Below are positions 1 to 64,000 of a stretch of 64,000 bases of DNA, piece after piece; position 1 is the stretch's first letter; each line of letters starts with the position of its first letter. Position numbers and translations under genes: made by a program. Origin of the DNA: Nocardia goodfellowii (GTDB lineage Bacteria > Actinomycetota > Actinomycetes > Mycobacteriales > Mycobacteriaceae). The notes under the pieces are model-generated. The model did no database searches, was not told the DNA's origin, and was given only the letters and a program-made list of their open reading frames with translations. The stretch is taken from assembly GCF_017875645.1 (NCBI RefSeq), contig NZ_JAGGMR010000001.1:6510001-6574000 (forward strand), given 5' to 3'.

Positions 1-188
1 GCGCCGGCGACGTTGTCGTCCTTGTACGCCTGGACCAATCCGCCGAGGGTCCGCTCGGCCTTTGCCAGGGCGTCGTCGTTGATGTCGTAGGCGATGACGT
101 CGAATCCGTTGTACGCGCTCTGGAAGGCGATCTGTGCTCCCAGCACGCCGGTTCCCAGGACAGTTACCTTCTTGATCGTGGACATCAT
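1..188 (-). CDS. 3-hydroxyacyl-CoA dehydrogenase, N-terminal part (runs off window)
   Basis: Only the first 62 or so codons are present; the gene continues beyond position 1. The start MMSTIKKVTVLGTGVLG carries a Rossmann GxGxxG (GTGVLG) for NAD, followed by an alternating strand ending in VIAYDIN, whose acidic residue fits NAD rather than NADP. This beginning is typical of 3-hydroxybutyryl-CoA or 3-hydroxyacyl-CoA dehydrogenases of fatty-acid beta-oxidation. Two ATGs (188 and 185) are tandem; the upstream one is used here. The catalytic His-Glu region is outside the window, so the substrate cannot be judged. Confidence 0.75.
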   Translation of the reverse strand, partial: MMSTIKKVTVLGTGVLGAQIAFQSAYNGFDVIAYDINDDALAKAERTLGGLVQAYKDDNVAG

Positions 189-331
189 CTCTCCCTCGTC
201 CTGCCTAGTCGGCTGCATGAGTGGCTTGTTCGTCCCTGCCGGAAAGCCTGCCATGAACGCCGGGCTCGGCGGCGAAGCTCGAGGTGCGCTGGTGGGTGTC
301 TGCCCTCGGCACAGCAGTGCCGATCGACCCG

Positions 332-1042
332 TCAGCCGGGGAAGCGATGGTGCTGGGCGAGAGCTTCGAAAAGCTCCTGCGCCGCGGTCCCGCTTCCGGC
401 GGAGTCCGCGATCCGGGACTGCGCGACCTGCTCGTGCAGATGTTCCATCCGCATGTCGAGCCGGTTGGCGGCGTCCGCCGCTTCGGTCAATTCCTTCAGC
501 AATCCCGGCGGCACGTCGCCCCCGTACCGATAGAAGATCTTGTGTTCGAGACTGGCCCAGAAATCCATGGCGATCGTGCGGATCTGGAGCTCCACCGGCA
601 CGTGTTCGACGCGGTCGCTCATGAAGACGGGCAGCTCGAGCAGCAGATGCAGGCTCTTGTACCCGTTGGGTTTCGGGTGCGCGATGTAATCGCGCACTTC
701 GGTCACGGTGACGTCCGATTGGCTGGTGAGCATATCGGCGATCCGGTAGGTGTCCTGGATGAAACTGCAGGTGATGCGCACACCCGCGATGTCGACGATG
801 TTCGCCCGAATATCGTGCAGCGTGGCCGGTATGTCCTTGCGCTGGAGCTTGCGCAGGATGCTTTCCGGGGACTTCAGCCGGGACCTGACGTGCTCGATCG
901 GGCTGTAGTCATGGATGTAGGTGAATTCGTCGGCGAGGATGTTGATCTTGGTCATCAACTCGGAGGTGACGAAGCGGTAGGACATCATGAACCGCGTGAA
1001 CTCGCCCTGGAAGGTCGCGAGGTCGCTGTCGGGGATGCTCAT
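332..1042 (-). CDS. small alarmone synthetase, RelA/SpoT synthetase domain (GTP pyrophosphokinase family)
   Basis: This 236-residue protein should transfer pyrophosphate from ATP to GDP or GTP to make (p)ppGpp in the cytoplasm. Visible are a basic nucleotide-binding stretch at 53-66 (RSRLKSPESILRKL), the DIAGVRI strand at 84-90, HPKPNGYKSLH at 122-132, and ELQIRT with FWASLEHK at 151-168, the synthetase signature. No HD hydrolase, TGS or ACT domain is present, so it is a stand-alone synthetase. The reading frame stays open back to 1351, but that would overlap the divergent TetR gene; starts at 1063 or 1042 are realistic, and I chose 1042. It reads away from the TetR gene at 1206 across a 163-bp gap. 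Confidence 0.85.
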   Translation of the reverse strand: MSIPDSDLATFQGEFTRFMMSYRFVTSELMTKINILADEFTYIHDYSPIEHVRSRLKSPESILRKLQRKDIPATLHDIRANIVDIAGVRITCSFIQDTYRIADMLTSQSDVTVTEVRDYIAHPKPNGYKSLHLLLELPVFMSDRVEHVPVELQIRTIAMDFWASLEHKIFYRYGGDVPPGLLKELTEAADAANRLDMRMEHLHEQVAQSRIADSAGSGTAAQELFEALAQHHRFPG

Positions 1043-1169
1043 CGATGAACTTGTCGCCTCCATGCTCGGTGGATCGAAACCGCTGGCCTTGGGGACATTC
1101 TGGCACTGCGATCTGAGACTGGGCTGAGCCGCTCCAGAGTCGCGTGCACGGGTTCCACGGTCCGCATTT

Positions 1170-1185
1170 TGTACTTTGAAGTACA
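1170..1185. promoter_or_regulatory. perfect 16-bp dyad, likely TetR operator
   Basis: TGTACTT-TG-AAGTACA is a perfect inverted repeat ending 20 bp before the TetR start at 1206. A further GTAC lies at 1192-1195. The place fits autorepression by the TetR protein; control of the divergent alarmone synthetase is possible but not shown. Confidence 0.6.
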
Positions 1186-1205
1186 GAACTGGTACCGTTT
1201 CGGCC

Positions 1206-1814
1206 ATGGGCAGACCACGGGCATTCGACGAGTCCGCAGTCCTCGACGCGGCAGCACGCCAGTTCCGCGTGTTCGGCTTCAGCGACAGTTCGACCGAACA
1301 GCTGTGCGCGGTCGCCGGTGTGCGCAGGAGCAGCCTGTACAACACGTTCACATCGAAAGAGGAGCTCTTCCATCAGGCGCTGCGCCGCTACATCTCGGTC
1401 GCGGACCAGGCACAGGAGGCGATTCTCGGCGACGCGAGCCGGACCGGCCGGCAACGCCTGGAAGCGCTGGCCGAGGCGGTGCTGGATGAGGAACGCGTAG
1501 CCGCCGAGCAGGGGCACGCGGCCGGTTGCATGGTCGTGAGTACCTACATGACGCCCGGCGTGATCCACCGCGATGAGCGAATAGCTCAGGCACTGGCAGC
1601 TTCGTTGCGACGGCGACTGGCACTGCTGGCCGAAGCGATCCGGACCGGCCACGCCGATGGCAGCTTGCGGCGCGACATCGACGCCGACGACGGCGCTCTG
1701 CTCGTGGTGACCACGATCTCCGGGCTTCGCGTCCTGGCTCAGGCCGGCGCTACCCCTGATCAGTTGCGCCGCGTATGCATGCTGGGCCTAGAACCTCTAC
1801 TCGCCCGCGATTGA
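1206..1814 (+). CDS. TetR/AcrR family transcriptional regulator
   Basis: This is a 202-residue DNA-binding repressor. The N-terminal helix-turn-helix reads FDESAVLDAAARQF, then STEQLCAVAGVRRSSLYNTF and TSKEELFHQAL, the usual TetR recognition helix. The C-terminal ligand domain (about 60-200) is not assignable to a ligand. The start MGRPRAF at 1206 is chosen over an upstream in-frame ATG at 1176, because that one lies inside the dyad at 1170-1185. The SnoaL-like gene at 1868 follows 53 bp later in the same direction and may be co-transcribed and its target. Confidence 0.85.
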   Translation: MGRPRAFDESAVLDAAARQFRVFGFSDSSTEQLCAVAGVRRSSLYNTFTSKEELFHQALRRYISVADQAQEAILGDASRTGRQRLEALAEAVLDEERVAAEQGHAAGCMVVSTYMTPGVIHRDERIAQALAASLRRRLALLAEAIRTGHADGSLRRDIDADDGALLVVTTISGLRVLAQAGATPDQLRRVCMLGLEPLLARD

Positions 1815-1867
1815 ACGAAACCATCTCCCGCACAACGCAATACGATTCGGCACAGAGGAGTATTTCG

Positions 1868-2302
1868 ATGACCTCGACCACGCTTACCGACCAGCGCATC
1901 GCCATCGTCCGGCGCGCTTTCGAACTGATCGACGCGCGCGATCCGGCGCTACTGGACCTCTACACCGATGACGTGGAACTCTACTTCCCGAAATTCGGTG
2001 TGGGCCACGGCAAATCAGACATGGCCGAGTTCGCGCGGCGGCTCTGGGCCGATCTGTCGAGCCTCGAACACGATATCGACGGCCTGGACATCATGGTCGC
2101 GGGTGATCGGATCATCGTCGAGGGCCGCGAATGGGGCACCACCGCCGACGGGCGCCGATGGCCGGACCAGCGCGTCTCGACCGGTCGCTTCTGCAATGTC
2201 TTCACCTTTCGCGGCACCCTGATCAGCGCGGTCCACATCTACGTGGATCCGGACTTCACCAGCAGTCATCAAGAGAAGGTGCTGCAGCTGCACCGCCAGT
2301 GA
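1868..2302 (+). CDS. SnoaL/NTF2-like protein
   Basis: This 144-residue cytoplasmic protein has the cone-shaped NTF2 fold pattern: a long first helix (QRIAIVRRAFELIDARDPALLDLYTDDVELYFP) followed by alternating strands ending in SAVHIYVDPDF. The family includes polyketide cyclases, ketosteroid isomerases and ligand-binding proteins, and the exact reaction cannot be read here. A strong ribosome site, GAGGAG at 1855-1860, sits 7 bases before the ATG at 1868, so the longer frame starting at 1775 is not used. It probably forms one transcript with the TetR gene upstream. Confidence 0.8.
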   Translation: MTSTTLTDQRIAIVRRAFELIDARDPALLDLYTDDVELYFPKFGVGHGKSDMAEFARRLWADLSSLEHDIDGLDIMVAGDRIIVEGREWGTTADGRRWPDQRVSTGRFCNVFTFRGTLISAVHIYVDPDFTSSHQEKVLQLHRQ

Positions 2303-2356
2303 ACGGCGCCGAGTAGACCAGCGGTGGGTGCGGAAATCTTCACCGCGGCAAGAGAA

Positions 2357-2394
2357 ATAGCGCATCGAATGGCGGTGGGCCTCCGATGCGCTAT
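2357..2394. terminator. bidirectional hairpin between convergent genes
   Basis: ATAGCGCATCG at 2357-2367 pairs perfectly with CGATGCGCTAT at 2384-2394 over a 16-base loop. It lies between the ends of the SnoaL-like gene (+) and the ferritin-like gene (-), so it can serve both. Confidence 0.65.
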
Positions 2395-2429
2395 CGCTGC
2401 CACGCGCACATCCGCGCGCGAGCGGACCT

Positions 2430-3383
2430 TTAGTTGCGGCCGGTCACCTCGCGCGCGATCGCCGCGAGCCGGGTCTGCGCCGCCGAGACGACACTCTGCC
2501 GGTTCTTGTTCGCTTCCTCATAGGCGAGGATCGCGCGCACGTCGGCGGGGTTGGTCAATTCCTTGATGGCGGCGACGGATTGGTTGACGTTCAGCTCGTC
2601 GTAGTCGCCGATCGGCAGCTCCTCGGGTTCGAGAATGCCGGTGGCGGTCCGCACCGAATGCAACGCGTCGGCGGTGCCGCCCGCGCCTTCGCGACGGGTG
2701 ACGCGCTCGGCGGTCTCGAGCGCGGCGTCGCGGGAGGCGGTGAGGGTCTTGACCGTCACGTCACCGGCCCGCACACCCCGCTCGAGGAGTTCGCCCAGCG
2801 CCGGCGGAGCGGAGCGGAAGGTATCCAGCGCCCGGTCCAGCCCACGGGCCGACCAGCTGACCGGAACGTTGACGAGTTTGACCGCGGTCCCGGTGGCCGC
2901 CTGAAGCGGCGTGCGGCGCAGGGCGGCCGGACCACCGAGGGCGTCCTCGGCCAGCACGGTGCTCAACCATTCCACTGTCGCCGAGTGCGCGTTGATCAAC
3001 CGGTCCGCCAGTGCCGCGATGTCGGATTCCTTGGCGCTGACCGCCAGCGCCTTGAGGTAGCGCGCGCGGTCGAGCAGCTGATGCTCGAGGGCGAGGTCGC
3101 CGAGCAGGGCTTCATCGAACGGCTGCGCCTGTTCGGCCATCGCCTTGACCGCTGCGGCGAGGCGGCCCAGGAAGGGACCGATCACCGCCGGGACGCCACC
3201 GAGGTCGCGGATCGCGGCTTCGATCGCCTCGGCGCGGGCGCGCGCATTGTCGGCGTTCTCGGTCAACTCGCGTTGCACAGCTTCGGTTCGGGCTTGGGCT
3301 ATCCGGGTTTCCGCGATCTGAATCTCGGTATTGGTCAGATCTCGGAGGGCGCGCAGCTGTGCCAGCAAAGTGTGAGTGCTCAT
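2430..3383 (-). CDS. ferritin-like helical protein with actinobacterial YDEL helical tail
   Basis: A 317-residue, Ala/Glu-rich, nearly all-helical protein without signal peptide. The first 130 residues look like a ferritin-like four-helix bundle: NADNARARAEAIEAAIRDLGG with repeated E/H positions, including LEHQLLDRARYL. The last 60 residues (LPIGDYDELNVNQSV, then AILAYEEANKNRQSVV) match a small helical module that recurs at the C-terminus of actinobacterial surface, lipid-droplet and stress proteins. The middle is low-complexity helix. GAAGG about 10 bases upstream supports the ATG at 3383. Metal binding is possible but ligands are not clear. It is monocistronic, convergent with the SnoaL-like gene. 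Confidence 0.65.
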   Translation of the reverse strand: MSTHTLLAQLRALRDLTNTEIQIAETRIAQARTEAVQRELTENADNARARAEAIEAAIRDLGGVPAVIGPFLGRLAAAVKAMAEQAQPFDEALLGDLALEHQLLDRARYLKALAVSAKESDIAALADRLINAHSATVEWLSTVLAEDALGGPAALRRTPLQAATGTAVKLVNVPVSWSARGLDRALDTFRSAPPALGELLERGVRAGDVTVKTLTASRDAALETAERVTRREGAGGTADALHSVRTATGILEPEELPIGDYDELNVNQSVAAIKELTNPADVRAILAYEEANKNRQSVVSAAQTRLAAIAREVTGRN

Positions 3384-3450
3384 GGAAATATTCGTCCTTC
3401 GCTATCGACGGCAGGCTCGGCGCGGCGATGCACCGTGACCATGACTGTCA

Positions 3451-3465
3451 TCCACCATCGGTGGA
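3451..3465. promoter_or_regulatory. 15-bp dyad upstream of the ferritin-like gene
   Basis: TCCACC-ATC-GGTGGA is a perfect inverted repeat about 70 bp upstream of the ATG at 3383. It lies in the 293-bp space between that gene and the end of the next TetR gene, a stretch with no coding signal. It could be an operator; the binding protein is unknown. Confidence 0.35.
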
Positions 3466-3676
3466 CACGTCTTCCGCCTACCACGAGAAGTCCGGGCCAA
3501 ACTTTCCTCGGCCGACACCGGCAGGCCCCTCGGCCGGACTGACGATCGAGCGAATCATCTTGATACCGAGCCGATCTGCCGCGTGTACTGGTGCGACGTT
3601 GCCCGCCGCACCGGTGTCCGGCGGAGTGTGTTGATCTGGGTCACAATCCAGATGTGTGCGGCCCGAGGGGTTTCCG

Positions 3677-4276
3677 TCACTGGACGTCGCGCCGTAGCGA
3701 GTCGATCATGCCGAGCGCGATCTGGCCGGCTTCGCGGCGCACCTGCTCGTCGTTCGTTTCGGCGAGGCTCCAAGCCAATTCGGTGAGCAGCCCGTACACG
3801 GCTCGGACGGTGAGTTGGGGCGATCGGGGCCGGAAGACGCCCGCGCGGATCAACTCGTCGACCAGATCGCGGATCAGCCCGACCATGTGGCGTTCGTCGA
3901 GTTCGCGCCAGCGGGCCCAGCCCAGCGCGACGGGACCTTCCTGCAGCACGATCCGCTGATAGGCCACGTCGGTGCATTCGTCGAGGAAGACGTTCAGGGC
4001 TCGCACCGCGGTGTCCCAAGGGTCACCCGGCGCGCCGAGCGCCGTGGTCAAACGCTCGGTCAGCTCCTGCTCGACCTGCTCGAAGACGGCCTCGAAGAGT
4101 CCCTGCTTGCCGTTGAAGTGGTGGTACACGGCGCCGCGCGTCAGGCGGGCGGCGCCGGCGATCTCATCGGCGGACAGGTCCGAGTACTTCCGTTCGATGA
4201 ACAGGCGGCGGGCCGTCGCCAGCAGAGCGGAGCGAGTGGCTTCGGCGTATTCCGCACGTCGTCCCTTGACAGTCAC
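3677..4276 (-). CDS. TetR family regulator divergent from amine oxidase
   Basis: This is a 199-residue repressor. The HTH comprises ATRSALLATARRLF, YSDLSADEIAGAARL and TRGAVYHHFNGKQGLFEAVF, a textbook TetR N-terminus. The C-terminal half resembles the QacR/AcrR-type ligand domain with several Trp and aromatic residues. The GTG at 4276 (MTVKGRRAEYAEATR) gives a normal TetR length; the frame is open further upstream but would run into the divergent oxidase promoter. Intergenic dyads at 4296-4328 are probable operators, so it likely represses both itself and the oxidase-lipase genes on the other strand. Confidence 0.85.
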   Translation of the reverse strand: MTVKGRRAEYAEATRSALLATARRLFIERKYSDLSADEIAGAARLTRGAVYHHFNGKQGLFEAVFEQVEQELTERLTTALGAPGDPWDTAVRALNVFLDECTDVAYQRIVLQEGPVALGWARWRELDERHMVGLIRDLVDELIRAGVFRPRSPQLTVRAVYGLLTELAWSLAETNDEQVRREAGQIALGMIDSLRRDVQ

Positions 4277-4291
4277 AGCAACCAGGCTACA

Positions 4292-4328
4292 TTGACATAC
4301 ACCATGTATCTCAGATGTTAGGTGTATG
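4292..4328 (+). promoter_or_regulatory. promoter and TetR operators before amine oxidase gene
   Basis: TTGACA at 4292-4297 is a consensus -35; ATGTTA at 4315-4320 can act as a -10 with 17-bp spacing, which would start RNA close to the ATG at 4326 (near-leaderless). CATACACC (4296-4303) and GGTGTATG (4321-4328) are a perfect inverted repeat, and ATACA-CCA-TGTAT lies at 4297-4309 inside the spacer. A repressor bound here would cover the -35. Confidence 0.55.
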
Positions 4329-5687
4329 CGAATGTCGGATCGCAGGGACGTGCTCGTAGTCGGGGCCGGGGCGGCAGGGCTGACGGCAGCGCGGGTCCTC
4401 GCCGCGGCGGGGCGCGATGTCGTGGTGCTCGAGGCCCGCGAGCGCGTCGGCGGGCGTACCCACACCGTCGCGATACCGGACAGCACCGGCTATGTGGAGG
4501 TCGGCGGCATGTGGGTGGGGCCGGGCCAGGATCGGGTGCGGGCCTTGCTGACCGAACTCGGGTGCGCCACCTACCCCACGCATGATCAGGGCTCGAAGAT
4601 CGGCGAATTCGGTGGCCGCGTCACCCGCTACCCGGGCCGGATACCGCGCCTGAACCCGTTGGTGCTGGCCGACATCGCCCGCACACAGCTGCGCCTGGAC
4701 CGATCGGCCCGGCGCGTGCCACTGTCCGCACCGTGGACGGCGCCGCACGCCGCGGAACTCGACGCGCAGACCTTCGACACGTGGCTGCGCGACAATTCCC
4801 ACACCTCGACCGGACGCGCGTTCTTCCGGCTGATCACCCAGGCGGTCTGGTGCGCCGAGCCAGCGGAGATGTCGGCGCTCTGGGCGCAGTTCTACATCCA
4901 TGCCGGCGGCGGCGTCGACTCCTTGATCAACACGACCGGCGGCGCACAGCAGGATCGGGTCGTCGGCGGCGCGCAAGGGCTGTCGATCGCGATGGCCGAG
5001 GACTTGGGCGACCGGGTCGTCCTCGGCACGGCGGTGACCGAGATCGACTGGGGCGGTGACAGAATCGGCGTCCGAGCCGGTCGGCGGCAGTGGTGGGCGC
5101 GACACGTGATCATCGCGGTTCCGCCGCCGCTGGTGCAGGGCATCCGGTTCACCCCCGACCTGCCCGCCGAGCGCGCCCAACTGCTGCAACGCCTGCCGAT
5201 GGGCTGGACAATCAAGGTCAACGCGGTCTACGACGAACCGTTCTGGCGCGCGAGGGGGCTGTCCGGGCAGGCCAACAGCGACCGGCGCGCCCTCGGCACG
5301 GTTTTCGACGCGGGCCCGCCGAGCGGCGAACCCGCCGTCCTGGCCGGATTCCTCGAAGCCGGCCACGCCCAGACGGCGGCGCGCCTGGCGCCGGAACAAC
5401 GTCGCGCCGCGGTACTCGACGACCTGGCGGCGTATTTCGGCCCCGAGGCCCGCGATCCACGCCACTACATCGAACGGGATTGGGCCGCCGAACCTTTCAG
5501 CCGCGGCTGCTACGGCGCGTTCGCGACGCCCGCGACGCTCACCCGCTTCGGCCCCGAACTGCGCCGCCCGACCGGCGCGTTGCACTGGGCCGGCACCGAA
5601 ACAGCCACCCGCTGGGCCGGTTACATCGACGGCGCGATCGAATCCGGGCAGCGCGCCGCCCGGGAAATCCTCGAACGTCCTGAATGA
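4326..5687 (+). CDS. flavin-dependent amine oxidase
   Basis: This 453-residue FAD enzyme oxidises a primary or polyamine to aldehyde, ammonia and hydrogen peroxide. The N-terminus has the FAD dinucleotide motif VVGAGAAGLTAA (about 11-22) and EARERVGGRTHT. The C-terminus has LHWAGTETATRWAGYIDGAIESGQRAA, the second FAD motif of the monoamine oxidase family. SRGCYGAF around Cys395 lines up with the SGGCY segment of mammalian MAO, whose Cys binds flavin covalently. The substrate is unknown. The lipase gene follows 35 bp downstream; the divergent TetR at 3677 probably controls it. An alternative start is the ATG at 4332. Confidence 0.85.
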   Translation: MRMSDRRDVLVVGAGAAGLTAARVLAAAGRDVVVLEARERVGGRTHTVAIPDSTGYVEVGGMWVGPGQDRVRALLTELGCATYPTHDQGSKIGEFGGRVTRYPGRIPRLNPLVLADIARTQLRLDRSARRVPLSAPWTAPHAAELDAQTFDTWLRDNSHTSTGRAFFRLITQAVWCAEPAEMSALWAQFYIHAGGGVDSLINTTGGAQQDRVVGGAQGLSIAMAEDLGDRVVLGTAVTEIDWGGDRIGVRAGRRQWWARHVIIAVPPPLVQGIRFTPDLPAERAQLLQRLPMGWTIKVNAVYDEPFWRARGLSGQANSDRRALGTVFDAGPPSGEPAVLAGFLEAGHAQTAARLAPEQRRAAVLDDLAAYFGPEARDPRHYIERDWAAEPFSRGCYGAFATPATLTRFGPELRRPTGALHWAGTETATRWAGYIDGAIESGQRAAREILERPE

Positions 5688-5722
5688 CTTACTGTTCCCA
5701 CTCATTACCCGAAAGGTGTGTC

Positions 5723-6880
5723 ATGAAGTTCCCCATGCGGCGCATGGCGGCGGCGATCTTCGCCGCCGGGTTTTCGGTCACCGCCGCTGGATTGTCGACG
5801 GCGGAACCGCTTCCTTCGACGGAGCCGGGAGCCATAGTGTCGTCCCGTCAGCTCGACGGCTCCGAGCTGATCCCGCAGGCGGGCAAGGGGTTTCGACTCG
5901 TGTACCGGACCACCGGTCAAAATGGCGAGCCGCAGGTCAGCGGCGGAAATATCTACCTGCCCGCCGGGAGCCCGCCGCCGGGTGGATGGCGGGTGGTCTC
6001 GTGGGGGCATGGCACGAGCGGCATGCGACAGGGTTGCGCGCCCAATCTCATGAACGGACTGGCGGATACGCACGATGAGACGCCACAGCTGTCCGCGTTA
6101 CTGGCCGAGGGTTACGCCGTCGCGGCGACCGACTACATCGGGCTCGGCGCGCCCGGCCGCTACGAGTACCTGGCCGGACGAGCCGAAGGGCACGCGGTAC
6201 TCGATATCGTGCGAGCCGGTCGGCTCGTCGACGCCGGCCTTTCCGGATCCTATGTGCTGGCCGGGCATTCGATCGGCGGGCACGCGGCGTTGCTCGCCGC
6301 GCACTTGTCGTCCGGTTACGCACCGGAACTCGAGCTATACGGAACGGCGGCCTTCGCTCCGACCAGCAACTACGAGGATGTGATCAACGTGCTCGCCGGA
6401 CCTGATCTGGCCGCGCCGTTGCCCGCGGGGTTGCAGGTACGGGTCTTGATGATCCTGGCCGGACTGGACCACGCCCGTCCGGAACTGAACGCCCTGGACT
6501 ACCTCAGCGAGCGGGGAAAGCACGTGCTGGGCCTCGCGGCGGACGGTGCGGGGTGCCTGGAGTCGGCCTCGGCCGCCGTCTCGGGACGGCCGCTCGGCGA
6601 GTTGTTCACCAGGCCCCTGACCGACCCGGCCCTGACCGCCGCCCTCCGCGACTACATGGGCGTGCCCGCTACCGGCTACCGGCAGCCGGTGCTGCTGCTG
6701 CAAGGTGGAGCGGACACGGTGCAGCCCGCCCCGACGACAATGCTGCTCCAGCAACAACTTCAGCAGGGCGGGGCGGACAGCCGCCTGCGGTTCTATCCGG
6801 CGGCCACCCACTTCACGCTCCTGCCGGAGGCCCGCTCCGACACGACCGCGTTTCTCGCCGAAGTCCTTCCGGATCGCTGA
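5723..6880 (+). CDS. secreted lipase/esterase (alpha/beta hydrolase)
   Basis: This 385-residue exported hydrolase has a signal peptide (MKFPMRRMAAAIFAAGFSV, cleavage near AGLSTA-E). VSWGHGTSG resembles the oxyanion-hole region and VLAGHSIGGHAALLAAH holds the GxSxG nucleophile. LLLQGGADTVQP and AATHFTLL give the usual late Asp and His. The pattern fits the secretory lipase family common in Nocardia and mycobacteria, acting on acylglycerols or esters outside the cell. GAAAGG at 5711-5716 favours the ATG at 5723 over an earlier in-frame ATG at 5684. It probably shares the oxidase transcript. Confidence 0.85.
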   Translation: MKFPMRRMAAAIFAAGFSVTAAGLSTAEPLPSTEPGAIVSSRQLDGSELIPQAGKGFRLVYRTTGQNGEPQVSGGNIYLPAGSPPPGGWRVVSWGHGTSGMRQGCAPNLMNGLADTHDETPQLSALLAEGYAVAATDYIGLGAPGRYEYLAGRAEGHAVLDIVRAGRLVDAGLSGSYVLAGHSIGGHAALLAAHLSSGYAPELELYGTAAFAPTSNYEDVINVLAGPDLAAPLPAGLQVRVLMILAGLDHARPELNALDYLSERGKHVLGLAADGAGCLESASAAVSGRPLGELFTRPLTDPALTAALRDYMGVPATGYRQPVLLLQGGADTVQPAPTTMLLQQQLQQGGADSRLRFYPAATHFTLLPEARSDTTAFLAEVLPDR

Positions 6881-6890
6881 TCCACGTGCG

Positions 6891-6913
6891 CCGGACCGCT
6901 TGTGCCGGTCCGG
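6891..6913. terminator. short hairpin between lipase and lacI ends
   Basis: CCGGACC (6891-6897) pairs with GGTCCGG (6907-6913) in the 33-bp gap between two convergent genes. It is short but placed as a shared terminator. Confidence 0.45.
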
Positions 6914-7921
6914 TCAGCGCTCGGCTGCGGTGTGCGGTTCGGTGGACGCGCGCGGGACAAGGGTCGGCTGGAAGGAGATGTGTTCGACGAAGCTCTGGTT
7001 GCCGGCCGCCGCGACGAGCAGATCGATGGCCGAGGTACCGATGAGGTTGCTCGGCTGCCGAATCGAGGTCAGCGGCACGAGCGCCGATTGCGCGAAGTCG
7101 ATGTCGTCGTAGCCGATGAGCGCGATATCGGCGGGCACGCGTACGCCACGCAGGGTCAGTGCCTGCAAGACGCCGATCGCCAAGAGATCGTTGGCGCAGA
7201 AGATCGCATCGGGCCGGGCCGCGGTATCCGCGATCTGTTCGCCCGCCGCACGACCGGCCAAGACGGTCGGCGCGGTGGTTTCGATCAGGTCCAGGGTCGC
7301 GCCCGGGTGTTCCCGAATGGCGGATCGGGCACCGGCGAGGCGATCCGCGATCTGGTGCAGCGACAGCGGCCCGCCGACGAAGGCGAGGCGGCGACGTCCG
7401 GTCTGGCACAGATGCCGCACCGCGATCCGCCCGCCCGCTGTGTCGTCGACCGCGACCGACGAGAAAGGCGTGTCGCTGCCGTCGCGGTCGACCAGAATCA
7501 CCGGAACCCCGCGCTGATGCAAGGCCCGCAGCCGGCCCAGGTCGTCGCCGGAGGGCGAGATCAGCAAACCGAAAACTCTTTGCTCATCGAAGGTTTCGAG
7601 GTAGAGCCGTTCCCGGTCGGCGTCGTCGTCGGTGGATCCCAGCAGTACGACCAGATTGTTCTCGGCCGCGCGTTGTTCGGCGGCGCGGGCGATATCGGAG
7701 AAGAACGGGTTGCCGATATCGAGCACGACCAATCCGACGCAGCGTGAGCGCCCGGCCCGTAGCTGGCGGGCGGCGTCGTTGCGGACGAAACCCAACTTCT
7801 CGATCGCGGTGTGCACCCGCGCGACGGTGGCCGGGCTTACTTTGTCCGGTGCGTTGAGGACGTTGGAGACGGTGCCGACCGAGACACCCGCGGTCGCCGC
7901 GACCTCCTTCATGCTCACCAC
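6914..7921 (-). CDS. LacI family regulator of the L-rhamnose operon
   Basis: This is a 335-residue sugar-responsive repressor. The N-terminal HTH MKEVAATAGVSVGTVSNVLN and the hinge (KLGFVRNDAARQLRAGRS) are canonical LacI/GalR. The rest is a periplasmic-binding-protein-like sugar domain (VGLVVLDIGNPFFSDIARAAE, ICANDLLAIGVLQAL, IALIGYDDIDFA). It is the last gene of a seven-gene rhamnose cluster, 53 bp after lldD, so it is probably transcribed with the genes it controls. The perfect CG-centred operator at 15648-15661 before rhaM is its likely target, relieved by rhamnose or a pathway intermediate. ATG 7912 is an alternative start. Confidence 0.85.
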   Translation of the reverse strand: MVSMKEVAATAGVSVGTVSNVLNAPDKVSPATVARVHTAIEKLGFVRNDAARQLRAGRSRCVGLVVLDIGNPFFSDIARAAEQRAAENNLVVLLGSTDDDADRERLYLETFDEQRVFGLLISPSGDDLGRLRALHQRGVPVILVDRDGSDTPFSSVAVDDTAGGRIAVRHLCQTGRRRLAFVGGPLSLHQIADRLAGARSAIREHPGATLDLIETTAPTVLAGRAAGEQIADTAARPDAIFCANDLLAIGVLQALTLRGVRVPADIALIGYDDIDFAQSALVPLTSIRQPSNLIGTSAIDLLVAAAGNQSFVEHISFQPTLVPRASTEPHTAAER

Positions 7922-7974
7922 CGGCTACCGCGCCTCCTTCGGGTGCCGCCGCGGTCGCGTCGACAGGTCTGGAA

Positions 7975-9225
7975 TCATCCCCGATCTTCTATAAGTAACG
8001 GCCGGGGAGCAAGTCTGACCAGTTGGGTGACGTGTTGCGGTGTCAGCTCGTCCAGGCTGGTGACCCCGAGCAGACGCATGGTGCGTTCGACTTGTTCGGC
8101 CAGAATGGCGATCGCCCGGTCCACGCCTGCTTCACCGCCCGCCATCAGGCCGTACAGGTATGCGCGCCCGATCAGCGTGAAGCGGGCGCCGAGCGCGACG
8201 GCGGCCACGATATCGGCGCCGGACATGATGCCGGTGTCGAGCATGATCTCGGTGTCACGGCCCAGTTCGGCGGCCACCGAAGGCAGCAGATGGAACGGGA
8301 CCGGCGCCCGATCGAGCTGCCGCCCACCATGATTGGACAACACGATGCCGTCCACGCCGACCTCGACGACCGCGCGGGCGTCGGCGAGGGTCTGCACGCC
8401 TTTGACCACGATCTTGCCCGGCCACTGGTCGCGGATCCAGGCCAGGTCGGCGAAGGTGACCGTGGGGTCGAACATCGTGTCGAGCAGTTCGGCGACCGTG
8501 CCCGACCAGCGATCCAGCGAGGCGAAGGCCAGCGGTTCGGTGGTGAGGAAGTCGATCCACCACGCCGGGCGCGGCAACGCGTCCAGAATGGTCGCCGGCG
8601 TCAGCGCCGGCGGGATCGACATGCCGTTGCGCTTGTCGCGCAGACGCGCACCGGCGACCGGCACGTCGACGGTCACCAGCAAGGTGTCGTACCCCGCCGC
8701 GGCCGCGCGCTCCACCAGCGCCATCGAGCGGTCCCGGTCTTTCCACATGTAGAGCTGAAACCAGTTGCGCCCATGGGGATTAGCCTGGGCTACGTCCTCG
8801 ATGGAGGCCGTGCCCATGGTGGACAGGCAGAACGGGATCCCCGCCCGGCCCGCCGCGCGGGCGCCCCCGTATTCGCCCTCGGTCTGCATCATCCGGGTGA
8901 AACCGGTCGGGGCGATACCGAACGGCAGCGACACCGGAGCGCCGAGTACCTGCCGGCCGGTGCTCACCTTGGACACGTCCCGCAGGATCGCGGGATGGAA
9001 CTCGATGTCGAGGAACGCCTGCCGGGCGCGGGCGATGGACAGTTCGGCCTCGGCGGAGCCGTCGGTGTAGTCGAAAGCCGCCTTGGGCGTGCGCCGTTGG
9101 GCGATCACGCGCAGGTCTTCGATCGTCAGCGCCGCGTCCAGGCGTCGCGTCCGCGGGTTGAGTTGCGGCCGCTTGAACCGCAGCAGCGGAGCGAGGTCAC
9201 GGGGTTTCGGCAACTGCCGTTTCAT
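7975..9225 (-). CDS. lldD: FMN-dependent alpha-hydroxy-acid (L-lactate) dehydrogenase
   Basis: This 416-residue enzyme oxidises L-lactate to pyruvate with FMN. It starts with the family [11 protein letters not shown] segment, has [19 protein letters not shown], and carries the active-site [14 protein letters not shown] with catalytic His and Arg. [19 protein letters not shown] forms the phosphate-binding end of the TIM barrel. Its ATG overlaps the rhaB stop by one base (TGATG), so translation is coupled. In this operon it consumes L-lactate made from L-lactaldehyde, finishing rhamnose breakdown to pyruvate. Confidence 0.88.
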
Positions 9226-10685
9226 CAGCCGGCCTTTCTGGTCGAAGTGTCGCCGCGCGGGGTGTAGCGCCGCAAAGCGAACGTAGTGGCCACTACAGCC
9301 CGTAACGCTTCCAGATCACCGCTCAGCAGCCCGTGGGTGCGCGCTTGAATCAGTATGTTGCCGATCGCGGTGGCCTCCACCGGACCCGCCACCACCGGCA
9401 GGCCGGCGTGATCGGCGGTCAACTGGCACAGCAATCGGTTCTGCGCACCGCCGCCGACCATGTGCACCGTGCGCACCGCGGTTCCGGACAGTTCGGCGGC
9501 GGTACGCACGCCATTCGCGAAGGCCACCGCGAGACTCTCCACGATGGCGCGCACCATATCCGCGCGACCGGCGGGCGCGGGCAGATCGTGTTCGGTGTAC
9601 CAGTGCGCGATTCGGGCGGGGATGTCGCCGGGCGTCAGGAAGCGCGGGTCGTCGACATCGAAGACGGCCGCGGGCGCCGGGCGCGCCGCGGCGTGCTCGA
9701 GCAGTCCCGCAAGGTCGACGCGGGCGTCGTCACGCTGCCAGCACCGCACCGACTCGCTCAGCAACCACAGCCCCATCACGTTGTGCAGGAACCGGATTCG
9801 GCCGTCCGCGCCGATCTCATTGGTGAAGTTCGCCGCCCAGCTCGCCGCGTCGATCACCGGAGCGGTCAGTTCCACACCCACCAAACCCCAGGTGCCGCAA
9901 GAGATGTAGGCCGCAGATTCGGCGCTCATCGGCACCGCCGCCACCGCCGATGCCGTGTCATGCGAGGCGACCGCGCTGACGTGCACCGATGGGCGCAGGC
10001 CGTGTGACGCCATCGCCGGCAGGACGGGGCCCAGGATTGTGCCCGGATCGACCAGGGCGGGAAACAAATCCGCGCGCACGCCGGTGCGGGTGTGCAGTTC
10101 GCGGTCCCAGTGACCGTCCGGGCCGAGCAGTCCGGTCGTGGAGGCATTGGTGCGTTCGGTGGCCATCGCACCGGTGAGCCAGTAACCGATCAGGTCGGGT
10201 ATCAACAACGCGTTGTCGGCCACATCGATGTCTCCGTCGAGGTGATCGGCCGCGAACTGGTAGATCGTCGTGAACGGCAGGAACTGTAAACCGTTGCGCG
10301 CGTACAGCGCCGGGGGCGGCACGGCGGCGTGCACGGTCTCGACCCCGGCGCGGCTGCGGGTGTCGCGGTAGTGGTGCGGCAGACCGAGTAGCCGCCCGCC
10401 ACGCAGCAATCCGTAATCCACCGCCCACGAATCGATCCCGACGCCGCACAGTTCCGGGGCCTGCCGGGCGGCTTCGGCGAGCCCAGCGCACACCTGGGCG
10501 TACAAGCCCGCGATGTCCCAGTGCAGGCTCGCCCGTCGGCCGTTCCAGATTTCGACCGGCTCGTTGGCGAACCGGGCCACCTGCCGCATCTCCAGCCGAT
10601 CCGGCCCGACGGTGCCGAGCATGACCCGGCCGCTGGTCGCGCCCAGATCCACGGCGGCCACCTGCCCGGTGCGCGGGCCGCTCAT
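9225..10685 (-). CDS. rhaB: L-rhamnulokinase (FGGY family)
   Basis: This 486-residue kinase phosphorylates L-rhamnulose to L-rhamnulose 1-phosphate. The phosphate-binding [15 protein letters not shown] starts the protein; [14 protein letters not shown] holds the conserved Asp of FGGY kinases; [12 protein letters not shown] and the C-terminal [16 protein letters not shown] are family ATP-domain signatures. Its ATG overlaps the upstream aldolase/dehydrogenase stop in ATGA. The open frame continues upstream, but that is a shadow of the preceding gene. It acts between rhaI and the bifunctional aldolase. Confidence 0.9.
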
Positions 10686-12718
10686 CGCAGGAATGCCGCG
10701 GCCACGCCCGCGTCGACGGGCACGTGCAGGCCGGTGGTGTGGGAGAAGTCCGCACTGCACAGCGCGAACGCCGCGTTGGCGATGTGCTCGGGCAGTACCT
10801 CGCGCTTGAGCAGGGTGCGCTGGGCATAGAACCGGCCCAGATCGGACTCCTCGACGCCGTAGACGGCGGCGCGTTGCGCGCCCCAGCCGCCGGCGAAGAT
10901 GCCGGAACCGCGCACGACACCGTCGGGGTTGATGCCGTTGACCTTGATGCCGTGCTCGCCGAGTTCGGCCGCGAGCAGCCGAACCTGGTGTGCCTGATCG
11001 GCTTTCGTCGCCGAGTAGGCGATATTGTTCGGCCCGGCGAACACCGAGTTCTTCGACGATATGTAGATGATGTCGCCGCCGAGGCGCTGGTCGATCAACG
11101 CGCGCGCCGCGGCCTTGGACACCAGGAACGAACCGCGCGCCATCACGTTGTGCTGCAGATCCCAGTCCGCGGCGGTCGTCTCCAGCAGCGACTTCGACAG
11201 GGACAGACCGGCGTTGTTCACCACGATGTCGATCCCGCCGAAGGCCAGGACACAGGCATCCACGGCCGCCTGTACTCGCGCTTCGTCGGTGACGTCGGCA
11301 CTGATCCCGATCGCGATGTCGGAGGAGCCGATCTCGGCGGCGACCGAGGCGGCCTTGGCACCGTCGAGATCGGCGACGACCACGCACGCGCCCTCGGCCG
11401 CGAGGCGATGTGCGATCGCCTTCCCGATGCCCGAGGCCGCGCCGGTGACCAGCGCGATCCGGGTGGCGAGCGGTTTAGGTGCGGGCATCCGGGCCAGCTT
11501 CGCCTCTTCCAGCACCCAGTACTCGATGCGGAACTTCTCGGCCTCATCGATCGGTTCGTACCGGGAGATGGCTTCCGCGCCGCGCATCACGTTGATCGCG
11601 TTCAGATAGAACTCACCGGCCACGCGCGCGGTTTGCTTGTCCTTGCCGTAGCTGAACATGCCTACGCCCGGGATCAGCACGATCGCCGGATCCGCGCCGC
11701 GCATGGCGGGTGATTCGGCGGTGGCGTGCCGTTCGTAGTAGGCGCGATATTCCGCGCGATAGTCCTCGTGCAGTTGCTGGAGACGGTCCCGGCATTCCTC
11801 GACGCTCGCGGTCGCCGGCAGATCGAGCACCAGGGGTTTGACCTTGGTGCGCAGGAAGTGGTCCGGGCAGCTCGTTCCCAGGGCCGCCAGGCGCGGATGC
11901 TGGTCGTGGGACAGGAATTCCAGCACCGCGGGGTCATCGGTGAAGTGCCCGACCTGGGCCTTGTCCGTCGATGCCAGTCCACGCACGAAAGGCGCGAGCG
12001 CGGCCGCCCTGGCCCGGCGCTCGTCCACCGGCAGCGCCGCGTATCCCGGCAGCGGTGCACCGAAAGGCGCTGGCCGGCCGTTGCTTTCGATGAAACGCTG
12101 GACGGTGTCGATGATCTCGAGGGAATGCGCCTCGGCTTGATCGGAGGTGTCGCCCCAGGCGGTGATGCCATGCCCACCGAGGATTGTGCCGATCGCCTGC
12201 GGGTTCCGCTTCCTGATCTCGGCGATGTCGAGACCGAGTTGGAAGCCCGGTCGCCGCCAGGGCACCCAGAGCACCCGGTCGCCGAAGATCTTGCGGGTCA
12301 GTTCCGCGCCGTCCGCCGCTGTCGCCAAGGCGATGCCGGAATCGGGATGCAGATGGTCGACGTGTGCGGCGTCGACCAGCCCGTGCATCGCGGTATCGAT
12401 CGACGGCGCCGCTCCCCCGCGTCCGTGCAATGTGTAGTCGAGCGCGGCGACCATCTCGTCTTCCCGATCCGGGCCCGGGTAGACCTCGGTGAGCGCGCGC
12501 AGCCGATCCAGGCGCAGCACCGCCAAGCCCGGCTCGGTCAGGGTGCCCAGGTCGCCACCGGAGCCTTTGACCCACATCAGCTCGACCGGCCGACCGGTGA
12601 CCGGGTCGGTGTCGGTGCCCTTGGCGGAGGTGTTGCCGCCCGCGTAATTGGTGTTCCTGGGGTCGGATCCGAGTCGATGGGAACGGCCGATCAACTCCGC
12701 GATCGTGGGGTGGGACAT
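10682..12718 (-). CDS. bifunctional L-rhamnulose-1-phosphate aldolase / L-lactaldehyde dehydrogenase
   Basis: This 678-residue fusion has an N-terminal class II aldolase (about 1-400; NYAGGNTSAKG, HGRGGAAPSIDTAMHGL, HVDHLHPDS with metal-binding His) and a C-terminal short-chain dehydrogenase (about 430-678; VTGAASGIGKAIAHRLA, NNAGLSLS and catalytic YSATKADQ). It should cleave L-rhamnulose 1-phosphate to dihydroxyacetone phosphate and L-lactaldehyde, then oxidise the aldehyde to L-lactate. This RhaE/W-type fusion is known from actinobacteria and Bacillus. GAGGAAACAG before the ATG at 12718 supports that start. Confidence 0.9.
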   Translation of the reverse strand: MSHPTIAELIGRSHRLGSDPRNTNYAGGNTSAKGTDTDPVTGRPVELMWVKGSGGDLGTLTEPGLAVLRLDRLRALTEVYPGPDREDEMVAALDYTLHGRGGAAPSIDTAMHGLVDAAHVDHLHPDSGIALATAADGAELTRKIFGDRVLWVPWRRPGFQLGLDIAEIRKRNPQAIGTILGGHGITAWGDTSDQAEAHSLEIIDTVQRFIESNGRPAPFGAPLPGYAALPVDERRARAAALAPFVRGLASTDKAQVGHFTDDPAVLEFLSHDQHPRLAALGTSCPDHFLRTKVKPLVLDLPATASVEECRDRLQQLHEDYRAEYRAYYERHATAESPAMRGADPAIVLIPGVGMFSYGKDKQTARVAGEFYLNAINVMRGAEAISRYEPIDEAEKFRIEYWVLEEAKLARMPAPKPLATRIALVTGAASGIGKAIAHRLAAEGACVVVADLDGAKAASVAAEIGSSDIAIGISADVTDEARVQAAVDACVLAFGGIDIVVNNAGLSLSKSLLETTAADWDLQHNVMARGSFLVSKAAARALIDQRLGGDIIYISSKNSVFAGPNNIAYSATKADQAHQVRLLAAELGEHGIKVNGINPDGVVRGSGIFAGGWGAQRAAVYGVEESDLGRFYAQRTLLKREVLPEHIANAAFALCSADFSHTTGLHVPVDAGVAAAFLR

Positions 12719-12770
12719 GGTTGCTGTTTCCTCGTTTCGGGTGAGGTCCGGATCGGTAGTTCTCATATCG

Positions 12771-13928
12771 TCAAGCGCCCCAACCGGATTGCGCACCGCC
12801 GACGCGTTCCGCCTCGATCTGCCGCTGGTACCCGGACCGCGCGAACGCGGCCATCGGATCCTCGGGCAAGCCGTGTTCCGCGCGCCACCGCGCTAGCCGT
12901 GGCCGCACATCGGTGTAGAAGGCATCCATGAAAACGCTGTTGGCGGTCAGCACGTCACCGTTCTCCTGTGCCTCGGTGAGCGCGTCGAGGTCGACCATTG
13001 CCGCCCGCGCGGTCATCTCCTGCACGTTGAGCACCGAACGGATTTGCCCCGGGATCTTCGCTTCGACGTTATGGCACTGGTCCAGCATCAGGGCGACACC
13101 GGAATCGGCGTCCAGCCCGCCGCCCCGGATCACCTCGAACAAGATGCGGAACAGCTGGAACGGATCGGCCGCGCCGACAATGAGATCGTCGTCGGCGTAG
13201 AAGCGGGAATTGAAATCGAACGAACCGAGTTTCCGCAACCGGAGCAACTGGGCGACGATGAACTCGATATTGGTGCCGGGCGCGTGGTGTCCGGTGTCCA
13301 GGCATACCATCGCCCGCTCCCCCAGCGCGGAAACCTGCGCGAAGGCGGTCCCCCAATCCGGAACATCGGTCATATACGTGGCGGGCTCGAAGAACTTGTA
13401 TTCCAGAACGAGCCGCTGTCCCTCGCCGATGTGCTGATAGATGGTCGCCAGCGATTCCGCCAGCCGGTCCTGCCGACCCCGGATGTCGCCCTGCCCTGGG
13501 TAATTCGTGCCGTCGGCCAGCCAGATCTTCAGATCTGTGGAACCGGTCTCCGCCATCACCTCGATACAGGCCAGATGATGGTCGATCGCCTTCTCCCGCA
13601 CCTTCTTGTCGATGTGGGTGAGACTGCCGAATTTGTAGTCGTCGTCCTGGAAGGTGTTCGAATTGACGGTGCCCAGTCGTACTCCGAGATCTTCGGCGTA
13701 CGCGCCGAGGGCACGGTAGTCCGCGACCTCGTCCCAGGGAATGTGCAGTGCCACAGTCGGTGCCAGGCCGGTGAGCCGGTGGACGGTGGCCGCGTCGGCG
13801 ATCTTCTCCCGGATGGTGCGGGGTGTGCCCGGCGTACCGAACACCTTGAATCTGGTGCCGGCGTTGCCGAATGCCCACGACGGCAATTCGATCTTGAGGT
13901 TGTCCATCAAGGTTTCGATCGAGCTCAT
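12771..13928 (-). CDS. rhaI: L-rhamnose isomerase
   Basis: This 385-residue TIM-barrel enzyme converts L-rhamnose to L-rhamnulose. Features of the RhaI/xylose-isomerase-like family are NSNTFQDDDYKFGSLTH, LEYKFFEPATY, VCLDTGHHAPGTN and DFNSRFYADDDL, holding the metal-binding Glu, Asp and His. It is the RhaI type rather than the E. coli RhaA type in length and motifs. The start MSSIETLMDN at 13928 overlaps the transporter stop by one base (TGATG). The open frame upstream of 13928 is a shadow of the transporter gene. Confidence 0.88.
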   Translation of the reverse strand: MSSIETLMDNLKIELPSWAFGNAGTRFKVFGTPGTPRTIREKIADAATVHRLTGLAPTVALHIPWDEVADYRALGAYAEDLGVRLGTVNSNTFQDDDYKFGSLTHIDKKVREKAIDHHLACIEVMAETGSTDLKIWLADGTNYPGQGDIRGRQDRLAESLATIYQHIGEGQRLVLEYKFFEPATYMTDVPDWGTAFAQVSALGERAMVCLDTGHHAPGTNIEFIVAQLLRLRKLGSFDFNSRFYADDDLIVGAADPFQLFRILFEVIRGGGLDADSGVALMLDQCHNVEAKIPGQIRSVLNVQEMTARAAMVDLDALTEAQENGDVLTANSVFMDAFYTDVRPRLARWRAEHGLPEDPMAAFARSGYQRQIEAERVGGAQSGWGA

Positions 13929-15250
13929 CAGCGCACTCCCACCTGCTGATCGGAAGGGAACGTGTCGCCGTCCGGCGGCACGGGACTGCCGTATCGTTCG
14001 ATTTCGATCTCCTGCAAGGTTTTTCCTTGGGTCCGCGGTGCGAACACCGCACCGATGATCAGCGCGACGGTCAGCAAACCGACCAGAAGCAGACCCACCG
14101 TGGTCAGCCCGGTCGCGGCGAGCATGGTCGGGAAGAAGTAGCTGAGCAGGCCGGTGGCCGAACGCACCACCAGAAACATGAAGCCCTGGGCGCTGGCACG
14201 ATAGGGCGTGGCGAACAATTCGCTGGTCCACAGGCTGTAGAAGGCCTGCGCGCCGATACCGCTGGACACGCCCCACAGCACCGCGAACACCAGCAAGGTC
14301 GGCATTCCCGCGTCGGTGAAGAAGACGAGAACACACCACGCGAGCACACCCAGTGCGCCACCGATCACATACAGCAGCCGCTGCGAAATACGGTCGGCGT
14401 AGGCCATGAAGCCGAAATAGGTGGCCGCGACGGTGCAGCCCCACACCAGCACCTGGAGCAGATTCTGTTGCACGGCACTGTGCACACCGGCGCTGTCGTA
14501 CACCCGCGGCATGAAGATGCCGGCCTGCCCGGCGACGGTGTTCCAGAATCCGTAGATACCCATCAGCACGAGCAGCGCGGTGATATTGATGCGGCGCGAG
14601 AACAAACCGCGCAGACCCGCACCTCCGACGGAAGAGCTTGCGCCGGTGCCGGATTCGTCCTTCCAGATCTGGGATTCGGCCAGACCCTGCCGGATCCACC
14701 ACACCACCGCCGCGACGACGAAGAGGTGCAGGAAGATCAGCCGCGAACCGGCCAGCTCCAGCGGGGCCAGGGCCGCGGCCAAGGCGAATCCGATCAGCGG
14801 GCCGACCGACCAGGCCAATTGCGCGGTGCCGACATGGCGGGCCCGCTCGGTCGACGGCGCCTGCTCGGCGATGTAGGTCCACGACGCGGGGACGCCCGCG
14901 CCGACCGCCAACCCGGTGATGACGAACGCGATGAGCAGCATGGCGAAGTTGACCGCGAACGCGGCGAGCAGCACACCGACCATGTAGACGATCAGGTCGT
15001 AGGTGTAGATCGCCTTGCGGCCGAAGCGATCACACAGCGGACCGCCGATACCAGCCCCCACCGCGGCGCCGAACGCGTTGGCGCTCAAAGCCGCGAGCAA
15101 TCCGACGGCGAAATTGCTGATATCGAAGGCGTCCTGCCAGAAGGTCAGGCTGGTGGCGATCGCGATGATCGAACCGGCTTCGATGTAATTGGACATGGCG
15201 ACCGAGATCGTCGCCTTCCACCCGGTGGTGGATCTTGCGCCTACCTTCAT
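13928..15250 (-). CDS. MFS transporter, probable L-rhamnose importer
   Basis: A 440-residue membrane protein with about 12 transmembrane segments. It has the MFS loop signature GGPLCDRFGRKAIYTYDL between helices 2 and 3, and the C-terminal TQGKTLQEIEIERYG tail resembles sugar porters. GAGGAAAACC just before 15250 favours this ATG over one four codons upstream at 15262. It sits between rhaM and rhaI with overlapping stop and start, so rhamnose uptake is the natural role; the substrate is inferred from context only. Confidence 0.85.
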   Translation of the reverse strand: MKVGARSTTGWKATISVAMSNYIEAGSIIAIATSLTFWQDAFDISNFAVGLLAALSANAFGAAVGAGIGGPLCDRFGRKAIYTYDLIVYMVGVLLAAFAVNFAMLLIAFVITGLAVGAGVPASWTYIAEQAPSTERARHVGTAQLAWSVGPLIGFALAAALAPLELAGSRLIFLHLFVVAAVVWWIRQGLAESQIWKDESGTGASSSVGGAGLRGLFSRRINITALLVLMGIYGFWNTVAGQAGIFMPRVYDSAGVHSAVQQNLLQVLVWGCTVAATYFGFMAYADRISQRLLYVIGGALGVLAWCVLVFFTDAGMPTLLVFAVLWGVSSGIGAQAFYSLWTSELFATPYRASAQGFMFLVVRSATGLLSYFFPTMLAATGLTTVGLLLVGLLTVALIIGAVFAPRTQGKTLQEIEIERYGSPVPPDGDTFPSDQQVGVR

Positions 15251-15297
15251 GGTTTTCCTCATCGATCAGGGGCGAGCTTTGTGCGCGGCGGGGCAGG

Positions 15298-15633
15298 TCA
15301 GTCGAGATGGAAGTACTCGGTCAATCGCCGCATCGAGGTATCGGGCCGGGCGCCCGCGGGCGCCTGGAAGTATTCGGCCATCGAGCGCTGCCAGCGGGCG
15401 TTCACCTCGGTCGAGGCCATGGCCGAAACCGCGCGCTCGAAGTCGTCGGTCTCTAGATATCCGACGACGAGACCGTCCTCCGGGCGCAGGAACAGCGAGT
15501 AGTTCGACCACCCGGCCTGCCGGAGCGCGTCGAGCATCTCGGGCCACACCGTGGCGTGCGCGGCCAGGTAGTCGTCGACGCGGTCCGGGCGCAGCGTCAG
15601 CAGGAAGCAGACACGCTCGAGGGTGTCCGGCAT
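15298..15633 (-). CDS. rhaM: L-rhamnose mutarotase
   Basis: This 111-residue protein interconverts the alpha and beta anomers of L-rhamnose. The family pattern is clear: ERVCFLLTLRPDRVDDYLAAHATVWPEMLDALRQAGWSNYSLFLR, GLVVGYLETDD, and a C-terminal RLTEYFHLD. The conserved His in AAHATVWPEM and the Trp-rich segment are in place. It is the first gene of the rhamnose operon, with AGGTC a few bases before the ATG and the LacI-type operator in its leader. Confidence 0.9.
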   Translation of the reverse strand: MPDTLERVCFLLTLRPDRVDDYLAAHATVWPEMLDALRQAGWSNYSLFLRPEDGLVVGYLETDDFERAVSAMASTEVNARWQRSMAEYFQAPAGARPDTSMRRLTEYFHLD

Positions 15634-15647
15634 CGCGACCTCCAGAA

Positions 15648-15705
15648 TTGAAACGTTTCAAACAGTGAGTGGCATCACTGTACGTTCCAGAAGTGACCCG
15701 GTCAA
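15648..15705 (-). promoter_or_regulatory. rhamnose operon promoter with LacI-type operator
   Basis: On the minus strand TTGACC (15705-15700) and TACAGT (15682-15677) form a -35/-10 pair with exactly 17 bp between them. The perfect 14-bp palindrome TTGAAACGTTTCAA, with the central CG typical of LacI/GalR sites, lies at 15648-15661, just after the expected RNA start and before rhaM. Repressor bound there would block transcription of the whole operon. Confidence 0.75.
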
Positions 15706-15811
15706 CAGGTTCGTTCGGTCGCCTTGAAGCGCCCAAGAGCTACCGTACGGCTATCGATTTCCGGATCCGCACGTACCAGCGCCCGCGGTGGCGCGATATC
15801 GAATGACTCGT

Positions 15812-16324
15812 TTACGCAGTGGTCTCGTCCGCGAGACGCTGCAGGTAGACGGCGAATTGACGCCGGTCATGGTCGGACCACGACGCGGTGAGCTGATCGA
15901 AGCAGCGCCGTTGCCAATCGCGAGCGGCGGCATGCAGTTCGCGCCCGCTATCGGTCAGACACAGGACGGCTCGTCGTCGATCATGGGCGGAGTCGCCGCG
16001 AGCGAGATACCCGGCCGCGACCGCGTCCCGGACCATGCGGCTGGCTCCGGAGTGGTCCAGGCCGAGCTGGGTCGCGACGGTGGTAACGGTAGCTTCCGTG
16101 GTGGTTCGCAGCGCGGCGGCGACGGCTTCGACGACCTGGATGTGCTGGATTTGCCGCAGGTCACCGGCAGGTTCACGCTCACGGGTGAACGCGCGACCGG
16201 TCCATCGGCGGGACCAGAAACGCACCAGCCGGAACAGCGCCGGTCCGCCGTCCGGCGTCGTCGCATCCGGTCGGCGGTTCCGCGTCGCATTGACATCCAC
16301 CTCGACATCGTATGCGATGCGCAC
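15812..16324 (-). CDS. MarR family transcriptional regulator
   Basis: This is a 170-residue winged-helix regulator. ATVTTVATQLGLDHSGASRMVRDAVAAGYLARGDSAHDRRRAVLCLTDSGREL contains the recognition helix and the wing with the DRR motif. It is divergent from a VOC gene at 16390, and the dyad at 16331-16351 between them probably binds this protein. No ATG is available; GTG 16324 is taken, and GTG 16300 is a possible alternative. Confidence 0.8.
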   Translation of the reverse strand: MRIAYDVEVDVNATRNRRPDATTPDGGPALFRLVRFWSRRWTGRAFTREREPAGDLRQIQHIQVVEAVAAALRTTTEATVTTVATQLGLDHSGASRMVRDAVAAGYLARGDSAHDRRRAVLCLTDSGRELHAAARDWQRRCFDQLTASWSDHDRRQFAVYLQRLADETTA

Positions 16325-16330
16325 CTATAT

Positions 16331-16351
16331 TTGTATGCGTATCGCATGCAA
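16331..16351. promoter_or_regulatory. 21-bp near-perfect dyad, likely MarR operator
   Basis: ATGCG-TAT-CGCAT (16335-16347) is flanked by matching TTG and CAA with one mismatched pair between, giving a 21-bp dyad between divergent marR and the VOC gene. The size and symmetry suit a MarR dimer. Confidence 0.6.
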
Positions 16352-16389
16352 ATGGGTCGCGGTCCGGCCCGCACCGCAGGAGGTTGGCC

Positions 16390-16761
16390 ATGTCCATCGT
16401 TCTCAACCACACGATCGTTCCGGCGACCGACAAACGGGCGTCGGCCACGTTTCTCGCCGAGTTGCTGGGCTTGCCGGTATCGGCGCCGGCCGGGCCGTTC
16501 GTACCGGTAGTACTCAACGACGATCTGACCTTCGACTTCGAGGATCATGCGCAGGTCGACCCCGGTCATTACGCGTTCCTCGTCGACGAGCAGACCTTCG
16601 ACGCGGTCTTGCACCGCTTGTCGAAATGGCCTGCCGTCGACTACGGCTCCGGCCCGGAGAATGGGTGGGACCGGGAGATCAACCACTTGGCCGGCGGCCG
16701 GGGTGTCTACGTTCGGGATCCCGACGGCCACGGGTACGAACTGTTCACCGCGGTCCCCTGA
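16390..16761 (+). CDS. VOC family (glyoxalase-like) protein
   Basis: This 123-residue protein has two beta-alpha-beta-beta-beta halves: NHTIVPATDKRASATFLAELLGLPV, then VYVRDPDGHGYELFTAV with the C-terminal metal-site Glu. The family includes glyoxalase I, dioxygenases and fosfomycin or bleomycin resistance proteins; which applies is not clear. AGGAGG at 16379-16384 sits 5 bases before the ATG at 16390, ruling out the longer frame at 16312. It is probably repressed by the divergent MarR protein. Confidence 0.8.
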   Translation: MSIVLNHTIVPATDKRASATFLAELLGLPVSAPAGPFVPVVLNDDLTFDFEDHAQVDPGHYAFLVDEQTFDAVLHRLSKWPAVDYGSGPENGWDREINHLAGGRGVYVRDPDGHGYELFTAVP

Positions 16762-16780
16762 ACCCGCCCGGGAAACGAAA

Positions 16781-16808
16781 CCGGGCCGGCTCCGAAGAGC
16801 CGGCCCGG
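16781..16808. terminator. strong bidirectional terminator hairpin
   Basis: CCGGGCCGGCTC at 16781-16792 pairs perfectly with GAGCCGGCCCGG at 16797-16808 over a CGAA tetraloop. It separates the convergent VOC and katG genes. On the minus strand a T-rich stretch follows. Confidence 0.8.
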
Positions 16809-16824
16809 AATTCGATCGGAACGG

Positions 16825-19080
<2,256 letters not shown>

Positions 19081-19512
19081 TCAGGGACTTGGTGATGCCG
19101 CACAGTCGGGACACAGACCCCAATAGATGACTTCGGCCTCGTCGATCGCGAAACCGCTGTCATCGGAGGCGGTCAGACACGGGGCTTCGCCGATCGCACA
19201 GTCGACATCGGCGATCACTCCGCACGCGCGGCAGACGACGTGGTGGTGGTTGTCGCCGACCCGGGTCTCGTATCGCGCCACCGAACCGGACGGTTGGATA
19301 CACCGGAGTAGACCCGCCGCGGTGAGCGTGTGCAACGAGTCGTACACCGCCTGGTGCGAGACCGCCGACAGGCGGGCACGCACCGCGCGAATGATCGATT
19401 CCGTATCGGCATGCGGGTTTTCGTGTACCGCGTTCAGCACCGCCACGCGCGGTGCTGTCACACGGAGCGAAACTCCCCGCAGCATCTGCTGGAATTCCGT
19501 GGCCGTGGGCAC
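19081..19512 (-). CDS. furA: Fur family peroxide/iron regulator FurA
   Basis: This 143-residue repressor has a winged-helix N-terminus (LRGVSLRVTAPRVAVLNAV, AVYDSLHTLTAAGLL) and a C-terminal metal domain with HHHVVCRACG, DVDC and a final CPDC zinc pair. As in mycobacteria it sits directly before katG and is expected to repress both genes until peroxide or metal loss inactivates it. The GTG at 19512 (MPTATEFQQMLRGVS) gives the usual length and matches the predicted RNA start; the longer frame to 19611 would run through the promoter. Confidence 0.92.
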   Translation of the reverse strand: MPTATEFQQMLRGVSLRVTAPRVAVLNAVHENPHADTESIIRAVRARLSAVSHQAVYDSLHTLTAAGLLRCIQPSGSVARYETRVGDNHHHVVCRACGVIADVDCAIGEAPCLTASDDSGFAIDEAEVIYWGLCPDCAASPSP

Positions 19513-19519
19513 GCCCAGA

Positions 19520-19548
19520 AGTCTCGTCCGCTTTCTTGAACGAGTCAA
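19520..19548 (-). promoter_or_regulatory. furA: furA promoter with FurA-box-like sequence
   Basis: TTGACT (19548-19543) is a good -35. At 17 bp spacing GAGACT (19525-19520) is a weak -10, placing the RNA start at about the GTG codon 19512, i.e. a leaderless message. The stretch TTGACT..TTC.AGAAA resembles the AT-rich FurA site known upstream of mycobacterial furA. Confidence 0.5.
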
Positions 19549-19715
19549 GGGTCCTCGGGGAGACCGACCGCCGGCGCGTGTCGGACGGGACGGCTGGAGG
19601 GCATCGACCACGAACTTCCACCCGGCACCTGGGATCGACTGCTCGCTGCCATCCTGGCCCGCCAGCTCGAGCCCGAGGGCGGGTCAACCGGCGCATAGCT
19701 GGTCGAGCATAGGAG

Positions 19716-19744
19716 CGAAGCACCGACCCGGCGTCGGCGCTTCG
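19716..19744 (-). terminator. hairpin after VOC gene
   Basis: CGAAGC-A-CCGAC (19716-19727) pairs with GTCGG-C-GCTTCG (19733-19744), one A-C mismatch, 5-base loop. It lies 18 bp past the stop of the VOC gene read on the minus strand. Confidence 0.55.
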
Positions 19745-19761
19745 ACCGCCTGCCCCGGGAC

Positions 19762-20175
19762 TTATTCCGCGTAGAGCTGATCTTTGCCCTGCGCGCTGTA
19801 GCCGAGGCTCCAGATGTATCCGTCCGGGTCCGCGAAAGTGCCGCCGTACCCGCCCCACGGCAGCGCGCCGGCGGCTTTGAGGATGGTGGCGCCGGCCTGC
19901 TCGGCTTCCGCGATGAGCTCGTCGACCCGGGCCTCGCTGCGGACGACGTAGGTCAGAACCACCCCGCTGAAACCGTCGCCCTCCGGGCTGACGCCCACCT
20001 GCTGGGCCAGGCCGTCGCGGCCGTAGAAGCCGACGGGCGTGGCACCCTCCGACTCGAAGAACACCGAGACGCCGTAGTCGTTCTTGATCTTCCAGCCCAG
20101 ACCGTCGGTGTAGAACCGCTTGGCCCGCTGCATATCCCGGACGCTCAGCAGAATAGAACTCGCGTGCGCTTTCAT
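19762..20175 (-). CDS. VOC family (glyoxalase-like) protein
   Basis: This 137-residue protein has paired VOC modules: SSILLSVRDMQRAKRFYTDGLGWKI, GVVLTYVVRSEARVDELIAEAEQAGATILKA, and GTFADPDGYIWSLGY. It looks like the actinobacterial glyoxalase/bleomycin-resistance subgroup often used by ECF sigma factors. GGAG seven bases before 20175 (MKAHASSIL) selects this start over 20187. It is divergent from the ECF41-type sigma gene, and a TGTCACA-N16-TGTC promoter points at it, so it is a likely regulon member. Confidence 0.8.
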   Translation of the reverse strand: MKAHASSILLSVRDMQRAKRFYTDGLGWKIKNDYGVSVFFESEGATPVGFYGRDGLAQQVGVSPEGDGFSGVVLTYVVRSEARVDELIAEAEQAGATILKAAGALPWGGYGGTFADPDGYIWSLGYSAQGKDQLYAE

Positions 20176-20238
20176 GATCATCTCCATTTCTTCGAGGGGT
20201 TCGTGCTACCTGAACCGGCGGCCCGAGCCGAGCCCGGA

Positions 20239-20301
20239 TGTCACATCGGCGGCTCTTCGCCGGTCAATGGGTATGACAGGCCGAGACAAAGGAATGTGAC
20301 A
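20239..20301. promoter_or_regulatory. divergent ECF41-type sigma promoters
   Basis: On the plus strand TGTCACA (20239-20245), 16 bases, then GGTC (20262-20265) points at the sigma gene. On the minus strand TGTCACA (20301-20295), 16 bases, then TGTC (20278-20275) points at the VOC gene. ECF41 sigma factors are known to use a TGTCACA -35 and a CGTC -10; here both have the full -35 and three of four -10 bases. Confidence 0.65.
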
Positions 20302-20302
20302 G

Positions 20303-21166
20303 ATGGACCAGCAGGACTGGCTGAGCGAACGGTTCGCCGAGCACCGAGGCCACCTACACGCGGTGGCCTACCGGATGCTCGGCTCGCCGGGTGCGGCCGA
20401 AGACGCGGTGCAGGAAGCGTGGCTGCGGATCAGCCGCGCCGACACCGGGCAGGTGGAAAATCTCGCCGGCTGGCTGACCACGGTCGTGGCCCGCGTCTGC
20501 CTGAACATGCTCGAGTCACGCCGTTCCCGGCGGGAGGACCCGGCCGGAGCACTGCCGCCGGAACCGGACGCGCCGAATCCGGCGCTACAGCCGGCCTGCC
20601 CGGAAGAGGAAGCGCTGCTGGCCGATTCGGTGGGCGTCGCGTTGCTGGTGGTGCTGGACACGCTGACGCCCGCCGAGCGACTGGCATTCGTGCTGCACGA
20701 TGTCTTCGGCGTCTCGTTCGGCGAGATCGGCGTCGTCCTCGATCGATCCTCGGCGGCGACGCGGCAACTCGCCAGCCGAGCTCGCCGCCGGGTGCAAGGC
20801 GTGGCGAGCGCCTCCGATGCCGCGCGCTCGGCGAACCGGGACCTCGTCGAAGCGTTCCTGGCCGCGTCCCGGAGCGGAGACTTCGCCGCCCTGCTGGAGT
20901 TGCTCGATCCGAACGCGGTAGCGCTCGAGGTACGCGGCGCGCACGCGGTGGCGGCGTTCTTCGCCGGGCGAGCCCACGCGGCCCGGCTCGCTCTGGTCGA
21001 CGGCGTACCAGGGGCTGTCTGGTGGCATCGTGGCCGGCCGAAAGCCGTTATCAGGTTCACCATCACGAACAGCAGGATCATCGCGATCACTGTCGACACC
21101 GAACCGCACCAACTGCGTGACCTCGGCATAGTCCTGCTGCACTCCGGCAACGGGGAACGGCGATGA
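20303..21166 (+). CDS. sigJ: ECF RNA polymerase sigma factor, SigJ/ECF41 type with SnoaL-like tail
   Basis: This 287-residue factor directs RNA polymerase to TGTCACA-type promoters. Region 2 is FAEHRGHLHAVAYRMLGSPGAAEDAVQEAWLR; region 4 is LDTLTPAERLAFVLHDVFGVSFGEIGVVLDRSSAATRQLASRARRRV. About 185-287 is an SnoaL-like extension that regulates the sigma core in this group. That tail is shorter than usual and lacks a clear DGG motif (it has HRG), so its control may differ. Its stop overlaps the next VOC gene in ATGA. The promoter at 20239 suggests it activates itself. Confidence 0.85.
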   Translation: MDQQDWLSERFAEHRGHLHAVAYRMLGSPGAAEDAVQEAWLRISRADTGQVENLAGWLTTVVARVCLNMLESRRSRREDPAGALPPEPDAPNPALQPACPEEEALLADSVGVALLVVLDTLTPAERLAFVLHDVFGVSFGEIGVVLDRSSAATRQLASRARRRVQGVASASDAARSANRDLVEAFLAASRSGDFAALLELLDPNAVALEVRGAHAVAAFFAGRAHAARLALVDGVPGAVWWHRGRPKAVIRFTITNSRIIAITVDTEPHQLRDLGIVLLHSGNGERR

Positions 21167-21600
21167 GCGGAACCTCCTGCGGCATAACCGGAGTCGAGGC
21201 CTACGCGTTGCTGGTGCACGATCTGGACGAAGCCCTCGGCTTCTACTGCGGCGTGCTCGGCTGCACACGCCGCGACGACCTCGAAGCTCGGCCATCGGTG
21301 TCGGTGAGCGTCAGCCCGCCGGCGCAGCCGCATGTGCGGATCGTGCTGCACTCCCCCGGCACCGACCCGGCCACCGCACCCGCCGACCGGCAGACGATCG
21401 CGGACCTGATGACCAGGGGCATACTCGCCCGGCGGCTGGTCTTCGGCACCGACAACTGCGCGGCCACCTTCGAGCGGCTGGAGGCCGCCGGGGCCGAAGT
21501 GCTGCAAGAGCCCATCGCCAGGCCCGACGGTGCCCGCGACTGCGCCTTCTTCGACCCCTCCGGCAATCTGCTGCGGTTCACCGAATCCCGCTCGGTGTGA
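21163..21600 (+). CDS. VOC family (glyoxalase-like) protein
   Basis: This 145-residue protein has ITGVEAYALLVHDLDEALGFYCGVLG at the start and a closing CAFFDPSGNLLRFTES with the usual Glu. Its ATG overlaps the sigma stop (ATGA), so the two are translated together. The role is unknown, but linkage to an ECF41-type sigma and to a second VOC gene on its other side suggests one small stress regulon. Confidence 0.82.
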   Translation: MSGTSCGITGVEAYALLVHDLDEALGFYCGVLGCTRRDDLEARPSVSVSVSPPAQPHVRIVLHSPGTDPATAPADRQTIADLMTRGILARRLVFGTDNCAATFERLEAAGAEVLQEPIARPDGARDCAFFDPSGNLLRFTESRSV

Positions 21601-21601
21601 C

Positions 21602-22243
21602 CTAGGCCGGAACCGGGCGGCTGCGGTCGGTGGCCAGCAAGACGGCGACCGCACCGAGCAGGGTGCCGGTGACCCAGCGTTGTGCGCGCAGCCAGAGCGG
21701 GCGGCCGGAGAGGAACGCGGCGAGGGTGGCGGCGCCCAGCACGATCAAGCCGTTGACGATGAGCGCGATACTGATCTGTACGGAGCCGAGCAGCAGACTC
21801 TGCAACCAGACGCGCCCGTGTTCCGGCGTCACGAACTGCGGGATCAACGCCATGTAGATGATCGCGATCTTGGGATTGAGCAGGTTGGTCACCAGTCCCA
21901 TGGTGAACAGTTTGCGGGCCGAGTCCGCGGGCAGGCCGGACGGCTCGAACACCGAGAGTCCACCGCGCAGTGTCTTCCACGCCAAGTACGCCAGATACGC
22001 CGCACCGGCCAGCTTCAGGCCCAGATACAACCCCGGCACCACCGCGAAGATCGCGGTAATGCCGACGGTGGCGGCCACCAGATACACCATGAACCCGATC
22101 GCGACGCCCGACAGCGAAACCAGACCCGCGCGCCGCCCCTGCGAGACGGTCCGCGACACCAGGTACACCATGTTCGGCCCCGGCGTGAGCACCATTCCCA
22201 GCTCGATCGCGGCCACTCCCAGCACCGCCGTCATTTCGATCAT
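21602..22243 (-). CDS. LysE/RhtB family amino-acid exporter
   Basis: This 213-residue inner-membrane protein has about six transmembrane helices. The hallmark MTAVLGVAAIELGMVLTPGPNMVYL and the TNLLNPKIAIIYMALIPQF segment identify the LysE/RhtB translocators, which pump amino acids or their analogues out of the cell. The MIEM start at 22243 is chosen; a GTG at 22261 is possible. It is convergent with the VOC gene, with stops one base apart, and no regulator lies next to it. Confidence 0.85.
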   Translation of the reverse strand: MIEMTAVLGVAAIELGMVLTPGPNMVYLVSRTVSQGRRAGLVSLSGVAIGFMVYLVAATVGITAIFAVVPGLYLGLKLAGAAYLAYLAWKTLRGGLSVFEPSGLPADSARKLFTMGLVTNLLNPKIAIIYMALIPQFVTPEHGRVWLQSLLLGSVQISIALIVNGLIVLGAATLAAFLSGRPLWLRAQRWVTGTLLGAVAVLLATDRSRPVPA

Positions 22244-22492
22244 GCCTGCATCCTGTGACACGCCTCGGCCGCCTGTCGACAGGCATTACCGACTCGGTGG
22301 ACCGCCAACCGGCGAGGCGGCGGCGCGCGCGATCCGAAATCGGTTGGGCCAGTGGCCGACTGGCGGTGATGCGGTGGTCCGGCGGGCACCGGAGAGAGTT
22401 CATGACGAGTCCCGAATCACGCTCGGTCGTGGTGCTCGTCGCGGCCGAACGCTTCGCTGTGGTAGACGCAGGCGCGTCCCGGCTCTCGCCCG

Positions 22493-23323
22493 CTACGACT
22501 CGAGCAACCCGATCCGGCGGCTGTGCGCGTACACCGCGGCCTGGATGCGGTCCCGGACGCCGAGCTTGGTGAGCACATGGGACACATGGGTTTTGACAGT
22601 CTGTTCGCCGATACCGAGGGCCTGCCCGATCTCAGGATTCGTGTACCCCTTCGCGATGCACCGGAGGACCTGATGCTCACGTGGAGTGAGGGTTTCGACT
22701 TCCGGAGTGGCCGGGAACGGTTCGATTCCGGCGGACAAACGGGTGATCAACTGCCTGGTCAGTGTCGGGTCGATGAGGACGGTGCCGTGCACCGCGGTGC
22801 GGACGGCGGCGAGCAGATCGTGGACTCGCCCGGATCGGGCGAGAAACCCGCTCGCACCGAGATGTAATGCGCGGTAGAGGTTCTCGTCGGTGTGCGCGGT
22901 AGACAGGGCCAGAATTCTGGTGCCGTCGGCATCGATCGGCCCGGCGTCGTCGAGTCCGGGCAGGTCGAGGTCGACGAGGGCCACGGCTGGTCGCAGGCGT
23001 CGAATCTCCCGAACGGCGGCGGGCCCGTCACCGACCTCGGCGACGCAGGTCATATCCGGTTGGCCCGCGATCGCCGCCCGCATGCCCATCCGGAAGAACG
23101 TCTGACCGTCGGCCAGCAACACCGAGATCGTGTGCTGCCGAACCGGATCAGCGCCGTTCGCCGCACGACCGGGTCGTGGGGCGCCGGGCTGCTGGTCCAC
23201 CGCGCTGCTGGTCGAGCGTGTGTCCGCGTGCGCGGTCGCCACCGACAGTGTCATCGCGGTGATCGCGAGAACGAGCGAGGACACCACACGCAGCAGCGGA
23301 TGGGTCGAGGGATTCGGAGCCAT
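22493..23323 (-). CDS. NarL/LuxR-type response regulator with N-terminal signal peptide and degenerate receiver
   Basis: This is a 276-residue protein of unusual build. Residues 1-33 look like a classical signal peptide (LLRVVSSLVLAITAMTL, cleavage after AHA). A Pro/Gly linker follows, then a receiver at about 65-185 and a LuxR HTH (LTPREHQVLRCIAKG, IGEQTVKTHVSHVLTKLGV). The receiver keeps the phospho-acceptor Asp118, but the acidic pair is DG (Asp72-Gly73) instead of DD, and the conserved Lys is Arg163. No alternative ATG or GTG start fits a normal receiver onset, because codons near there are GTT and internal. It follows secY by about 50 bp on the same strand. It may be membrane-tethered, or the leader may be unused. 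Confidence 0.75.
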   Translation of the reverse strand: MAPNPSTHPLLRVVSSLVLAITAMTLSVATAHADTRSTSSAVDQQPGAPRPGRAANGADPVRQHTISVLLADGQTFFRMGMRAAIAGQPDMTCVAEVGDGPAAVREIRRLRPAVALVDLDLPGLDDAGPIDADGTRILALSTAHTDENLYRALHLGASGFLARSGRVHDLLAAVRTAVHGTVLIDPTLTRQLITRLSAGIEPFPATPEVETLTPREHQVLRCIAKGYTNPEIGQALGIGEQTVKTHVSHVLTKLGVRDRIQAAVYAHSRRIGLLES

Positions 23324-23375
23324 GGTTTCAGACCGTAGGCTCATCGGCCGCCGGTGCCCAGCGTCCGGCGCGTGT

Positions 23376-24686
23376 TCATCGCAGAAACCCCTCGTAGTTT
23401 CGGGTCAGCACTTGGCTTTCGAGCTGTTTGACCGTGTCCAGCGCGACGCTCACCATGATCAATGCGGATGTGCCGCCGAAGGCCAGGGCCGACGCGGATC
23501 CGGCAGCGCCGAAATCCAGAACCAGGTTCGGCAGCACGACAACGGCACCGAGGTAGCACGATCCGGGCAGGGTGATCCGGTTCAGGATGTAACTCACATG
23601 GTCGGCCGTCGGTTTGCCGGGCCGATAGCCGGGGATGAACCCGCCGAACTTCTTCATCTCCGCGGCGCGCTCTTCCGGGTTCACGGTGATCGCCACGTAG
23701 AAGTAGGAGAAGAAAACGATCAGGACGAAATAGCCGGTCAGGTGCACCGGATGATTCGGATTCGCCAGATACGTCTGGACGAACTCCTGGACGGCACCCG
23801 AGTTGCCCTGTGTTATCTGAACGAGCAGGTTCGGCAGGAAAAGCAGCGACGAGGCGAAGATGACCGGGATGACGCCGGCCTGATTGACTTTGAGCGGCAA
23901 GTACGTCGAGGAACCGCCGTACATTTTGCGTCCCACCACCCGCTTGGCGTACTGGACCGGAATCCGGCGCTGGCCCTGCTCGATGAAGACCACGCCGACG
24001 ATCATCGCGGCTATCGCCAGGCAGACGCCGGTGAAGACCATCCCGCCCCGGCTTTCCAGAATCGATCTCCCCTGACCGGGAAGCTGTGCGGCGATGGCCG
24101 CGAGGATGAGCAGCGACATCCCGTTGCCGATACCGCGCTCGGTGATCAGCTCGCCGAACCACATCACCAGGGCCGCGCCCGCGGTCATGACGAGCACCGT
24201 GGTAACCATCGCGAAGAGCGAACTCTCGACGAAGATGTCCTCGGGACATCCGCTCAGCAGTTGTCCCCGGGCGGCCAGCGCCACCAACGTCGACGCTTGC
24301 AGCACCGCCAACGCCATCGCCAGGTACCGGGTGTACTGCGTGATCGTGGCTTGGCCGGACTGCCCTTCCCGCCGTAAGTCCTCGAACCGCGGGATCACCA
24401 CAGTCAGCAACTGCGTGATGATGCTTGCCGTGATGTAGGGCATGATCCCCACGGCGAACACCGACAGTTCGAGCATCGAGCCGCCGGACAAGAGATTGAC
24501 CAGCTGGTAGATACCCCCGGATTCGCCGCCTGTCTTCAACTCGACGCAACTGCGCACCGCCGCGAAATCCACACCGGGTGAGGGCAGCTTCGCGCCCAGC
24601 CGAAACAGGCCCAGCAGTCCGAGCGTCCACAGCACCTTCCGGCGCAGTTCCGGGGTTCGGGCAGCCGACATGAGGGCGGAAAGCAC
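23376..24686 (-). CDS. secY: SecY preprotein translocase, copy outside the ribosomal cluster
   Basis: This 436-residue, ten-helix channel subunit moves unfolded proteins across the membrane with SecE and SecA. It is close to canonical actinobacterial SecY throughout: LGAKLPSPGVDF plug region, VGIMPYITASIITQLL, LITERGIGNGMSLLI, QGQRRIPVQYAKR, and the C-terminal TVKQLESQVLTRNYEGFL. Neighbours are not rplO or adk, so this is probably a second copy, not the housekeeping one. AGGAG five bases before the GTG at 24686 sets the start. A response regulator with a signal peptide follows immediately. Confidence 0.9.
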   Translation of the reverse strand: MLSALMSAARTPELRRKVLWTLGLLGLFRLGAKLPSPGVDFAAVRSCVELKTGGESGGIYQLVNLLSGGSMLELSVFAVGIMPYITASIITQLLTVVIPRFEDLRREGQSGQATITQYTRYLAMALAVLQASTLVALAARGQLLSGCPEDIFVESSLFAMVTTVLVMTAGAALVMWFGELITERGIGNGMSLLILAAIAAQLPGQGRSILESRGGMVFTGVCLAIAAMIVGVVFIEQGQRRIPVQYAKRVVGRKMYGGSSTYLPLKVNQAGVIPVIFASSLLFLPNLLVQITQGNSGAVQEFVQTYLANPNHPVHLTGYFVLIVFFSYFYVAITVNPEERAAEMKKFGGFIPGYRPGKPTADHVSYILNRITLPGSCYLGAVVVLPNLVLDFGAAGSASALAFGGTSALIMVSVALDTVKQLESQVLTRNYEGFLR

Positions 24687-24810
24687 ACAAGCTCCTGAGG
24701 GAGAGCGCAGCCGAGTTGATCCACCAGGAGTCAGCGGAATCGGCCTGCACGGGCCTTCGACGGTAGGGAAACCCGGTGCCCGCCCACGTCGCCCGCGAGA
24801 CCGATTTCCC

Positions 24811-24830
24811 GCTCCCCCGATCGGGGGAGC
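24811..24830 (-). terminator. 20-bp perfect palindrome after the reductase gene
   Basis: GCTCCCCCGATCGGGGGAGC is a perfect inverted repeat 26 bp past the stop of the reductase gene (minus strand) and before secY. It can form a tight hairpin and is most likely a terminator. Confidence 0.6.
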
Positions 24831-24855
24831 AGGAGCCCCTGCCGGCGGCGTCGGG

Positions 24856-25407
24856 CTACGTGGCCAGGTAGCGCAGCAGCACCGCGTGCTCGAAGTGCCG
24901 CGTCTCGGCCAGCCGCAGCGCGACGCGTTTGTCCAGCGAGGGGAAAAACGGTGTGCCGCCGCCGAGTACCACGGGCAGCAGGAACATCTGGTACTCGTCG
25001 ATGAGCCCGTGTGGCATCAGCGAGGCCGCGAGGCCGGCGCCACCGACCTCCATGACGCCGTCACCTCCGGCCTTGAGGCGGCGGACCTCATCCACCGCGT
25101 TCTCACTGACCAGCGTGCTGTTCCAATGCACCTCGGTCAGCGTGCGGGAGAAGACGACCTTCGGCTTCGTCGTCCAGAGCTCGCTGAATTCTCGCTCGAT
25201 GGGCGGCGCGTCCGCGGGCACGTGCGGCCAGTATTCGGCCATCAGCTCGTACAAGCGGCGGCCGTGCAGCGAGACCTCGACCTGGCGATACCTGTCGTTG
25301 TGGAACTGGTGCAGCTCGTCGTCCGGGTCGGTCCAGTCGATACCGGCGTCCCGGTCGTTGATGTAGCCGTCGAGGGACACGCTGAGCCCGTAGATCAGTT
25401 TCCTCAT
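24856..25407 (-). CDS. dihydrofolate-reductase-like (RibD C-terminal domain) protein
   Basis: This 183-residue reductase-fold protein begins with RKLIYGLSVSLDGYI and has SLHGRRLYELM, PKVVFSRTL and VMEVGGAGLAASLMPHGLIDEYQMFLLPVVLGGGTPFF, the usual order for the YyaP/RibD-C family. These proteins bind NADPH and reduce unknown substrates; they are not the folate enzyme itself. It is single-gene and convergent with nothing; a strong hairpin follows it. Confidence 0.8.
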   Translation of the reverse strand: MRKLIYGLSVSLDGYINDRDAGIDWTDPDDELHQFHNDRYRQVEVSLHGRRLYELMAEYWPHVPADAPPIEREFSELWTTKPKVVFSRTLTEVHWNSTLVSENAVDEVRRLKAGGDGVMEVGGAGLAASLMPHGLIDEYQMFLLPVVLGGGTPFFPSLDKRVALRLAETRHFEHAVLLRYLAT

Positions 25408-25563
25408 GGTTGGTAGACCCCCTCAGCACCCGAAATTCACCGGTGAACTCTGCTCGGTCTGGTGGACGCAGGCAGGGTGATTGGCCATAGTGTGTCAGGC
25501 ACGAGGGTATCCAGCTCAATTATTCTCGTTCAGTTCGTGTTTCGTTCGCGTCAGGAGTCACTA

Positions 25564-26823
25564 TTGGCCAGCTCGCGCCTACCCAGCCCGCCGACTACCG
25601 TGCCCTGGGCAGTCGGTCCGTCCTCCGTGCAGGGGCCGCGGTTCCCGATGTATTCCGACGAATTCGCCGCCGATCCGCACGGCGCCTACCGCGAATTGCG
25701 CCGTACCTTCGGTCCTCTGGCGCCGGTGGAGCTGGCGCCGGGGGTGCCGGCGACGCTGGTGCTCGGCTATCACGAAGCGGTGCGCATCCTGAACGACCCG
25801 GAGCATTTCCCGGCTGATCCGCGCGCCTGGCAGGACACGATCCCGGACGACTGCCCGGTGAAGCCGATGATGATGTGGTATCCGAATGTGTTGCGCAACA
25901 GCGGCGTTACGCACCTGCGCTACCGGCAGGCCAACGTCAGCGCCATCGAAGGCGTCGACCTGCACACGCTGCACGCCATCGTCGAACGCGACGCCATCCC
26001 GCTGATCAACACCTTCTGCGAAAGCGGCGAGGCGGATCTGGTGACGCAGTATGCCTTTCCGCTGGTCTTCGCCGGGCTCAACCAAATGCTGGGCTGCCCA
26101 GCGGATATCGGGCAGCGGGTGGCGACGGGCATGGCCATGCTGTTCGATTCGGTCGACGACAACGCCGTGCGCGGCATGACCATGCTCAGCGCCGCACTGA
26201 TGGACCTGATCGCGCTCAAGCGGCGCGAACCCGGCGACGATATGGTCACCCGCCTGCTGCACCACGAAGCCGCACTCGACGACACCGAGCTGCTTTACAA
26301 CATCATCAGCATCTACGGCGCCGGCATCGAACCGCAGCAGAATCTCATCATCAATACGCTCCGGTTGATCCTGACCGATGACCGGTTCGCCGGTGACGTG
26401 CTCGGTGGCAGTCTGTCCACCCGGGACGCTCTGGACGAGGTGCTGTTCAACGACCCGCCGATGGCGAATTTCGCCATCTCCTATCCGCGCCAGCCGATTT
26501 CCGTGGGCAATGTGTGGCTGCCCGCCAACCAGCCGGTCATGATCAGCTTCGCCGGCTGCAACAACGACCCCGCGATCGGCGGCGGCGAACGCATCGGCAA
26601 TCGGTCGCATCTGGCGTGGAGCATCGGGCCGCACGCCTGCCCCGCCAGATCGGTGGCCTCGCTGGTGGCGCAGGAGGCTGTCGATCAGTTGCTGGATGCG
26701 CTGCCCGAGTTGCGTTTGGCCGTTCCAGCGGATGAACTATCTTGGCGCCCTGGGCCTTTCCATCGGGCGCTGGCGTCGCTGCCCGTGGTCTTTCCGGCGA
26801 GCCCGCCATTGAATGTGATGTAG
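25564..26823 (+). CDS. cytochrome P450, CYP157-like, lacking the EXXR arginine
   Basis: This is a 419-residue haem protein. Cys359 in WSIGPHACPARS is the haem ligand, but the usual FxxGxHxCxG is degenerate (Trp for Phe, Pro for the last Gly). The K-helix that normally reads ExxR is EVLF (292-295), with Phe at the Arg position. The I-helix is YGAGIEPQQNLIIN without the acid-Thr pair. These are the known oddities of the streptomycete CYP157 family, found next to CYP154 genes. AGGAG (25553-25557) six bases before the TTG at 25564 fixes that start. It is followed 11 bp later by a normal P450. Catalytic competence is uncertain. Confidence 0.8.
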   Translation: MASSRLPSPPTTVPWAVGPSSVQGPRFPMYSDEFAADPHGAYRELRRTFGPLAPVELAPGVPATLVLGYHEAVRILNDPEHFPADPRAWQDTIPDDCPVKPMMMWYPNVLRNSGVTHLRYRQANVSAIEGVDLHTLHAIVERDAIPLINTFCESGEADLVTQYAFPLVFAGLNQMLGCPADIGQRVATGMAMLFDSVDDNAVRGMTMLSAALMDLIALKRREPGDDMVTRLLHHEAALDDTELLYNIISIYGAGIEPQQNLIINTLRLILTDDRFAGDVLGGSLSTRDALDEVLFNDPPMANFAISYPRQPISVGNVWLPANQPVMISFAGCNNDPAIGGGERIGNRSHLAWSIGPHACPARSVASLVAQEAVDQLLDALPELRLAVPADELSWRPGPFHRALASLPVVFPASPPLNVM

Positions 26824-26834
26824 GGAGAACTACT

Positions 26835-28052
26835 GTGAGCCTTCAACCTCTTGCGCTGGATCTGACGGGCATCGACATTCAAGGCGAGAACGAGCGCATC
26901 CGCGCGCGCGGGCCGGTGGCCCTGGTGGAATTGATGGGCGTGCCCGCCTGGTCGGTGACCGACGCGGCGCTGCTCAAGCGGCTGCTCGCCGACCCCAGAG
27001 TGTCGAAAGACGCGTCCCAGCACTGGGGTTCGTTCATCAACGGCGAAATCACCGCGGACTGGCCCCTTTTCGCCTGGGTGGCGGTGGACAATATGTTCAC
27101 CGCTTACGGGGCCGATCACCGCCGGCTGCGCAAACTGGTCTCCCCCGCCTTCACGCATCGGCGCACCGCGGCGCTGCGCCCGCGCATCGAAGCGCTGGTG
27201 ACGTCGCTGCTCGACGACATCGCGAAGACCCCGGCGGGTGAAAGCGTCGACCTGCGCGAAACTTTCGCCTATCCGGTACCGATCCAGGTGATCTGCGAAC
27301 TGATGGGCGTGCCCGAGGAGATGGAGCCGGCCCTGCGCACCTGCGTCGCCCGCTTCTTCGACACCGAGATCACTCCCGAGGCCGCCCAGGCCAACTATGT
27401 CGAAATGTTCGGCCTGGTGGGCGAACTCGTCGCCCTGCGGCGCGACAACCCGGGCGACGACATGACCAGCGTGCTGATCTCCACTCGCGACGAGGACGGC
27501 GAACGGCTGACCGAGAAGGAGCTGGTCGACACCCTGATGCTGGTCATCAACGCCGGCCACGAAACCACCGTCAACCTCCTCGACCAGGCCATCTACAACC
27601 TGCTCACGCACCCGGAACAACTCGCCGCCGTGCGCGAAGGCCGCGCCGGCTGGGACGATGTCATCGAGGAAACCCTGCGTTACGAATCACCGGTCGCCCA
27701 CCTGCCGCTCCGCTACGCCGTCGACGACATCGAGATCGACGGCATCCGCATCGCCAAGGGCGACGCGATCCTCGCCTCCTATGCCGCCGCGGGCCGCGAC
27801 CCCGAGTTGCACGGCACCACGGCGGCGACCTTCGATATCACGCGAATCAAGAAGGACCACTTGGCCTTCGGTCACGGCGCGCACCACTGCATCGGCGCTC
27901 CCCTGGCCCGGCTCGAGGCCGCCATCGCGCTCCCGGCCCTGTTCGAACGATTCCCTGCCCTGCGCTTCGCCGTCGACCCGGCGGAGGTGCCGCCGGTGAT
28001 CGGCTTCATCTCCAACGGCCACCGGGAACTCCCGGTGTATGTGAGTTCGTAA
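26835..28052 (+). CDS. cytochrome P450 (CYP154-like)
   Basis: This 405-residue monooxygenase has all core motifs: I-helix VINAGHETTVNLL, K-helix EETLRYESPV (ExxR intact) and the haem loop LAFGHGAHHCIGAPLARLE. It should hydroxylate a lipophilic or polyketide-like molecule with electrons from a ferredoxin, which is not encoded nearby. AGGGAGA just before GTG 26835 supports that start. Tight spacing to the CYP157-like gene indicates one operon and possible partnership of the two proteins. Confidence 0.88.
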   Translation: MSLQPLALDLTGIDIQGENERIRARGPVALVELMGVPAWSVTDAALLKRLLADPRVSKDASQHWGSFINGEITADWPLFAWVAVDNMFTAYGADHRRLRKLVSPAFTHRRTAALRPRIEALVTSLLDDIAKTPAGESVDLRETFAYPVPIQVICELMGVPEEMEPALRTCVARFFDTEITPEAAQANYVEMFGLVGELVALRRDNPGDDMTSVLISTRDEDGERLTEKELVDTLMLVINAGHETTVNLLDQAIYNLLTHPEQLAAVREGRAGWDDVIEETLRYESPVAHLPLRYAVDDIEIDGIRIAKGDAILASYAAAGRDPELHGTTAATFDITRIKKDHLAFGHGAHHCIGAPLARLEAAIALPALFERFPALRFAVDPAEVPPVIGFISNGHRELPVYVSS

Positions 28053-28080
28053 GGGGCCGGGGGGAGATAGTCTGCGGCGC

Positions 28081-28278
28081 ATGGAGTTCTCTGTGCAGCT
28101 GGCCGATGAAACCGTCGTGCGATACCACGACAAGGACACGTTCTCGATCGAGCAAGGTTCGCTCAAAGTGATCAAAGGCGATGGCGGGGTGGAGATCTAC
28201 TCGCCGACGTTCTGGCGGAAGATCGACCAGCCGGTCGCCCCCGAACCGGTGGTCGAGTCCGTCCACTTGCCCGCGTAG
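28081..28278 (+). CDS. small hypothetical protein after the P450 pair
   Basis: A 65-residue acidic protein without signal peptide or membrane segment (MEFSVQLADETVVRYHDKD, then SLKVIKGDGGVEIYS). It looks like a short beta-rich domain ending in a Pro/Val tail. It lies 28 bp after the P450 stop in the same direction, so it is likely co-transcribed; a ferredoxin is excluded because there are no Cys. Function not recognised. Confidence 0.55.
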   Translation: MEFSVQLADETVVRYHDKDTFSIEQGSLKVIKGDGGVEIYSPTFWRKIDQPVAPEPVVESVHLPA

Positions 28279-28286
28279 CGAAAGAA

Positions 28287-29057
28287 TCAGTCCCGCAGGC
28301 TGTTCCGCGCGGGATCGGGTTCGCTCGCGCGACTGAGTTGCTCGGCCACCTCGGGCAGATCGACAGCGATGCGCCGGTCCATCGCGCGTGCCATCAGCTC
28401 GTCGACGACCTGGTGCACCGCCGGGCGCAATTCGGTCAGGGCCGCACCGAGGTCGTGCACGTGGGTCGGGGAAGGGTAGCGCAGCACCGGCCCGAGCAGG
28501 TGCGTGCGGAATTCCTGCATGAACGCGAACGCCATCCGGTCGAAGGCGGCTTCGAGCTCCCAGCTCAACGCGAGCAGCGAGCGCAAGGGGTAACCGGCGG
28601 CGACGAATGTGGTGGCGCTGTCGAGCAGGCTCTGGCTGGCGTAGTAGAAGTCGGCACCGTCGACGCGCAGATACCCCAGCGCCACCGCCTCTGCCACGTT
28701 CTGCTCGGTGACCTGGTCACCGAAGCGCGCCAGCAGTTGCTCGAGCTCGACCCGGATCTCCTGGCCGCCCCACGAGGTCGCCGCGATCGACTCGAAACCC
28801 AGCAATTCCGAGACCCCTCCGCCGGATTCGGCGCTGGTGATCAGGTCGGCGATGCCTTCGAGGCTGTGCCCGCGCGCCAGCAGATCGGCGATCAAGGTCA
28901 GCCGCTCGAGGTGGCTGTTGTCGTAGATGGCGTGGCGGCCGCGCCGCTCCGGCGCGGCCAGCAGACCCCGTTCCTGGTAGTAGCGCACCGTACGCACCGG
29001 CACCGCCGCCGCCTCGGCCAGCTCCGCGACGCGATACTCGCGCTTCTGCTCTGCCAT
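28287..29057 (-). CDS. MerR family transcriptional regulator
   Basis: This is a 256-residue regulator. EYRVAELAEAAAVPVRTVRYYQERGLLAAPERRGRHAIYDNSHLERLTLIADLLARGHSLEGIADLI is a complete MerR winged HTH with the dimer helix. The long C-terminal domain (about 100-256) has no Cys cluster for metals, so it probably senses an organic ligand. The start MAEQKREY at 29057 is used. It is convergent with the small protein gene and divergent from the PucR-type gene; the perfect dyad at 29193-29220 lies between. Confidence 0.85.
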   Translation of the reverse strand: MAEQKREYRVAELAEAAAVPVRTVRYYQERGLLAAPERRGRHAIYDNSHLERLTLIADLLARGHSLEGIADLITSAESGGGVSELLGFESIAATSWGGQEIRVELEQLLARFGDQVTEQNVAEAVALGYLRVDGADFYYASQSLLDSATTFVAAGYPLRSLLALSWELEAAFDRMAFAFMQEFRTHLLGPVLRYPSPTHVHDLGAALTELRPAVHQVVDELMARAMDRRIAVDLPEVAEQLSRASEPDPARNSLRD

Positions 29058-29192
29058 CCTGCACCACCCGTCGCTCCACGAACAACCCGATCCTACCCAC
29101 TGTCTCAGTAGATGGTGGACGGATGGCATTGGACCGCAGCGCTTCTCGGGGTCGGATCAGTGTGGAAGAGAACCCTTGGCAACGAGCACTAC

Positions 29193-29220
29193 AACGATTA
29201 CAGTTCCCGCTGTAATCGTT
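29193..29220. promoter_or_regulatory. 28-bp perfect inverted repeat between merR and pucR-type genes
   Basis: AACGATTACAG (29193-29203) and CTGTAATCGTT (29210-29220) are perfect arms around TTCCCG. It is 64 bp before the PucR-type start and 135 bp before merR. It is likely an operator; which of the two regulators binds is open. Confidence 0.55.
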
Positions 29221-29283
29221 AGCGGCGTCGCTAGTCGGCGAGCGGGGTGGGTGCGCTACGCGCCGCACAGGAGGTCGAAGTCG

Positions 29284-30570
29284 ATGCCGACGAGCAGCAC
29301 CCGTGCGCAGGAACTGCATATCGCCGGAGTTCCCGCGGTCGTGCACCTGCGCCGGAATCCCCGCCTTTCCCAGCAGCTGTTGACCCACGTCGCGGGCCCT
29401 GACGCAGCACCCGGTACGCGAATGGCCTGCGGGGTGGCGTGGGACGAGGCCGTCGAGGTGGTCGGCGGCTGCGTGAATCTGATCGCCGCCGCACTGCAAG
29501 GCCGGCCGCCCGCCAAGGTTCCGGCCGCGCTGGACACGCGAATCGGTGACTGGGCCGCCGAGGGCGTGGAACTCGAAGCCGTGCATCAACTGACCCACGC
29601 CGGGTTCCGGTTCGCGCTCGACGTGCTCGCCCGGCGCGCTACCAGCGCCGACCGCACGGCGCTGACCGCCGTGGAACAGCGCGTGGGAGCGGTCCAGGAA
29701 ACCGTGGTAACCAGTTTCGCCAGCGCGTACCTGCGCCAAATCCGCGCCGAGGCAGCGAGTCCCGCCGCGGCGGCGGAAGCGCTGGCCACGGCTTTGATCA
29801 CCGGAGCACCGGCACCGGTGCGGGGAGCCGGAGGAGGTGCGCACGGCGACGAGGAATACGCGGTCCTCGCGCTCGCCCACGGGCATCGACGTGACGACGA
29901 CACCGGTCGCACCGAATTGGGCACTCGTCGCTGGCTGCGGCGGCTGCGCGCCGAACTGGCGGCCCGGCCCGGCGGGTCGCTGCCCGCGCTGCTGGACGAC
30001 GGCGGCGGGATAGTCCTGATTCCACGTCCGGACGAGCACGCGCCCGCTGAACTGTTCGGCCGCTTGCAGATCGCGACACAAACGCCCTTGCGGGCCGCGC
30101 TCGTCCACGCCCGCACCGGCCAGGTGCCCGAAGCCGCCCGCGCGGCCGAGGAACTGCTCGATCTCGCCGAACGGCTGCACCGGCCCGCGGGCCTGTATCG
30201 AATGCGGGATCTGGTGCTGGAGTATCAGATAACCCGGCCGGGTCCGGGACGGGCGCGACTGGCCTCGATCCTGAAGCCCCTGCGCGACCATCCCGAATTG
30301 ATCGAAACACTGGTGACCTACCTGCGCTTCGACCGCAATCGCCAACTCGCCGCCCGCGCCCAGCACGTGCACCCCAACACCGTCGACTACCGCCTGCGCC
30401 GCATCGAGACCTACACCGGCATGGACCCGAGCCACATTCGCGGCCTCTGGTATCTGCAAGCGGCGCTGGTGGCCGAGGCGCACGAAACCGGTGCGCGGCA
30501 ACCCATGTCATCGATCTTTTCCCCCGGGCCCGCCGACCGGCGGACAGAATCAGCCGCCGAATCGGCATAG
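29284..30570 (+). CDS. PucR/CdaR-type helix-turn-helix regulator
   Basis: This is a 428-residue regulator. The C-terminal RFDRNRQLAARAQHVHPNTVDYRLRRIETYTG is the PucR HTH, with a GGDEF-like/CdaR-type central region typical of the family and a helical N-terminus. These proteins usually activate a neighbouring catabolic gene, but none is evident here. AGGAGG at 29269-29274 selects the ATG at 29284 over 29176. It ends with a Pro/Ser/Ala-rich tail. It may respond to the dyad at 29193-29220. Confidence 0.8.
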   Translation: MPTSSTRAQELHIAGVPAVVHLRRNPRLSQQLLTHVAGPDAAPGTRMACGVAWDEAVEVVGGCVNLIAAALQGRPPAKVPAALDTRIGDWAAEGVELEAVHQLTHAGFRFALDVLARRATSADRTALTAVEQRVGAVQETVVTSFASAYLRQIRAEAASPAAAAEALATALITGAPAPVRGAGGGAHGDEEYAVLALAHGHRRDDDTGRTELGTRRWLRRLRAELAARPGGSLPALLDDGGGIVLIPRPDEHAPAELFGRLQIATQTPLRAALVHARTGQVPEAARAAEELLDLAERLHRPAGLYRMRDLVLEYQITRPGPGRARLASILKPLRDHPELIETLVTYLRFDRNRQLAARAQHVHPNTVDYRLRRIETYTGMDPSHIRGLWYLQAALVAEAHETGARQPMSSIFSPGPADRRTESAAESA

Positions 30571-30657
30571 CGAATAGGCTTGCGCTTCGTCCCGTGCACG
30601 ACCACTTTCTGCGGCACCACCCGACAACCTCGCGAGATAGCGCATCCGCAGACAGTG

Positions 30658-31488
30658 CTAGGCGAGCGCGATGCCCGCGATAGCCGCGGCGGACAGGGCC
30701 AAGCCGAGGGCTTGCGTGCGATTGATGTGTTCCTTCAGCACGGTTCGGCCCAGAACCACCGGGATAACCGGGTAGAGCGCCGCGAGCACGACGGCGACCG
30801 CGAGCAATTGCTGCCAGGTGGCCCAGGTGTAGAGCGCGATGGCCAGCGTGCCGAGCATGCCGGTGCCGAGCGTCGCGGCCAGCAGCCGCGGCGGCATGCG
30901 CAACGGCGCGTTCGCGGCCAGCGGCGCGATCGCCACCACCGAGGCCAGCCGGCTGGCGACCAGCGGCCAGAGCCCGGCTGCTTCACCGACCCGGGCCAGC
31001 GCGATGAATTGCACGGCGAACCCGACCCCGGCCAGCAGTCCATAGCGGACGCCGTCGAAGCGTTCGACGCCGTCCTCGTCGCGGGCCCGCGACACCAGCC
31101 AGAGGGCGGGCAGGGCGGCGGCGATACCCAGCCAGCCGACCGCGGCGGGGCGTTCACCCAGCAGCAGCACGCCGAACAGCACCGGAAGTGCCAGCGCGCC
31201 AACATCACTGAGCGGAACCACCACGCTCACCCGGCCTGTGCCCACCCCACGGTAGAGGAAGGTGACGCCCAGCCCGGTGCCGATCCCGGAAAGCGCACCC
31301 CACGCCAGCGCCGCAGCCGTCACCGAGTCCGCCGTGACCAGCGGCGCCGCCGCGAGAATCAGCAGGCACCCGCCGATCTGGGCATAGAAGGCGACGGCGG
31401 TCGCGTCAGCACGCCGTGCCAGCAGCGCGCTCAGGAAATGTGTCACACCGAAGCACACCGCTGACGCCAGCGCGAGCATCTCACCCAT
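30658..31488 (-). CDS. EamA/DMT family transporter
   Basis: A 276-residue membrane protein with about ten helices in two repeated EamA halves (LALASAVCFGVTHFLSALLARR and GVRYGLLAGVGFAVQFIALAR), and a C-terminal VLGRTVLKEHINRTQALGLALSAAAIAGIA. Such proteins export metabolites or drugs; the substrate is unknown. Its start overlaps the end of the marR gene by 8 bases, so expression is coupled to that regulator. Confidence 0.85.
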   Translation of the reverse strand: MGEMLALASAVCFGVTHFLSALLARRADATAVAFYAQIGGCLLILAAAPLVTADSVTAAALAWGALSGIGTGLGVTFLYRGVGTGRVSVVVPLSDVGALALPVLFGVLLLGERPAAVGWLGIAAALPALWLVSRARDEDGVERFDGVRYGLLAGVGFAVQFIALARVGEAAGLWPLVASRLASVVAIAPLAANAPLRMPPRLLAATLGTGMLGTLAIALYTWATWQQLLAVAVVLAALYPVIPVVLGRTVLKEHINRTQALGLALSAAAIAGIALA

Positions 31489-31993
31489 GCCCGGCCCCCG
31501 CACCGACCGGGCACGCCGCACCCGCCGCGATACAGACCGCCCGGTCGCAGAGCCGGCAGATCCGATCCGGCTCGGCACCTCCGGCACGCACCGCACGCAA
31601 GATCGATTCGAGCAATTCGGCCAGCTTCGCCAACTCCGCCGGAGCTACCTCCCCGAGCGCGCCCTCGAGCGCGGCGGCCCGCGCCGCGAGCAACCGTCCG
31701 GCCGCCGCCGCCCCCTCCGGCGTGAGACAGACTCCCACCATCCGCCCGGAGCCGCCGCGTCGGCGCACCAGCCCTCGCTCGGCGAGCAGGTCCACCATGC
31801 GCGCCGCCGCCGACTGCGTCACCCCGACCCGCCGCCCCAACTCGGTCACCCCGATCCCGTCACTGTCCGCGAGCACCACCAGCGCCGCCCCCGCGGTCGC
31901 ATTCACCCCACCTGCCGCTATCGCCGCGCGCACGATCGCATCGGTCACGGCTAGCGACGCCGCCCCCAGCAGATTCGCCACTCTTTCATGCAT
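31481..31993 (-). CDS. MarR family regulator with C-terminal Cys motif
   Basis: This is a 170-residue repressor. DGIGVTELGRRVGVTQSAAARMVDLLAERGLVRRRGGSGRM is the winged HTH. The C-terminus CRLCDRAVC...CPVG has four Cys in a CxxC-x4-C-x7-C arrangement, shared by a MarR subgroup and able to hold metal or sense oxidants. It overlaps the transporter gene by 8 bases. The palindrome at 31987-32005 spans its own start codon and is a likely autoregulatory site controlling both genes. Confidence 0.85.
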   Translation of the reverse strand: MHERVANLLGAASLAVTDAIVRAAIAAGGVNATAGAALVVLADSDGIGVTELGRRVGVTQSAAARMVDLLAERGLVRRRGGSGRMVGVCLTPEGAAAAGRLLAARAAALEGALGEVAPAELAKLAELLESILRAVRAGGAEPDRICRLCDRAVCIAAGAACPVGAGAGHG

Positions 31994-32005
31994 GACTCAT
32001 GCATG
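31987..32005. promoter_or_regulatory. 19-bp perfect palindrome over the marR start codon
   Basis: CATGCATGACTCATGCATG is a perfect inverted repeat whose left half includes the ATG (31991-31993, minus strand) of marR. Bound protein would block both transcription and start-codon access. Confidence 0.6.
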
Positions 32006-32072
32006 CCCGGCGACTCGGGGTCGAAACGTCACGCCCGGATACCCCTGCACGCCTCCGGCATTGGTGGCGGGC

Positions 32073-32690
32073 TTATCTGCCGGCGAGAGGAATCTGCTCG
32101 CGGGAGAGAGCGGGGGCAACCCACGTGGTGAGGTAAGCGCGGAGGCGTTCGCCGTGCCGCGGTGGACGACCCGGATCGATGACGAACGACTGGACGATTC
32201 GGAGCATGTGCTCGACCAGTTCGTCGAGACCGGTGTCGGTGAGTCCGGCAGCGGCCCAGTCGATGTCGAACCGTTGCAAGATCGAGCGACCCAAAGCCAG
32301 TGCTATATCTGAGGTGACATCCGCCGAAGCGGCGTTCGTGCTGTTCGGACCGAGGAGCAGGCCGAGGTATTTGTCTTCGGGTATCCGCTCGAGGGTGTAG
32401 GCGATTCCTTCGACGACGGCCGCTGCCGGATCGCGGATATGACCCAGGTGTTCGGCGAGGACATCGAGGAAAGCGCCGGTCTCGGCGATCGCGGTGGCGG
32501 TCAGCAGCGCTTCGGCGTTCGGGAAGTAGCGATACACCGTCTGGCGAGTGATGCCCAGATCCCGGGCGACCTCGGCGATGGTGAATTCCGCACCGGAGCG
32601 CTCGATTACCGCCTTGGCGGCGGCCAGGATGCGCGCGATCGCCTCGGTGTCGTCGGCCGGCTTCGCACCCGACCACCCGTGAGTTCGCAT
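32073..32690 (-). CDS. TetR family transcriptional regulator
   Basis: This is a 205-residue repressor with HTH ERSGAEFTIAEVARDLGITRQTVYRYFPNAEALLTAT and a TetR C-terminal domain (LGLLLGPNSTNAASADVTSD, LRAYLTTWVAPAL). GGAGGGCG before the ATG at 32690 supports that start over 32822. No target gene is adjacent, and the 283-bp stretch upstream to the CsbD gene shows no coding signal apart from a terminator. It may act on distant genes. Confidence 0.82.
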   Translation of the reverse strand: MRTHGWSGAKPADDTEAIARILAAAKAVIERSGAEFTIAEVARDLGITRQTVYRYFPNAEALLTATAIAETGAFLDVLAEHLGHIRDPAAAVVEGIAYTLERIPEDKYLGLLLGPNSTNAASADVTSDIALALGRSILQRFDIDWAAAGLTDTGLDELVEHMLRIVQSFVIDPGRPPRHGERLRAYLTTWVAPALSREQIPLAGR

Positions 32691-32915
32691 CGCCCTCCTG
32701 TCCGCACGCCCTCGCCGCACGAACATACCTCCGCTCCCCCGGGCAAGGCTCACCCGACAGCTCGATCGACGTCGACTCCCACCTCGACGCGCTGGGACCT
32801 GAACTGGCACAACTGATTGCACGGCGAAAGTGTCATCGGAGCGAACACTGTGGCCAACACATCAGTCCACGATGCCTTCGGACACCATCACTGGCTAGAT
32901 CCGCGGATCGCGCTC

Positions 32916-32954
32916 GTCGAGTGGGCGGTACCCAGGGGGCACCGCCCACTCGAC
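32916..32954 (-). terminator. terminator of the CsbD-like gene
   Basis: GTCGAGTGGGCGGT (32916-32929) pairs perfectly with ACCGCCCACTCGAC (32941-32954), 14-bp stem and 11-base loop, 20 bp past the CsbD stop on the minus strand. Confidence 0.7.
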
Positions 32955-32973
32955 GGCGAAAGCGAAGACTCGG

Positions 32974-33147
32974 TCAGTTGCGGAAGGCGTCTTTGACCTT
33001 CTCGCCCGCGTCCTTGAGGTTGGACTTGATCTGATCGCCCTTGCCCTCGTTCTTCAGGTCTTGGTCGTCAGTGGCCTCGCCGAACTTTTCCTTCGCCTTG
33101 CCGGCGAGGTCGTCGGCCTTGTTCTGGGCCTTGTCAGCTGTGCTCAT
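32974..33147 (-). CDS. CsbD family stress protein
   Basis: This 57-residue, highly charged protein reads MSTADKAQNKADDLAGK, then KEKFGEATDDQDLKNEGKGD and ends KVKDAFRN. It matches the CsbD family, small general-stress proteins rich in Lys, Asp and Gly that may bind nucleic acid or membranes. GGGGTTAG lies just upstream of the ATG. It is a single gene with its own terminator. Confidence 0.85.
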   Translation of the reverse strand: MSTADKAQNKADDLAGKAKEKFGEATDDQDLKNEGKGDQIKSNLKDAGEKVKDAFRN

Positions 33148-33307
33148 TGTCTAACCCCTTTCGTCGGGTCCGACCGACCATGCCTTGTTCAAGCCGGTCG
33201 AGTGGCGGGTAACCCGCCTGCGCCGCGGCAAACAAGTGTGGTGCCGGAAGCCGGACCGCCGCTGCTGCCGAATGGTGACCGCGACCACGTTGTCTTATGG
33301 TGATCGC

Positions 33308-33961
33308 ATGGCCATGTTGCCGCCGCGGCAAAATCCTGCCCTTTCGATCGGGAATTACCCTGCCTGGACATTGCTCGGGCCCGGGCTCGCCACGGTGGTC
33401 GGCCTGGCGATGTGGACCGGTGTCTACCGAATCGACGGGTCGTCTCCGATTCAAGTCGAGTTCGGAATGTCGGGTCCGGTGTTTTTCTTGATCGGGTTCG
33501 TCGCCTACCTGATCGCCGCCGCGCTCGCTTTCTCGCTGGGATACCTGCTGGGCGGGCGCGCGCTGACCGCGGTGAGCATCAGCGCCGCGGGCGTCATGCT
33601 CCTCGGTGTGGTGCTGGTGGTGCTGGGTGGCGGCTCCGGAATACTGCTGGTAGGACGCGTGCTCGGCGGACTCGGTGCCGGCGCGGCGGCCGGAGTGACC
33701 ACAGCGTTGGTGCGTTCGTTGCGGAGTCGGCGGGATCTCGCGGCCGTCGCCGCAGCAGCCGGGATCGTGGCCTTGGTGATCGCCCCGATCATCAATCAAC
33801 TGATCTCTGACGCGTTCAGCTTCCGCCTCGCGTATCTGACCGCCACGCCGCTCCTGGTCGCCGCGTTGCTCGCAAGTGTGATCAGCGGAATCGCGCTCGC
33901 GGCATCGAATCGGCCGGGCCCGAACAGCGCTCCCTATCCCCCGCCGGGCTTTCACCCCTGA
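33308..33961 (+). CDS. MFS-like membrane protein, half-size
   Basis: A 217-residue membrane protein with about six helices; GGGSGILLVGRVLGGLGAGAAAGVTTALVRSLRSRRD resembles the helix 4-5 loop of MFS transporters, but the second half of a full transporter is absent. It could work as a dimer or be a degraded relic. An upstream in-frame ATG at 33185 is less likely. It is divergent from the CsbD gene and convergent with the next membrane-protein pair. Confidence 0.65.
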   Translation: MAMLPPRQNPALSIGNYPAWTLLGPGLATVVGLAMWTGVYRIDGSSPIQVEFGMSGPVFFLIGFVAYLIAAALAFSLGYLLGGRALTAVSISAAGVMLLGVVLVVLGGGSGILLVGRVLGGLGAGAAAGVTTALVRSLRSRRDLAAVAAAAGIVALVIAPIINQLISDAFSFRLAYLTATPLLVAALLASVISGIALAASNRPGPNSAPYPPPGFHP

Positions 33962-33987
33962 ACGACCGCAACATTTGATTTCGCGGA

Positions 33988-34308
33988 TTACGCCGTAACG
34001 AACGCAACCCACAGCAATGCCGTGCTGACTAGCAACACAGGCGTAGTGATCCGGGCAATTCGCGCCCGATGATGAGCAGCGAAGACGAACGGCACCGATA
34101 TTGCCAGCACGAGCGCGGAGGGCACAGACAGCACGGCCCCGCCGATCAGCCCATATCCATGGGGGTCGAAAGCGGGATCGGTCACGATTCGAAATGCGAG
34201 TACGAGATAGACACAACGCAACCAGACCAACCCGGCGACCACAGCCGAAACTCCGGCCACCAGGGTCACCAACCACGAGAGTTCGGCTGGTCTCGGGTGT
34301 CCGTTCAC
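33988..34308 (-). CDS. small four-helix membrane protein
   Basis: This 106-residue protein has about four hydrophobic helices (SWLVTLVAGVSAVVAGLVWL, AFRIVTDPAFDPHGYGL, VLAISVPFVFAAHHRAR, TPVLLVSTALLWVAF). It overlaps the DUF3558-like gene by 4 bases (34305-34308), so the two are coupled. No family is recognised; the link suggests a membrane partner for an exported protein. Confidence 0.7.
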   Translation of the reverse strand: MNGHPRPAELSWLVTLVAGVSAVVAGLVWLRCVYLVLAFRIVTDPAFDPHGYGLIGGAVLSVPSALVLAISVPFVFAAHHRARIARITTPVLLVSTALLWVAFVTA

Positions 34309-34892
34309 CGTATTCGCCCCGCGATCGTTCCGGCGAGCTCGATCGCCGGACCACAGACGTCCTGACCCGCGACCGGCGATTCGGGGATGTACTCCACCTG
34401 GAAGAGCCCGCCGGAGGCGACCTGAACCCAGATCATGCAGTTACGCTGGCTTTCTCGGTGCCGATCGACCAGGAAGGCGGCCCGTCCCGCGATCTGCAAG
34501 GTCCGGAAATTCGCTTCCTCGCGTTTGATCTCTTCGAGACTTCCGAACCGCTCCCACGGGTTCGGCGCGAAAACCATTCGCGCGCCGCCCGTTTCGGCTC
34601 CGGGCGTCCGCCAGCGACAGTAGCTGGGCTTGGAGTTCAACGCCGGTTCTCCGGAGCCCGTGATCCCGAAACGGGTGAGGTCATCGGGTCCGAGCATCGT
34701 GCACGGATGGTTGACGAGCTCGGCCAACGTCCACGGCGGTGTCGCCGCCGGCGGCGTATCGGAGCCGAGCACCGTCGGCCGCGGTGCAGTCGTCGGGGTC
34801 CCGGAAATCTGGCAACCGGTACCGGCGACAAGCACCGCCCCCAGCACCACCCCACAGAACTTACGAACCCGGCTACGGACATTCTGCTGCAT
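34305..34892 (-). CDS. DUF3558-like exported protein
   Basis: A 195-residue protein with an N-terminal hydrophobic signal ending in VAGTGCQIS; this Cys could be lipidated, though the lipobox is not ideal. The mature part, WTLAELVNHPCTMLGPDDLTRFG, SYCRWRTP and NCMIWVQVASGG, fits DUF3558, a family of exported proteins widespread in mycolic actinomycetes. Four spaced Cys may form disulphides. The next gene starts within its stop. Confidence 0.75.
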   Translation of the reverse strand: MQQNVRSRVRKFCGVVLGAVLVAGTGCQISGTPTTAPRPTVLGSDTPPAATPPWTLAELVNHPCTMLGPDDLTRFGITGSGEPALNSKPSYCRWRTPGAETGGARMVFAPNPWERFGSLEEIKREEANFRTLQIAGRAAFLVDRHRESQRNCMIWVQVASGGLFQVEYIPESPVAGQDVCGPAIELAGTIAGRIR

Positions 34893-35092
34893 AGGTCATC
34901 CCTCCCTTCGACAATCGAACCACAGGTAGCTGGAACCCGCAGCCGCTGCTGGTGGGGGGTGGATCAAACGCTCCCCATCCGCGCCCGATTGGTCAACGAA
35001 TACACCCGGGACTACGGATTCGGCCTACCCGACTCCTAGTCGATCCAGCGGCCTTCGATCACATTCGCCAACGATCGCACACGGGAGACATC

Positions 35093-35623
35093 GTGAAGAC
35101 CACAAAATTGCCGATCAATGCGATAGGCGGCCGATACGTCCGTTCCGCCCTGGTCATCATCGCACTGCTGCCATTCTGGATCGCCGGTGGAACGGCAGAC
35201 GCGACGGCCAAGGGATTTCCTTCGCCCGGAACAACATTCCTGATCCAGGCCGAGATCACCAAAGGCGGAACCCGCTGCGCCACACAGTCCGACGGCAAAT
35301 CGGCAATCAAGTTCACCGGCTGCGACAAGACGGACAAGAACCAGCAGTGGTTCCAGCGCGAGGTGGACGGCGACGGCTACGGAATGGTTTACAGCGCGGC
35401 AGGAGTCTGCATAGACGAGAACGCGAAAGCCAAGTCGGCGGACAAGTGTGCGAAAAGCGCGAAACCCGAGCGTCTCATGTGGAAGCAAGACTCTGATGGC
35501 ACGGTGCGGAACAACAACGAGAAGACCGCCTATTGGTCGGCGCGTGGAACCGGCGAGGACGCCGGGCTCACACTGACACCGAGGAGCGGTGGCGCAACGG
35601 AATTCACGGTAGTCCTGGTCTAG
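35093..35623 (+). CDS. secreted ricin-B-like lectin domain protein
   Basis: A 176-residue exported protein. A signal peptide (SALVIIALLPFWIAGGTADA) precedes one beta-trefoil-like domain with paired Cys (TRCATQ...FTGCDK, GVCID...DKCAK) and the QxW-like KNQQWFQRE segment. It likely binds carbohydrate outside the cell. GGGAGA before the GTG at 35093 gives this start, rather than 34952. It stands alone, divergent from the DUF3558-like pair. Confidence 0.7.
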   Translation: MKTTKLPINAIGGRYVRSALVIIALLPFWIAGGTADATAKGFPSPGTTFLIQAEITKGGTRCATQSDGKSAIKFTGCDKTDKNQQWFQREVDGDGYGMVYSAAGVCIDENAKAKSADKCAKSAKPERLMWKQDSDGTVRNNNEKTAYWSARGTGEDAGLTLTPRSGGATEFTVVLV

Positions 35624-35690
35624 CTGGAACTGGCACGAGTAAACGCTGGATGCCTGGGGCCCTGACCGCACAACCGCGGACCTTGTGGCG

Positions 35691-36260
35691 TCAGGCTTTG
35701 ATGTTCTTGGGGTGGTTGGCGTTGAATCGCGCCTTCTTCTGACGATTCCCGCACGTGTTCATGTCACACCATTTGCGGGTGCGACTTTGGCTGGTGTCGA
35801 AGAAGGCGGCGCGGCAGGTCGGCGATGCGCACAGGGCCAATTTTCCGTCTCTTTCGCCTGCGATGATGCTGATCGCGTCGGCAGCGATTACGCCTAGGGC
35901 GTCCTCTACGCAAGAACCCGAGCTGAGTTGCCATCGACGGTTGCGGTCGGGCGTCAGCACAGCCGCGGCCCGACCCTGCATGCTGCGGTCATTGATGACT
36001 CGAACCGCGGACGCGGGCAGCGCCTCCCGCAGCGCGGCCGCCGTCGCGGCGAGGTGAATCGCTTCTCGCAGTTCCCGAGCGAGTTCGAGCTGGGCGGTCG
36101 TGCAGGAATCGACGGCAAGGCCGCTCACTGTCAGCCAGTCGACGAGTCGCTGCGGCGTGGGAATGCGCTCGAGCGAGTCGCCCTGACGCTCCGTGAGAGT
36201 CGCCGTAAAGCTGGTCGCGAGCACGCTACCGAGACGAAAGTCCGGGAACTCGGCAGGCAT
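35691..36260 (-). CDS. CGNR zinc-finger regulator (ABATE domain)
   Basis: A 189-residue regulator with an ABATE stress-domain N-terminus (about 1-135) and a C-terminal zinc finger: CASPTCRAAFFDTSQSRTRKWCDMNTCGNR, followed by a basic tail. The Cys spacing C-x4-C...C-x4-CGNR is diagnostic. It is divergent from an epoxide hydrolase gene, and two copies of an AACC-N-GGTT motif lie between them, the nearer touching this gene's start. It probably binds there and controls both. Confidence 0.85.
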   Translation of the reverse strand: MPAEFPDFRLGSVLATSFTATLTERQGDSLERIPTPQRLVDWLTVSGLAVDSCTTAQLELARELREAIHLAATAAALREALPASAVRVINDRSMQGRAAAVLTPDRNRRWQLSSGSCVEDALGVIAADAISIIAGERDGKLALCASPTCRAAFFDTSQSRTRKWCDMNTCGNRQKKARFNANHPKNIKA

Positions 36261-36261
36261 G

Positions 36262-36321
36262 GAACCACCTTAGCAGGTTGCGCCGCAGCAAAATCGCGTG
36301 CTAGAACCATCTTAGCCGGTT
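36262..36321. promoter_or_regulatory. paired CGNR-type operator repeats 42 bp apart
   Basis: GAACCACCTTAGCAGGTT (36262-36279) and GAACCATCTTAGCCGGTT (36304-36321) are direct repeats, 16 of 18 bases identical, each an AACC...GGTT half-dyad. The 42-bp period is four helical turns, placing them on one face of the DNA between the divergent CGNR and epoxide hydrolase genes. Confidence 0.65.
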
Positions 36322-36363
36322 CTCGAAACGGCGTAGCCGGCCCCCCGACGGCCAGGAGGTCTC

Positions 36364-37530
36364 ATGCCCTGCCCCACCAGCGACGTGCAAGCATTCGAAA
36401 TCCACGCGAGCGACGCCGACCTCGATGATCTGCGCGCACGATTGGCCGCGGCGCGGCTACCGGAAGCCGAGACCGTCTCTCGCGCGGGACCTCGCCGATG
36501 GGACCAGGGTGTTCCGCTCGCCGACCTCACCGAAGTCGTGGACTACTGGCGGACCGAATACGACTGGCGGCCGTTCGAAGCGCGACTGAACCGAATGGGC
36601 CAGTTCCGCACCACAATCGACGATCTCGGCATCCACTTCCTGCACCGCCGCTCCGCGCGCGCGGATGCCACTCCCCTGATCTTGACGCACGGCTGGCCGG
36701 ACAGCATTGTTCGATTCATCGATGTGGTCGACGAACTGGCCGAGCCGGAAGATCCAGGGACACCGGCGTTCCACGTCGTGGTTCCCTCGCTGCCGGGCTT
36801 CGGCTACAGCGACAAGCCCGCCACCACCGGATGGGGAACCGAAAAGATCGCGGCCGCATGGGTGGAGCTGATGGGAAGGCTCGGCTACGGCGAGTTCGCC
36901 GCGCACGGCGGCGACTGGGGCGGCAATATCACCACCGTCCTCGGCGGCAGGTTCCCGGCGCACGTTCTCGGCATCCATACCACCTTCGCGGAAGCCCCAC
37001 CCGGATTGTCCACGGACGGACTGACTACGACCGAGCGTGCATGGATCGAGGAAACTCGCCATTTCTGGCACCACCGCGCGGCATACGCGAAGCAGCAGGC
37101 GACTCGACCGCAGACCATCGGCTACTCGCTCGTCGATTCACCGGTCGGACTTCTGGCCTGGATCCTCGACAAGTTCGCTGAATGGACAGATACCGAAGAC
37201 AGCCCGTTCGAAACGATTTCCCGCGACCGCGTTCTGGACGACGTCACCCTGTATTGGCTGACGCGAACCGGCGCATCGGCAGCCCGCATCTACTACGAAA
37301 GCCACAACTCACTCGACCCCGAACTTCGCGTCGACGTCCCGTCAGCACTGACCATGTATCCCCGCGACGTCGAGAAGTGTCCGCGCCCCTGGGCCCAGGA
37401 GCGTTATCGACAGATCGTCCGGTGGAATACCCCCGAATTCGGCGGGCATTTCCCGTCTCTGGAAGCGCCGGAATACTTCATCGAAGACCTGCGAGCAGGC
37501 CTCGCGGCAGTGCTGGCCGCCAATCAGTGA
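36364..37530 (+). CDS. epoxide hydrolase (EHN family)
   Basis: This 388-residue alpha/beta hydrolase adds water to epoxides. The N-terminus (FEIHASDADLDDLRARLAAARLPE) is the EHN domain, the fold has HGWPDS for the oxyanion hole, and HGGDWGG holds the nucleophilic Asp. The C-terminal EFGGHFPSLEAPE gives the catalytic His, and IYYESHN a Tyr of the lid. AGGAGG precedes the ATG. It is probably controlled by the divergent CGNR protein. Its 3' end overlaps the convergent secreted-protein gene by 53 bp. Confidence 0.9.
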   Translation: MPCPTSDVQAFEIHASDADLDDLRARLAAARLPEAETVSRAGPRRWDQGVPLADLTEVVDYWRTEYDWRPFEARLNRMGQFRTTIDDLGIHFLHRRSARADATPLILTHGWPDSIVRFIDVVDELAEPEDPGTPAFHVVVPSLPGFGYSDKPATTGWGTEKIAAAWVELMGRLGYGEFAAHGGDWGGNITTVLGGRFPAHVLGIHTTFAEAPPGLSTDGLTTTERAWIEETRHFWHHRAAYAKQQATRPQTIGYSLVDSPVGLLAWILDKFAEWTDTEDSPFETISRDRVLDDVTLYWLTRTGASAARIYYESHNSLDPELRVDVPSALTMYPRDVEKCPRPWAQERYRQIVRWNTPEFGGHFPSLEAPEYFIEDLRAGLAAVLAANQ

Positions 37531-38089
37531 ACACCAGGACCGAGGCGCTACCTGCCGCGATGGCCGCGATGGCCGCGGCCAGGCAACCGGGGCCGACGAG
37601 CAGACACGAACCGAGTCCGAGCACAGCGCCCACGGCGGCACCAGCTGCCAGTCCGGCCAGTCCGCCGATGCCAGGGTTACGGAGGAGATCGGCGGACAAT
37701 TCGTTCATCGCGAGCTGGTTTTCGATCGGCGAGGCCACTGGACGCAACGCCGTCCGGTCGAGACCGGTGGTGTCCGGCGTAAGAGTCAGGGTGCGGCCGT
37801 CGGCGGAGATCTCTTGCTGCAGGGCCAGCGGTTGTCCGTCCAAGGAATACGCCAGCGGCAGTGTGTCGATGACCGCACCGGCGGTGTTGCGGACGGCGAC
37901 CGAGTCACCACCGTCCTCGAAGGCGAAGGTCCCGTGGTCCAAGGTCGTGACCACGAAATGATCGGCCACCGCGGCGCGATAGGACACCGCAGGCGAAGGC
38001 AGGTTCGGGTCTGCGTGCGCGGTGATCGTTTTCGGCATGATGCTGATGGCCGCGAGTGCGGCCAGGAAGGTGGATCGGCTGAGTTTCAT
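37478..38089 (-). CDS. exported hypothetical protein with Gly/Ala-rich hydrophobic tail
   Basis: This 203-residue protein begins with a signal peptide (TFLAALAAISIMPKTITAHA) and has a beta-rich domain (VVTTLDHGTFAFEDGGDSVAVRN, TLTLTPDTTGLD). It ends in GIGGLAGLAAGAAVGAVLGLGSCLLVGPGCLAAAIAAIAAGSA, a glycine-zipper membrane-like stretch. GAGGAAG precedes the ATG at 38089. Similar architecture is common among uncharacterised Nocardia exported proteins; the role is unknown. It overlaps the convergent epoxide hydrolase end (37478-37530). Confidence 0.7.
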   Translation of the reverse strand: MKLSRSTFLAALAAISIMPKTITAHADPNLPSPAVSYRAAVADHFVVTTLDHGTFAFEDGGDSVAVRNTAGAVIDTLPLAYSLDGQPLALQQEISADGRTLTLTPDTTGLDRTALRPVASPIENQLAMNELSADLLRNPGIGGLAGLAAGAAVGAVLGLGSCLLVGPGCLAAAIAAIAAGSASVLVFTDWRPALPRGLLAGLR

Positions 38090-38127
38090 CGGTACTTCCT
38101 CGTCGAAAGCGGCTGCGTGGCAGCTGT

Positions 38128-39033
38128 TCACGCGTTAGTGTCCGCGAGTTCGCGGACCGCGGCAGCGAGTGGTTTCCAAGCGTGTTCAGGCAGGTCGTGC
38201 CCCACTCGGGAAAGCAGGAGCAGCCGGGCGCCGGGGATCTGGGACGCGATGACGTGCGCGGCGTTGGTTTTGATCAGCGGGTCGTCTTCGCCGTGCACGA
38301 CGAGGGTCGGCCGAGTGATCTCGGTGATCGCTGGCCCGCTCCATTGGGCCCCGATCTGCCGGCTCTGTGCCTCCTGATCGTGAATCCCGCTGTCCGGGTT
38401 CGCTTCCAGTCGTGTGCGCACCATCGCCTCGTCGAATTCGTGCCGGGGTGAGGCGAGGAGCTTCGCCACCGTGACGCCCGCCTCGATCGCGCCCGCCGGA
38501 GTGTCGGGGAATTTGACCCGGGCGAATTTCGCGAGCGTGCCCAGCCGGATGTAGCGGAGTGTGCGCAGTCCGATGACATCCCCCGGCACGGCATCGACCG
38601 AGGTGAGCGTGCGTACACGGGTGGGGTGCCGGAGGGCCACCCGCTGGACGACCGCGCCGCCCAGGGAGACGCCGAGCAGATGTGCCGAACCCCAGCCCAG
38701 TTCGTCGAGCACCGCCGCGGCGTCGTCCGCCATGTCTTCGGCGGTGTAGGCCGCGCCGCGCCGCGCCAGCAGCGCCGTGATCGGGTTCCGTACAGCTGTC
38801 GGTGGCAGATGGGTCGATTCACCGCCGTCGCGCTGGTCGTATCGCGCTACCGCGAAACCGTATTCGGCCAATTGCGCACAGAACCCGTCGGGCAGCCAAT
38901 GCCGGTTCGCGCCCAACCCGGTCGCGACGAGCAGTGGGTCTCCGCCTGCGCCTGGCATGAACTCGTCGAACGCGAGGCGTACCGCCCCGTTGTGCGCCCA
39001 TCGTCGCGGTCCCCATGGTGCGTCGCGTGACAT
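38128..39033 (-). CDS. alpha/beta hydrolase
   Basis: A 301-residue cytoplasmic hydrolase. GVSLGGAVVQRVALRHP carries the nucleophilic Ser, VVHGEDDPLI the Asp and VGHDLPEHAW the His. RYDQRDGGES is the usual strand-turn segment. The family covers esterases, haloperoxidase-like and lactonase enzymes; no substrate can be named. AGGAGG six bases before the ATG at 39033 defines the start. The divergent TetR at 39115 is the likely repressor, as one arm of its dyad lies over this ribosome site. Confidence 0.85.
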   Translation of the reverse strand: MSRDAPWGPRRWAHNGAVRLAFDEFMPGAGGDPLLVATGLGANRHWLPDGFCAQLAEYGFAVARYDQRDGGESTHLPPTAVRNPITALLARRGAAYTAEDMADDAAAVLDELGWGSAHLLGVSLGGAVVQRVALRHPTRVRTLTSVDAVPGDVIGLRTLRYIRLGTLAKFARVKFPDTPAGAIEAGVTVAKLLASPRHEFDEAMVRTRLEANPDSGIHDQEAQSRQIGAQWSGPAITEITRPTLVVHGEDDPLIKTNAAHVIASQIPGARLLLLSRVGHDLPEHAWKPLAAAVRELADTNA

Positions 39034-39041
39034 TTCGAACC

Positions 39042-39074
39042 TCCTAAACTGTGATCGGTGAACGCAGTTTAGGA
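39042..39074. promoter_or_regulatory. TetR operator dyad between hydrolase and tetR
   Basis: TCCTAAACTG (39042-39051) and CAGTTTAGGA (39065-39074) are perfect 10-bp arms, 13 bp apart. The left arm covers the hydrolase ribosome site (AGGAGG on the minus strand); the right contains TAGGAT, a possible -10 for tetR. Confidence 0.6.
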
Positions 39075-39114
39075 TAGGGCACAACAGGCATCGGCGATAG
39101 AGGGGGTACGGCAA

Positions 39115-39810
39115 GTGACGAAGTCCGGGAAGGCCACCCCGACCGTGTGGGAACGCACCGAAGGGAGGCGAGGGCCCGCCCCGTCGCACAGTCGGGACGA
39201 CCTCACCGCCGCCGCGATCGAACTGGCCGACCAGGGCGGGCTGGCCGCCGTCTCCACCCGGCGGATCGCCCAGAAACTCGGCGTGAGCCAGTCGGCGCTG
39301 TACCGCTACGTGTCGGGCCGTGACGACGTGCTCGACCTCATGGTCGATTTCGTCGCCGGAAAGATCGATCTGGCCGTACCGCCGAGCGGCGCGGTGATCG
39401 ATGACCTCACCGCCCTGGCGGTCCGCGCCAAGGCCATCCATGTCGGCTACCCGTGGTTACTCGACATCCCCGTCGAGCCGTTACGGGTCGGACCGCACGG
39501 AATCGCCTACCTCGAGTACGCACTGCGGGCCATGGCGAACGTCGATGTGCCGGGACCGATGAAACTGCAGGCAATCGCGGTACTGAACGCTCTGGTCCAA
39601 CAGTTCGCCCGCGCCGAACTCGGTGACCGGAGCGCAGATCGGTCGCGTCGCATCGCCCAGGCGGCCTATCTCCACAAGACCGCCCACCAAGGGGACCATC
39701 GGTTCCTCGCGGCAGCGCTCGAGGTGTCGGAGCGCGGCGCGGAGGCGCCGGGTGCGATGTTCGAACTCATGCTGCGACGAGTGCTCGAGGGTTTGCTGAA
39801 ACCGGACTGA
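39115..39810 (+). CDS. TetR family regulator (TetR_C type)
   Basis: This is a 231-residue repressor. HTH: SRDDLTAAAIELADQGGLAAVSTRRIAQKLGVSQSALYRYVSGRDDVLDLMVD. The C-terminal part (YPWLLDIPVEPLRVGPHGIAYLEYALRAMA) belongs to the tetracycline-repressor-type C-domain. The start is the GTG at 39115. The intergenic dyad and the divergent hydrolase suggest a simple repressor-hydrolase pair. Confidence 0.85.
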   Translation: MTKSGKATPTVWERTEGRRGPAPSHSRDDLTAAAIELADQGGLAAVSTRRIAQKLGVSQSALYRYVSGRDDVLDLMVDFVAGKIDLAVPPSGAVIDDLTALAVRAKAIHVGYPWLLDIPVEPLRVGPHGIAYLEYALRAMANVDVPGPMKLQAIAVLNALVQQFARAELGDRSADRSRRIAQAAYLHKTAHQGDHRFLAAALEVSERGAEAPGAMFELMLRRVLEGLLKPD

Positions 39811-39901
39811 ATGCGCCTCCCCGCCTTCCGGATGCCGCATCCGCTCCGCCGGAACGGGCCTGTGCCACTTGCCGATTCAGTGTGGCGAAGCGGCAAGCGG
39901 G

Positions 39902-39972
39902 AAATCTAGCAGCGCTAGACAAGCTAGCCACCGGATGCTATCTTTGCTCCAGTTTCTAGCGCTGCTAGATTT
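39902..39972. promoter_or_regulatory. two inverted 18-bp operator copies before DUF1772 gene
   Basis: AAATCTAGCAGCGCTAGA (39902-39919) recurs exactly as its reverse complement at 39955-39972, and each is itself a dyad (TCTAGC-NNN-GCTAGA). The 35 bp between can hold the promoter of the gene at 39991. A TetR-type repressor is likely; the TetR gene at 39115 lies just upstream. Confidence 0.6.
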
Positions 39973-39990
39973 TGGAGAGGGAAGCCGAAA

Positions 39991-40467
39991 ATGCTCATTG
40001 TCACCGGCCAAATCATCGCCGTCCTCGCGGTTCTCGCCAACGCGGTCATCTATGGCACCGATGTCTGCGGGGCCGTGATCACCCGGTCCGTCTACCGCAG
40101 GCTCGACGACGCGACCGTGACGATGAGTGCGGGATGGGGTCACTACTACGGCGACAAGCGCATGCCGGTTTTCGGTGCGGGCGGTGTGGTCGCCGCGGTG
40201 CTCACGCTGCTGATCGCGCTGTTCGCCGGGCAGACGGGCGCCGCTGTCGCGGCGGGCATCTCGGTGGCGGCACTGCTCACGTGGCTCGCCTTCTATGTCC
40301 ACGTCGCCAAGCCGATCAATACCCAGCAGACCGCCGCCGCACAGAGCGGCATCATTCCCGCCGATGCCCGTGCGCTGCAAGACAAGTGGGACAGCATTCT
40401 GAAGTACCGGGTCACCCTGCAGGCCATCGCCGTCGCCGGACTGTGCGCCGCGCTGATCCTGTTCTGA
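39991..40467 (+). CDS. DUF1772/anthrone-oxygenase-like membrane protein
   Basis: A 158-residue four-helix membrane protein (VTGQIIAVLAVLANAVIYG, GAGGVVAAVLTLLIALFA, VAAGISVAALLTWLAFYV, LQAIAVAGLCAALILF), with WGHYYGDKRMP and HVAKPIN loops as in DUF1772. Members of this group act near polyketide and redox genes. It is followed 46 bp later by a PPOX F420-type oxidoreductase, and both probably come from one transcript under the 39902-39972 operators. Confidence 0.75.
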   Translation: MLIVTGQIIAVLAVLANAVIYGTDVCGAVITRSVYRRLDDATVTMSAGWGHYYGDKRMPVFGAGGVVAAVLTLLIALFAGQTGAAVAAGISVAALLTWLAFYVHVAKPINTQQTAAAQSGIIPADARALQDKWDSILKYRVTLQAIAVAGLCAALILF

Positions 40468-40513
40468 TCTCGAGCGAACCAACGCACATCGCATTCACCG
40501 AGGAGTATTCGAC

Positions 40514-40912
40514 ATGATTTTCACCAGCAACGAACAGCAGTTTCTCGCGCAGGCCGGGCTCGGCCGGCTGGCCACGGTGTCACCGGACGGCGTAGTGCAG
40601 AACAATCCGACCAGTTATCGGGTGAACGCCGATGGCACGATCGACATCGGGGGCATGCGGATGCGCGCTACTCGGAAGTACCGCAATGTCGAGGCGGGCA
40701 GCCGCGTGTCGTTCGTCATCGACCAGCAGGTTTCGTTGGATCCCTACGTGATTCGCGGCATCGAGATCCGCGGCACGGCCGAGGCGCTGGACGACGAGGA
40801 ACCACCGTTTCCGCCCCAGGAACGCGCCGTCATCCGAATTCGCCCTGAGCGGGTCATCTCCTGGGGTATCGACGGCGGGTCCTTCGACTTCACCAGCCGG
40901 GTCGTCGAGTAG
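40514..40912 (+). CDS. PPOX-class F420-dependent oxidoreductase
   Basis: A 132-residue split-barrel flavin/F420 enzyme: QAGLGRLATVSPDGVVQNNPTSYRVNADGTIDIGG, then the KYRNVEAGSRVSFVID strand, and a C-terminal RPERVISWGIDG. It is the PPOX/pyridoxamine-oxidase-like fold that uses F420 in actinobacteria. Substrate is unknown. It sits downstream of the DUF1772 gene in the same unit and is closed by the hairpin at 40942. Confidence 0.82.
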   Translation: MIFTSNEQQFLAQAGLGRLATVSPDGVVQNNPTSYRVNADGTIDIGGMRMRATRKYRNVEAGSRVSFVIDQQVSLDPYVIRGIEIRGTAEALDDEEPPFPPQERAVIRIRPERVISWGIDGGSFDFTSRVVE

Positions 40913-40941
40913 CAAAAGGCTTGTCCGACAGCAGGTCTCGG

Positions 40942-40974
40942 GGCGAGGTGCCGGATCCTAGCGGGCACCTCGCC
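40942..40974. terminator. bidirectional terminator
   Basis: GGCGAGGTGCC (40942-40952) pairs with GGCACCTCGCC (40964-40974); the stem ends exactly at the stop of the convergent propeller gene, serving both. Confidence 0.7.
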
Positions 40975-42366
40975 TCAGCGTTCGAGCGGACGAAGTCCGA
41001 TCATCGTGTGGGCACTGCCGTAGGTGTAGCGCCCCTTCCCGTGTACGGCGAGCCGACTCGGTTCGGTGAAAACGTCGGGGTCGGTGTCCACGGCGAGAAA
41101 CGGAATGTCCCACGCGATAGCGCCGGTCCGGGCCTCGACCGCCCAGAGTCCAGTGGAGTCGGAAAAGATGACCCTGTCTCCGTCCCAGCCCTGGATCGTG
41201 CCGGAACGGGTGGCCTCGGACCGCCATAGCCGATGTCCGGTACGCAGGTCCAGGCCGGTTTCGGTGCGCGCGTGGGTGTCTCGCAGTAGGGCGACGTCGC
41301 CGAGAACGGCCACCGCGGTGCCGGTCGTGGCATTGACGTTGTATTCGTTGGTCTCCCCGGCCGCGGCGATCAGGTCGGGACTGCTCCAGATCCGGTTACC
41401 GGTACGCCGGTCATGGGCGCTGTCGCCGAGCAGGACCGGAATCGTGTCGTCGGTCGGAAGGTCGATTGAAAGGCTCTGCGCGACTTCGCTGTCGGTGGTG
41501 GCGATGACGCGGCCCGTGCGGTCCAGGATGGTGCTGCCGGTGATTTTGTGGCCCCGGCAATCGATCAGGGTGCGCACGACCAACGCGCCGCTGGTCGCGC
41601 CAGCGTCGGAACATCCGTCCTGCGTGGCGCTCCAGGTCGACCGCCCGGTGGCGAGATCGAAACCGGCGAGGTCGATGCCGAGGCTGAAGACGCCCTGCCC
41701 ATGGGAGACATCCAAGGAGTCGTACGGCAGGTCCTCCCACGCGGTCCCCATACTGAACGCCTTGGACCAGTAGGCGTCCGGATCGGCGAGCGTTCCGGCA
41801 TGAACACGCACGTCATCGGATTCCACGTCGCCCTCGGCGACAAACACGCGATCATCGAGTGTCGCGATCGCGAAGGGATACCAATCCGTCGGCGTGCGCG
41901 TCACTTTCCCGGTCTCGACGTCGTAACCGACCAGCGCTCGGTCGGAGGTGAAACATACGACCCGGCCGTCGACGGGAAGCGGCCCGCAACCGCTCAGGTC
42001 CGCGGCCGGGGCCTGCCAGCGCTGGGCACCAGTGCCCGCGTCGATGCCTACCAGCACCGGGTCCCGCAGGTACATGTCGTCGTCCGGCACACCGACCACC
42101 GTCACCAGCGTGTCACCGGCCTCGACGAATCCAGCTCCGCCGGAATCGAATTCGGTGCCCGCCCGGGGATCGCGGAATTCCGCGTTCGCTCGTCCGTATC
42201 CGGCGACGCTGACCGACCACGCGAGCCCCGGCGCGGAATCCGCGGTGCCGGTGATCTTGCGCGTGCTGTCTTCGGGCTGCAGGTGCACGACAACCGCACC
42301 GGCAGTGGTGATTACGGCCGCCGTGGCGGCGAGCACGAGATTCCGGAGCCCGGGGATCGTTGTCAC
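40975..42366 (-). CDS. PQQ-like beta-propeller repeat protein, membrane-anchored
   Basis: A 463-residue protein with an N-terminal transmembrane segment (NLVLAATAAVITTAGAVVVHL) and repeated GTGAQRWQAP, TGRSTWSAT, TGNRIWSS, TGHRLWRSE and TGAIAWDIP blades of a PQQ/BamB-like propeller outside the membrane. Such proteins act as binding platforms rather than PQQ enzymes. The GTG at 42366 overlaps the upstream gene's stop (GTGA). The partner upstream has the same topology, so they likely form one complex. Confidence 0.75.
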   Translation of the reverse strand: MTTIPGLRNLVLAATAAVITTAGAVVVHLQPEDSTRKITGTADSAPGLAWSVSVAGYGRANAEFRDPRAGTEFDSGGAGFVEAGDTLVTVVGVPDDDMYLRDPVLVGIDAGTGAQRWQAPAADLSGCGPLPVDGRVVCFTSDRALVGYDVETGKVTRTPTDWYPFAIATLDDRVFVAEGDVESDDVRVHAGTLADPDAYWSKAFSMGTAWEDLPYDSLDVSHGQGVFSLGIDLAGFDLATGRSTWSATQDGCSDAGATSGALVVRTLIDCRGHKITGSTILDRTGRVIATTDSEVAQSLSIDLPTDDTIPVLLGDSAHDRRTGNRIWSSPDLIAAAGETNEYNVNATTGTAVAVLGDVALLRDTHARTETGLDLRTGHRLWRSEATRSGTIQGWDGDRVIFSDSTGLWAVEARTGAIAWDIPFLAVDTDPDVFTEPSRLAVHGKGRYTYGSAHTMIGLRPLER

Positions 42367-43703
42367 CGCGACACCTCGAGTCCCGGATTCAAAGCGATTT
42401 CCTCCAGTAGCGCGAATGTCGCGGTCTCGGTCGGGTTTCCGCTGGAGCTGGCCCGGACCTGCGTCCCGGATGGCCGGGTGACTGTGACGCTGCGGGTCGT
42501 TCCCGGCGAGGACGACGGTTCCATCGACGTGGTCGTCCATTCGCTGGTCGCGACTATCGTCCCGTCCGGCAGCCGACGCGACACCGTACCGTCGTTCGAT
42601 GCGGTATCGGGCTCCTGTGGGAGAGGCTGGCCGGTGCTGATCGTGACCCCCAACTGCGATTGGCGACCGGGTGTGGTTACTCGAACCATCTGGCACACCC
42701 CACCCGTGCTCGCTGGTAGTAGCGCCCCGAGCGGCCGGTCCAGGGTCAAGCCGTCAAGAGGCATCTGGGCCAGCACCGCATTCCATTTACGGGCCTGGGC
42801 CTGATCGATCGCGGCGGAAGATTCCGAGGCGCCGTAACAGGATTCGGGTGGGTTCGGTGTTCCGGGCGGCACCGGCGCGGTGACGCGCAGCCCGGGGGCG
42901 GTGACTAGTGCGACGAGGTCGTCGATGGTCAAGGGGACGGCTCGGGTACGGCCGCTTCCGTCGCGGGCGTCGTCGGTGGCGCTCGCGTGCGCGACGGATC
43001 CGTCCGGAAGGTAGGCGGTAGCGGTGCGCGAAAGAGTACGGACCCCATTCGTCTCGTGCCAGGTGTCATCGGTGTCGACGATCGTGCCGTCCGGGAGGTG
43101 TCGCCGTTCGTCGAGATCGCCTGCGACACAGGGTGGTATCGGCGTAGTGGACATCCGCACGGTCACCGTCAGCCCGCCCGCTCCATCGCCGCGCAGCAGC
43201 GTGGCCTGTGCGTTGGTCCAACCGCCGAATTCCTTGTGCTCGGTGGAATCGCCGGGAATCGGCTGGAATATCAGCGACCGTTGCACCGACGCGAAGGCGA
43301 TCTCGACACCCGCGGGCAGCGCTTCCTGGAGCGCTTGCGTCATCGCGCCGGCTTTGGGACCGGAGAACCACGGATAGGACGGATTGTCGTATTCGGGAGT
43401 GCCCAAGTATGCCATCCCGAAAAATCGCGGTTGCTGTGGCGGTTCGACGACATCGCACCCCGGGATCTGTACCGGAAACGTAACCGGCGGAGTGACATAG
43501 GAATATTCGGCCGGTGCCGGCGGCTCCGAAGTGGTGGGTGTGACCGGTGTGGTCGTCAACTCCGGCTCCGGCTCATGCAGCAGCCCGGCGACGAGAAAGG
43601 CGGTCGCGACAACCGCTACGCAGGTCAAGCCCACCGTCCAGCGGGTGACCGCGGGCGACGGCTCGGTCACTTCTCTCTCGTCGTCGTTCTCCATATATCG
43701 CAT
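42363..43703 (-). CDS. membrane-anchored hypothetical protein with internal repeat
   Basis: A 446-residue protein. A short charged cytoplasmic start (MRYMENDDEREVTEPSP) is followed by one membrane helix (WTVGLTCVAVVATAFLVAGLL), a Pro/Thr/Glu linker, and a large outer part. That part has two similar blocks, each with LPDGTIV and a following Thr/Ser-rich segment (about 215-265 and 390-435), suggesting duplication. No known family. It is translationally coupled to the propeller protein gene. The ATG at 43694 is an alternative start. Confidence 0.65.
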   Translation of the reverse strand: MRYMENDDEREVTEPSPAVTRWTVGLTCVAVVATAFLVAGLLHEPEPELTTTPVTPTTSEPPAPAEYSYVTPPVTFPVQIPGCDVVEPPQQPRFFGMAYLGTPEYDNPSYPWFSGPKAGAMTQALQEALPAGVEIAFASVQRSLIFQPIPGDSTEHKEFGGWTNAQATLLRGDGAGGLTVTVRMSTTPIPPCVAGDLDERRHLPDGTIVDTDDTWHETNGVRTLSRTATAYLPDGSVAHASATDDARDGSGRTRAVPLTIDDLVALVTAPGLRVTAPVPPGTPNPPESCYGASESSAAIDQAQARKWNAVLAQMPLDGLTLDRPLGALLPASTGGVCQMVRVTTPGRQSQLGVTISTGQPLPQEPDTASNDGTVSRRLPDGTIVATSEWTTTSMEPSSSPGTTRSVTVTRPSGTQVRASSSGNPTETATFALLEEIALNPGLEVSR

Positions 43704-43831
43704 TCTGTCTGCCCCGCTTGATCGACCGCCACCTGCGCCTGTTCGTAAGTTGCCGTTCGCCGGTAGCGGGGCGGGCCGCCGACTAGGCTTTGCCACGTGT
43801 CAGGCTGTCGTCCGATCCGGAGCGAAATCGT

Positions 43832-44785
43832 ATGCGGGCCGTAGTATATGACCGCTACGGCGGCCCCGAGGTGCTCTCTGTCGCGGACATCCCGATACCT
43901 TCGCCAGGACCCGAACAGGTACTCGTTCAAGTACATTCGACGTCGATCAATCTCTCCGACTGGGAGACACTGCTGGGCACACCGCTGTATTCGCGCCTCG
44001 GCGGGCTCCGGACACCGAAACGCCGAGTTCTCGGATCCGACATCGCCGGGCGCGTCGAAGCCGTCGGCTCCCGAGTCACTCTGTTCGCGCCGGGTGACGA
44101 GGTCTACGGCGACAATCTCATGCTCAAGGGCGGATTCGCCGAATATGCCGTGGTTCCCGAAAAAGCATTGGCACGCAAACCGGAGTCGCTGAGCTTCACC
44201 GAGGCGTCGACCCTGCCGCAGGCGGCAGCGATCGCACTCCAGGGCACAGCCGGCGTCACAACAGGTATGTCGGTCTTGATCAACGGAGCAGGCGGTGGAT
44301 CCGGCGCGTTCGCGATCCAGTTGGCCAAGCGTGCCGGAGCCCACGTGACCGGCGTGGACAACGCCGCCAAACTGGCTTTCATGCGCACCCTCGGTGCCGA
44401 CGAGGTAATGGACTACCGCGCAACGGATTTCACCCGAACCGGACCATACGACCGCATACTCGACCTCGTCGCCCACCGCTCGGTCTTCGCCTATCGCAGG
44501 GCGGTCGCGCGCGGCGGCCGCTATCGCTGCGTCGGCGGCACCACCCGCGCGTTGCTGCGAATGACGACCATCGGCGTCATCGCCGGCATCGCCACCGGCC
44601 GCAGCCTCGGTGTTCTCGCGGTGCGGGAGGGACCCGCCCACTTCACGCCCCTAGCGGAGGCTTGTGCCGCGGGACAAATCGGTATCCATATCGATCGCGT
44701 GTGCCCGCTCGAGGAAACCGCGGAGGCGCTCGCCCACGTCGGCGCGGGTCGCGCCCTGGGCAAAGTGGTGGTCGAGATCCGCTGA
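43832..44785 (+). CDS. quinone oxidoreductase-like medium-chain dehydrogenase
   Basis: A 317-residue NAD(P)H-dependent enzyme: AVVYDRYGGPEVLSVADIP start, VLGSDIAGRVEAVGSRV, GAGGGSGAFAIQLAKRAGAHVTGVDN for the nucleotide, and a C-terminal ETAEALAHVGAGRALGKVVVEI. It lacks the structural-zinc Cys cluster, so it is the zinc-free QOR/enoyl-reductase group. Substrate is unknown. GGAG nine bases before the ATG supports the start. Confidence 0.85.
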   Translation: MRAVVYDRYGGPEVLSVADIPIPSPGPEQVLVQVHSTSINLSDWETLLGTPLYSRLGGLRTPKRRVLGSDIAGRVEAVGSRVTLFAPGDEVYGDNLMLKGGFAEYAVVPEKALARKPESLSFTEASTLPQAAAIALQGTAGVTTGMSVLINGAGGGSGAFAIQLAKRAGAHVTGVDNAAKLAFMRTLGADEVMDYRATDFTRTGPYDRILDLVAHRSVFAYRRAVARGGRYRCVGGTTRALLRMTTIGVIAGIATGRSLGVLAVREGPAHFTPLAEACAAGQIGIHIDRVCPLEETAEALAHVGAGRALGKVVVEIR

Positions 44786-44926
44786 CCTCCGCTGCTGCAG
44801 ACCCCGGTTGTCCCTATAGCTAATGGTGCAAATTGTGATTCTCCGGACTGGATGGGCGAATCCGGCGGAATTCGTGGATGATTCGTCAAGCTTTCTGTCG
44901 GTCTTTGTTTGCGGAGGAATATTTTG

Positions 44927-45394
44927 ATGAGGTTTATCGGCAAGGCCGCTTTCGCGTTCGCGGCGTTGGGTCTGGCGGGAGGGTCGGTCACCGGTGCTGG
45001 TTCGGCTCATGCCGACAACCCGGCGGATGAGCCCGGATTGTTCGGGGCGATCGCCTTCAGTGAACAAAATTGGTCCTACGGCACCAGTGTTGATGCGGAC
45101 AGTGTCAAGACCGCGATCGACGAGGCACTCGACAGCTGCGGGTGGGACGGTGCCTCCGACTGCGCTGTTGTGGTGACTTGGGCCGACGGCTGTGGCGCGC
45201 TGGTTTATGTCGACAACGACTCGATGTACGGGTACGGCAGCGGCGCGGGTCCTGACCGTTCGTCCGCGCTCGCCGCCGCCCACGCCAGCCTGGGCCGGTA
45301 CTACCCGCAGGCGCTGCTGGCCAACGTCGGTTCCGCAGACCGTGCGGGGACAGGCATCAGCGAAGTGATCTGTACCGCCAACGCGCAACGCTGA
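44927..45394 (+). CDS. DUF4189-type exported protein
   Basis: A 155-residue exported protein with a signal peptide (FAFAALGLAGGSVTGAGSAHA-D) and a single DUF4189-like domain: FGAIAFSEQNWSYGTSVDADS, then CGWDGASDCAVVVTWADGCGALVYV. The Cys pairs suggest disulphides outside the cell. The unit is solitary, with a GGAGG ribosome site at 44913-44917. Function unknown. Confidence 0.8.
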   Translation: MRFIGKAAFAFAALGLAGGSVTGAGSAHADNPADEPGLFGAIAFSEQNWSYGTSVDADSVKTAIDEALDSCGWDGASDCAVVVTWADGCGALVYVDNDSMYGYGSGAGPDRSSALAAAHASLGRYYPQALLANVGSADRAGTGISEVICTANAQR

Positions 45395-45528
45395 GAATTT
45401 CCGTCCAGGCCGGCTGAAGGTACGTCCCGCTGAGCGGCCGGTGGGGTTGTGCTGCCGACCGCGCAGCGGCATGCCGGTGCATCTGGCGAATCCGCTGAAA
45501 GCCGTATTCGTCTCCGGCTCACTGGAAC

Positions 45529-45834
45529 TCAGTCAGTCTGATCGGCGTAAACGCGACCACTGTCGGCATGCTTCGCACGTAGCGCGGCACGTCGTTCGGC
45601 GTCGCGGGCCGCACGACGTTCGCGGGTCCGCGCGGTACGGCCGGTGTGTGACACCTGCTCCGGTTGCTCATCGAACCCGTGGTCCTTCCGGAAGCGATCG
45701 AGCACCCAAACTACGGGCACGCTGATCACGTCCCATGCGTAGGCGGCGAGCACCAGCAGGATCAAACCGCCGATCACGAACCACAGCAGGTCGCCGAGCA
45801 AAAGATCGAATCCGAGCTTCACCAAACGCGACAT
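45529..45834 (-). CDS. small membrane protein with basic C-terminus
   Basis: A 101-residue protein. One or two membrane helices (LLWFVIGGLILLVLAAYAWDVISVPVVWVL) precede a strongly charged cytoplasmic tail (RTRERRAARDAERRAALRAKH). No family is recognised. GGGGGAT just before ATG 45834 supports the start over 45930. Confidence 0.6.
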   Translation of the reverse strand: MSRLVKLGFDLLLGDLLWFVIGGLILLVLAAYAWDVISVPVVWVLDRFRKDHGFDEQPEQVSHTGRTARTRERRAARDAERRAALRAKHADSGRVYADQTD

Positions 45835-46037
45835 GAGAATCCCCCAAGACAGCCACGAACGCGCCGGACCGGCTGCGACCGGGCTGATGGTAGTCGGTTC
45901 GGGATGCGGTCCAAAGATCAACTCCCTCAAGGTGATTCATCGGCTCGGGACAGCGTCGTCGACCGCGATCCAAGACAACAACACCTAAGCGCGTTCCGTC
46001 GGGTGCGGCTCGGTCGGTACGCCGGCCTACTGGGACA

Positions 46038-46643
46038 TCACGCAGGGGCACCGAGCGGCGGGTGCTCGAGGACGCGTGGCTTGTACTCGACCAACTGGAT
46101 GCGGCCGTCGAAGGTGCGGTGCTCGATCATCTCGAGGGCAACGTCCGGATAGCCGTCGTAGATGCGCTCTGCGCCCGTGGCGCCGGTGATGACGGGGAAC
46201 ATCACCACCCGGAATCGGTCGACGAGTCCGGCGCGCAGCAGGGACCGGCACAGACTCAGACTGCCGATCGTGGTGAGGAGCCCCGAGCCGCTCGATTTCA
46301 TGGCGCGGACCGCCTCGATGGCGTCGCCGCGGACGAGCGTGGAGTTGGCCCACGTCAGGGGCTCCTCGAGCGAGGAGGAGAACACCACTTTGGACGCCCG
46401 CGTGAGCCCGTCGACCGACGCCTCTTCTTCGGGCCTGAACTCGTCTTGGCCATCCGGGACCTCACCGGCGGCGAAGCCCGACATCAGGCGGTAGGTGTTC
46501 GCTCCCATCAGGTGGGTGGACTCGGGCTGCTCGCCTAACCACGCGAGATACTCCGGGCCCTCGAGACCCCAGAAACCGGGCCATCCCTCCCCCGATGCGT
46601 AGCCGTCGAGCGAGGTGATGAAATCGACGAGAAGCTCTGACAT
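46038..46643 (-). CDS. dihydrofolate-reductase-like (RibD C-terminal domain) protein
   Basis: A 201-residue reductase-fold protein: LLVDFITSLDGYASGEGWPGFWGLEG, HLMGANTYRLMSGF, SKVVFSSSLEEPLTWANSTLV and RAGLVDRFRVVMFPVITGATGAERIY. This is the second member of this family in the window (see 24856). It stands alone on the minus strand; an AT-rich region with two TCTAATT elements lies about 180 bp upstream. Substrate unknown. Confidence 0.8.
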   Translation of the reverse strand: MSELLVDFITSLDGYASGEGWPGFWGLEGPEYLAWLGEQPESTHLMGANTYRLMSGFAAGEVPDGQDEFRPEEEASVDGLTRASKVVFSSSLEEPLTWANSTLVRGDAIEAVRAMKSSGSGLLTTIGSLSLCRSLLRAGLVDRFRVVMFPVITGATGAERIYDGYPDVALEMIEHRTFDGRIQLVEYKPRVLEHPPLGAPA

Positions 46644-46920
46644 AGCGGTGTCCTTTCCTAGGCTGTCATGAGCTTTGACCGGACGGGAGCCGCGAACTCA
46701 TCGGCCGTCGCCGAACGATCTCGATGCAAATCCCTGAACGGCGTCTGTGGATGTCTCGAGCCGCAGCGGCTCCCGGACCCGCGCCGCACGCTTCGCGGCG
46801 TCTTCTTGCGTCAATTAGAAATACTTTGGGCCAGAGGCTAATTAGAGCCATGACGGATCCCTCAGGCAGCCAGCGCCGCACACAACTCGCCACTGCACTT
46901 GGGGCCTGCGACCATCCGGT

Positions 46921-47487
46921 TCAGCCGTGGGCCAATTCCTCGGCCATGCGGGCGGTGATGACGGCCAGGACTCGAGCCGCGGTGGCCAGATCTTCGGGCG
47001 AAACCACACCGTAGGCGGCGTCCACGATCGCCCCGGATTCGCTGCGGACCTTGCCCACTATCGCCTTGCCCGCGGTGGTGGACTCGAGTCTGCCGTGGGG
47101 TGTGTTGGCCAGTAGCCCCTTGGCAAGTAGTGCGTTCAGAGCAGTTTCGACCTCGGCGGACGTCCATTTGGTCAAGCCGGCGATCCGGTCGATGTGCGCG
47201 GTCCGCTCGACCGGCTCGCCCGTGGCCTGATTCAACACAATCCACTGCTTCTCATCCAATGTGGTGCCGTTCAGCGCGCGGGTCAGCACCGCGGTGTGGT
47301 GCTTTTCGGCTTGGCCGATGATCGAGGGAGTCAAGGTGGCGGGGTCCGAAGCCTGGCTCGTGGTCGCGGCGACGGTGCTGCTCGCGGGCGGTCCGGCCTC
47401 GACGGTCGTTCCGCTGCAACCGGTAAGCAGCAATGCCGCACCGATGGCTGAAATCGCCACGCCGACAACGGTAGTTCTGCTGTTCAT
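46921..47487 (-). CDS. lipoprotein with MarR-like winged-helix domain
   Basis: This 188-residue protein begins with a clear lipoprotein signal (VVGVAISAIGAALLLTGC, lipobox LLTGC, Cys24), then a short Thr/Ser linker. The rest is near-identical to the cytoplasmic protein at 47581: SIIGQAEKHHTAVLTRAL, DEKQWIVLNQA, WTSAEVETALNALLAKGLLANTPHGRLESTTAGKAI, ITARMAEELAH. The domain looks like a small MarR/winged-helix protein; on the outside of the membrane it cannot bind DNA. It may be a partner, a decoy or a binding protein. GAGGTTCACGAA precedes the ATG. Confidence 0.75.
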   Translation of the reverse strand: MNSRTTVVGVAISAIGAALLLTGCSGTTVEAGPPASSTVAATTSQASDPATLTPSIIGQAEKHHTAVLTRALNGTTLDEKQWIVLNQATGEPVERTAHIDRIAGLTKWTSAEVETALNALLAKGLLANTPHGRLESTTAGKAIVGKVRSESGAIVDAAYGVVSPEDLATAARVLAVITARMAEELAHG

Positions 47488-47580
47488 TTCGTGAACCTCT
47501 GTATATGGTTGGACGAACTCCGCACCGGTGCTCGTTGTGCCGCCACCCCGCGGAGGCTGTGGGCCGGCGGCGAATTCGGT

Positions 47581-48027
47581 TCAGGCGTGGGCCAATTCCT
47601 CGGCCATGCGGGCGGTGATAGTGGCCAGGACTCGAGCAGCGGTGGCCAGATCTTCGGCGGGAACCGCGCTGTAGGCGGCGGCAACGATCGCGCCGGATTC
47701 GGCGCGAACCTTGCTCACCACGGCCTTGCCGGTTGCGGTGGGCTCGAGCAGTCCGTGCGGCGTAGTCGCCAACAGAGCGCTGGCGAGCAATGCGTTCGCG
47801 GCCGTTTCGACCTCGGTGCGGGTCCACTGAGTCATCGCGGCGACCCGGGCGATGTGGGCGCTGCGCTCGATCGGCTCATCGGCGGCACCGGCTTGATTCA
47901 GCACGATCCACTGCTTCTCATCCAAGCTCGTGCCGGTCAGCGCGCGGGTCAGGACCGCGGTGTGATGCTTCTCGGCCTGGCCGATGATCGAGGGGTTCAG
48001 GGTGGTCGGGGCGGTAGTGGTGCTCAT
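47581..48027 (-). CDS. MarR-like winged-helix protein, cytoplasmic paralogue
   Basis: A 148-residue protein with no signal peptide, otherwise matching the lipoprotein at 46921 over its whole length; about three quarters of residues agree by eye. The pattern WTRTEVETAANALLASALLATTPHGLLEPTATGKAVV is a winged-helix with two helices and a beta wing, as in small MarR-type proteins. GAGGAGAACGCG lies before the ATG. It is divergent from a TetR gene; the dyad at 48069-48089 sits 42 bp upstream. Confidence 0.75.
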   Translation of the reverse strand: MSTTTAPTTLNPSIIGQAEKHHTAVLTRALTGTSLDEKQWIVLNQAGAADEPIERSAHIARVAAMTQWTRTEVETAANALLASALLATTPHGLLEPTATGKAVVSKVRAESGAIVAAAYSAVPAEDLATAARVLATITARMAEELAHA

Positions 48028-48068
48028 CGCGTTCTCCTCATTCGGGTGGTGCTCGGTGACGTGATTGA

Positions 48069-48089
48069 TTCTGACACTAAGTATCAGAA
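48069..48089. promoter_or_regulatory. 21-bp near-perfect dyad, likely TetR operator
   Basis: TTCTGA-C-ACT-A-AGT-A-TCAGAA is palindromic except one base pair and the centre. It lies between divergent tetR (48158) and the MarR-like gene (48027) and matches the TGACACT..AGTATCA type bound by TetR proteins. Confidence 0.6.
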
Positions 48090-48157
48090 GTGCACAAGTC
48101 CCAACTAGAACTAAGTTTCTTTTGGGTCGCAGGTTCTTCGGGCGCTAGGATCAGGGC

Positions 48158-48790
48158 ATGCCTGCAGACGATCGCGCCCTGCCGCTTCGGGAACGCAAGC
48201 GAGTCCGCACCCGACGTGCCCTGGCCGACGCCGCACTGGCGCTGTTCACCGAAAAGGGTTTCGCCGCCACCACCGTGGAGGAACTGGTCGAGGCAGCCGA
48301 GGTTTCGCGCAGCACGTTCTTCCGCGCATTCCCCACCAAGGAGGCCGTGGCCGTCGAGGCCGAGACCGAGCTCTGGACCGGCTATCTCCAAGCCCTCGCC
48401 GCGCGTGAACTCACCGGACCGATCCTGACCGCGTTACGCGACGTCCTCACCGACGCGGCCACCGCGCTGCCCGACGACTGGGATAAGCGCTACATCGCCA
48501 CACGCAGCCTGATCCTGACCGCCCCCAGTCTGCTCGGCTACCTCGAATACGCCCGCTCGGGTGTGGAAGCCGAAGTGACAGCACATCTTTCGGAAAAGCT
48601 CGCCCTGCCTCCCGGCGATCTACGCCTCCGCATCCTCGCCGAGCTGACCACTACGGCCTGGAGTATCGCCGGGCGGGCCTGGGTCACCGCCGACGGCGCC
48701 GGCGGCCGATCCGCGCTCATCACCCGCCTGCACGAGGCCTTCGCCGCCATCCCCGACGCCCTGCGAACAATGGGGCCCACGCTCACATAA
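48158..48790 (+). CDS. TetR family transcriptional regulator
   Basis: A 210-residue repressor. HTH: RTRRALADAALALFTEKGFAATTVEELVEAAEVSRSTFFRAFPTKEAVAVEA. C-terminal ligand domain contains ATRSLILTAPSLLGYLEYARSG, a segment common in actinobacterial TetR proteins near MarR-like genes. It probably represses itself and the divergent MarR-like/lipoprotein genes through the dyad at 48069-48089. Confidence 0.87.
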   Translation: MPADDRALPLRERKRVRTRRALADAALALFTEKGFAATTVEELVEAAEVSRSTFFRAFPTKEAVAVEAETELWTGYLQALAARELTGPILTALRDVLTDAATALPDDWDKRYIATRSLILTAPSLLGYLEYARSGVEAEVTAHLSEKLALPPGDLRLRILAELTTTAWSIAGRAWVTADGAGGRSALITRLHEAFAAIPDALRTMGPTLT

Positions 48791-48921
48791 CAACGCGGGA
48801 TCGCGCCCCGCCCAACAGCATTGCGATCGCCGGGAATCGGATTTGCCTATGCGCTGAGCACAGCGGTCTCGTTCGCCGACTGCGCGGAAGCTCGGCCGGT
48901 ACAGACACCGTAGAGCCCGAG

Positions 48922-48954
48922 AAGCCGCGCTGGCCGGATCAGTCAGCGCGGCTT
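48922..48954. terminator. hairpin after tetR
   Basis: AAGCCGCGCTG (48922-48932) and CAGCGCGGCTT (48944-48954) form an 11-bp stem with an 11-base loop between convergent tetR and the hypothetical gene. Confidence 0.65.
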
Positions 48955-49035
48955 GCGGCGATCGAGAAGTTTCAACCACCGGGGCTGGGTTCGGGGGTCC
49001 GGCGCGTTGCCGAGTCGAACCGGACACGCGAACCT

Positions 49036-49599
49036 TTACGCCGGCGGGCTGGCGTGAGCCAATTCGGCGAGTTCGGACAGGAACTGGACTGAGGAAACGG
49101 GCTTGCCTTCCTTTCCGATCGGTGAGGGGTCCAGCGGCACGAGAATGTCGGCAGTCGAGGCGTGCAACCACAGCGCCATCACATAGAGGGCGGGGATGCG
49201 CAAGAGCCGGAGTTCGAATCCGGTAGCCGCCAACTCGGGCAGCTTGCGGACCATTTTCAAGGTTCTGTCGGTGGCGAGGACGAACGGTCCTTCGGTGAAT
49301 TGCGACATCTCCTGGGTGCCGTCGGGGGCCTGCGTGGTTTCGGCGCTGGCGACAATTTGCGCGCCGTCCACGACGAGGTAGCGCCAGCCCACCGGCTGTG
49401 CGGCCTCGAGGCCGGCGCCGTCGACGATGTCGTCCAGTCCCATGCTGAAGATCTGATGGGGAGTGGACAGGTCGAGTTGGTCCTTGCGGGCTCCGCGTAG
49501 CGCCTTGGTCGAGAATTTCGCGTCGTCGGCGAAGGCCCGGAGTTTCCCCTTGACCTTGTCCGGAACCTCGGCGGGCGGGTTGGGCAGATGCAGTGGCAT
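49036..49599 (-). CDS. hypothetical protein paired with the papain-like protease
   Basis: A 187-residue cytoplasmic-type protein without signal or membrane helix. It begins MPLHLPNPPAEVPDKVKGKLRAF and has a mixed alpha-beta pattern (YLVVDGAQIVASAETTQA, FVLATDRTLKMVRKLPELAATGFELRLLRIPALYVMALWLHA). No family is recognised. It starts 12 bp after the protease-fusion gene's stop in the same direction, so they are translated as a pair. An inhibitor, pro-domain or substrate role is conceivable but unproven. Confidence 0.7.
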   Translation of the reverse strand: MPLHLPNPPAEVPDKVKGKLRAFADDAKFSTKALRGARKDQLDLSTPHQIFSMGLDDIVDGAGLEAAQPVGWRYLVVDGAQIVASAETTQAPDGTQEMSQFTEGPFVLATDRTLKMVRKLPELAATGFELRLLRIPALYVMALWLHASTADILVPLDPSPIGKEGKPVSSVQFLSELAELAHASPPA

Positions 49600-49611
49600 G
49601 ATCGGATCTCC

Positions 49612-50616
49612 TCAGCGCTTGGTCTTGTAGCTGACGTTCCAGGTTCCGTTGCCCTGGTACCTGTTTCGGAAGACGTCGTAGGTGACATCGGAGTCGCCGT
49701 ACCAAGGATCGGCGACGCTGACGTAGTCGACACCGCCCGACACCGAACGTCCGCGCAGCGCGGCGATGTGGCCGCCGCCGCCCTGCCAGGCGATGTTCAC
49801 GATGACCGGCGCGGATTTGGCCAATTCGGCACCGAGCTGAGCGCTGGTCAAGGCGTTGTTCAGACGCGCGTTGAGCCGCCCGATCCGCGTCAGCGCGGTA
49901 TCGGGCCAGCGGCCCTGGTTGCAGGGCGATACGGCGCCCGCGCCGACCACGCAATCATTCCTGCCCAACTCGGCGTTGGCCATTTTGCCCTGGGTCCAGG
50001 TGGAAGCCGGGTTGTAGTACGCCTCGGTGCTGACCGTGGCCGCGTCCCAGCACCACATGGTTTGCTCTTGGTGCTGCATGGCGAAGTCGAGCCGTTGGTC
50101 GTCCATGGCTAGAACGAACTTCTCATGGGTGCCGCCATCGGCGCCGAATTGGGCGTTGACTGTGCCGCCACCGCCGTCGGTCAGCGCGGTCAGCCCGGTG
50201 CCGTTCAACCGTAGGTACACCTTCGGGAAAGCGATCGACTCCAAAGAGAACGATCCGTCTGCCTGCGGGCTGGGATGGAACTTCTCCCACGGGCCGGGGG
50301 CAGTCGCGTTGTACTGGGCGTTGACCGTGCCGCCGCCGGATACGGTCTGGGCGCTCACTCCCGTGCCGTCCATACGTAGGTAGACCTTCGGAAAAGCCAC
50401 CGACTCGAACCCGACCGAGCCATCGGCTTGAGGTCGCACCCGATACCGCTCATAGTGGCCGGACCCGTACTGGCAGTTGACTTTTCCACTGCCACGGTCG
50501 GCGGGGGCGGTCACCCCGGTGGCGTCCATCCGCAGGTACACATTGGGAAACGCCGTCGACCGAATGGTGATCGGCGTCTCCCCCAGCGTTGCGAGGTCGG
50601 CTACTGACAATGCCAT
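49612..50616 (-). CDS. three-repeat beta-trefoil fused to papain-like cysteine protease
   Basis: A 334-residue protein with no signal peptide. Residues 16-165 hold three similar repeats, each with FPxVYLRM/L and NAQY or NCQY, as in fascin/beta-trefoil folds. Residues 180-334 are a papain-like protease: QTMWCWDAATVS with Cys189, GGGGHIAALRG with His283 and VADPWYG with Asp303, plus a Gln before the Cys. This resembles C39/C70 (AvrRpt2-like) proteases. It may act on a bound target; whether it is exported by a non-Sec route is unknown. GAAGAAGG precedes the ATG. Confidence 0.8.
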   Translation of the reverse strand: MALSVADLATLGETPITIRSTAFPNVYLRMDATGVTAPADRGSGKVNCQYGSGHYERYRVRPQADGSVGFESVAFPKVYLRMDGTGVSAQTVSGGGTVNAQYNATAPGPWEKFHPSPQADGSFSLESIAFPKVYLRLNGTGLTALTDGGGGTVNAQFGADGGTHEKFVLAMDDQRLDFAMQHQEQTMWCWDAATVSTEAYYNPASTWTQGKMANAELGRNDCVVGAGAVSPCNQGRWPDTALTRIGRLNARLNNALTSAQLGAELAKSAPVIVNIAWQGGGGHIAALRGRSVSGGVDYVSVADPWYGDSDVTYDVFRNRYQGNGTWNVSYKTKR

Positions 50617-50720
50617 GATGAGCCTTCTTCCATGCAGGGTTATCCCAGGTCAGGGTCGAAACCCGCTGCGCTGAAGGCTATTTCGGCCGATGCCGGTGAG
50701 ATGGACTCAGTTCAACACAA

Positions 50721-50743
50721 AAGACGGCGGCGCGCACCGTCTT
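50721..50743 (-). terminator. terminator after the LysR gene
   Basis: On the minus strand AAGACGG (50743-50737) pairs with CCGTCTT (50727-50721), followed by TTGTGTT. It separates lysR from the protease-fusion gene and marks the latter as an independent unit. Confidence 0.6.
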
Positions 50744-50870
50744 CGGCTCCGGAACGGTTACTCGTTCGGCAAGCACCCTGAACACGAACAATCTTGCCGC
50801 TCAGAATAATTGGTATCGCAGCTAAGGCAGCAACCACGGCCACCATCAGCGTTCTGCGTGAACTGCTGCG

Positions 50871-51773
50871 TCAGTCCGTCAGCCAGTGCAGTTCGTGTGC
50901 CACGGTTTTGGCGACGGTACGGATGCGGCGGTGTAGTGGCGACTGCTCGCGTGGAAGGACCAAATGGATCGTCAAGGTAGCTGCGCCCCGCAACGGCCGC
51001 CACGCGAGCCCTGCGGCTAGTGCCGTGACCGCGGCTTCTCCGGCCGGGGCGAGGGTCAGACCGTCGCGTAGGTCGTGCTGCGACATGTCGAAAGACACTG
51101 CGAGCGTGTGGAATCGGGGGGTCGGCTGGATGTCGCGAAACAGTGCGGACAGCTCATCGTGGATCACGGGGTTGGCCGCGCGGTCCGGGAGTCGCAGCGG
51201 ATACGCGGCGGCGTCGGCGATCTCGATCTCCGGGTGTTCGGCCAGCGGATGATGCTGTGCCAATTGGACCCCGACGCGCTCGCGCCGCAGCAGGAACCGG
51301 CGCACGCCACGACCCGGCTGTTCCCCGCGGGTGATCCCCGCGTCGATGCGGCCGTCGGCGACCGCGGCCGAGATCTCCGGTGTCGCCATCGGGATCGCGC
51401 CGACCGCGAGACCTGGGCTGCTTCGGATGAGCCTGTCCACCAGGGCCGGTACCGTCTCGGCCCCCGTACTGAGGCTGTAACCGATGCGCAGCGTGCCCAG
51501 TTCACCAGCCCCCGCATTCCGGGCGGTGTCCCATGCCCGGTCCAGCGCAGCCAGCGCGGGCGGGCCGGACTCCGCCAAAGCCGCACCGGCCGTGGTCAAT
51601 ACGACGCTACGCGTGTTGCGAACCAGCAGGGCTGTACCTAGTTCCGCCTCCAATCGGCGCATCCGGGCGCTGAGCGCGGGCTGTGCGATACCGATCCGTG
51701 CGGCCGCGCGAGTGAAGTTCAACTCGTGCGCCAGCACCAGGAAGTACCGCAGGCTCACCGTATCCGGCGCCAC
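50871..51773 (-). CDS. LysR family transcriptional regulator
   Basis: A 300-residue activator/repressor. The HTH reads LRYFLVLAHELNFTRAAARIGIAQPALSARMRRLEAELGTALLVRN, canonical LysR. The C-terminal effector domain is about 95-300. The GTG at 51773, preceded by a GAGGGGGG site, gives the usual LysR start; ATG 51797 is an alternative. It is divergent from an EthD-type gene 158 bp away, a classical LysR arrangement, and is likely its regulator. Confidence 0.87.
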   Translation of the reverse strand: MAPDTVSLRYFLVLAHELNFTRAAARIGIAQPALSARMRRLEAELGTALLVRNTRSVVLTTAGAALAESGPPALAALDRAWDTARNAGAGELGTLRIGYSLSTGAETVPALVDRLIRSSPGLAVGAIPMATPEISAAVADGRIDAGITRGEQPGRGVRRFLLRRERVGVQLAQHHPLAEHPEIEIADAAAYPLRLPDRAANPVIHDELSALFRDIQPTPRFHTLAVSFDMSQHDLRDGLTLAPAGEAAVTALAAGLAWRPLRGAATLTIHLVLPREQSPLHRRIRTVAKTVAHELHWLTD

Positions 51774-51931
51774 ATGCCCCCCTCGATTGATAACCATTCG
51801 TTCTGAGTTTATCCCGTATCGGTCTTTCCCTCGACCGCGCAGCAAGCCCTAACCTGCGCATATGACGATTCAACCAACCGCGGTAGCGGACATCGCAGTC
51901 ACAAGCATTTCTGATCTGGACGGAGGTCGTC

Positions 51932-52243
51932 ATGCATAAGACGGTGGTCCTGTATCCCATGCCTGACGACCCTGACCATTTCCGCGACTACTACGTGACC
52001 AACCACCTTCCACTGGTCAGGGAGTGGCCCGGCGTCCTCGCGTGGCGCTACAGCTTCGACGTGGCGGCGATCGACGGAGAAGCGCCGTATTTCGCGGTCT
52101 TCGAAGCCGACTTCGCTGACGCCGCCGCCCTGGCCGCGGCGCGGGAGTCGCCGCAAGGCCGGCGACTGGCCGCCGATGTCGTCAACTACGCCACCGGCGG
52201 TGTGGTCGTCATCGACTATCCGGTCCAGGACGGCACCGGCTGA
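51932..52243 (+). CDS. EthD family protein
   Basis: A 103-residue dimeric alpha-beta barrel protein: KTVVLYPMPDDPDHFRDYYVTNHLPLVREWPGVLAWRYSF, then YFAVFEADFADAAALAAARESPQGRRLAADV. EthD proteins degrade or modify ether- or polyketide-type compounds; the reaction here is not known. It is divergent from a LysR gene, which is likely its regulator. Confidence 0.85.
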   Translation: MHKTVVLYPMPDDPDHFRDYYVTNHLPLVREWPGVLAWRYSFDVAAIDGEAPYFAVFEADFADAAALAAARESPQGRRLAADVVNYATGGVVVIDYPVQDGTG

Positions 52244-52294
52244 GGTCGGCCGGCATCGCTCTCGCCGTGAAACGCCACGGCGACAAGATGCTCA

Positions 52295-53776
52295 TCACTG
52301 GTGATGAGCAGCGACCACAGCCGACCGGCGCGGTAGCAGCAAGGCGGGGATCAACGCGAGCGCTATCACGACCGGAGCGATCAGGTAGGTGTGCTGGAAC
52401 GCTTCCGCCAGGGCGGGAGCGATCTCGGCGCGCTGCGCCGGACCCATACCGTGCAGCGCTTGCAGCCCGCCGGTCACTGGGAGCAGCGCGCCCAGGGTGA
52501 CCGAGGACACCGCGGTGCCGACCGCCAGGGCGGTGGTGCTGATCATGTTCAGCACCGTCGATCCCGCCGGTTGATCCACCCGGCTCAGCGACCGGGTCGC
52601 GGTGGTCATGACCGGCATCATGGTGCCGCCGCCACCGGCGCCCATCAGCAGCATGCTCGCACCGAGCGCCCAGTACGGCGCGTCCGCGTCCAGCTGGACG
52701 ATGAACAGCACGAAACCGGTGAGCGCCACCGTGATCGACACCGGCAGGTAGCGGCCGGGCGGAATCCGATCGATCAACCGGCCCGCCACCTGCATGGTCA
52801 GACCGGAGGCCAGCGCGAACGGAATACCCAATGCGCCTGCCACCAGGGCTGATTCGCCACGAACCACTTGAAAGTACAAGGGTAGTAACAGCATCGAACC
52901 GAAGTAGCCGCTCGCGAACAAAGCCAGCAGCAGCGCGGCGGTGCCGCTGACCCGGTTGCCCAACACCCGCAGATTCAGCAGCGGCTGCGCGATGGTCAGC
53001 GATCGGCGCACGAAGGCGGCGATGAGCCCGGCCCCGGCCAGCAGCGGGACCAGCACGGCGGGCGTGACGAATCCGGCCTGTTCACCGGCCGCGGTCACCC
53101 CGTAGATCAGCAGGGCCAAGCCGGGTGACATCAACAGGAGTCCGGGCAGGTCGAGCGCGTGCCGCGGTTCCGGCAGGTCGTCGGGCACGATCCGGGCGGC
53201 CAATACCAGCACCAGCGCACCCATCGGCAGATTGATGAAGAACATCCACCGCCACGACACCTCGTCGATCAGGTAGCCGCCGATTACCGGGCCGAGCAGC
53301 GGGCCGACCAGAATGGCCAGACCCAGGGTGCTCATCAGCCGTCCGAGCCGATCCGGCCCGGCCGCACGCAGCAGGATCGTCATCGCGACCGGCATGAGCA
53401 GGCCGCCGCTGGCGCCCTGCACGACTCGAAAAGCGATGAGCGACTCCATGTTCCAGGCCAGTCCGGCCAGCATCGAGCCGACCGCGAAGGCGGCGACCGC
53501 GGTCAGGTACAGCCGTTTGGCGCCGAACCGGCCGACCAGCCACGCCGAGGCCGGCACCACGGCGCCGAGTGCGAGTGAATAGCCGGTCGCCACCCACTGG
53601 ATGGTGTTCAGGCCCGCGTCGAAGTGCGCGGACAGCGTGTTGATCGAGACATTGACGATCGTTTGGTCCAGTGTGGCCATGATCGTGCCGAGCACCAGCA
53701 CCAGCACGATCGTCATCGGGTTGCGGGCGGCGGTCGGCGCCGCGGAAGTCGTCGCGGTAGTGGTCACGACCCTCAC
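52295..53776 (-). CDS. DHA2-type MFS drug exporter
   Basis: A 493-residue transporter with about 14 helices. TIMATLDQTIVNVSINTL is the DHA2 helix-1 signature; FGAKRLYLTAVAAFAVGS, RVVQGASGGLLMPVAMTILL and GPVIGGYLIDEVSWRWMFFINLPMG are also typical. It exports drugs or other hydrophobic ions with protons. The GTG at 53776 overlaps the reductase stop in GTGA, so the two are coupled; a protective quinone/nitro reductase with an efflux pump is a sensible pair. Confidence 0.9.
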   Translation of the reverse strand: MRVVTTTATTSAAPTAARNPMTIVLVLVLGTIMATLDQTIVNVSINTLSAHFDAGLNTIQWVATGYSLALGAVVPASAWLVGRFGAKRLYLTAVAAFAVGSMLAGLAWNMESLIAFRVVQGASGGLLMPVAMTILLRAAGPDRLGRLMSTLGLAILVGPLLGPVIGGYLIDEVSWRWMFFINLPMGALVLVLAARIVPDDLPEPRHALDLPGLLLMSPGLALLIYGVTAAGEQAGFVTPAVLVPLLAGAGLIAAFVRRSLTIAQPLLNLRVLGNRVSGTAALLLALFASGYFGSMLLLPLYFQVVRGESALVAGALGIPFALASGLTMQVAGRLIDRIPPGRYLPVSITVALTGFVLFIVQLDADAPYWALGASMLLMGAGGGGTMMPVMTTATRSLSRVDQPAGSTVLNMISTTALAVGTAVSSVTLGALLPVTGGLQALHGMGPAQRAEIAPALAEAFQHTYLIAPVVIALALIPALLLPRRSAVVAAHHQ

Positions 53777-54390
53777 GCTCCGTACGGGTTGGCGGCACGG
53801 GCGGCGCGCAATGCCTCACCCCACCAAGTCAATTGCTTCAGCAGGGCTTTGGTGGCGGTGACCGCGTCGGTCGGTTCGGTGAGTTCGCCCGCGTCATCGA
53901 ATCGGCGCCACGGGTTCGCGAAGCTGACGGTGTCGCGGATGGTGACCGCGTGCAGTTCGGCGAAGACCGGCCGCAGGTGTTCCACCGCGCGCAGACCACC
54001 GGAGATGCCGCCGTAGGAGACGAAACCCACCGGCTTGGCTTGCCATTCGACGTGATGTTCATCGATCAGGTTCTTCAGCGCGCCCGGGTAGCTGTGGTTG
54101 TACTCGGGCGTCACCACCACGAACGCGTCAGCGCGCGAGAGCTTTTCGGCGGTCTCCGCCCGTGACGGATGATCGGTGACCGCACCGAAGGCGTGCGGCA
54201 GCGCGACCTGCAGGGTATCGACGATCTCGACCTCGAGGGTGTCGTGGCGCCGGAGCTGACCGACGAACCAGCCCGCGATAGTCGTGCCGAAGCGGCCCTC
54301 CCGCGTGCTGCCGACGACGACCGCGACCCGCAGCGGATCCGCGTCCCGAACGCGTTGCGACCCTTCGGTATTGACGTGCCAGTTGCTCAT
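53773..54390 (-). CDS. NADPH-dependent FMN reductase
   Basis: A 205-residue flavodoxin-fold reductase: VAVVVGSTREGRFGTTIAGWFV (phosphate loop), VVTPEYNHSYPGALKNLIDEHHVEW and GFVSYGGISGGLRAVEHL. It transfers two electrons from NAD(P)H to FMN and to quinone, azo or nitro compounds. GAGGGGCCTC before the ATG at 54390 supports that start over 54450. It is translated together with the MFS exporter. Confidence 0.88.
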   Translation of the reverse strand: MSNWHVNTEGSQRVRDADPLRVAVVVGSTREGRFGTTIAGWFVGQLRRHDTLEVEIVDTLQVALPHAFGAVTDHPSRAETAEKLSRADAFVVVTPEYNHSYPGALKNLIDEHHVEWQAKPVGFVSYGGISGGLRAVEHLRPVFAELHAVTIRDTVSFANPWRRFDDAGELTEPTDAVTATKALLKQLTWWGEALRAARAANPYGA

Positions 54391-54528
54391 GAGGCCCCTC
54401 CTCTGGACGATCGCGCCGGCCTTGGCGCTGTCCACAGCCTCCAACCTCAACCAATCTTCGGGTCAACCCCTGTGATCGAGGCGACATCGCCCGGCTCGAC
54501 CACGTGCTGTCCGAAGCACAAAAATCGG

Positions 54529-55254
54529 CTAGGTCGCCAGTCCGATGACGGCCTCCAGGTCGTCGAGGCCGGCCAAGTGCGCGGTGAGTTCGCTGCGTTC
54601 GGCCGCGGTGAGGGGGACGGCGCGGGCACGGGTGAGGGCATCGACCGCGGTGGTCGTGTCGTCGGCGCGAATGGCGAGTTCGGCGCGGTAGGCCAACGCC
54701 TCGACCAGTTCGGCGGCGGGCGCGCGATACTGCTCCCGGACCAGCATGGCGTCCAAAATCTTTGCCGCCTGCAGAATGTCGCCCTTGGAGTCGCCGAGCA
54801 CGACGGCATTCTCCAGCGCCCTGGCCAGCTTGCCGACCTCGGACGCACCGGTGCCGCCGGTACCCGGGGAAGCGAAGATCCGGATCCAGTTCCCGCCGGG
54901 GTCGATGACCGTGAAACCGGAGTAGTTGTCGGCGTTCTTGCGTTTCCGCGGGCGGGTCATCCGTGGGATCCCGGAGACCAGAAGTTTGCCGTGGACCGCG
55001 CGCATGCCCGCGGCAAACGCCTCGAACAGCTGCTGAGTGTCGGGCACGAGGACCACACAGCTTCCGTAGGAGTCCTCGGGTTTGAAGTCCGGCAGGCCGA
55101 AGAACTGCAGTTGCAGGTCTTCTCGCTGCAGGCCCACGCAAGGATACGGGCGGGCCTGATAGTAGGTCCGGGTGAAGCTAAGCATGGTGTAGAACTCGTC
55201 GATGTCGTCGATAGACCCGCAGGGAAGCAGCGGGACGGTTATCTCGTGGGCCAT
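54529..55254 (-). CDS. VOC-like protein with helical C-terminal region
   Basis: A 241-residue protein. About 1-130 is a VOC/glyoxalase-type domain (LLPCGSIDDIDEFYTMLSFTRTYYQARPYPCVGLQREDLQLQFFG, YSGFTVIDPGGNWIRIF). About 135-241 is helical (ARALENAVVLGDSKGDILQAAKILDAMLV, TAHLAGLDDLEAVIGLAT), with TPR-like spacing. GGAGAAATGTC precedes the ATG at 55254. It is a single gene; the 547-bp region upstream has a large dyad but no coding signal. Confidence 0.72.
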   Translation of the reverse strand: MAHEITVPLLPCGSIDDIDEFYTMLSFTRTYYQARPYPCVGLQREDLQLQFFGLPDFKPEDSYGSCVVLVPDTQQLFEAFAAGMRAVHGKLLVSGIPRMTRPRKRKNADNYSGFTVIDPGGNWIRIFASPGTGGTGASEVGKLARALENAVVLGDSKGDILQAAKILDAMLVREQYRAPAAELVEALAYRAELAIRADDTTTAVDALTRARAVPLTAAERSELTAHLAGLDDLEAVIGLAT

Positions 55255-55801
55255 GACATTTCTCCGTCTCGCAAAGGTTCGCCGATGCTCGCGGCGGGCG
55301 CTTGAAACACGGAACCCTTTGTGCCAGTGGGCCACTCCTGCACACCCCATGACTTCGAATCCGATAGCCGTGTGCGCGCCCGCGCAGCGCTCCTAGAACC
55401 AGAAGTCGCACCGGCTTCATCGAGCCTCTTCCGCCTGCAGTAGCCGGTTTTGGCTACTGCAGGAAGAATACTCCACGTCGATCCATTAGCCAAACTTGGT
55501 TACATGCGGATCGCGCGCCGTGGCAACCGAATCCGGTAGCCGCCACACCATCGGCCGCAGTCACACAACTCGCGCTTCCCCGCCGGCTCGACTCCCTCGG
55601 GTGTGACCTGATTGCTGACGTCGCCGAAAATCCTTGCACGCTAACATTTCTCGGCGCAGCTGCCGGTCCACGTGTCTCCGACGCGGCGAAGCTGAGCGCC
55701 TGGGCACTGTCACTCGCCCTGCCTCGAGTCAGCCCGTGCGGGGGGTAGGTTCGAGCTTCTCCGGTGCGCGGATGGTCGACTCTTCGCCGCAGGACCCGGA
55801 G
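55255..55801. other. gene-poor stretch with one strong dyad
   Basis: This 547-bp region between the VOC-like gene and the next TetR shows only short frames with unusual composition and no ribosome sites, for example a 61-codon frame at 55454-55639. The notable element is the 30-bp dyad at 55434-55463. I see no tRNA, terminator series or mobile-element end. Confidence 0.6.
55434..55463. promoter_or_regulatory. 30-bp perfect dyad (12-bp arms, 6-bp loop)
   Basis: CCTGCAGTAGCC (55434-55445) and GGCTACTGCAGG (55452-55463) are perfect arms around GGTTTT. It has the same arm/loop layout as the dyad at 29193-29220. It may be an operator for the VOC-like gene 180 bp away or an RNA hairpin. Confidence 0.5.
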
Positions 55802-56422
55802 TCAGCCAGATACTTGGCACCCGCTGACAAATGAATCCAGCCGAGCGAAAACTATGTGGCGGGCTTGATCCGCAGTGATGTTGCCGGTCAGAGTGAGTCC
55901 GGCAAGGCCGGTGGACAGCGCGAGGAGTTCGCGCGCGGCTTCGACGACGTCGAGATCGGTTGTTACCGTGCGGCCCAGCAGAAGTGCGATCAGGTCGATC
56001 AGCCCGCTGTAGCCCTCGGTCATCTGGATGGCGAGATTCGGGCGCGGCAGCGCGTGTGTCTCGAACGCCTGCATGATCCGGAACAGTCGGCGGTCGGCGG
56101 CTGTTCGCGGAATAGTTTCGGCGAGTATGGCGCGTAGTACCGCGATCGGGTCGTCGGTGCCCGCTATCGCGACTTGCTCGCGAACTCGGTTGCCGCCGAC
56201 CTCGGTGATGCTGGTGAACGCTGCCGCCAGCAGATCCTCCTTAGTCGGGAAGTAATGCTGGACTCGGCCGATGGAGACGCCGGCCTGCTGGGCGACGTTG
56301 CGGATGCTCACCCCTTCCACCCCTTCGGTATCCACGATCGTGAAAACCGCCTCCAGAATCGACTGCCGTCGCTCGTCGTGCGCGGCACCCACACCGCGCA
56401 CTGGCGCACCCTTGCCGCTCAC
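55802..56422 (-). CDS. TetR family transcriptional regulator
   Basis: A 206-residue repressor: ERRQSILEAVFTIVDTEGVEGVSIRNVAQQAGVSIGRVQHYFPTKEDLLAAAF. The C-terminal domain (TIPRTAADRRLFRIMQAFETHALPRPNLA) is the AcrR/BetI-like ligand region. It is divergent from a tiny membrane-protein gene at 56527; strong dyads at 56442-56508 lie between them. It is a likely repressor of that gene. Confidence 0.85.
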   Translation of the reverse strand: MSGKGAPVRGVGAAHDERRQSILEAVFTIVDTEGVEGVSIRNVAQQAGVSIGRVQHYFPTKEDLLAAAFTSITEVGGNRVREQVAIAGTDDPIAVLRAILAETIPRTAADRRLFRIMQAFETHALPRPNLAIQMTEGYSGLIDLIALLLGRTVTTDLDVVEAARELLALSTGLAGLTLTGNITADQARHIVFARLDSFVSGCQVSG

Positions 56423-56441
56423 CGCCGCCTCCTTTCCGTTT

Positions 56442-56508
56442 CGATCGTATTGGTTTGACTCTAGTCCAGGGCCAAGGCTAATCTGGCGATATCAAATCAA
56501 TACGATCG
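56442..56508. promoter_or_regulatory. TetR operator pair between divergent genes
   Basis: CGATCGTATTGGTTTGA (56442-56458) and TCAAATCAATACGATCG (56492-56508) are inverted 17-bp copies with one mismatch, and ATACGATCGTAT (56500-56511) is itself a perfect dyad. They flank 33 bp that can carry the two promoters. Confidence 0.65.
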
Positions 56509-56526
56509 TATCGATAAGGGAGAATC

Positions 56527-56718
56527 ATGCTCGAAACACTGGGGTTGCTTCTGCTCATCCAGGGCGTCGGCGGGCTGATCAACAACCTCGCCGGGGGCTC
56601 GAAAAGCTGGTTCTTACTGAACTATGTCGACCTTCCGGACTGGGCGCGGCTGGTCGGGTACCTACTCCTGAGCGCAGCCGGTGCTGTGGTCCTGCTGTGG
56701 CGCAAGGGGTTTCGCTGA
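56527..56718 (+). CDS. tiny two-helix membrane protein
   Basis: A 63-residue protein: LETLGLLLLIQGVGGLINNLAGG, a short loop with Trp/Tyr, and LVGYLLLSAAGAVVLLWRKGFR. Two membrane helices with a basic C-terminus. AAGGGAGAATC precedes the ATG. Unknown function; its only neighbour is the TetR gene, so it is probably an inducible membrane peptide or efflux-associated subunit. Confidence 0.7.
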   Translation: MLETLGLLLLIQGVGGLINNLAGGSKSWFLLNYVDLPDWARLVGYLLLSAAGAVVLLWRKGFR

Positions 56719-56780
56719 CAGTCTTTGCCAAGCCGGACCTCACCGTCGAGCCGGACAGATCACGCCAGCGGCAATCCGGC

Positions 56781-57167
56781 TCAACCGTTGTCGGGTAGAC
56801 GGACGATATGCGGGATGCCGACGGGGTTACTGATCCAGTGGGCGTCCATGCCCGAGGGCATCGGTTCCAGCTCGTCCTGCACGAAAACTCCGTGTGCGGC
56901 GAGGTGTTCGGTTGCGCGGTCGACGTCGTCGGTGAACAGTTCCAGCCAGAGGTCGGCACGAGCATAGTTATCGACACGGTCCAGCCACAGGGTTACGGGC
57001 CCGAACTGGATGGAGGCGCTCTGAATCACGCCTTCGGCGACGGATTCGCCGCTGTTATCAGTAACTTCCATACCCAGGGTGTCCCGGTAGAAGGCGACCG
57101 TCCGATCGAACTGCGCTTTGGGAAGTTTCATGGCGATATTGTGTCCGCCGCGGAATGTGGGGGTCAT
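56781..57167 (-). CDS. VOC family (glyoxalase-like) protein
   Basis: A 128-residue VOC protein: NIAMKLPKAQFDRTVAFYRDTLGMEV, then ADLWLELFTDDVDRATEHLAAHGV and a final VGIPHIVRLP. It is the third gene of an ArsR-SRPBCC-VOC series on the minus strand, 12 bp after arsR, so it is probably co-transcribed with it. Substrate unknown. Confidence 0.8.
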   Translation of the reverse strand: MTPTFRGGHNIAMKLPKAQFDRTVAFYRDTLGMEVTDNSGESVAEGVIQSASIQFGPVTLWLDRVDNYARADLWLELFTDDVDRATEHLAAHGVFVQDELEPMPSGMDAHWISNPVGIPHIVRLPDNG

Positions 57168-57179
57168 GATTCGGTTCTC

Positions 57180-57524
57180 CTAGAGGCGATCAAGGTGGTC
57201 GCGGAGCGCGCTGAGGCGTCCGTCCCAGTTGTGTGCGAGTGCGGCGAGAAATGACTGAGCAACGGTCATCGGCTGGGTCTGCAGGTAATAGTGGATCCGG
57301 CGTCGCTCGCCGGGTTCGGCGCGGACGAGGCCGGCATCGGCAAGAAGACCGAGATGTTTGGCGATCGCCTGTCGCGAGATCGGCAACCGGTCCGCCAGAT
57401 CGGTCGCCGTCGCTGGACCGTGCGCGGCGAGTTCGGCGAGAATGCCGCGTCGCGTCGGGTCGGCCAGCGCTGTGAATACCGCCTGCGCGATCAGCTCCGC
57501 GTCGGGATGCTCAGGCACTGACAT
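57180..57524 (-). CDS. ArsR family transcriptional regulator
   Basis: A 114-residue winged-helix protein: LADPTRRGILAELAAHGPATATDLADRLPISRQAIAKHLGLLADAGLVRAEPGERRRIHYY. It lacks the metal CVC motif, so it senses a non-metal signal, as do ArsR proteins paired with SRPBCC genes. It overlaps the SRPBCC gene (57511-57524) by 14 bases, so translation is coupled. It likely binds the repeats at 57975-58005. Confidence 0.85.
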   Translation of the reverse strand: MSVPEHPDAELIAQAVFTALADPTRRGILAELAAHGPATATDLADRLPISRQAIAKHLGLLADAGLVRAEPGERRRIHYYLQTQPMTVAQSFLAALAHNWDGRLSALRDHLDRL

Positions 57525-57957
57525 CGAGATACTCGACGAGCTCGGCCAGTTCCATCGCCCACCCCTCGACGTTGCCTTCGTATGCCCCCGCCAAATGGTC
57601 TGGCAGTTGCGCGAACCCTATTTCCACCACCGTGAGCCGGGTGCCGGTGGGCGTCGGTCGCAGGGTGAATTCGACACGTGTGCGGCGCGGATCGCTGGGC
57701 GGCAGCCCCTCGATCGGCCAGGTGAACGCGAACCTGCTGGGCGGCTCGACAAGCTGGATCCGCAGTGTGTGCGGCCCGTCCTCGTGCCACCACACCCGCA
57801 CTGTGCCGCCGGGACGCAAGTCATCGATGTCAGCGCGGGAACCGAACCAACTTCCGAGACCTTCGGCCGTGGTCAGGGCGTTCCACACCTTCTCAGGCGG
57901 GTGCGGCAATTCGAGCTCCCGCTCGATGCGATCGGGTACCGGCAACACGGCCTCCAT
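57511..57957 (-). CDS. SRPBCC (START-like/AHSA1) domain protein
   Basis: A 148-residue protein: IERELELPHPPEKVWNALTTAEGLGSWFG, RPGGTVRVWWHEDGPHTLRIQLVEPPSRFAFTWP, and TRLTVVEIGFAQLPDHLAGAYEGNVEGWAMELAELVEYL, the SRPBCC cavity fold that binds hydrophobic ligands. It overlaps arsR by 14 bases and starts at ATG 57957, close to strong operator repeats, so this is a small arsR-controlled unit with the VOC gene. Confidence 0.85.
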   Translation of the reverse strand: MEAVLPVPDRIERELELPHPPEKVWNALTTAEGLGSWFGSRADIDDLRPGGTVRVWWHEDGPHTLRIQLVEPPSRFAFTWPIEGLPPSDPRRTRVEFTLRPTPTGTRLTVVEIGFAQLPDHLAGAYEGNVEGWAMELAELVEYLDVSA

Positions 57958-58277
57958 GTATAGCAACCAGATGATTGCAATACTGTATCGCAACCGATCG
58001 GTTGCAACAAGTTGAGTTCGGCATCTTTGCTGACGGGTTCGATCCATCGCCACCTCGAGCACCCATACCCGACGGGGGCACAGGCGATCATCACAACACT
58101 TCATCGAACGCGACGGTGTGAGTGAGCGCGAGCTACACGGGCACAAGCGAAAAAGGCCGTAGCGCAGCAAAATTCGAACACGCCGAGGCTCGGATCGCCG
58201 TAGTGCTCGGCGCCGGAACGCTCGCCAGCCGAGGCAGACACGGCCTCCTGGCGAAGTCCGTTCGCACTGACAGCGAG
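57958..58277 (-). promoter_or_regulatory. promoter region of the SRPBCC-arsR-VOC unit with two dyads
   Basis: Just upstream of the ATG at 57957 lie TTGCAATAC-T-GTATCGCAA (57975-57993, one mismatch) and GCAACCGATCGGTTGC (57990-58005, perfect). They overlap and share TTGC elements, as expected for ArsR binding and autorepression. The remaining sequence to 58277 shows no gene. Confidence 0.6.
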
Positions 58278-58559
58278 TCAGCAGTTTCGTTCGTCGGACC
58301 CGTCACCACAGTCATCGTCGCCGTCGCACAGCCATTGCTTCTGCACACACCTGTCGTTATCGCATTTGAATTCGTCCGGCCCGCACAGGCGCAACCCACT
58401 GTGGCATTCGCTGCGCGCTGCCCCTGGGCCGAAATCGAAGGACATCAGCGTCTCAGGGTTGACCGGGGCAGCGGATTCGGCCATCGCTGGCGCCGACACC
58501 AGTGTCAGCCATATCGCGGTAGCCCCCAAAGCTGTCGCAAAGACGGAAACGACACGCAT
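58278..58559 (-). CDS. secreted protein with LDL-receptor class A domain
   Basis: A 93-residue exported protein. A signal peptide ([20 protein letters not shown], cleavage after Ala27) is followed by a short linker. Residues 59-93 hold all six Cys of an LDLa repeat (59, 66, 71, 78, 84, 93), the Phe before Cys2, WLCDGDDDC and the calcium-binding Asp/Glu of DGSDE. Such domains are common in animals and rare in bacteria. GGAGG seven bases before the ATG and an intact stop support a real gene. It probably binds calcium and a partner outside the cell. Confidence 0.85.
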
Positions 58560-58697
58560 GCAGAAACCTCCGTAGTGAGATTCGGTCAGGTACGGAAATT
58601 CGGTATCCAGCACAGAATCGAGCGCTTGTCCTGCCCAGGATCGCACACTCGATCGTCGAATCGACGGAGGCCGACATGCCGAAGGCGGGGTCGACTA

Positions 58698-59651
58698 TCA
58701 GCGATCAGCAGTCGCAACGAAGTGGTGACGGTGTTCGTGGAGGAACTCGGTGAACGTCTGCGGCGGGTGGCCGATGGCCTCCGCGAAAGCGGCGGGATCG
58801 ATCGGCGGAGCTGAGGGCAGGCGGGAGAAGACCGCACCGATGGCCGAAATGTGCTGTGCCATCGCTGGGTTGACCGACGACTCGGTGCCGCTGTGCGCCA
58901 GGTCTTCCAATTGGCGCTGCCATTGTTCGGCGGACACAGGGGTGTACTTAACCGGTGCTCCCGTTTCGGCGCCGATGAGGGTGGCGATCTCGGCGTGGCT
59001 GTGCACGGTCGCCGCCTGCGGGTAAACCGTGGTGCCACGGGGGTATCGGGTCGGGTCGATCAGAGCCGCCACGGCGAGGTCGGCGGCGTCCCGACCGCTG
59101 ATCCACGGCACCACGGCATCGCCGAAGCTATTGGCGAAACCGCCTGTGCGGCGGATGGATTCGCCGTGCAACAACACGATGTTCTCGTAGAACAACGCCG
59201 CGATCCGCAAGATCGTCGGTTCGAGTCCGGCCCAGGACAGCACCTCCTCGGCGATCCACTGCGCGCGTCCCAAACCGCTCGGGCTGTCGGAGGCGGAGAC
59301 CGCCATCGACATCACCACCACTCGCGGCTTGGTTTCCGCACGGCGGATCGCGGCGGCCAGATCGGCCGCAGCCTGGACGATGCCGGGAGCTACCGGATAG
59401 GTGAAATACACAGTGTCCGCGTCCTGTACGGCCGCGTCGAGCGTCCGGTTGTCCAGGAGATCGCCGATGACGATCTGCGCGCCGAGAGCCCGAAGACGTT
59501 GTGCGCGTTCGTCATCGGCGCGTACCAGTACCCGGACCGCGTGTGCGTGTTCGCGCAGACGCCGCACCACGTGGGAACCGGTTCCGCCATGCCGGCCGCC
59601 CGCGCCGATGACCAGCGTGCGGGGTCCGGAGCTGTCGGGAAGAGAAGTCAC
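58698..59651 (-). CDS. NmrA-like NAD(P)-binding protein
   Basis: A 317-residue Rossmann protein. RTLVIGAGGRHGGTGSHVVRRLREHAHAVRVLVRAD binds the dinucleotide; the following VIGDLLDNRTLDAAVQDADTVYFTYPV is characteristic of NmrA/quinone-sensing SDRs. The catalytic Tyr-Lys pair is not obvious, as usual for NmrA. It is divergent from an HxlR regulator, whose site at 59727-59751 lies between them. Confidence 0.82.
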   Translation of the reverse strand: MTSLPDSSGPRTLVIGAGGRHGGTGSHVVRRLREHAHAVRVLVRADDERAQRLRALGAQIVIGDLLDNRTLDAAVQDADTVYFTYPVAPGIVQAAADLAAAIRRAETKPRVVVMSMAVSASDSPSGLGRAQWIAEEVLSWAGLEPTILRIAALFYENIVLLHGESIRRTGGFANSFGDAVVPWISGRDAADLAVAALIDPTRYPRGTTVYPQAATVHSHAEIATLIGAETGAPVKYTPVSAEQWQRQLEDLAHSGTESSVNPAMAQHISAIGAVFSRLPSAPPIDPAAFAEAIGHPPQTFTEFLHEHRHHFVATADR

Positions 59652-59726
59652 AGTGCGCCTATCGGTCGTTCACCACGAGGTGAGATGTGGCGGCTCCAGG
59701 TCGGCCGCGGCGCTCACACTAAAACC

Positions 59727-59751
59727 AGTGACTACTATTATGCAAGTAACT
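59727..59751. promoter_or_regulatory. HxlR-type operator
   Basis: AGTGACT (59727-59733) and AGTAACT (59745-59751) are inverted half-sites separated by 11 bp, between divergent NmrA-like and HxlR genes. The spaced AGTnACT arrangement fits an HxlR dimer. Confidence 0.5.
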
Positions 59752-59773
59752 CAGTTGATGAGAGGATCAGTGG

Positions 59774-60280
59774 GTGCGACGAACGAGTTTCCAAGCGATG
59801 GGGTGCCCGATCGCGGGCGCACTGGAGTACGTCGGCGACTGGTGGACGTTGCTGATCGTGCGCGACGCACTGGACGGGTTCACCAGATTCGACGAGTTCG
59901 AACGCAATCTCGGCATCGCCCCGACCATGCTGACCAAACGATTGCGCACGCTGGTCGAATCCGGGTTGCTCGAACGTAGGCGCTACAGCCAGTCCCCGCC
60001 CCGCTACGAGTACCTCATCACAGACATGGGGCGCGACCTTTCCCCGGTTCTCATCGGCCTGTACGTCTGGGGCCGCAAGCATGCGGGAACGGATACGCCG
60101 AGCGTGGTCCTGACCGATCGCGACACCGGGGCTGAGATCGTGCCCGGCCTCGTGGACCAACAGAGCGGTCGCCCCCTGTCCGCCCTGAACCTCAGTTTTC
60201 TCGCCGGACCGGGAGCCGATCAACCCATGCGTGAACGTCTCGACCCCGAGTTGCGGGCAGCGCGGAACCACGAGAAGTGA
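59774..60280 (+). CDS. HxlR family transcriptional regulator
   Basis: A 168-residue regulator. CPIAGALEYVGDWWTLLIVRDALDGFTRFDEFERNLGIAPTMLTKRLRTLVESGLLERRRYSQSPPRYEYLITDMGRDL is a complete HxlR HTH; the early Cys may be redox-active. The C-terminus is longer than usual. It is divergent from the NmrA-like gene and likely controls it. GTG start at 59774. Confidence 0.88.
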   Translation: MRRTSFQAMGCPIAGALEYVGDWWTLLIVRDALDGFTRFDEFERNLGIAPTMLTKRLRTLVESGLLERRRYSQSPPRYEYLITDMGRDLSPVLIGLYVWGRKHAGTDTPSVVLTDRDTGAEIVPGLVDQQSGRPLSALNLSFLAGPGADQPMRERLDPELRAARNHEK

Positions 60281-60348
60281 TCGGCCGGAAAGAACCGATG
60301 AGGAATAGCGCCCAGCGAGATTACGGCGGGCAAAACTCATTGGACGAA

Positions 60349-60543
60349 TTACCCGCGTGCGGAACCGCTTTCGATGAATTCACGGATGAAGCAGAGCGGG
60401 CAGATGGGATCGAACGGTGCGGTGACCTGGGTCGAGGCGGTGGGCGACGGTCCGATCGGCGCGGCCACGGCCAGGGCGGGCTGTAGGGCGAGAGCGACAG
60501 TAAACGCGCCGCCGACAATGACATTCAGCATGGGACGGTACAA
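60349..60543 (-). CDS. small exported peptide with CPLC motif
   Basis: A 64-residue protein. GGAGG five bases before a TTG at 60543 selects that start (MYRPMLNVIVGGAFTVALALQ). The hydrophobic signal ends near LAVAA, leaving a mature peptide of about 37 residues that contains CPLC and ends FIREFIESGSARG. The CxxC could be redox-active or bind metal. It lies alone between HxlR and GNAT genes. Function unknown. Confidence 0.6.
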   Translation of the reverse strand: MYRPMLNVIVGGAFTVALALQPALAVAAPIGPSPTASTQVTAPFDPICPLCFIREFIESGSARG

Positions 60544-60626
60544 GAGATCCTCCACGTGGATGCGATGAGACGTGAGAGTAGCAAGGCCCGGCGCGGCGGG
60601 TCATGCCCCCAATTCCAGCGAGGCAT

Positions 60627-61367
60627 TCATCCAGCCTGATCTTCTCCAGGTAACGGATTCAGCCGAAAACTCAGCTGCGTGCCGAGCTCTCGGAAGCCCA
60701 GAGCGGCGGCGACCCGCCTGGACTCGGTCGTGCGGGCACGCCACTGCGGGACCAGGCCCTGCCTGAGGGCGTGCTCTACGGCGGCCGAGGCAGCAGCACG
60801 GGCCAAGCCCTGACCGCGCCGATCAGACGCGGTCAGCACCGAGACATGCGCTGTGCGGTTCGGCCAGACCCGATACCCGGCGGCCGAGACAACCACCCCG
60901 GCCGAGCACACGACGAACGCCGACGAGGTGATCTCGTCCAACCCGCTTTCGTCGCGGTCGGCCGCCCGGGACTCCTGCAAGGATTCGCCCAAGGCCGCGT
61001 TCTGCAGCGGTACTCGATCGACTTTGCCCGCCGTGACCGGTCGAAACAGGTCCACGTCGAAGTAGGCAAGCACCGCGGGACCGCGCACCTCGGCAACGGA
61101 CAGCACAGTGCCCAGCCGCTCCGCGTTGCCGATCTCTGTAACCGGGATCTGCATTCCAGCGACTCGAATTCGCTCTGCCGCAAAGGCATCGGGTGCAGTC
61201 GCAATCGCCGAACCCCGCACCACCACGACACCGGCCCACGCCGCTGGACACATCAACGACCTCGGCGACACCGCCACTTGCAGACGGCCGGGCGTGCAGG
61301 AAACCGGCACTACCGCCAGTTCCGCCCACAACGCCTGCGCGTGAGCAACCACAGACGCCAACGACAT
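60627..61367 (-). CDS. GNAT family N-acetyltransferase
   Basis: A 246-residue protein. The C-terminal half holds the acetyl-CoA site: SVLTASDRRGQGLARAAASAAVEHALRQGLVPQWRARTTESRRVAAALGFRELG. The N-terminal half is a diverged GNAT-like or regulatory domain. Acceptor substrate unknown. The ATG at 61367 follows a GGGGGG ribosome site. Upstream 61368-61650 contains no convincing gene. Confidence 0.78.
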   Translation of the reverse strand: MSLASVVAHAQALWAELAVVPVSCTPGRLQVAVSPRSLMCPAAWAGVVVVRGSAIATAPDAFAAERIRVAGMQIPVTEIGNAERLGTVLSVAEVRGPAVLAYFDVDLFRPVTAGKVDRVPLQNAALGESLQESRAADRDESGLDEITSSAFVVCSAGVVVSAAGYRVWPNRTAHVSVLTASDRRGQGLARAAASAAVEHALRQGLVPQWRARTTESRRVAAALGFRELGTQLSFRLNPLPGEDQAG

Positions 61368-61650
61368 AAATCCCCCCGGAGTCCAGTATCGACAGCGAAC
61401 TTGCCCGCGCATCGGCAGTAGCCGATGTACTGAGCAACCGGGTTACGGCCGCCGAACAACGACAAAAAGTTGCAGGCCACCATGTTCCAAGTTTCAACGG
61501 CCACTCGGCGGCCGAGAAAGCCTCGCCGGGCAGCCCACCGGCCACAGTAGTCACGGTCGGCACGCACAATGCTCATCGGCAGATCAGCGTGCCGGCCCAG
61601 GAGCCGGTGCGGTGCGGTCCGCGGCTCGGCCGGGGGTTGTCCGACGAGGT

Positions 61651-62097
61651 TCAGTGGGTGCGACGGAGTTGTCCGACCTGCCTCGCGTTGTTTATTTCCA
61701 TACGCGCGGAAGTCACACTTCCTGCTCGGTCGCATTCAGGGTTCATCAATTCCAGCCTCCAGGTGTCACCATCGGAATCTTTGGCGACGATGCGAAACAC
61801 TTTCGACCGGACGCTAGAGCTATCGTACCTACCTTCCAGGGTCCACAGCCTGTGCCCGTCGGGCGATTTGGTCAGATCGGTCAGACTGTGGTTCTCGAAT
61901 TTGATGTGATGCTTGATCAATTCCGGATCGACCGAATTTCCTGTCGTTCCGGCATAGACGGCCAAATCCCTGTCGCCGGTCCAGCTCTTCAAATCTGCAC
62001 CGCAGGTGCTGGATGGCGCGGCCGACGCGATCCCGGCCGTTACCGCAGACATCAGGCACAAGCCGATCTGGATCGGAACCAGAACACGCAATGGCAT
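61651..62097 (-). CDS. exported hypothetical protein
   Basis: A 148-residue protein with a signal peptide (IQIGLCLMSAVTAGIASA, cleavage before APSS) and a beta-rich mature domain: TCGADLKSWTGDRDLAVYAG, KHHIKFENHSLTDLTKSPDGHRLWTLEG, SKVFRIVAKDSDGDTWRLELMNPEC. Two mature Cys may form a disulphide. CAGGAGAACG precedes the ATG. No family recognised; similar in size to small mycobacterial and Nocardia surface proteins. Confidence 0.65.
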   Translation of the reverse strand: MPLRVLVPIQIGLCLMSAVTAGIASAAPSSTCGADLKSWTGDRDLAVYAGTTGNSVDPELIKHHIKFENHSLTDLTKSPDGHRLWTLEGRYDSSSVRSKVFRIVAKDSDGDTWRLELMNPECDRAGSVTSARMEINNARQVGQLRRTH

Positions 62098-62142
62098 TTC
62101 CGTTCTCCTGGGGCCCGGGAGTTGACCTGAACGCTGTAGTCT

Positions 62143-62490
62143 CTAATCGTCGATGCCGCTGCGATGGGAGTCGGACTCGCCCGATCCATCGTCGCCCCGG
62201 TTGTCTGCACTCCTCGAAGACTCCTTAGTGCCGGCCCCACTTTTGCCTTTGCCCTTTCCCTTGCCTTTGCCCTCGCCCTTTCCCTTGCCCTTTCCCTCAC
62301 CGCCGTCCTCGCTCGGCGCGCCGCCACCCGAGGCGATAACCGACCCCTGACCGAAATCGTGCAAGATGGGCTCTGCCGCCAGCGCCGACGAGGGTGCCGG
62401 ATTATGGCCAAGCTGGCCCGTGGCCCCTGGGGCGGACGCGGCCAGCACCCCGGCCGCAACGAACACCCCGACAATGACTCGCTGAATCAT
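62143..62490 (-). CDS. exported Lys/Gly-repeat protein
   Basis: A 115-residue protein. A signal peptide (VIVGVFVAAGVLAASAPGATG) precedes a short linker and a strongly basic GKGKGKGEGKGKGKGKGKSG tract at about 65-85, then an acidic Ser/Asp-rich tail (DDGSGESDSHRSGIDD). The Lys-Gly tract is intrinsically disordered and might bind nucleic acid, polyphosphate or acidic polysaccharide. It is divergent from the ribosome-recycling-like gene. The start has AGAGAGGAACC. Confidence 0.65.
   Translation of the reverse strand: MIQRVIVGVFVAAGVLAASAPGATGQLGHNPAPSSALAAEPILHDFGQGSVIASGGGAPSEDGGEGKGKGKGEGKGKGKGKGKSGAGTKESSRSADNRGDDGSGESDSHRSGIDD
62236..62300. repeat. 6-bp-periodic low-complexity tract
   Basis: The Lys-Gly codons of the preceding gene form about ten tandem six-base units of the GGCAAA/GGGAAA type (CCTTTGCCC on the plus strand), a hexanucleotide microsatellite that could change length by slippage without shifting frame. 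Confidence 0.7.
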
Positions 62491-62693
62491 GGTGGTTCCT
62501 CTCTCACTGGTGGAGCGGCACGACCGATCAACCGATCCAGCCTAAGAGTGACGAGCAACCGAGTCCGACACCCCTGACCACACGGCGATTCCGCGATGAC
62601 CGTCCTGGGCACGATGAAGAGCATCACGGAGCACCGCGTTACGCTGCAGCCAAGCGGGTGAAGATCATGAAGACAGGTTGTGAGGGCGGCGAC

Positions 62694-63530
62694 GTGATCA
62701 GCGATGTACATAAAGAAGCTGTCATCCTGGCCGGTGACCGCTACACGCAATTTTCGAACGCGTTGTCGGCATTGCTGGGGACGGGTCCGCTCGACGACAT
62801 CGTGGTGGAGTACGCCGGGATGAATGTGCCGCTGCCGAAGTTGGCCGAGGTCGATACCACAGGGCCGATATCCTTGATCGCCGCTTTCGACAATGCGGCG
62901 GGTGACGCGATTCGAGATGCCCTCGTGCGAGCCGGTTTCCGGGTTCGCATCTCCGCGAAGATCATCAGAGTCACGGCGCCACAGTCGGATCCGCGAGAAC
63001 AGATCGCGAGAATTGCGGAGCATGCCCACAAGGCCCGCTGCGACGTACGCGACGTGTATGAACACCTCACCGGGCGGTGCCGTCTACTCTTGGCCGACGG
63101 GACATTCAGCGCGGACGAAGAGCGCCGCACCCGACGGGCGATCCAGCGTTTGACCGATATGACCATCAGCAATATCGATCTCGACGCGACCAGGTTCATG
63201 GCCATGGCGAAGGGGCATCGTCCTGTGCCGTTGGACGACGCCGATGACTGGGAACTCGCCAGGTTTGCCGATACCTACGACGGCTATGCGGCATTCGATG
63301 ACGACCCGATAGCACGGGGCCGGGCAGTCCAGCAGGTGCGGCGGTTGTGGGACGAGACGGGCTTGCTGTCGAACGACTTGAATTTGCTGCGTACGTGCCT
63401 GTTCCTCGAAGTAAAAGCGCATCGGCGGCGCGGCGGCGGCCGACCGTTGAGCGAACAGCCTTTTGTCCGCGCTCTGGTAACCCGAATCAGGGACGTTTCA
63501 GGCGGCACCGTGCTCTGGGACGATTTGTAA
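62694..63530 (+). CDS. ribosome-recycling-factor-like protein with C-terminal extension
   Basis: A 278-residue protein. With the GTG at 62694 (GAGGG seven bases before) the start MISDVHKEA lines up with classical RRF, as do LDDIVVEYAG (34-42), PLPKLAEV (46-53), AFDNAAGDAIRDAL (64-77), IIRVTAP (90-96), CDVRDVYEH (116-124) and DGTFSADEERRTRRAIQRLTDMTI (135-158). Arg119 matches E. coli Arg129, but Arg132 and Arg133 are Tyr122 and Glu123, and the IRTGRASP loop is about four residues shorter. About 100 extra residues (180-278) follow. It is not the housekeeping frr: no tsf, pyrH or cdsA nearby. Confidence 0.7.
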   Translation: MISDVHKEAVILAGDRYTQFSNALSALLGTGPLDDIVVEYAGMNVPLPKLAEVDTTGPISLIAAFDNAAGDAIRDALVRAGFRVRISAKIIRVTAPQSDPREQIARIAEHAHKARCDVRDVYEHLTGRCRLLLADGTFSADEERRTRRAIQRLTDMTISNIDLDATRFMAMAKGHRPVPLDDADDWELARFADTYDGYAAFDDDPIARGRAVQQVRRLWDETGLLSNDLNLLRTCLFLEVKAHRRRGGGRPLSEQPFVRALVTRIRDVSGGTVLWDDL

Positions 63531-63550
63531 CCGGCCGCTCACTCAGCTGA

Positions 63551-64000
63551 TTACAGCTGGGCGGCAAGGGTTCTCAGTCGGTGGCGGGCGCGCTCCGGTT
63601 GTTCGGCTTCGATGACGATTCGTTCCATGACCTGGCGGTAGCGCTCGAGGTCTTGTCGGCGTTCCAGGTAGAGCGCGTTGGTCAGCAGCTCCACGTAGAC
63701 GATGTCGGGGAGTTCTTGTTCGGCGAATCGGAGGAGTGTGAACGAGCAGCAGCCGGCCGCGGCGGAGATGCCGGCGGTGTAGGGCAAGACCTGGAGTGTC
63801 ACGTTGGGCATGGTCGACATGGCCAGCAGGTGCTCGATCTGGGCGCGCAGCACCTGGGTGCCGCCGATCGGCCGGTGCAGCACGGATTCCTCCAGCACCG
63901 CCCACAGTTTGGGGCCGTTCGGTGCGGTAAGGATTTCCTGACGCCTGCGGCGCAGTTCCACTTGCCGTGCCGCTTCGGTGGTGTCGGGGCCGAGGGCGAG
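63551..64000 (-). CDS. DUF5753 regulator, C-terminal part (runs off window)
   Basis: The 150 visible codons have RRRQEILTAPNGPKLWAVLEESVLHRPIGGTQVLRAQIEHLLAMSTMPNVTLQVLPY, FTLLRFAEQELPDIVYVELL and a final RHRLRTLAAQL, the DUF5753 ligand domain normally preceded by an XRE-type helix-turn-helix. The N-terminus lies beyond 64000. Such genes usually pair with a DUF397 gene, which is not in the window. It is convergent with the ribosome-recycling-like gene. Confidence 0.85.
   Translation of the reverse strand, partial: LALGPDTTEAARQVELRRRRQEILTAPNGPKLWAVLEESVLHRPIGGTQVLRAQIEHLLAMSTMPNVTLQVLPYTAGISAAAGCCSFTLLRFAEQELPDIVYVELLTNALYLERRQDLERYRQVMERIVIEAEQPERARHRLRTLAAQL

Follow-up and report, generated by a model that had tools for sequence, protein, structure and literature searches.

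Ribosome recycling factor (RRF), the product of frr, is represented by the profiles PF01765 and TIGR00496. Its residue Arg132 contacts 23S rRNA. In a human mitochondrial complex, domain III of EF-G2 touches RRF at the RRF hinges, as stated in the excerpted text of that study (PMC8203779). The effector-associated domains (EADs) of bacterial conflict systems are depicted in excerpts of two further articles (PMC7159879, PMC8195603) as small, mostly helical, terminal domains joined to varied enzymes. Here we describe a protein of Nocardia goodfellowii in which a divergent RRF-like head is fused to a C-terminal module. Its gene lies in a stretch of 64,000 nucleotides that was analysed as a whole and is called the window below. 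The gene, its parts and its neighbours are as follows:

62694..63530, plus strand: open reading frame of the RRF-like two-domain protein, 278 aa, with a GTG start and a TAA stop (63528-63530); a MISD/MIND start is common to most relatives
62682..62685, plus strand: GAGG, a likely ribosome-binding site as read in the sequence, 8 nt 5' of the GTG
62694..63215, plus strand: RRF-fold part, residues 1-174 (helical bundle and beta/alpha domain)
62772..62795, plus strand: LLGTGPLD, residues 27-34, in place of the RTGRASP loop (four residues deleted)
62979..62996, plus strand: PQSDPR, residues 96-101, the second hinge, which in normal RRFs is PxLTEERR and three residues longer
63057..63062, plus strand: Tyr122-Glu123 at the positions of E. 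coli Arg132-Arg133
63216..63527, plus strand: C-terminal mobile module (residues 175-278), modelled as mostly helical, of no convincing known family
62143-62490, minus strand: upstream ORF, divergent to the RRF-like gene
from 63551, minus strand: convergent downstream gene for an HTH_31/DUF5753 regulator, then a Methyltransf_19 gene

Flanked by a divergent ORF upstream and a convergent gene downstream, the RRF-like gene stands alone by position, and a consensus scan found neither a sigma-70-like promoter nor a terminator at it. A sequence-only reading of the window had noted that this is not the usual tsf-pyrH-frr setting. The genome bears this out, as its strong RRF gene sits elsewhere: the 7.98-Mb genome contains a normal RRF at C1:3312817 (220.6 bits), and visual inspection alone of the frames upstream of it suggested pyrH and the end of tsf. 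An RRF match was found in all 301 family genomes searched, and only three had two, namely the genome under study, G341 and G178. The second RRF of G341 looks like one gene split over two contigs, and a weak match in G019, considered as a second RRF, looked unrelated by eye. G178, from another genus of the family, has a weak RRF-like stretch with a stop (L058, on C82; 22.5 bits). Elsewhere in the window (58278-58646, minus strand), a small protein that appears by eye to be secreted carries an LDL-receptor class A domain (PF00057, 50.7 bits), a domain better known from animals.

The head proved to be an RRF homologue, as first read. It matched the Pfam RRF profile over residues 31-162 (49.8 bits, E 4.6e-13, above the cut-off of 29.7), and E. 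coli RRF aligned to residues 1-162 (E 6.3e-13). In an AlphaFold2 model it is predicted to adopt the RRF fold, the best fold matches being solved RRFs. An absent profile match or an unrelated fold had been named as grounds for abandoning the homology, and both profile and predicted fold match RRF. Among the structure matches was PDB 1ise, by its title an Arg132Gly mutant of E. coli RRF. The score against the equivalog profile TIGR00496 was 47.5 bits, below its cut-off of 149.1. About 104 residues follow the RRF part, close to the further 100 that had been counted originally.

Most of the residues that are near-invariant in RRFs are missing from this head. Eight divergent rows, comprising seven full-length proteins and one RRF-only relative (L007), were aligned with a yardstick of 47 distinct normal RRFs, which is lopsided in that 38 of the 47 are actinobacterial. 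Forty-five columns were at least 95% conserved in the normal RRFs; the window protein keeps 12 of these, and four are kept by all eight divergent rows. Sixteen columns held a basic residue in 95% or more of the normal RRFs; the window protein keeps five of these and the other divergent rows three to six. As a control, six normal RRFs were scored, each against a yardstick built without it, and kept 15-16 of 16-17 basic columns. Net charge failed to separate the two sets (window protein 0, other divergent rows -9 to 3; normal RRFs -4.9 on average, range -9 to 1).

Ten columns are absent in all eight divergent rows. They form four gaps, which remove RTGR (four columns), one Arg, a DL pair and three columns of the TEERR hinge, leaving that hinge three residues shorter and altered. 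One of these gaps is the shortened IRTGRASP loop already picked out in the sequence-only reading. The LLGTGPLD found at this site is identical in all seven full-length proteins and not in L007, and a second block, TYDGYAA, is also invariant in the seven. The Arg132 column holds Tyr, His or Gly in every divergent row. In the window protein the alignment places Tyr122 there and Glu123 at the position of Arg133, both as originally called, and Arg is retained at the Arg129 position. For mutational data on Arg132, we found no usable paper.

The loss of 11 of the 16 near-invariantly basic positions, RTGR and Arg132 among them, likely weakens normal rRNA contact and, as judged from the alignment, speaks against a normal ribosome-binding mode. 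Residue loss alone, though, demonstrates the loss of neither ribosome binding nor recycling. The sequence-only reading had proposed that the protein may bind ribosomes differently, in dormancy, antibiotic protection or translation control, or may bind a non-ribosomal target. The head might still enter the RRF site of the 50S subunit without being driven by EF-G; under control of the module, it would there either prevent recycling or shield idle ribosomes. Such a ribosome-occupying regulator would fit both the overall RRF shape retained in the model and the second hinge, which is short in all eight divergent rows, EF-G2 domain III touching RRF hinges in the excerpted complex (PMC8203779). The same missing basic positions count against it, and we consider it an unlikely reading, if one to be taken seriously.

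Relatives of the whole protein are few. A search of 5.8 billion proteins gave 10 matches at E 0.001 or better, of which six are Nocardia proteins of full length, with 56-94% identity and each called ribosome recycling factor at source, and four have ordinary RRF length (E 3.3e-6 to 1.5e-4). Two of the six (P0002, P0005) come from one strain, NPDC050712. Members of the family come without a functional description, in keeping with the early impression of an uncharacterised family. Within the genus, six of 150 genomes gave a match at E 1e-11: the whole protein occurs in two (G000, the genome under study, and G115), a very diverged RRF part alone in G125 (L007; Pfam RRF 15.2 bits, below the cut-off), and the C-terminal part alone in three (G056, G114, G027). 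A looser search of 148 genus genomes at E 0.001 gave 19 matches, 13 of which (L009-L021) cover the RRF part only and were read as ordinary RRFs. It also turned up short remnants of the C-terminal module (L023 1501-1638 in G011; L024 1501-1614 in G115), which suggest gain and loss of the module within the genus. A first scan of genome contigs, in a set from which records near the window are possibly absent, confirmed zero relatives; a second gave one locus, which reads as the normal RRF of a metagenome-assembled genome (MAG).

A phage or plasmid gene was considered as a source and rejected. All tblastn matches (eight plasmid and nine phage records) are confined to the RRF part, 47-58% of the query, with identities of 23-33%. 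Those that carry an annotation are frr, and one of them also touches pyrH. A conserved operon was likewise rejected, as zero neighbour genes are common to G000 and G115, the two loci compared; by heuristic gene calls, they share no other protein within about 10 kb. With a 5.4-kb DNA query (best 2 of 173 candidates scored), one G115 match fell inside the gene (query 4093-4908), and a second, on another contig, was an unrelated piece of the flank.

In a tree of 35 rows (the eight divergent rows and 27 of the 47 normal RRFs), the divergent rows formed one side of a branch (100/100). The placement of L007 is unsure owing to its very long branch (2.13) and odd composition. The tree does not single out a normal RRF as parent of the divergent rows, because the branch between divergent and normal rows is long and that of L007 longer still.

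Rarity and patchiness of this degree, with the full gene in two of 150 genus genomes, could mark an accessory gene that is decaying or dispensable and has no settled function. The module remnants L023 and L024 and the very long branch of the RRF-only relative would agree with this. Comparison of the window gene with that of G115 over 274 codons, however, gave dN 0.26 and dS 0.81, a ratio of about 0.32, which argues against free decay, at least as a simple count that ignores codon bias. The ratio is lower C-terminally (0.208/1.089) than over the first 165 codons (0.296/0.678). As there are also seven full-length open frames, in all of which LLGTGPLD and TYDGYAA are invariant, we regard decay as improbable.

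Does the protein work with an EF-G of its own? Two strong EFG_III matches occur in 24 of 148 genus genomes, and both carriers of the full-length protein have a second EF-G (G000, C1:2040203 and 2050830, L097; G115, C2:342895 and 354254, L098). It is 70-75% identical to the main one and lies 10-11 kb away, near the str operon, and both carriers also have duplicate EF-Tu-like genes, as read by eye. The RRF-like protein could then be a specialised recycler whose partner is the diverged EF-G and not the normal EF-G. Four of the six genomes with an E 1e-11 match (G000, G115, G056, G114) have two EF-Gs (hypergeometric 0.007), a pattern noticed after the fact. The main EF-Gs of G000 and G115 are 97% identical, which makes these genomes close relatives, and the co-occurrence may therefore be ancestry. 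Twenty of the 24 two-EF-G genomes, moreover, lack an E 1e-11 match, a single EF-G is present in G125, which carries only the RRF part, and in G027, which carries only the module, and the hinge that would meet EF-G is cut down. A specialised recycler is on these grounds quite improbable.

The C-terminal module, modelled by AlphaFold2 with a short lead at a pLDDT of 90.7, is not private to this protein. It had initially been described as a novel C-terminal extension; it is indeed uncharacterised, but the domain is present in hundreds of other proteins, where it stands alone or is fused to other partners, and a private extension is therefore rejected. A five-row profile of the module found 37 proteins at E 0.01. 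A wider 26-row profile, which takes in two matches of the first with E above 0.001 (P0046, P0047), found at least 279 at 1e-4 (7997 candidates scored). Among the 120 matches listed, 98 are 86-160 residues long and 22 are longer than 200, so the module is mostly stand-alone. Whole genomes seldom contain it: it was found in six of the 394 genomes searched in the class and in 11 of the 396 searched in the phylum, where no more than 11-12 candidates per genome were scored. Thus, the module is widespread and uncharacterised, and has an existence of its own outside the RRF-like protein.

No convincing relative of the module emerged from Pfam, NCBIfam, PHROGs or the PDB. The C-terminal domain of the window protein matched zero Pfam families at E ≤ 1, its best PDB sequence match had an E of 0.26 and its best Foldseek match an E of 2.0. 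When 28 module members were compared with Pfam by hmmscan, no EAD was among the families named. A Pfam scan of 20 module proteins left 14 without any match and gave two sub-cut-off ankyrin matches and one weak hemP match. The module is nevertheless found beside several enzyme domains. It is joined to a trypsin-like peptidase in P0090 (Trypsin_2, 32.5 bits) and to a PTP-SAK phosphatase in P0147 (42.8 bits; longest contig 1.8 kb), and lies in frame behind an ADP-ribosylglycohydrolase in L078 (ADP_ribosyl_GH, 274 bits) and behind a helicase domain in L083 (Helicase_C, 55.6 bits). Each of these fusions is represented by one sequence. The start of a P-loop ATPase beside the module in P0076, a 129-residue fragment, is weak evidence, as it comes from a 544-base contig. 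The stretch behind the module in P0133 matches PDC-S11, a candidate phage-defence model (6.1e-14). In G354, of another genus of the family, genes for the module, an ADP-ribosylglycohydrolase and a metallophosphatase lie within 4 kb (L086 6419-10276); the end of the ADP-ribosylglycohydrolase gene is phosphatase-like (DSPc 32.7 against a cut-off of 33.5).

We tentatively favour, at slightly less than even confidence, an RRF homologue that has been stripped of most near-invariant residues and fused to a module otherwise found with unrelated enzymes. It has likely given up ribosome recycling and would serve as an adaptor. The RRF-shaped head would hold one partner and the module would dock on another. 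With changes in conserved arginines and in the hinge at which EF-G makes contact in a solved complex, the head would be unable to work in the normal EF-G-driven reaction. The lack of matches to enzyme families and the different fusion partners point to protein-protein docking by the module, a role suggested by architecture. The physiological setting is possibly a stress or phage response. Several results count against an adaptor: a homotypic adaptor would lead one to expect a second copy of the module in the genome under study, where none was found (a single match at E ≤ 1, with 150 of 151 candidates scored), the two loci have no neighbour gene in common, and net charge is no different. A bolder version strikes us as doubtful: the module would be an adaptor, so far undescribed, in bacterial networks of conflict or stress, and the protein a translation factor turned into one of its interchangeable heads, a decoy RRF that brings a response to, or off, the ribosome.

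How do the two parts compare with what has been described? The module resembles EADs in being small, mostly helical, terminal and joined to varied enzymes; these include the trypsin-like peptidase and, in the fragment P0076, the beginning of a P-loop ATPase. This tentative likeness is one of architecture: four Pfam-recognised enzyme domains were each seen in a single fusion, and the module itself is presumably non-catalytic. The module differs from EADs in that there is no second copy in its own genome, most listed members stand alone, and no core NTPase gene was noticed beside the RRF-like gene among the gene calls, few of which were profile-searched. The protein also offers a way into a widespread domain, one that at least 279 proteins contain and for which we found neither name nor function.

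In searches of open-access literature for RRF paralogues and second copies, we found no RRF-fold protein that combines such residue loss with this module. The head resembles RRF in its match to PF01765, in its predicted fold over residues 1-174 and in its alignment with the E. coli protein over residues 1-162. It differs in falling below the TIGR00496 cut-off, in having lost RTGR, most of TEERR, Arg132 and the majority of the basic positions, in bearing an extra domain, and in being accompanied by a normal RRF encoded elsewhere in the genome. Although apt for the fold, the public label "ribosome recycling factor" is probably wrong for the function and probably misleads annotation. With the fold kept, the near-invariant residues discarded and a module added, the protein offers a natural test of which features of RRF serve its shape and which serve recycling.
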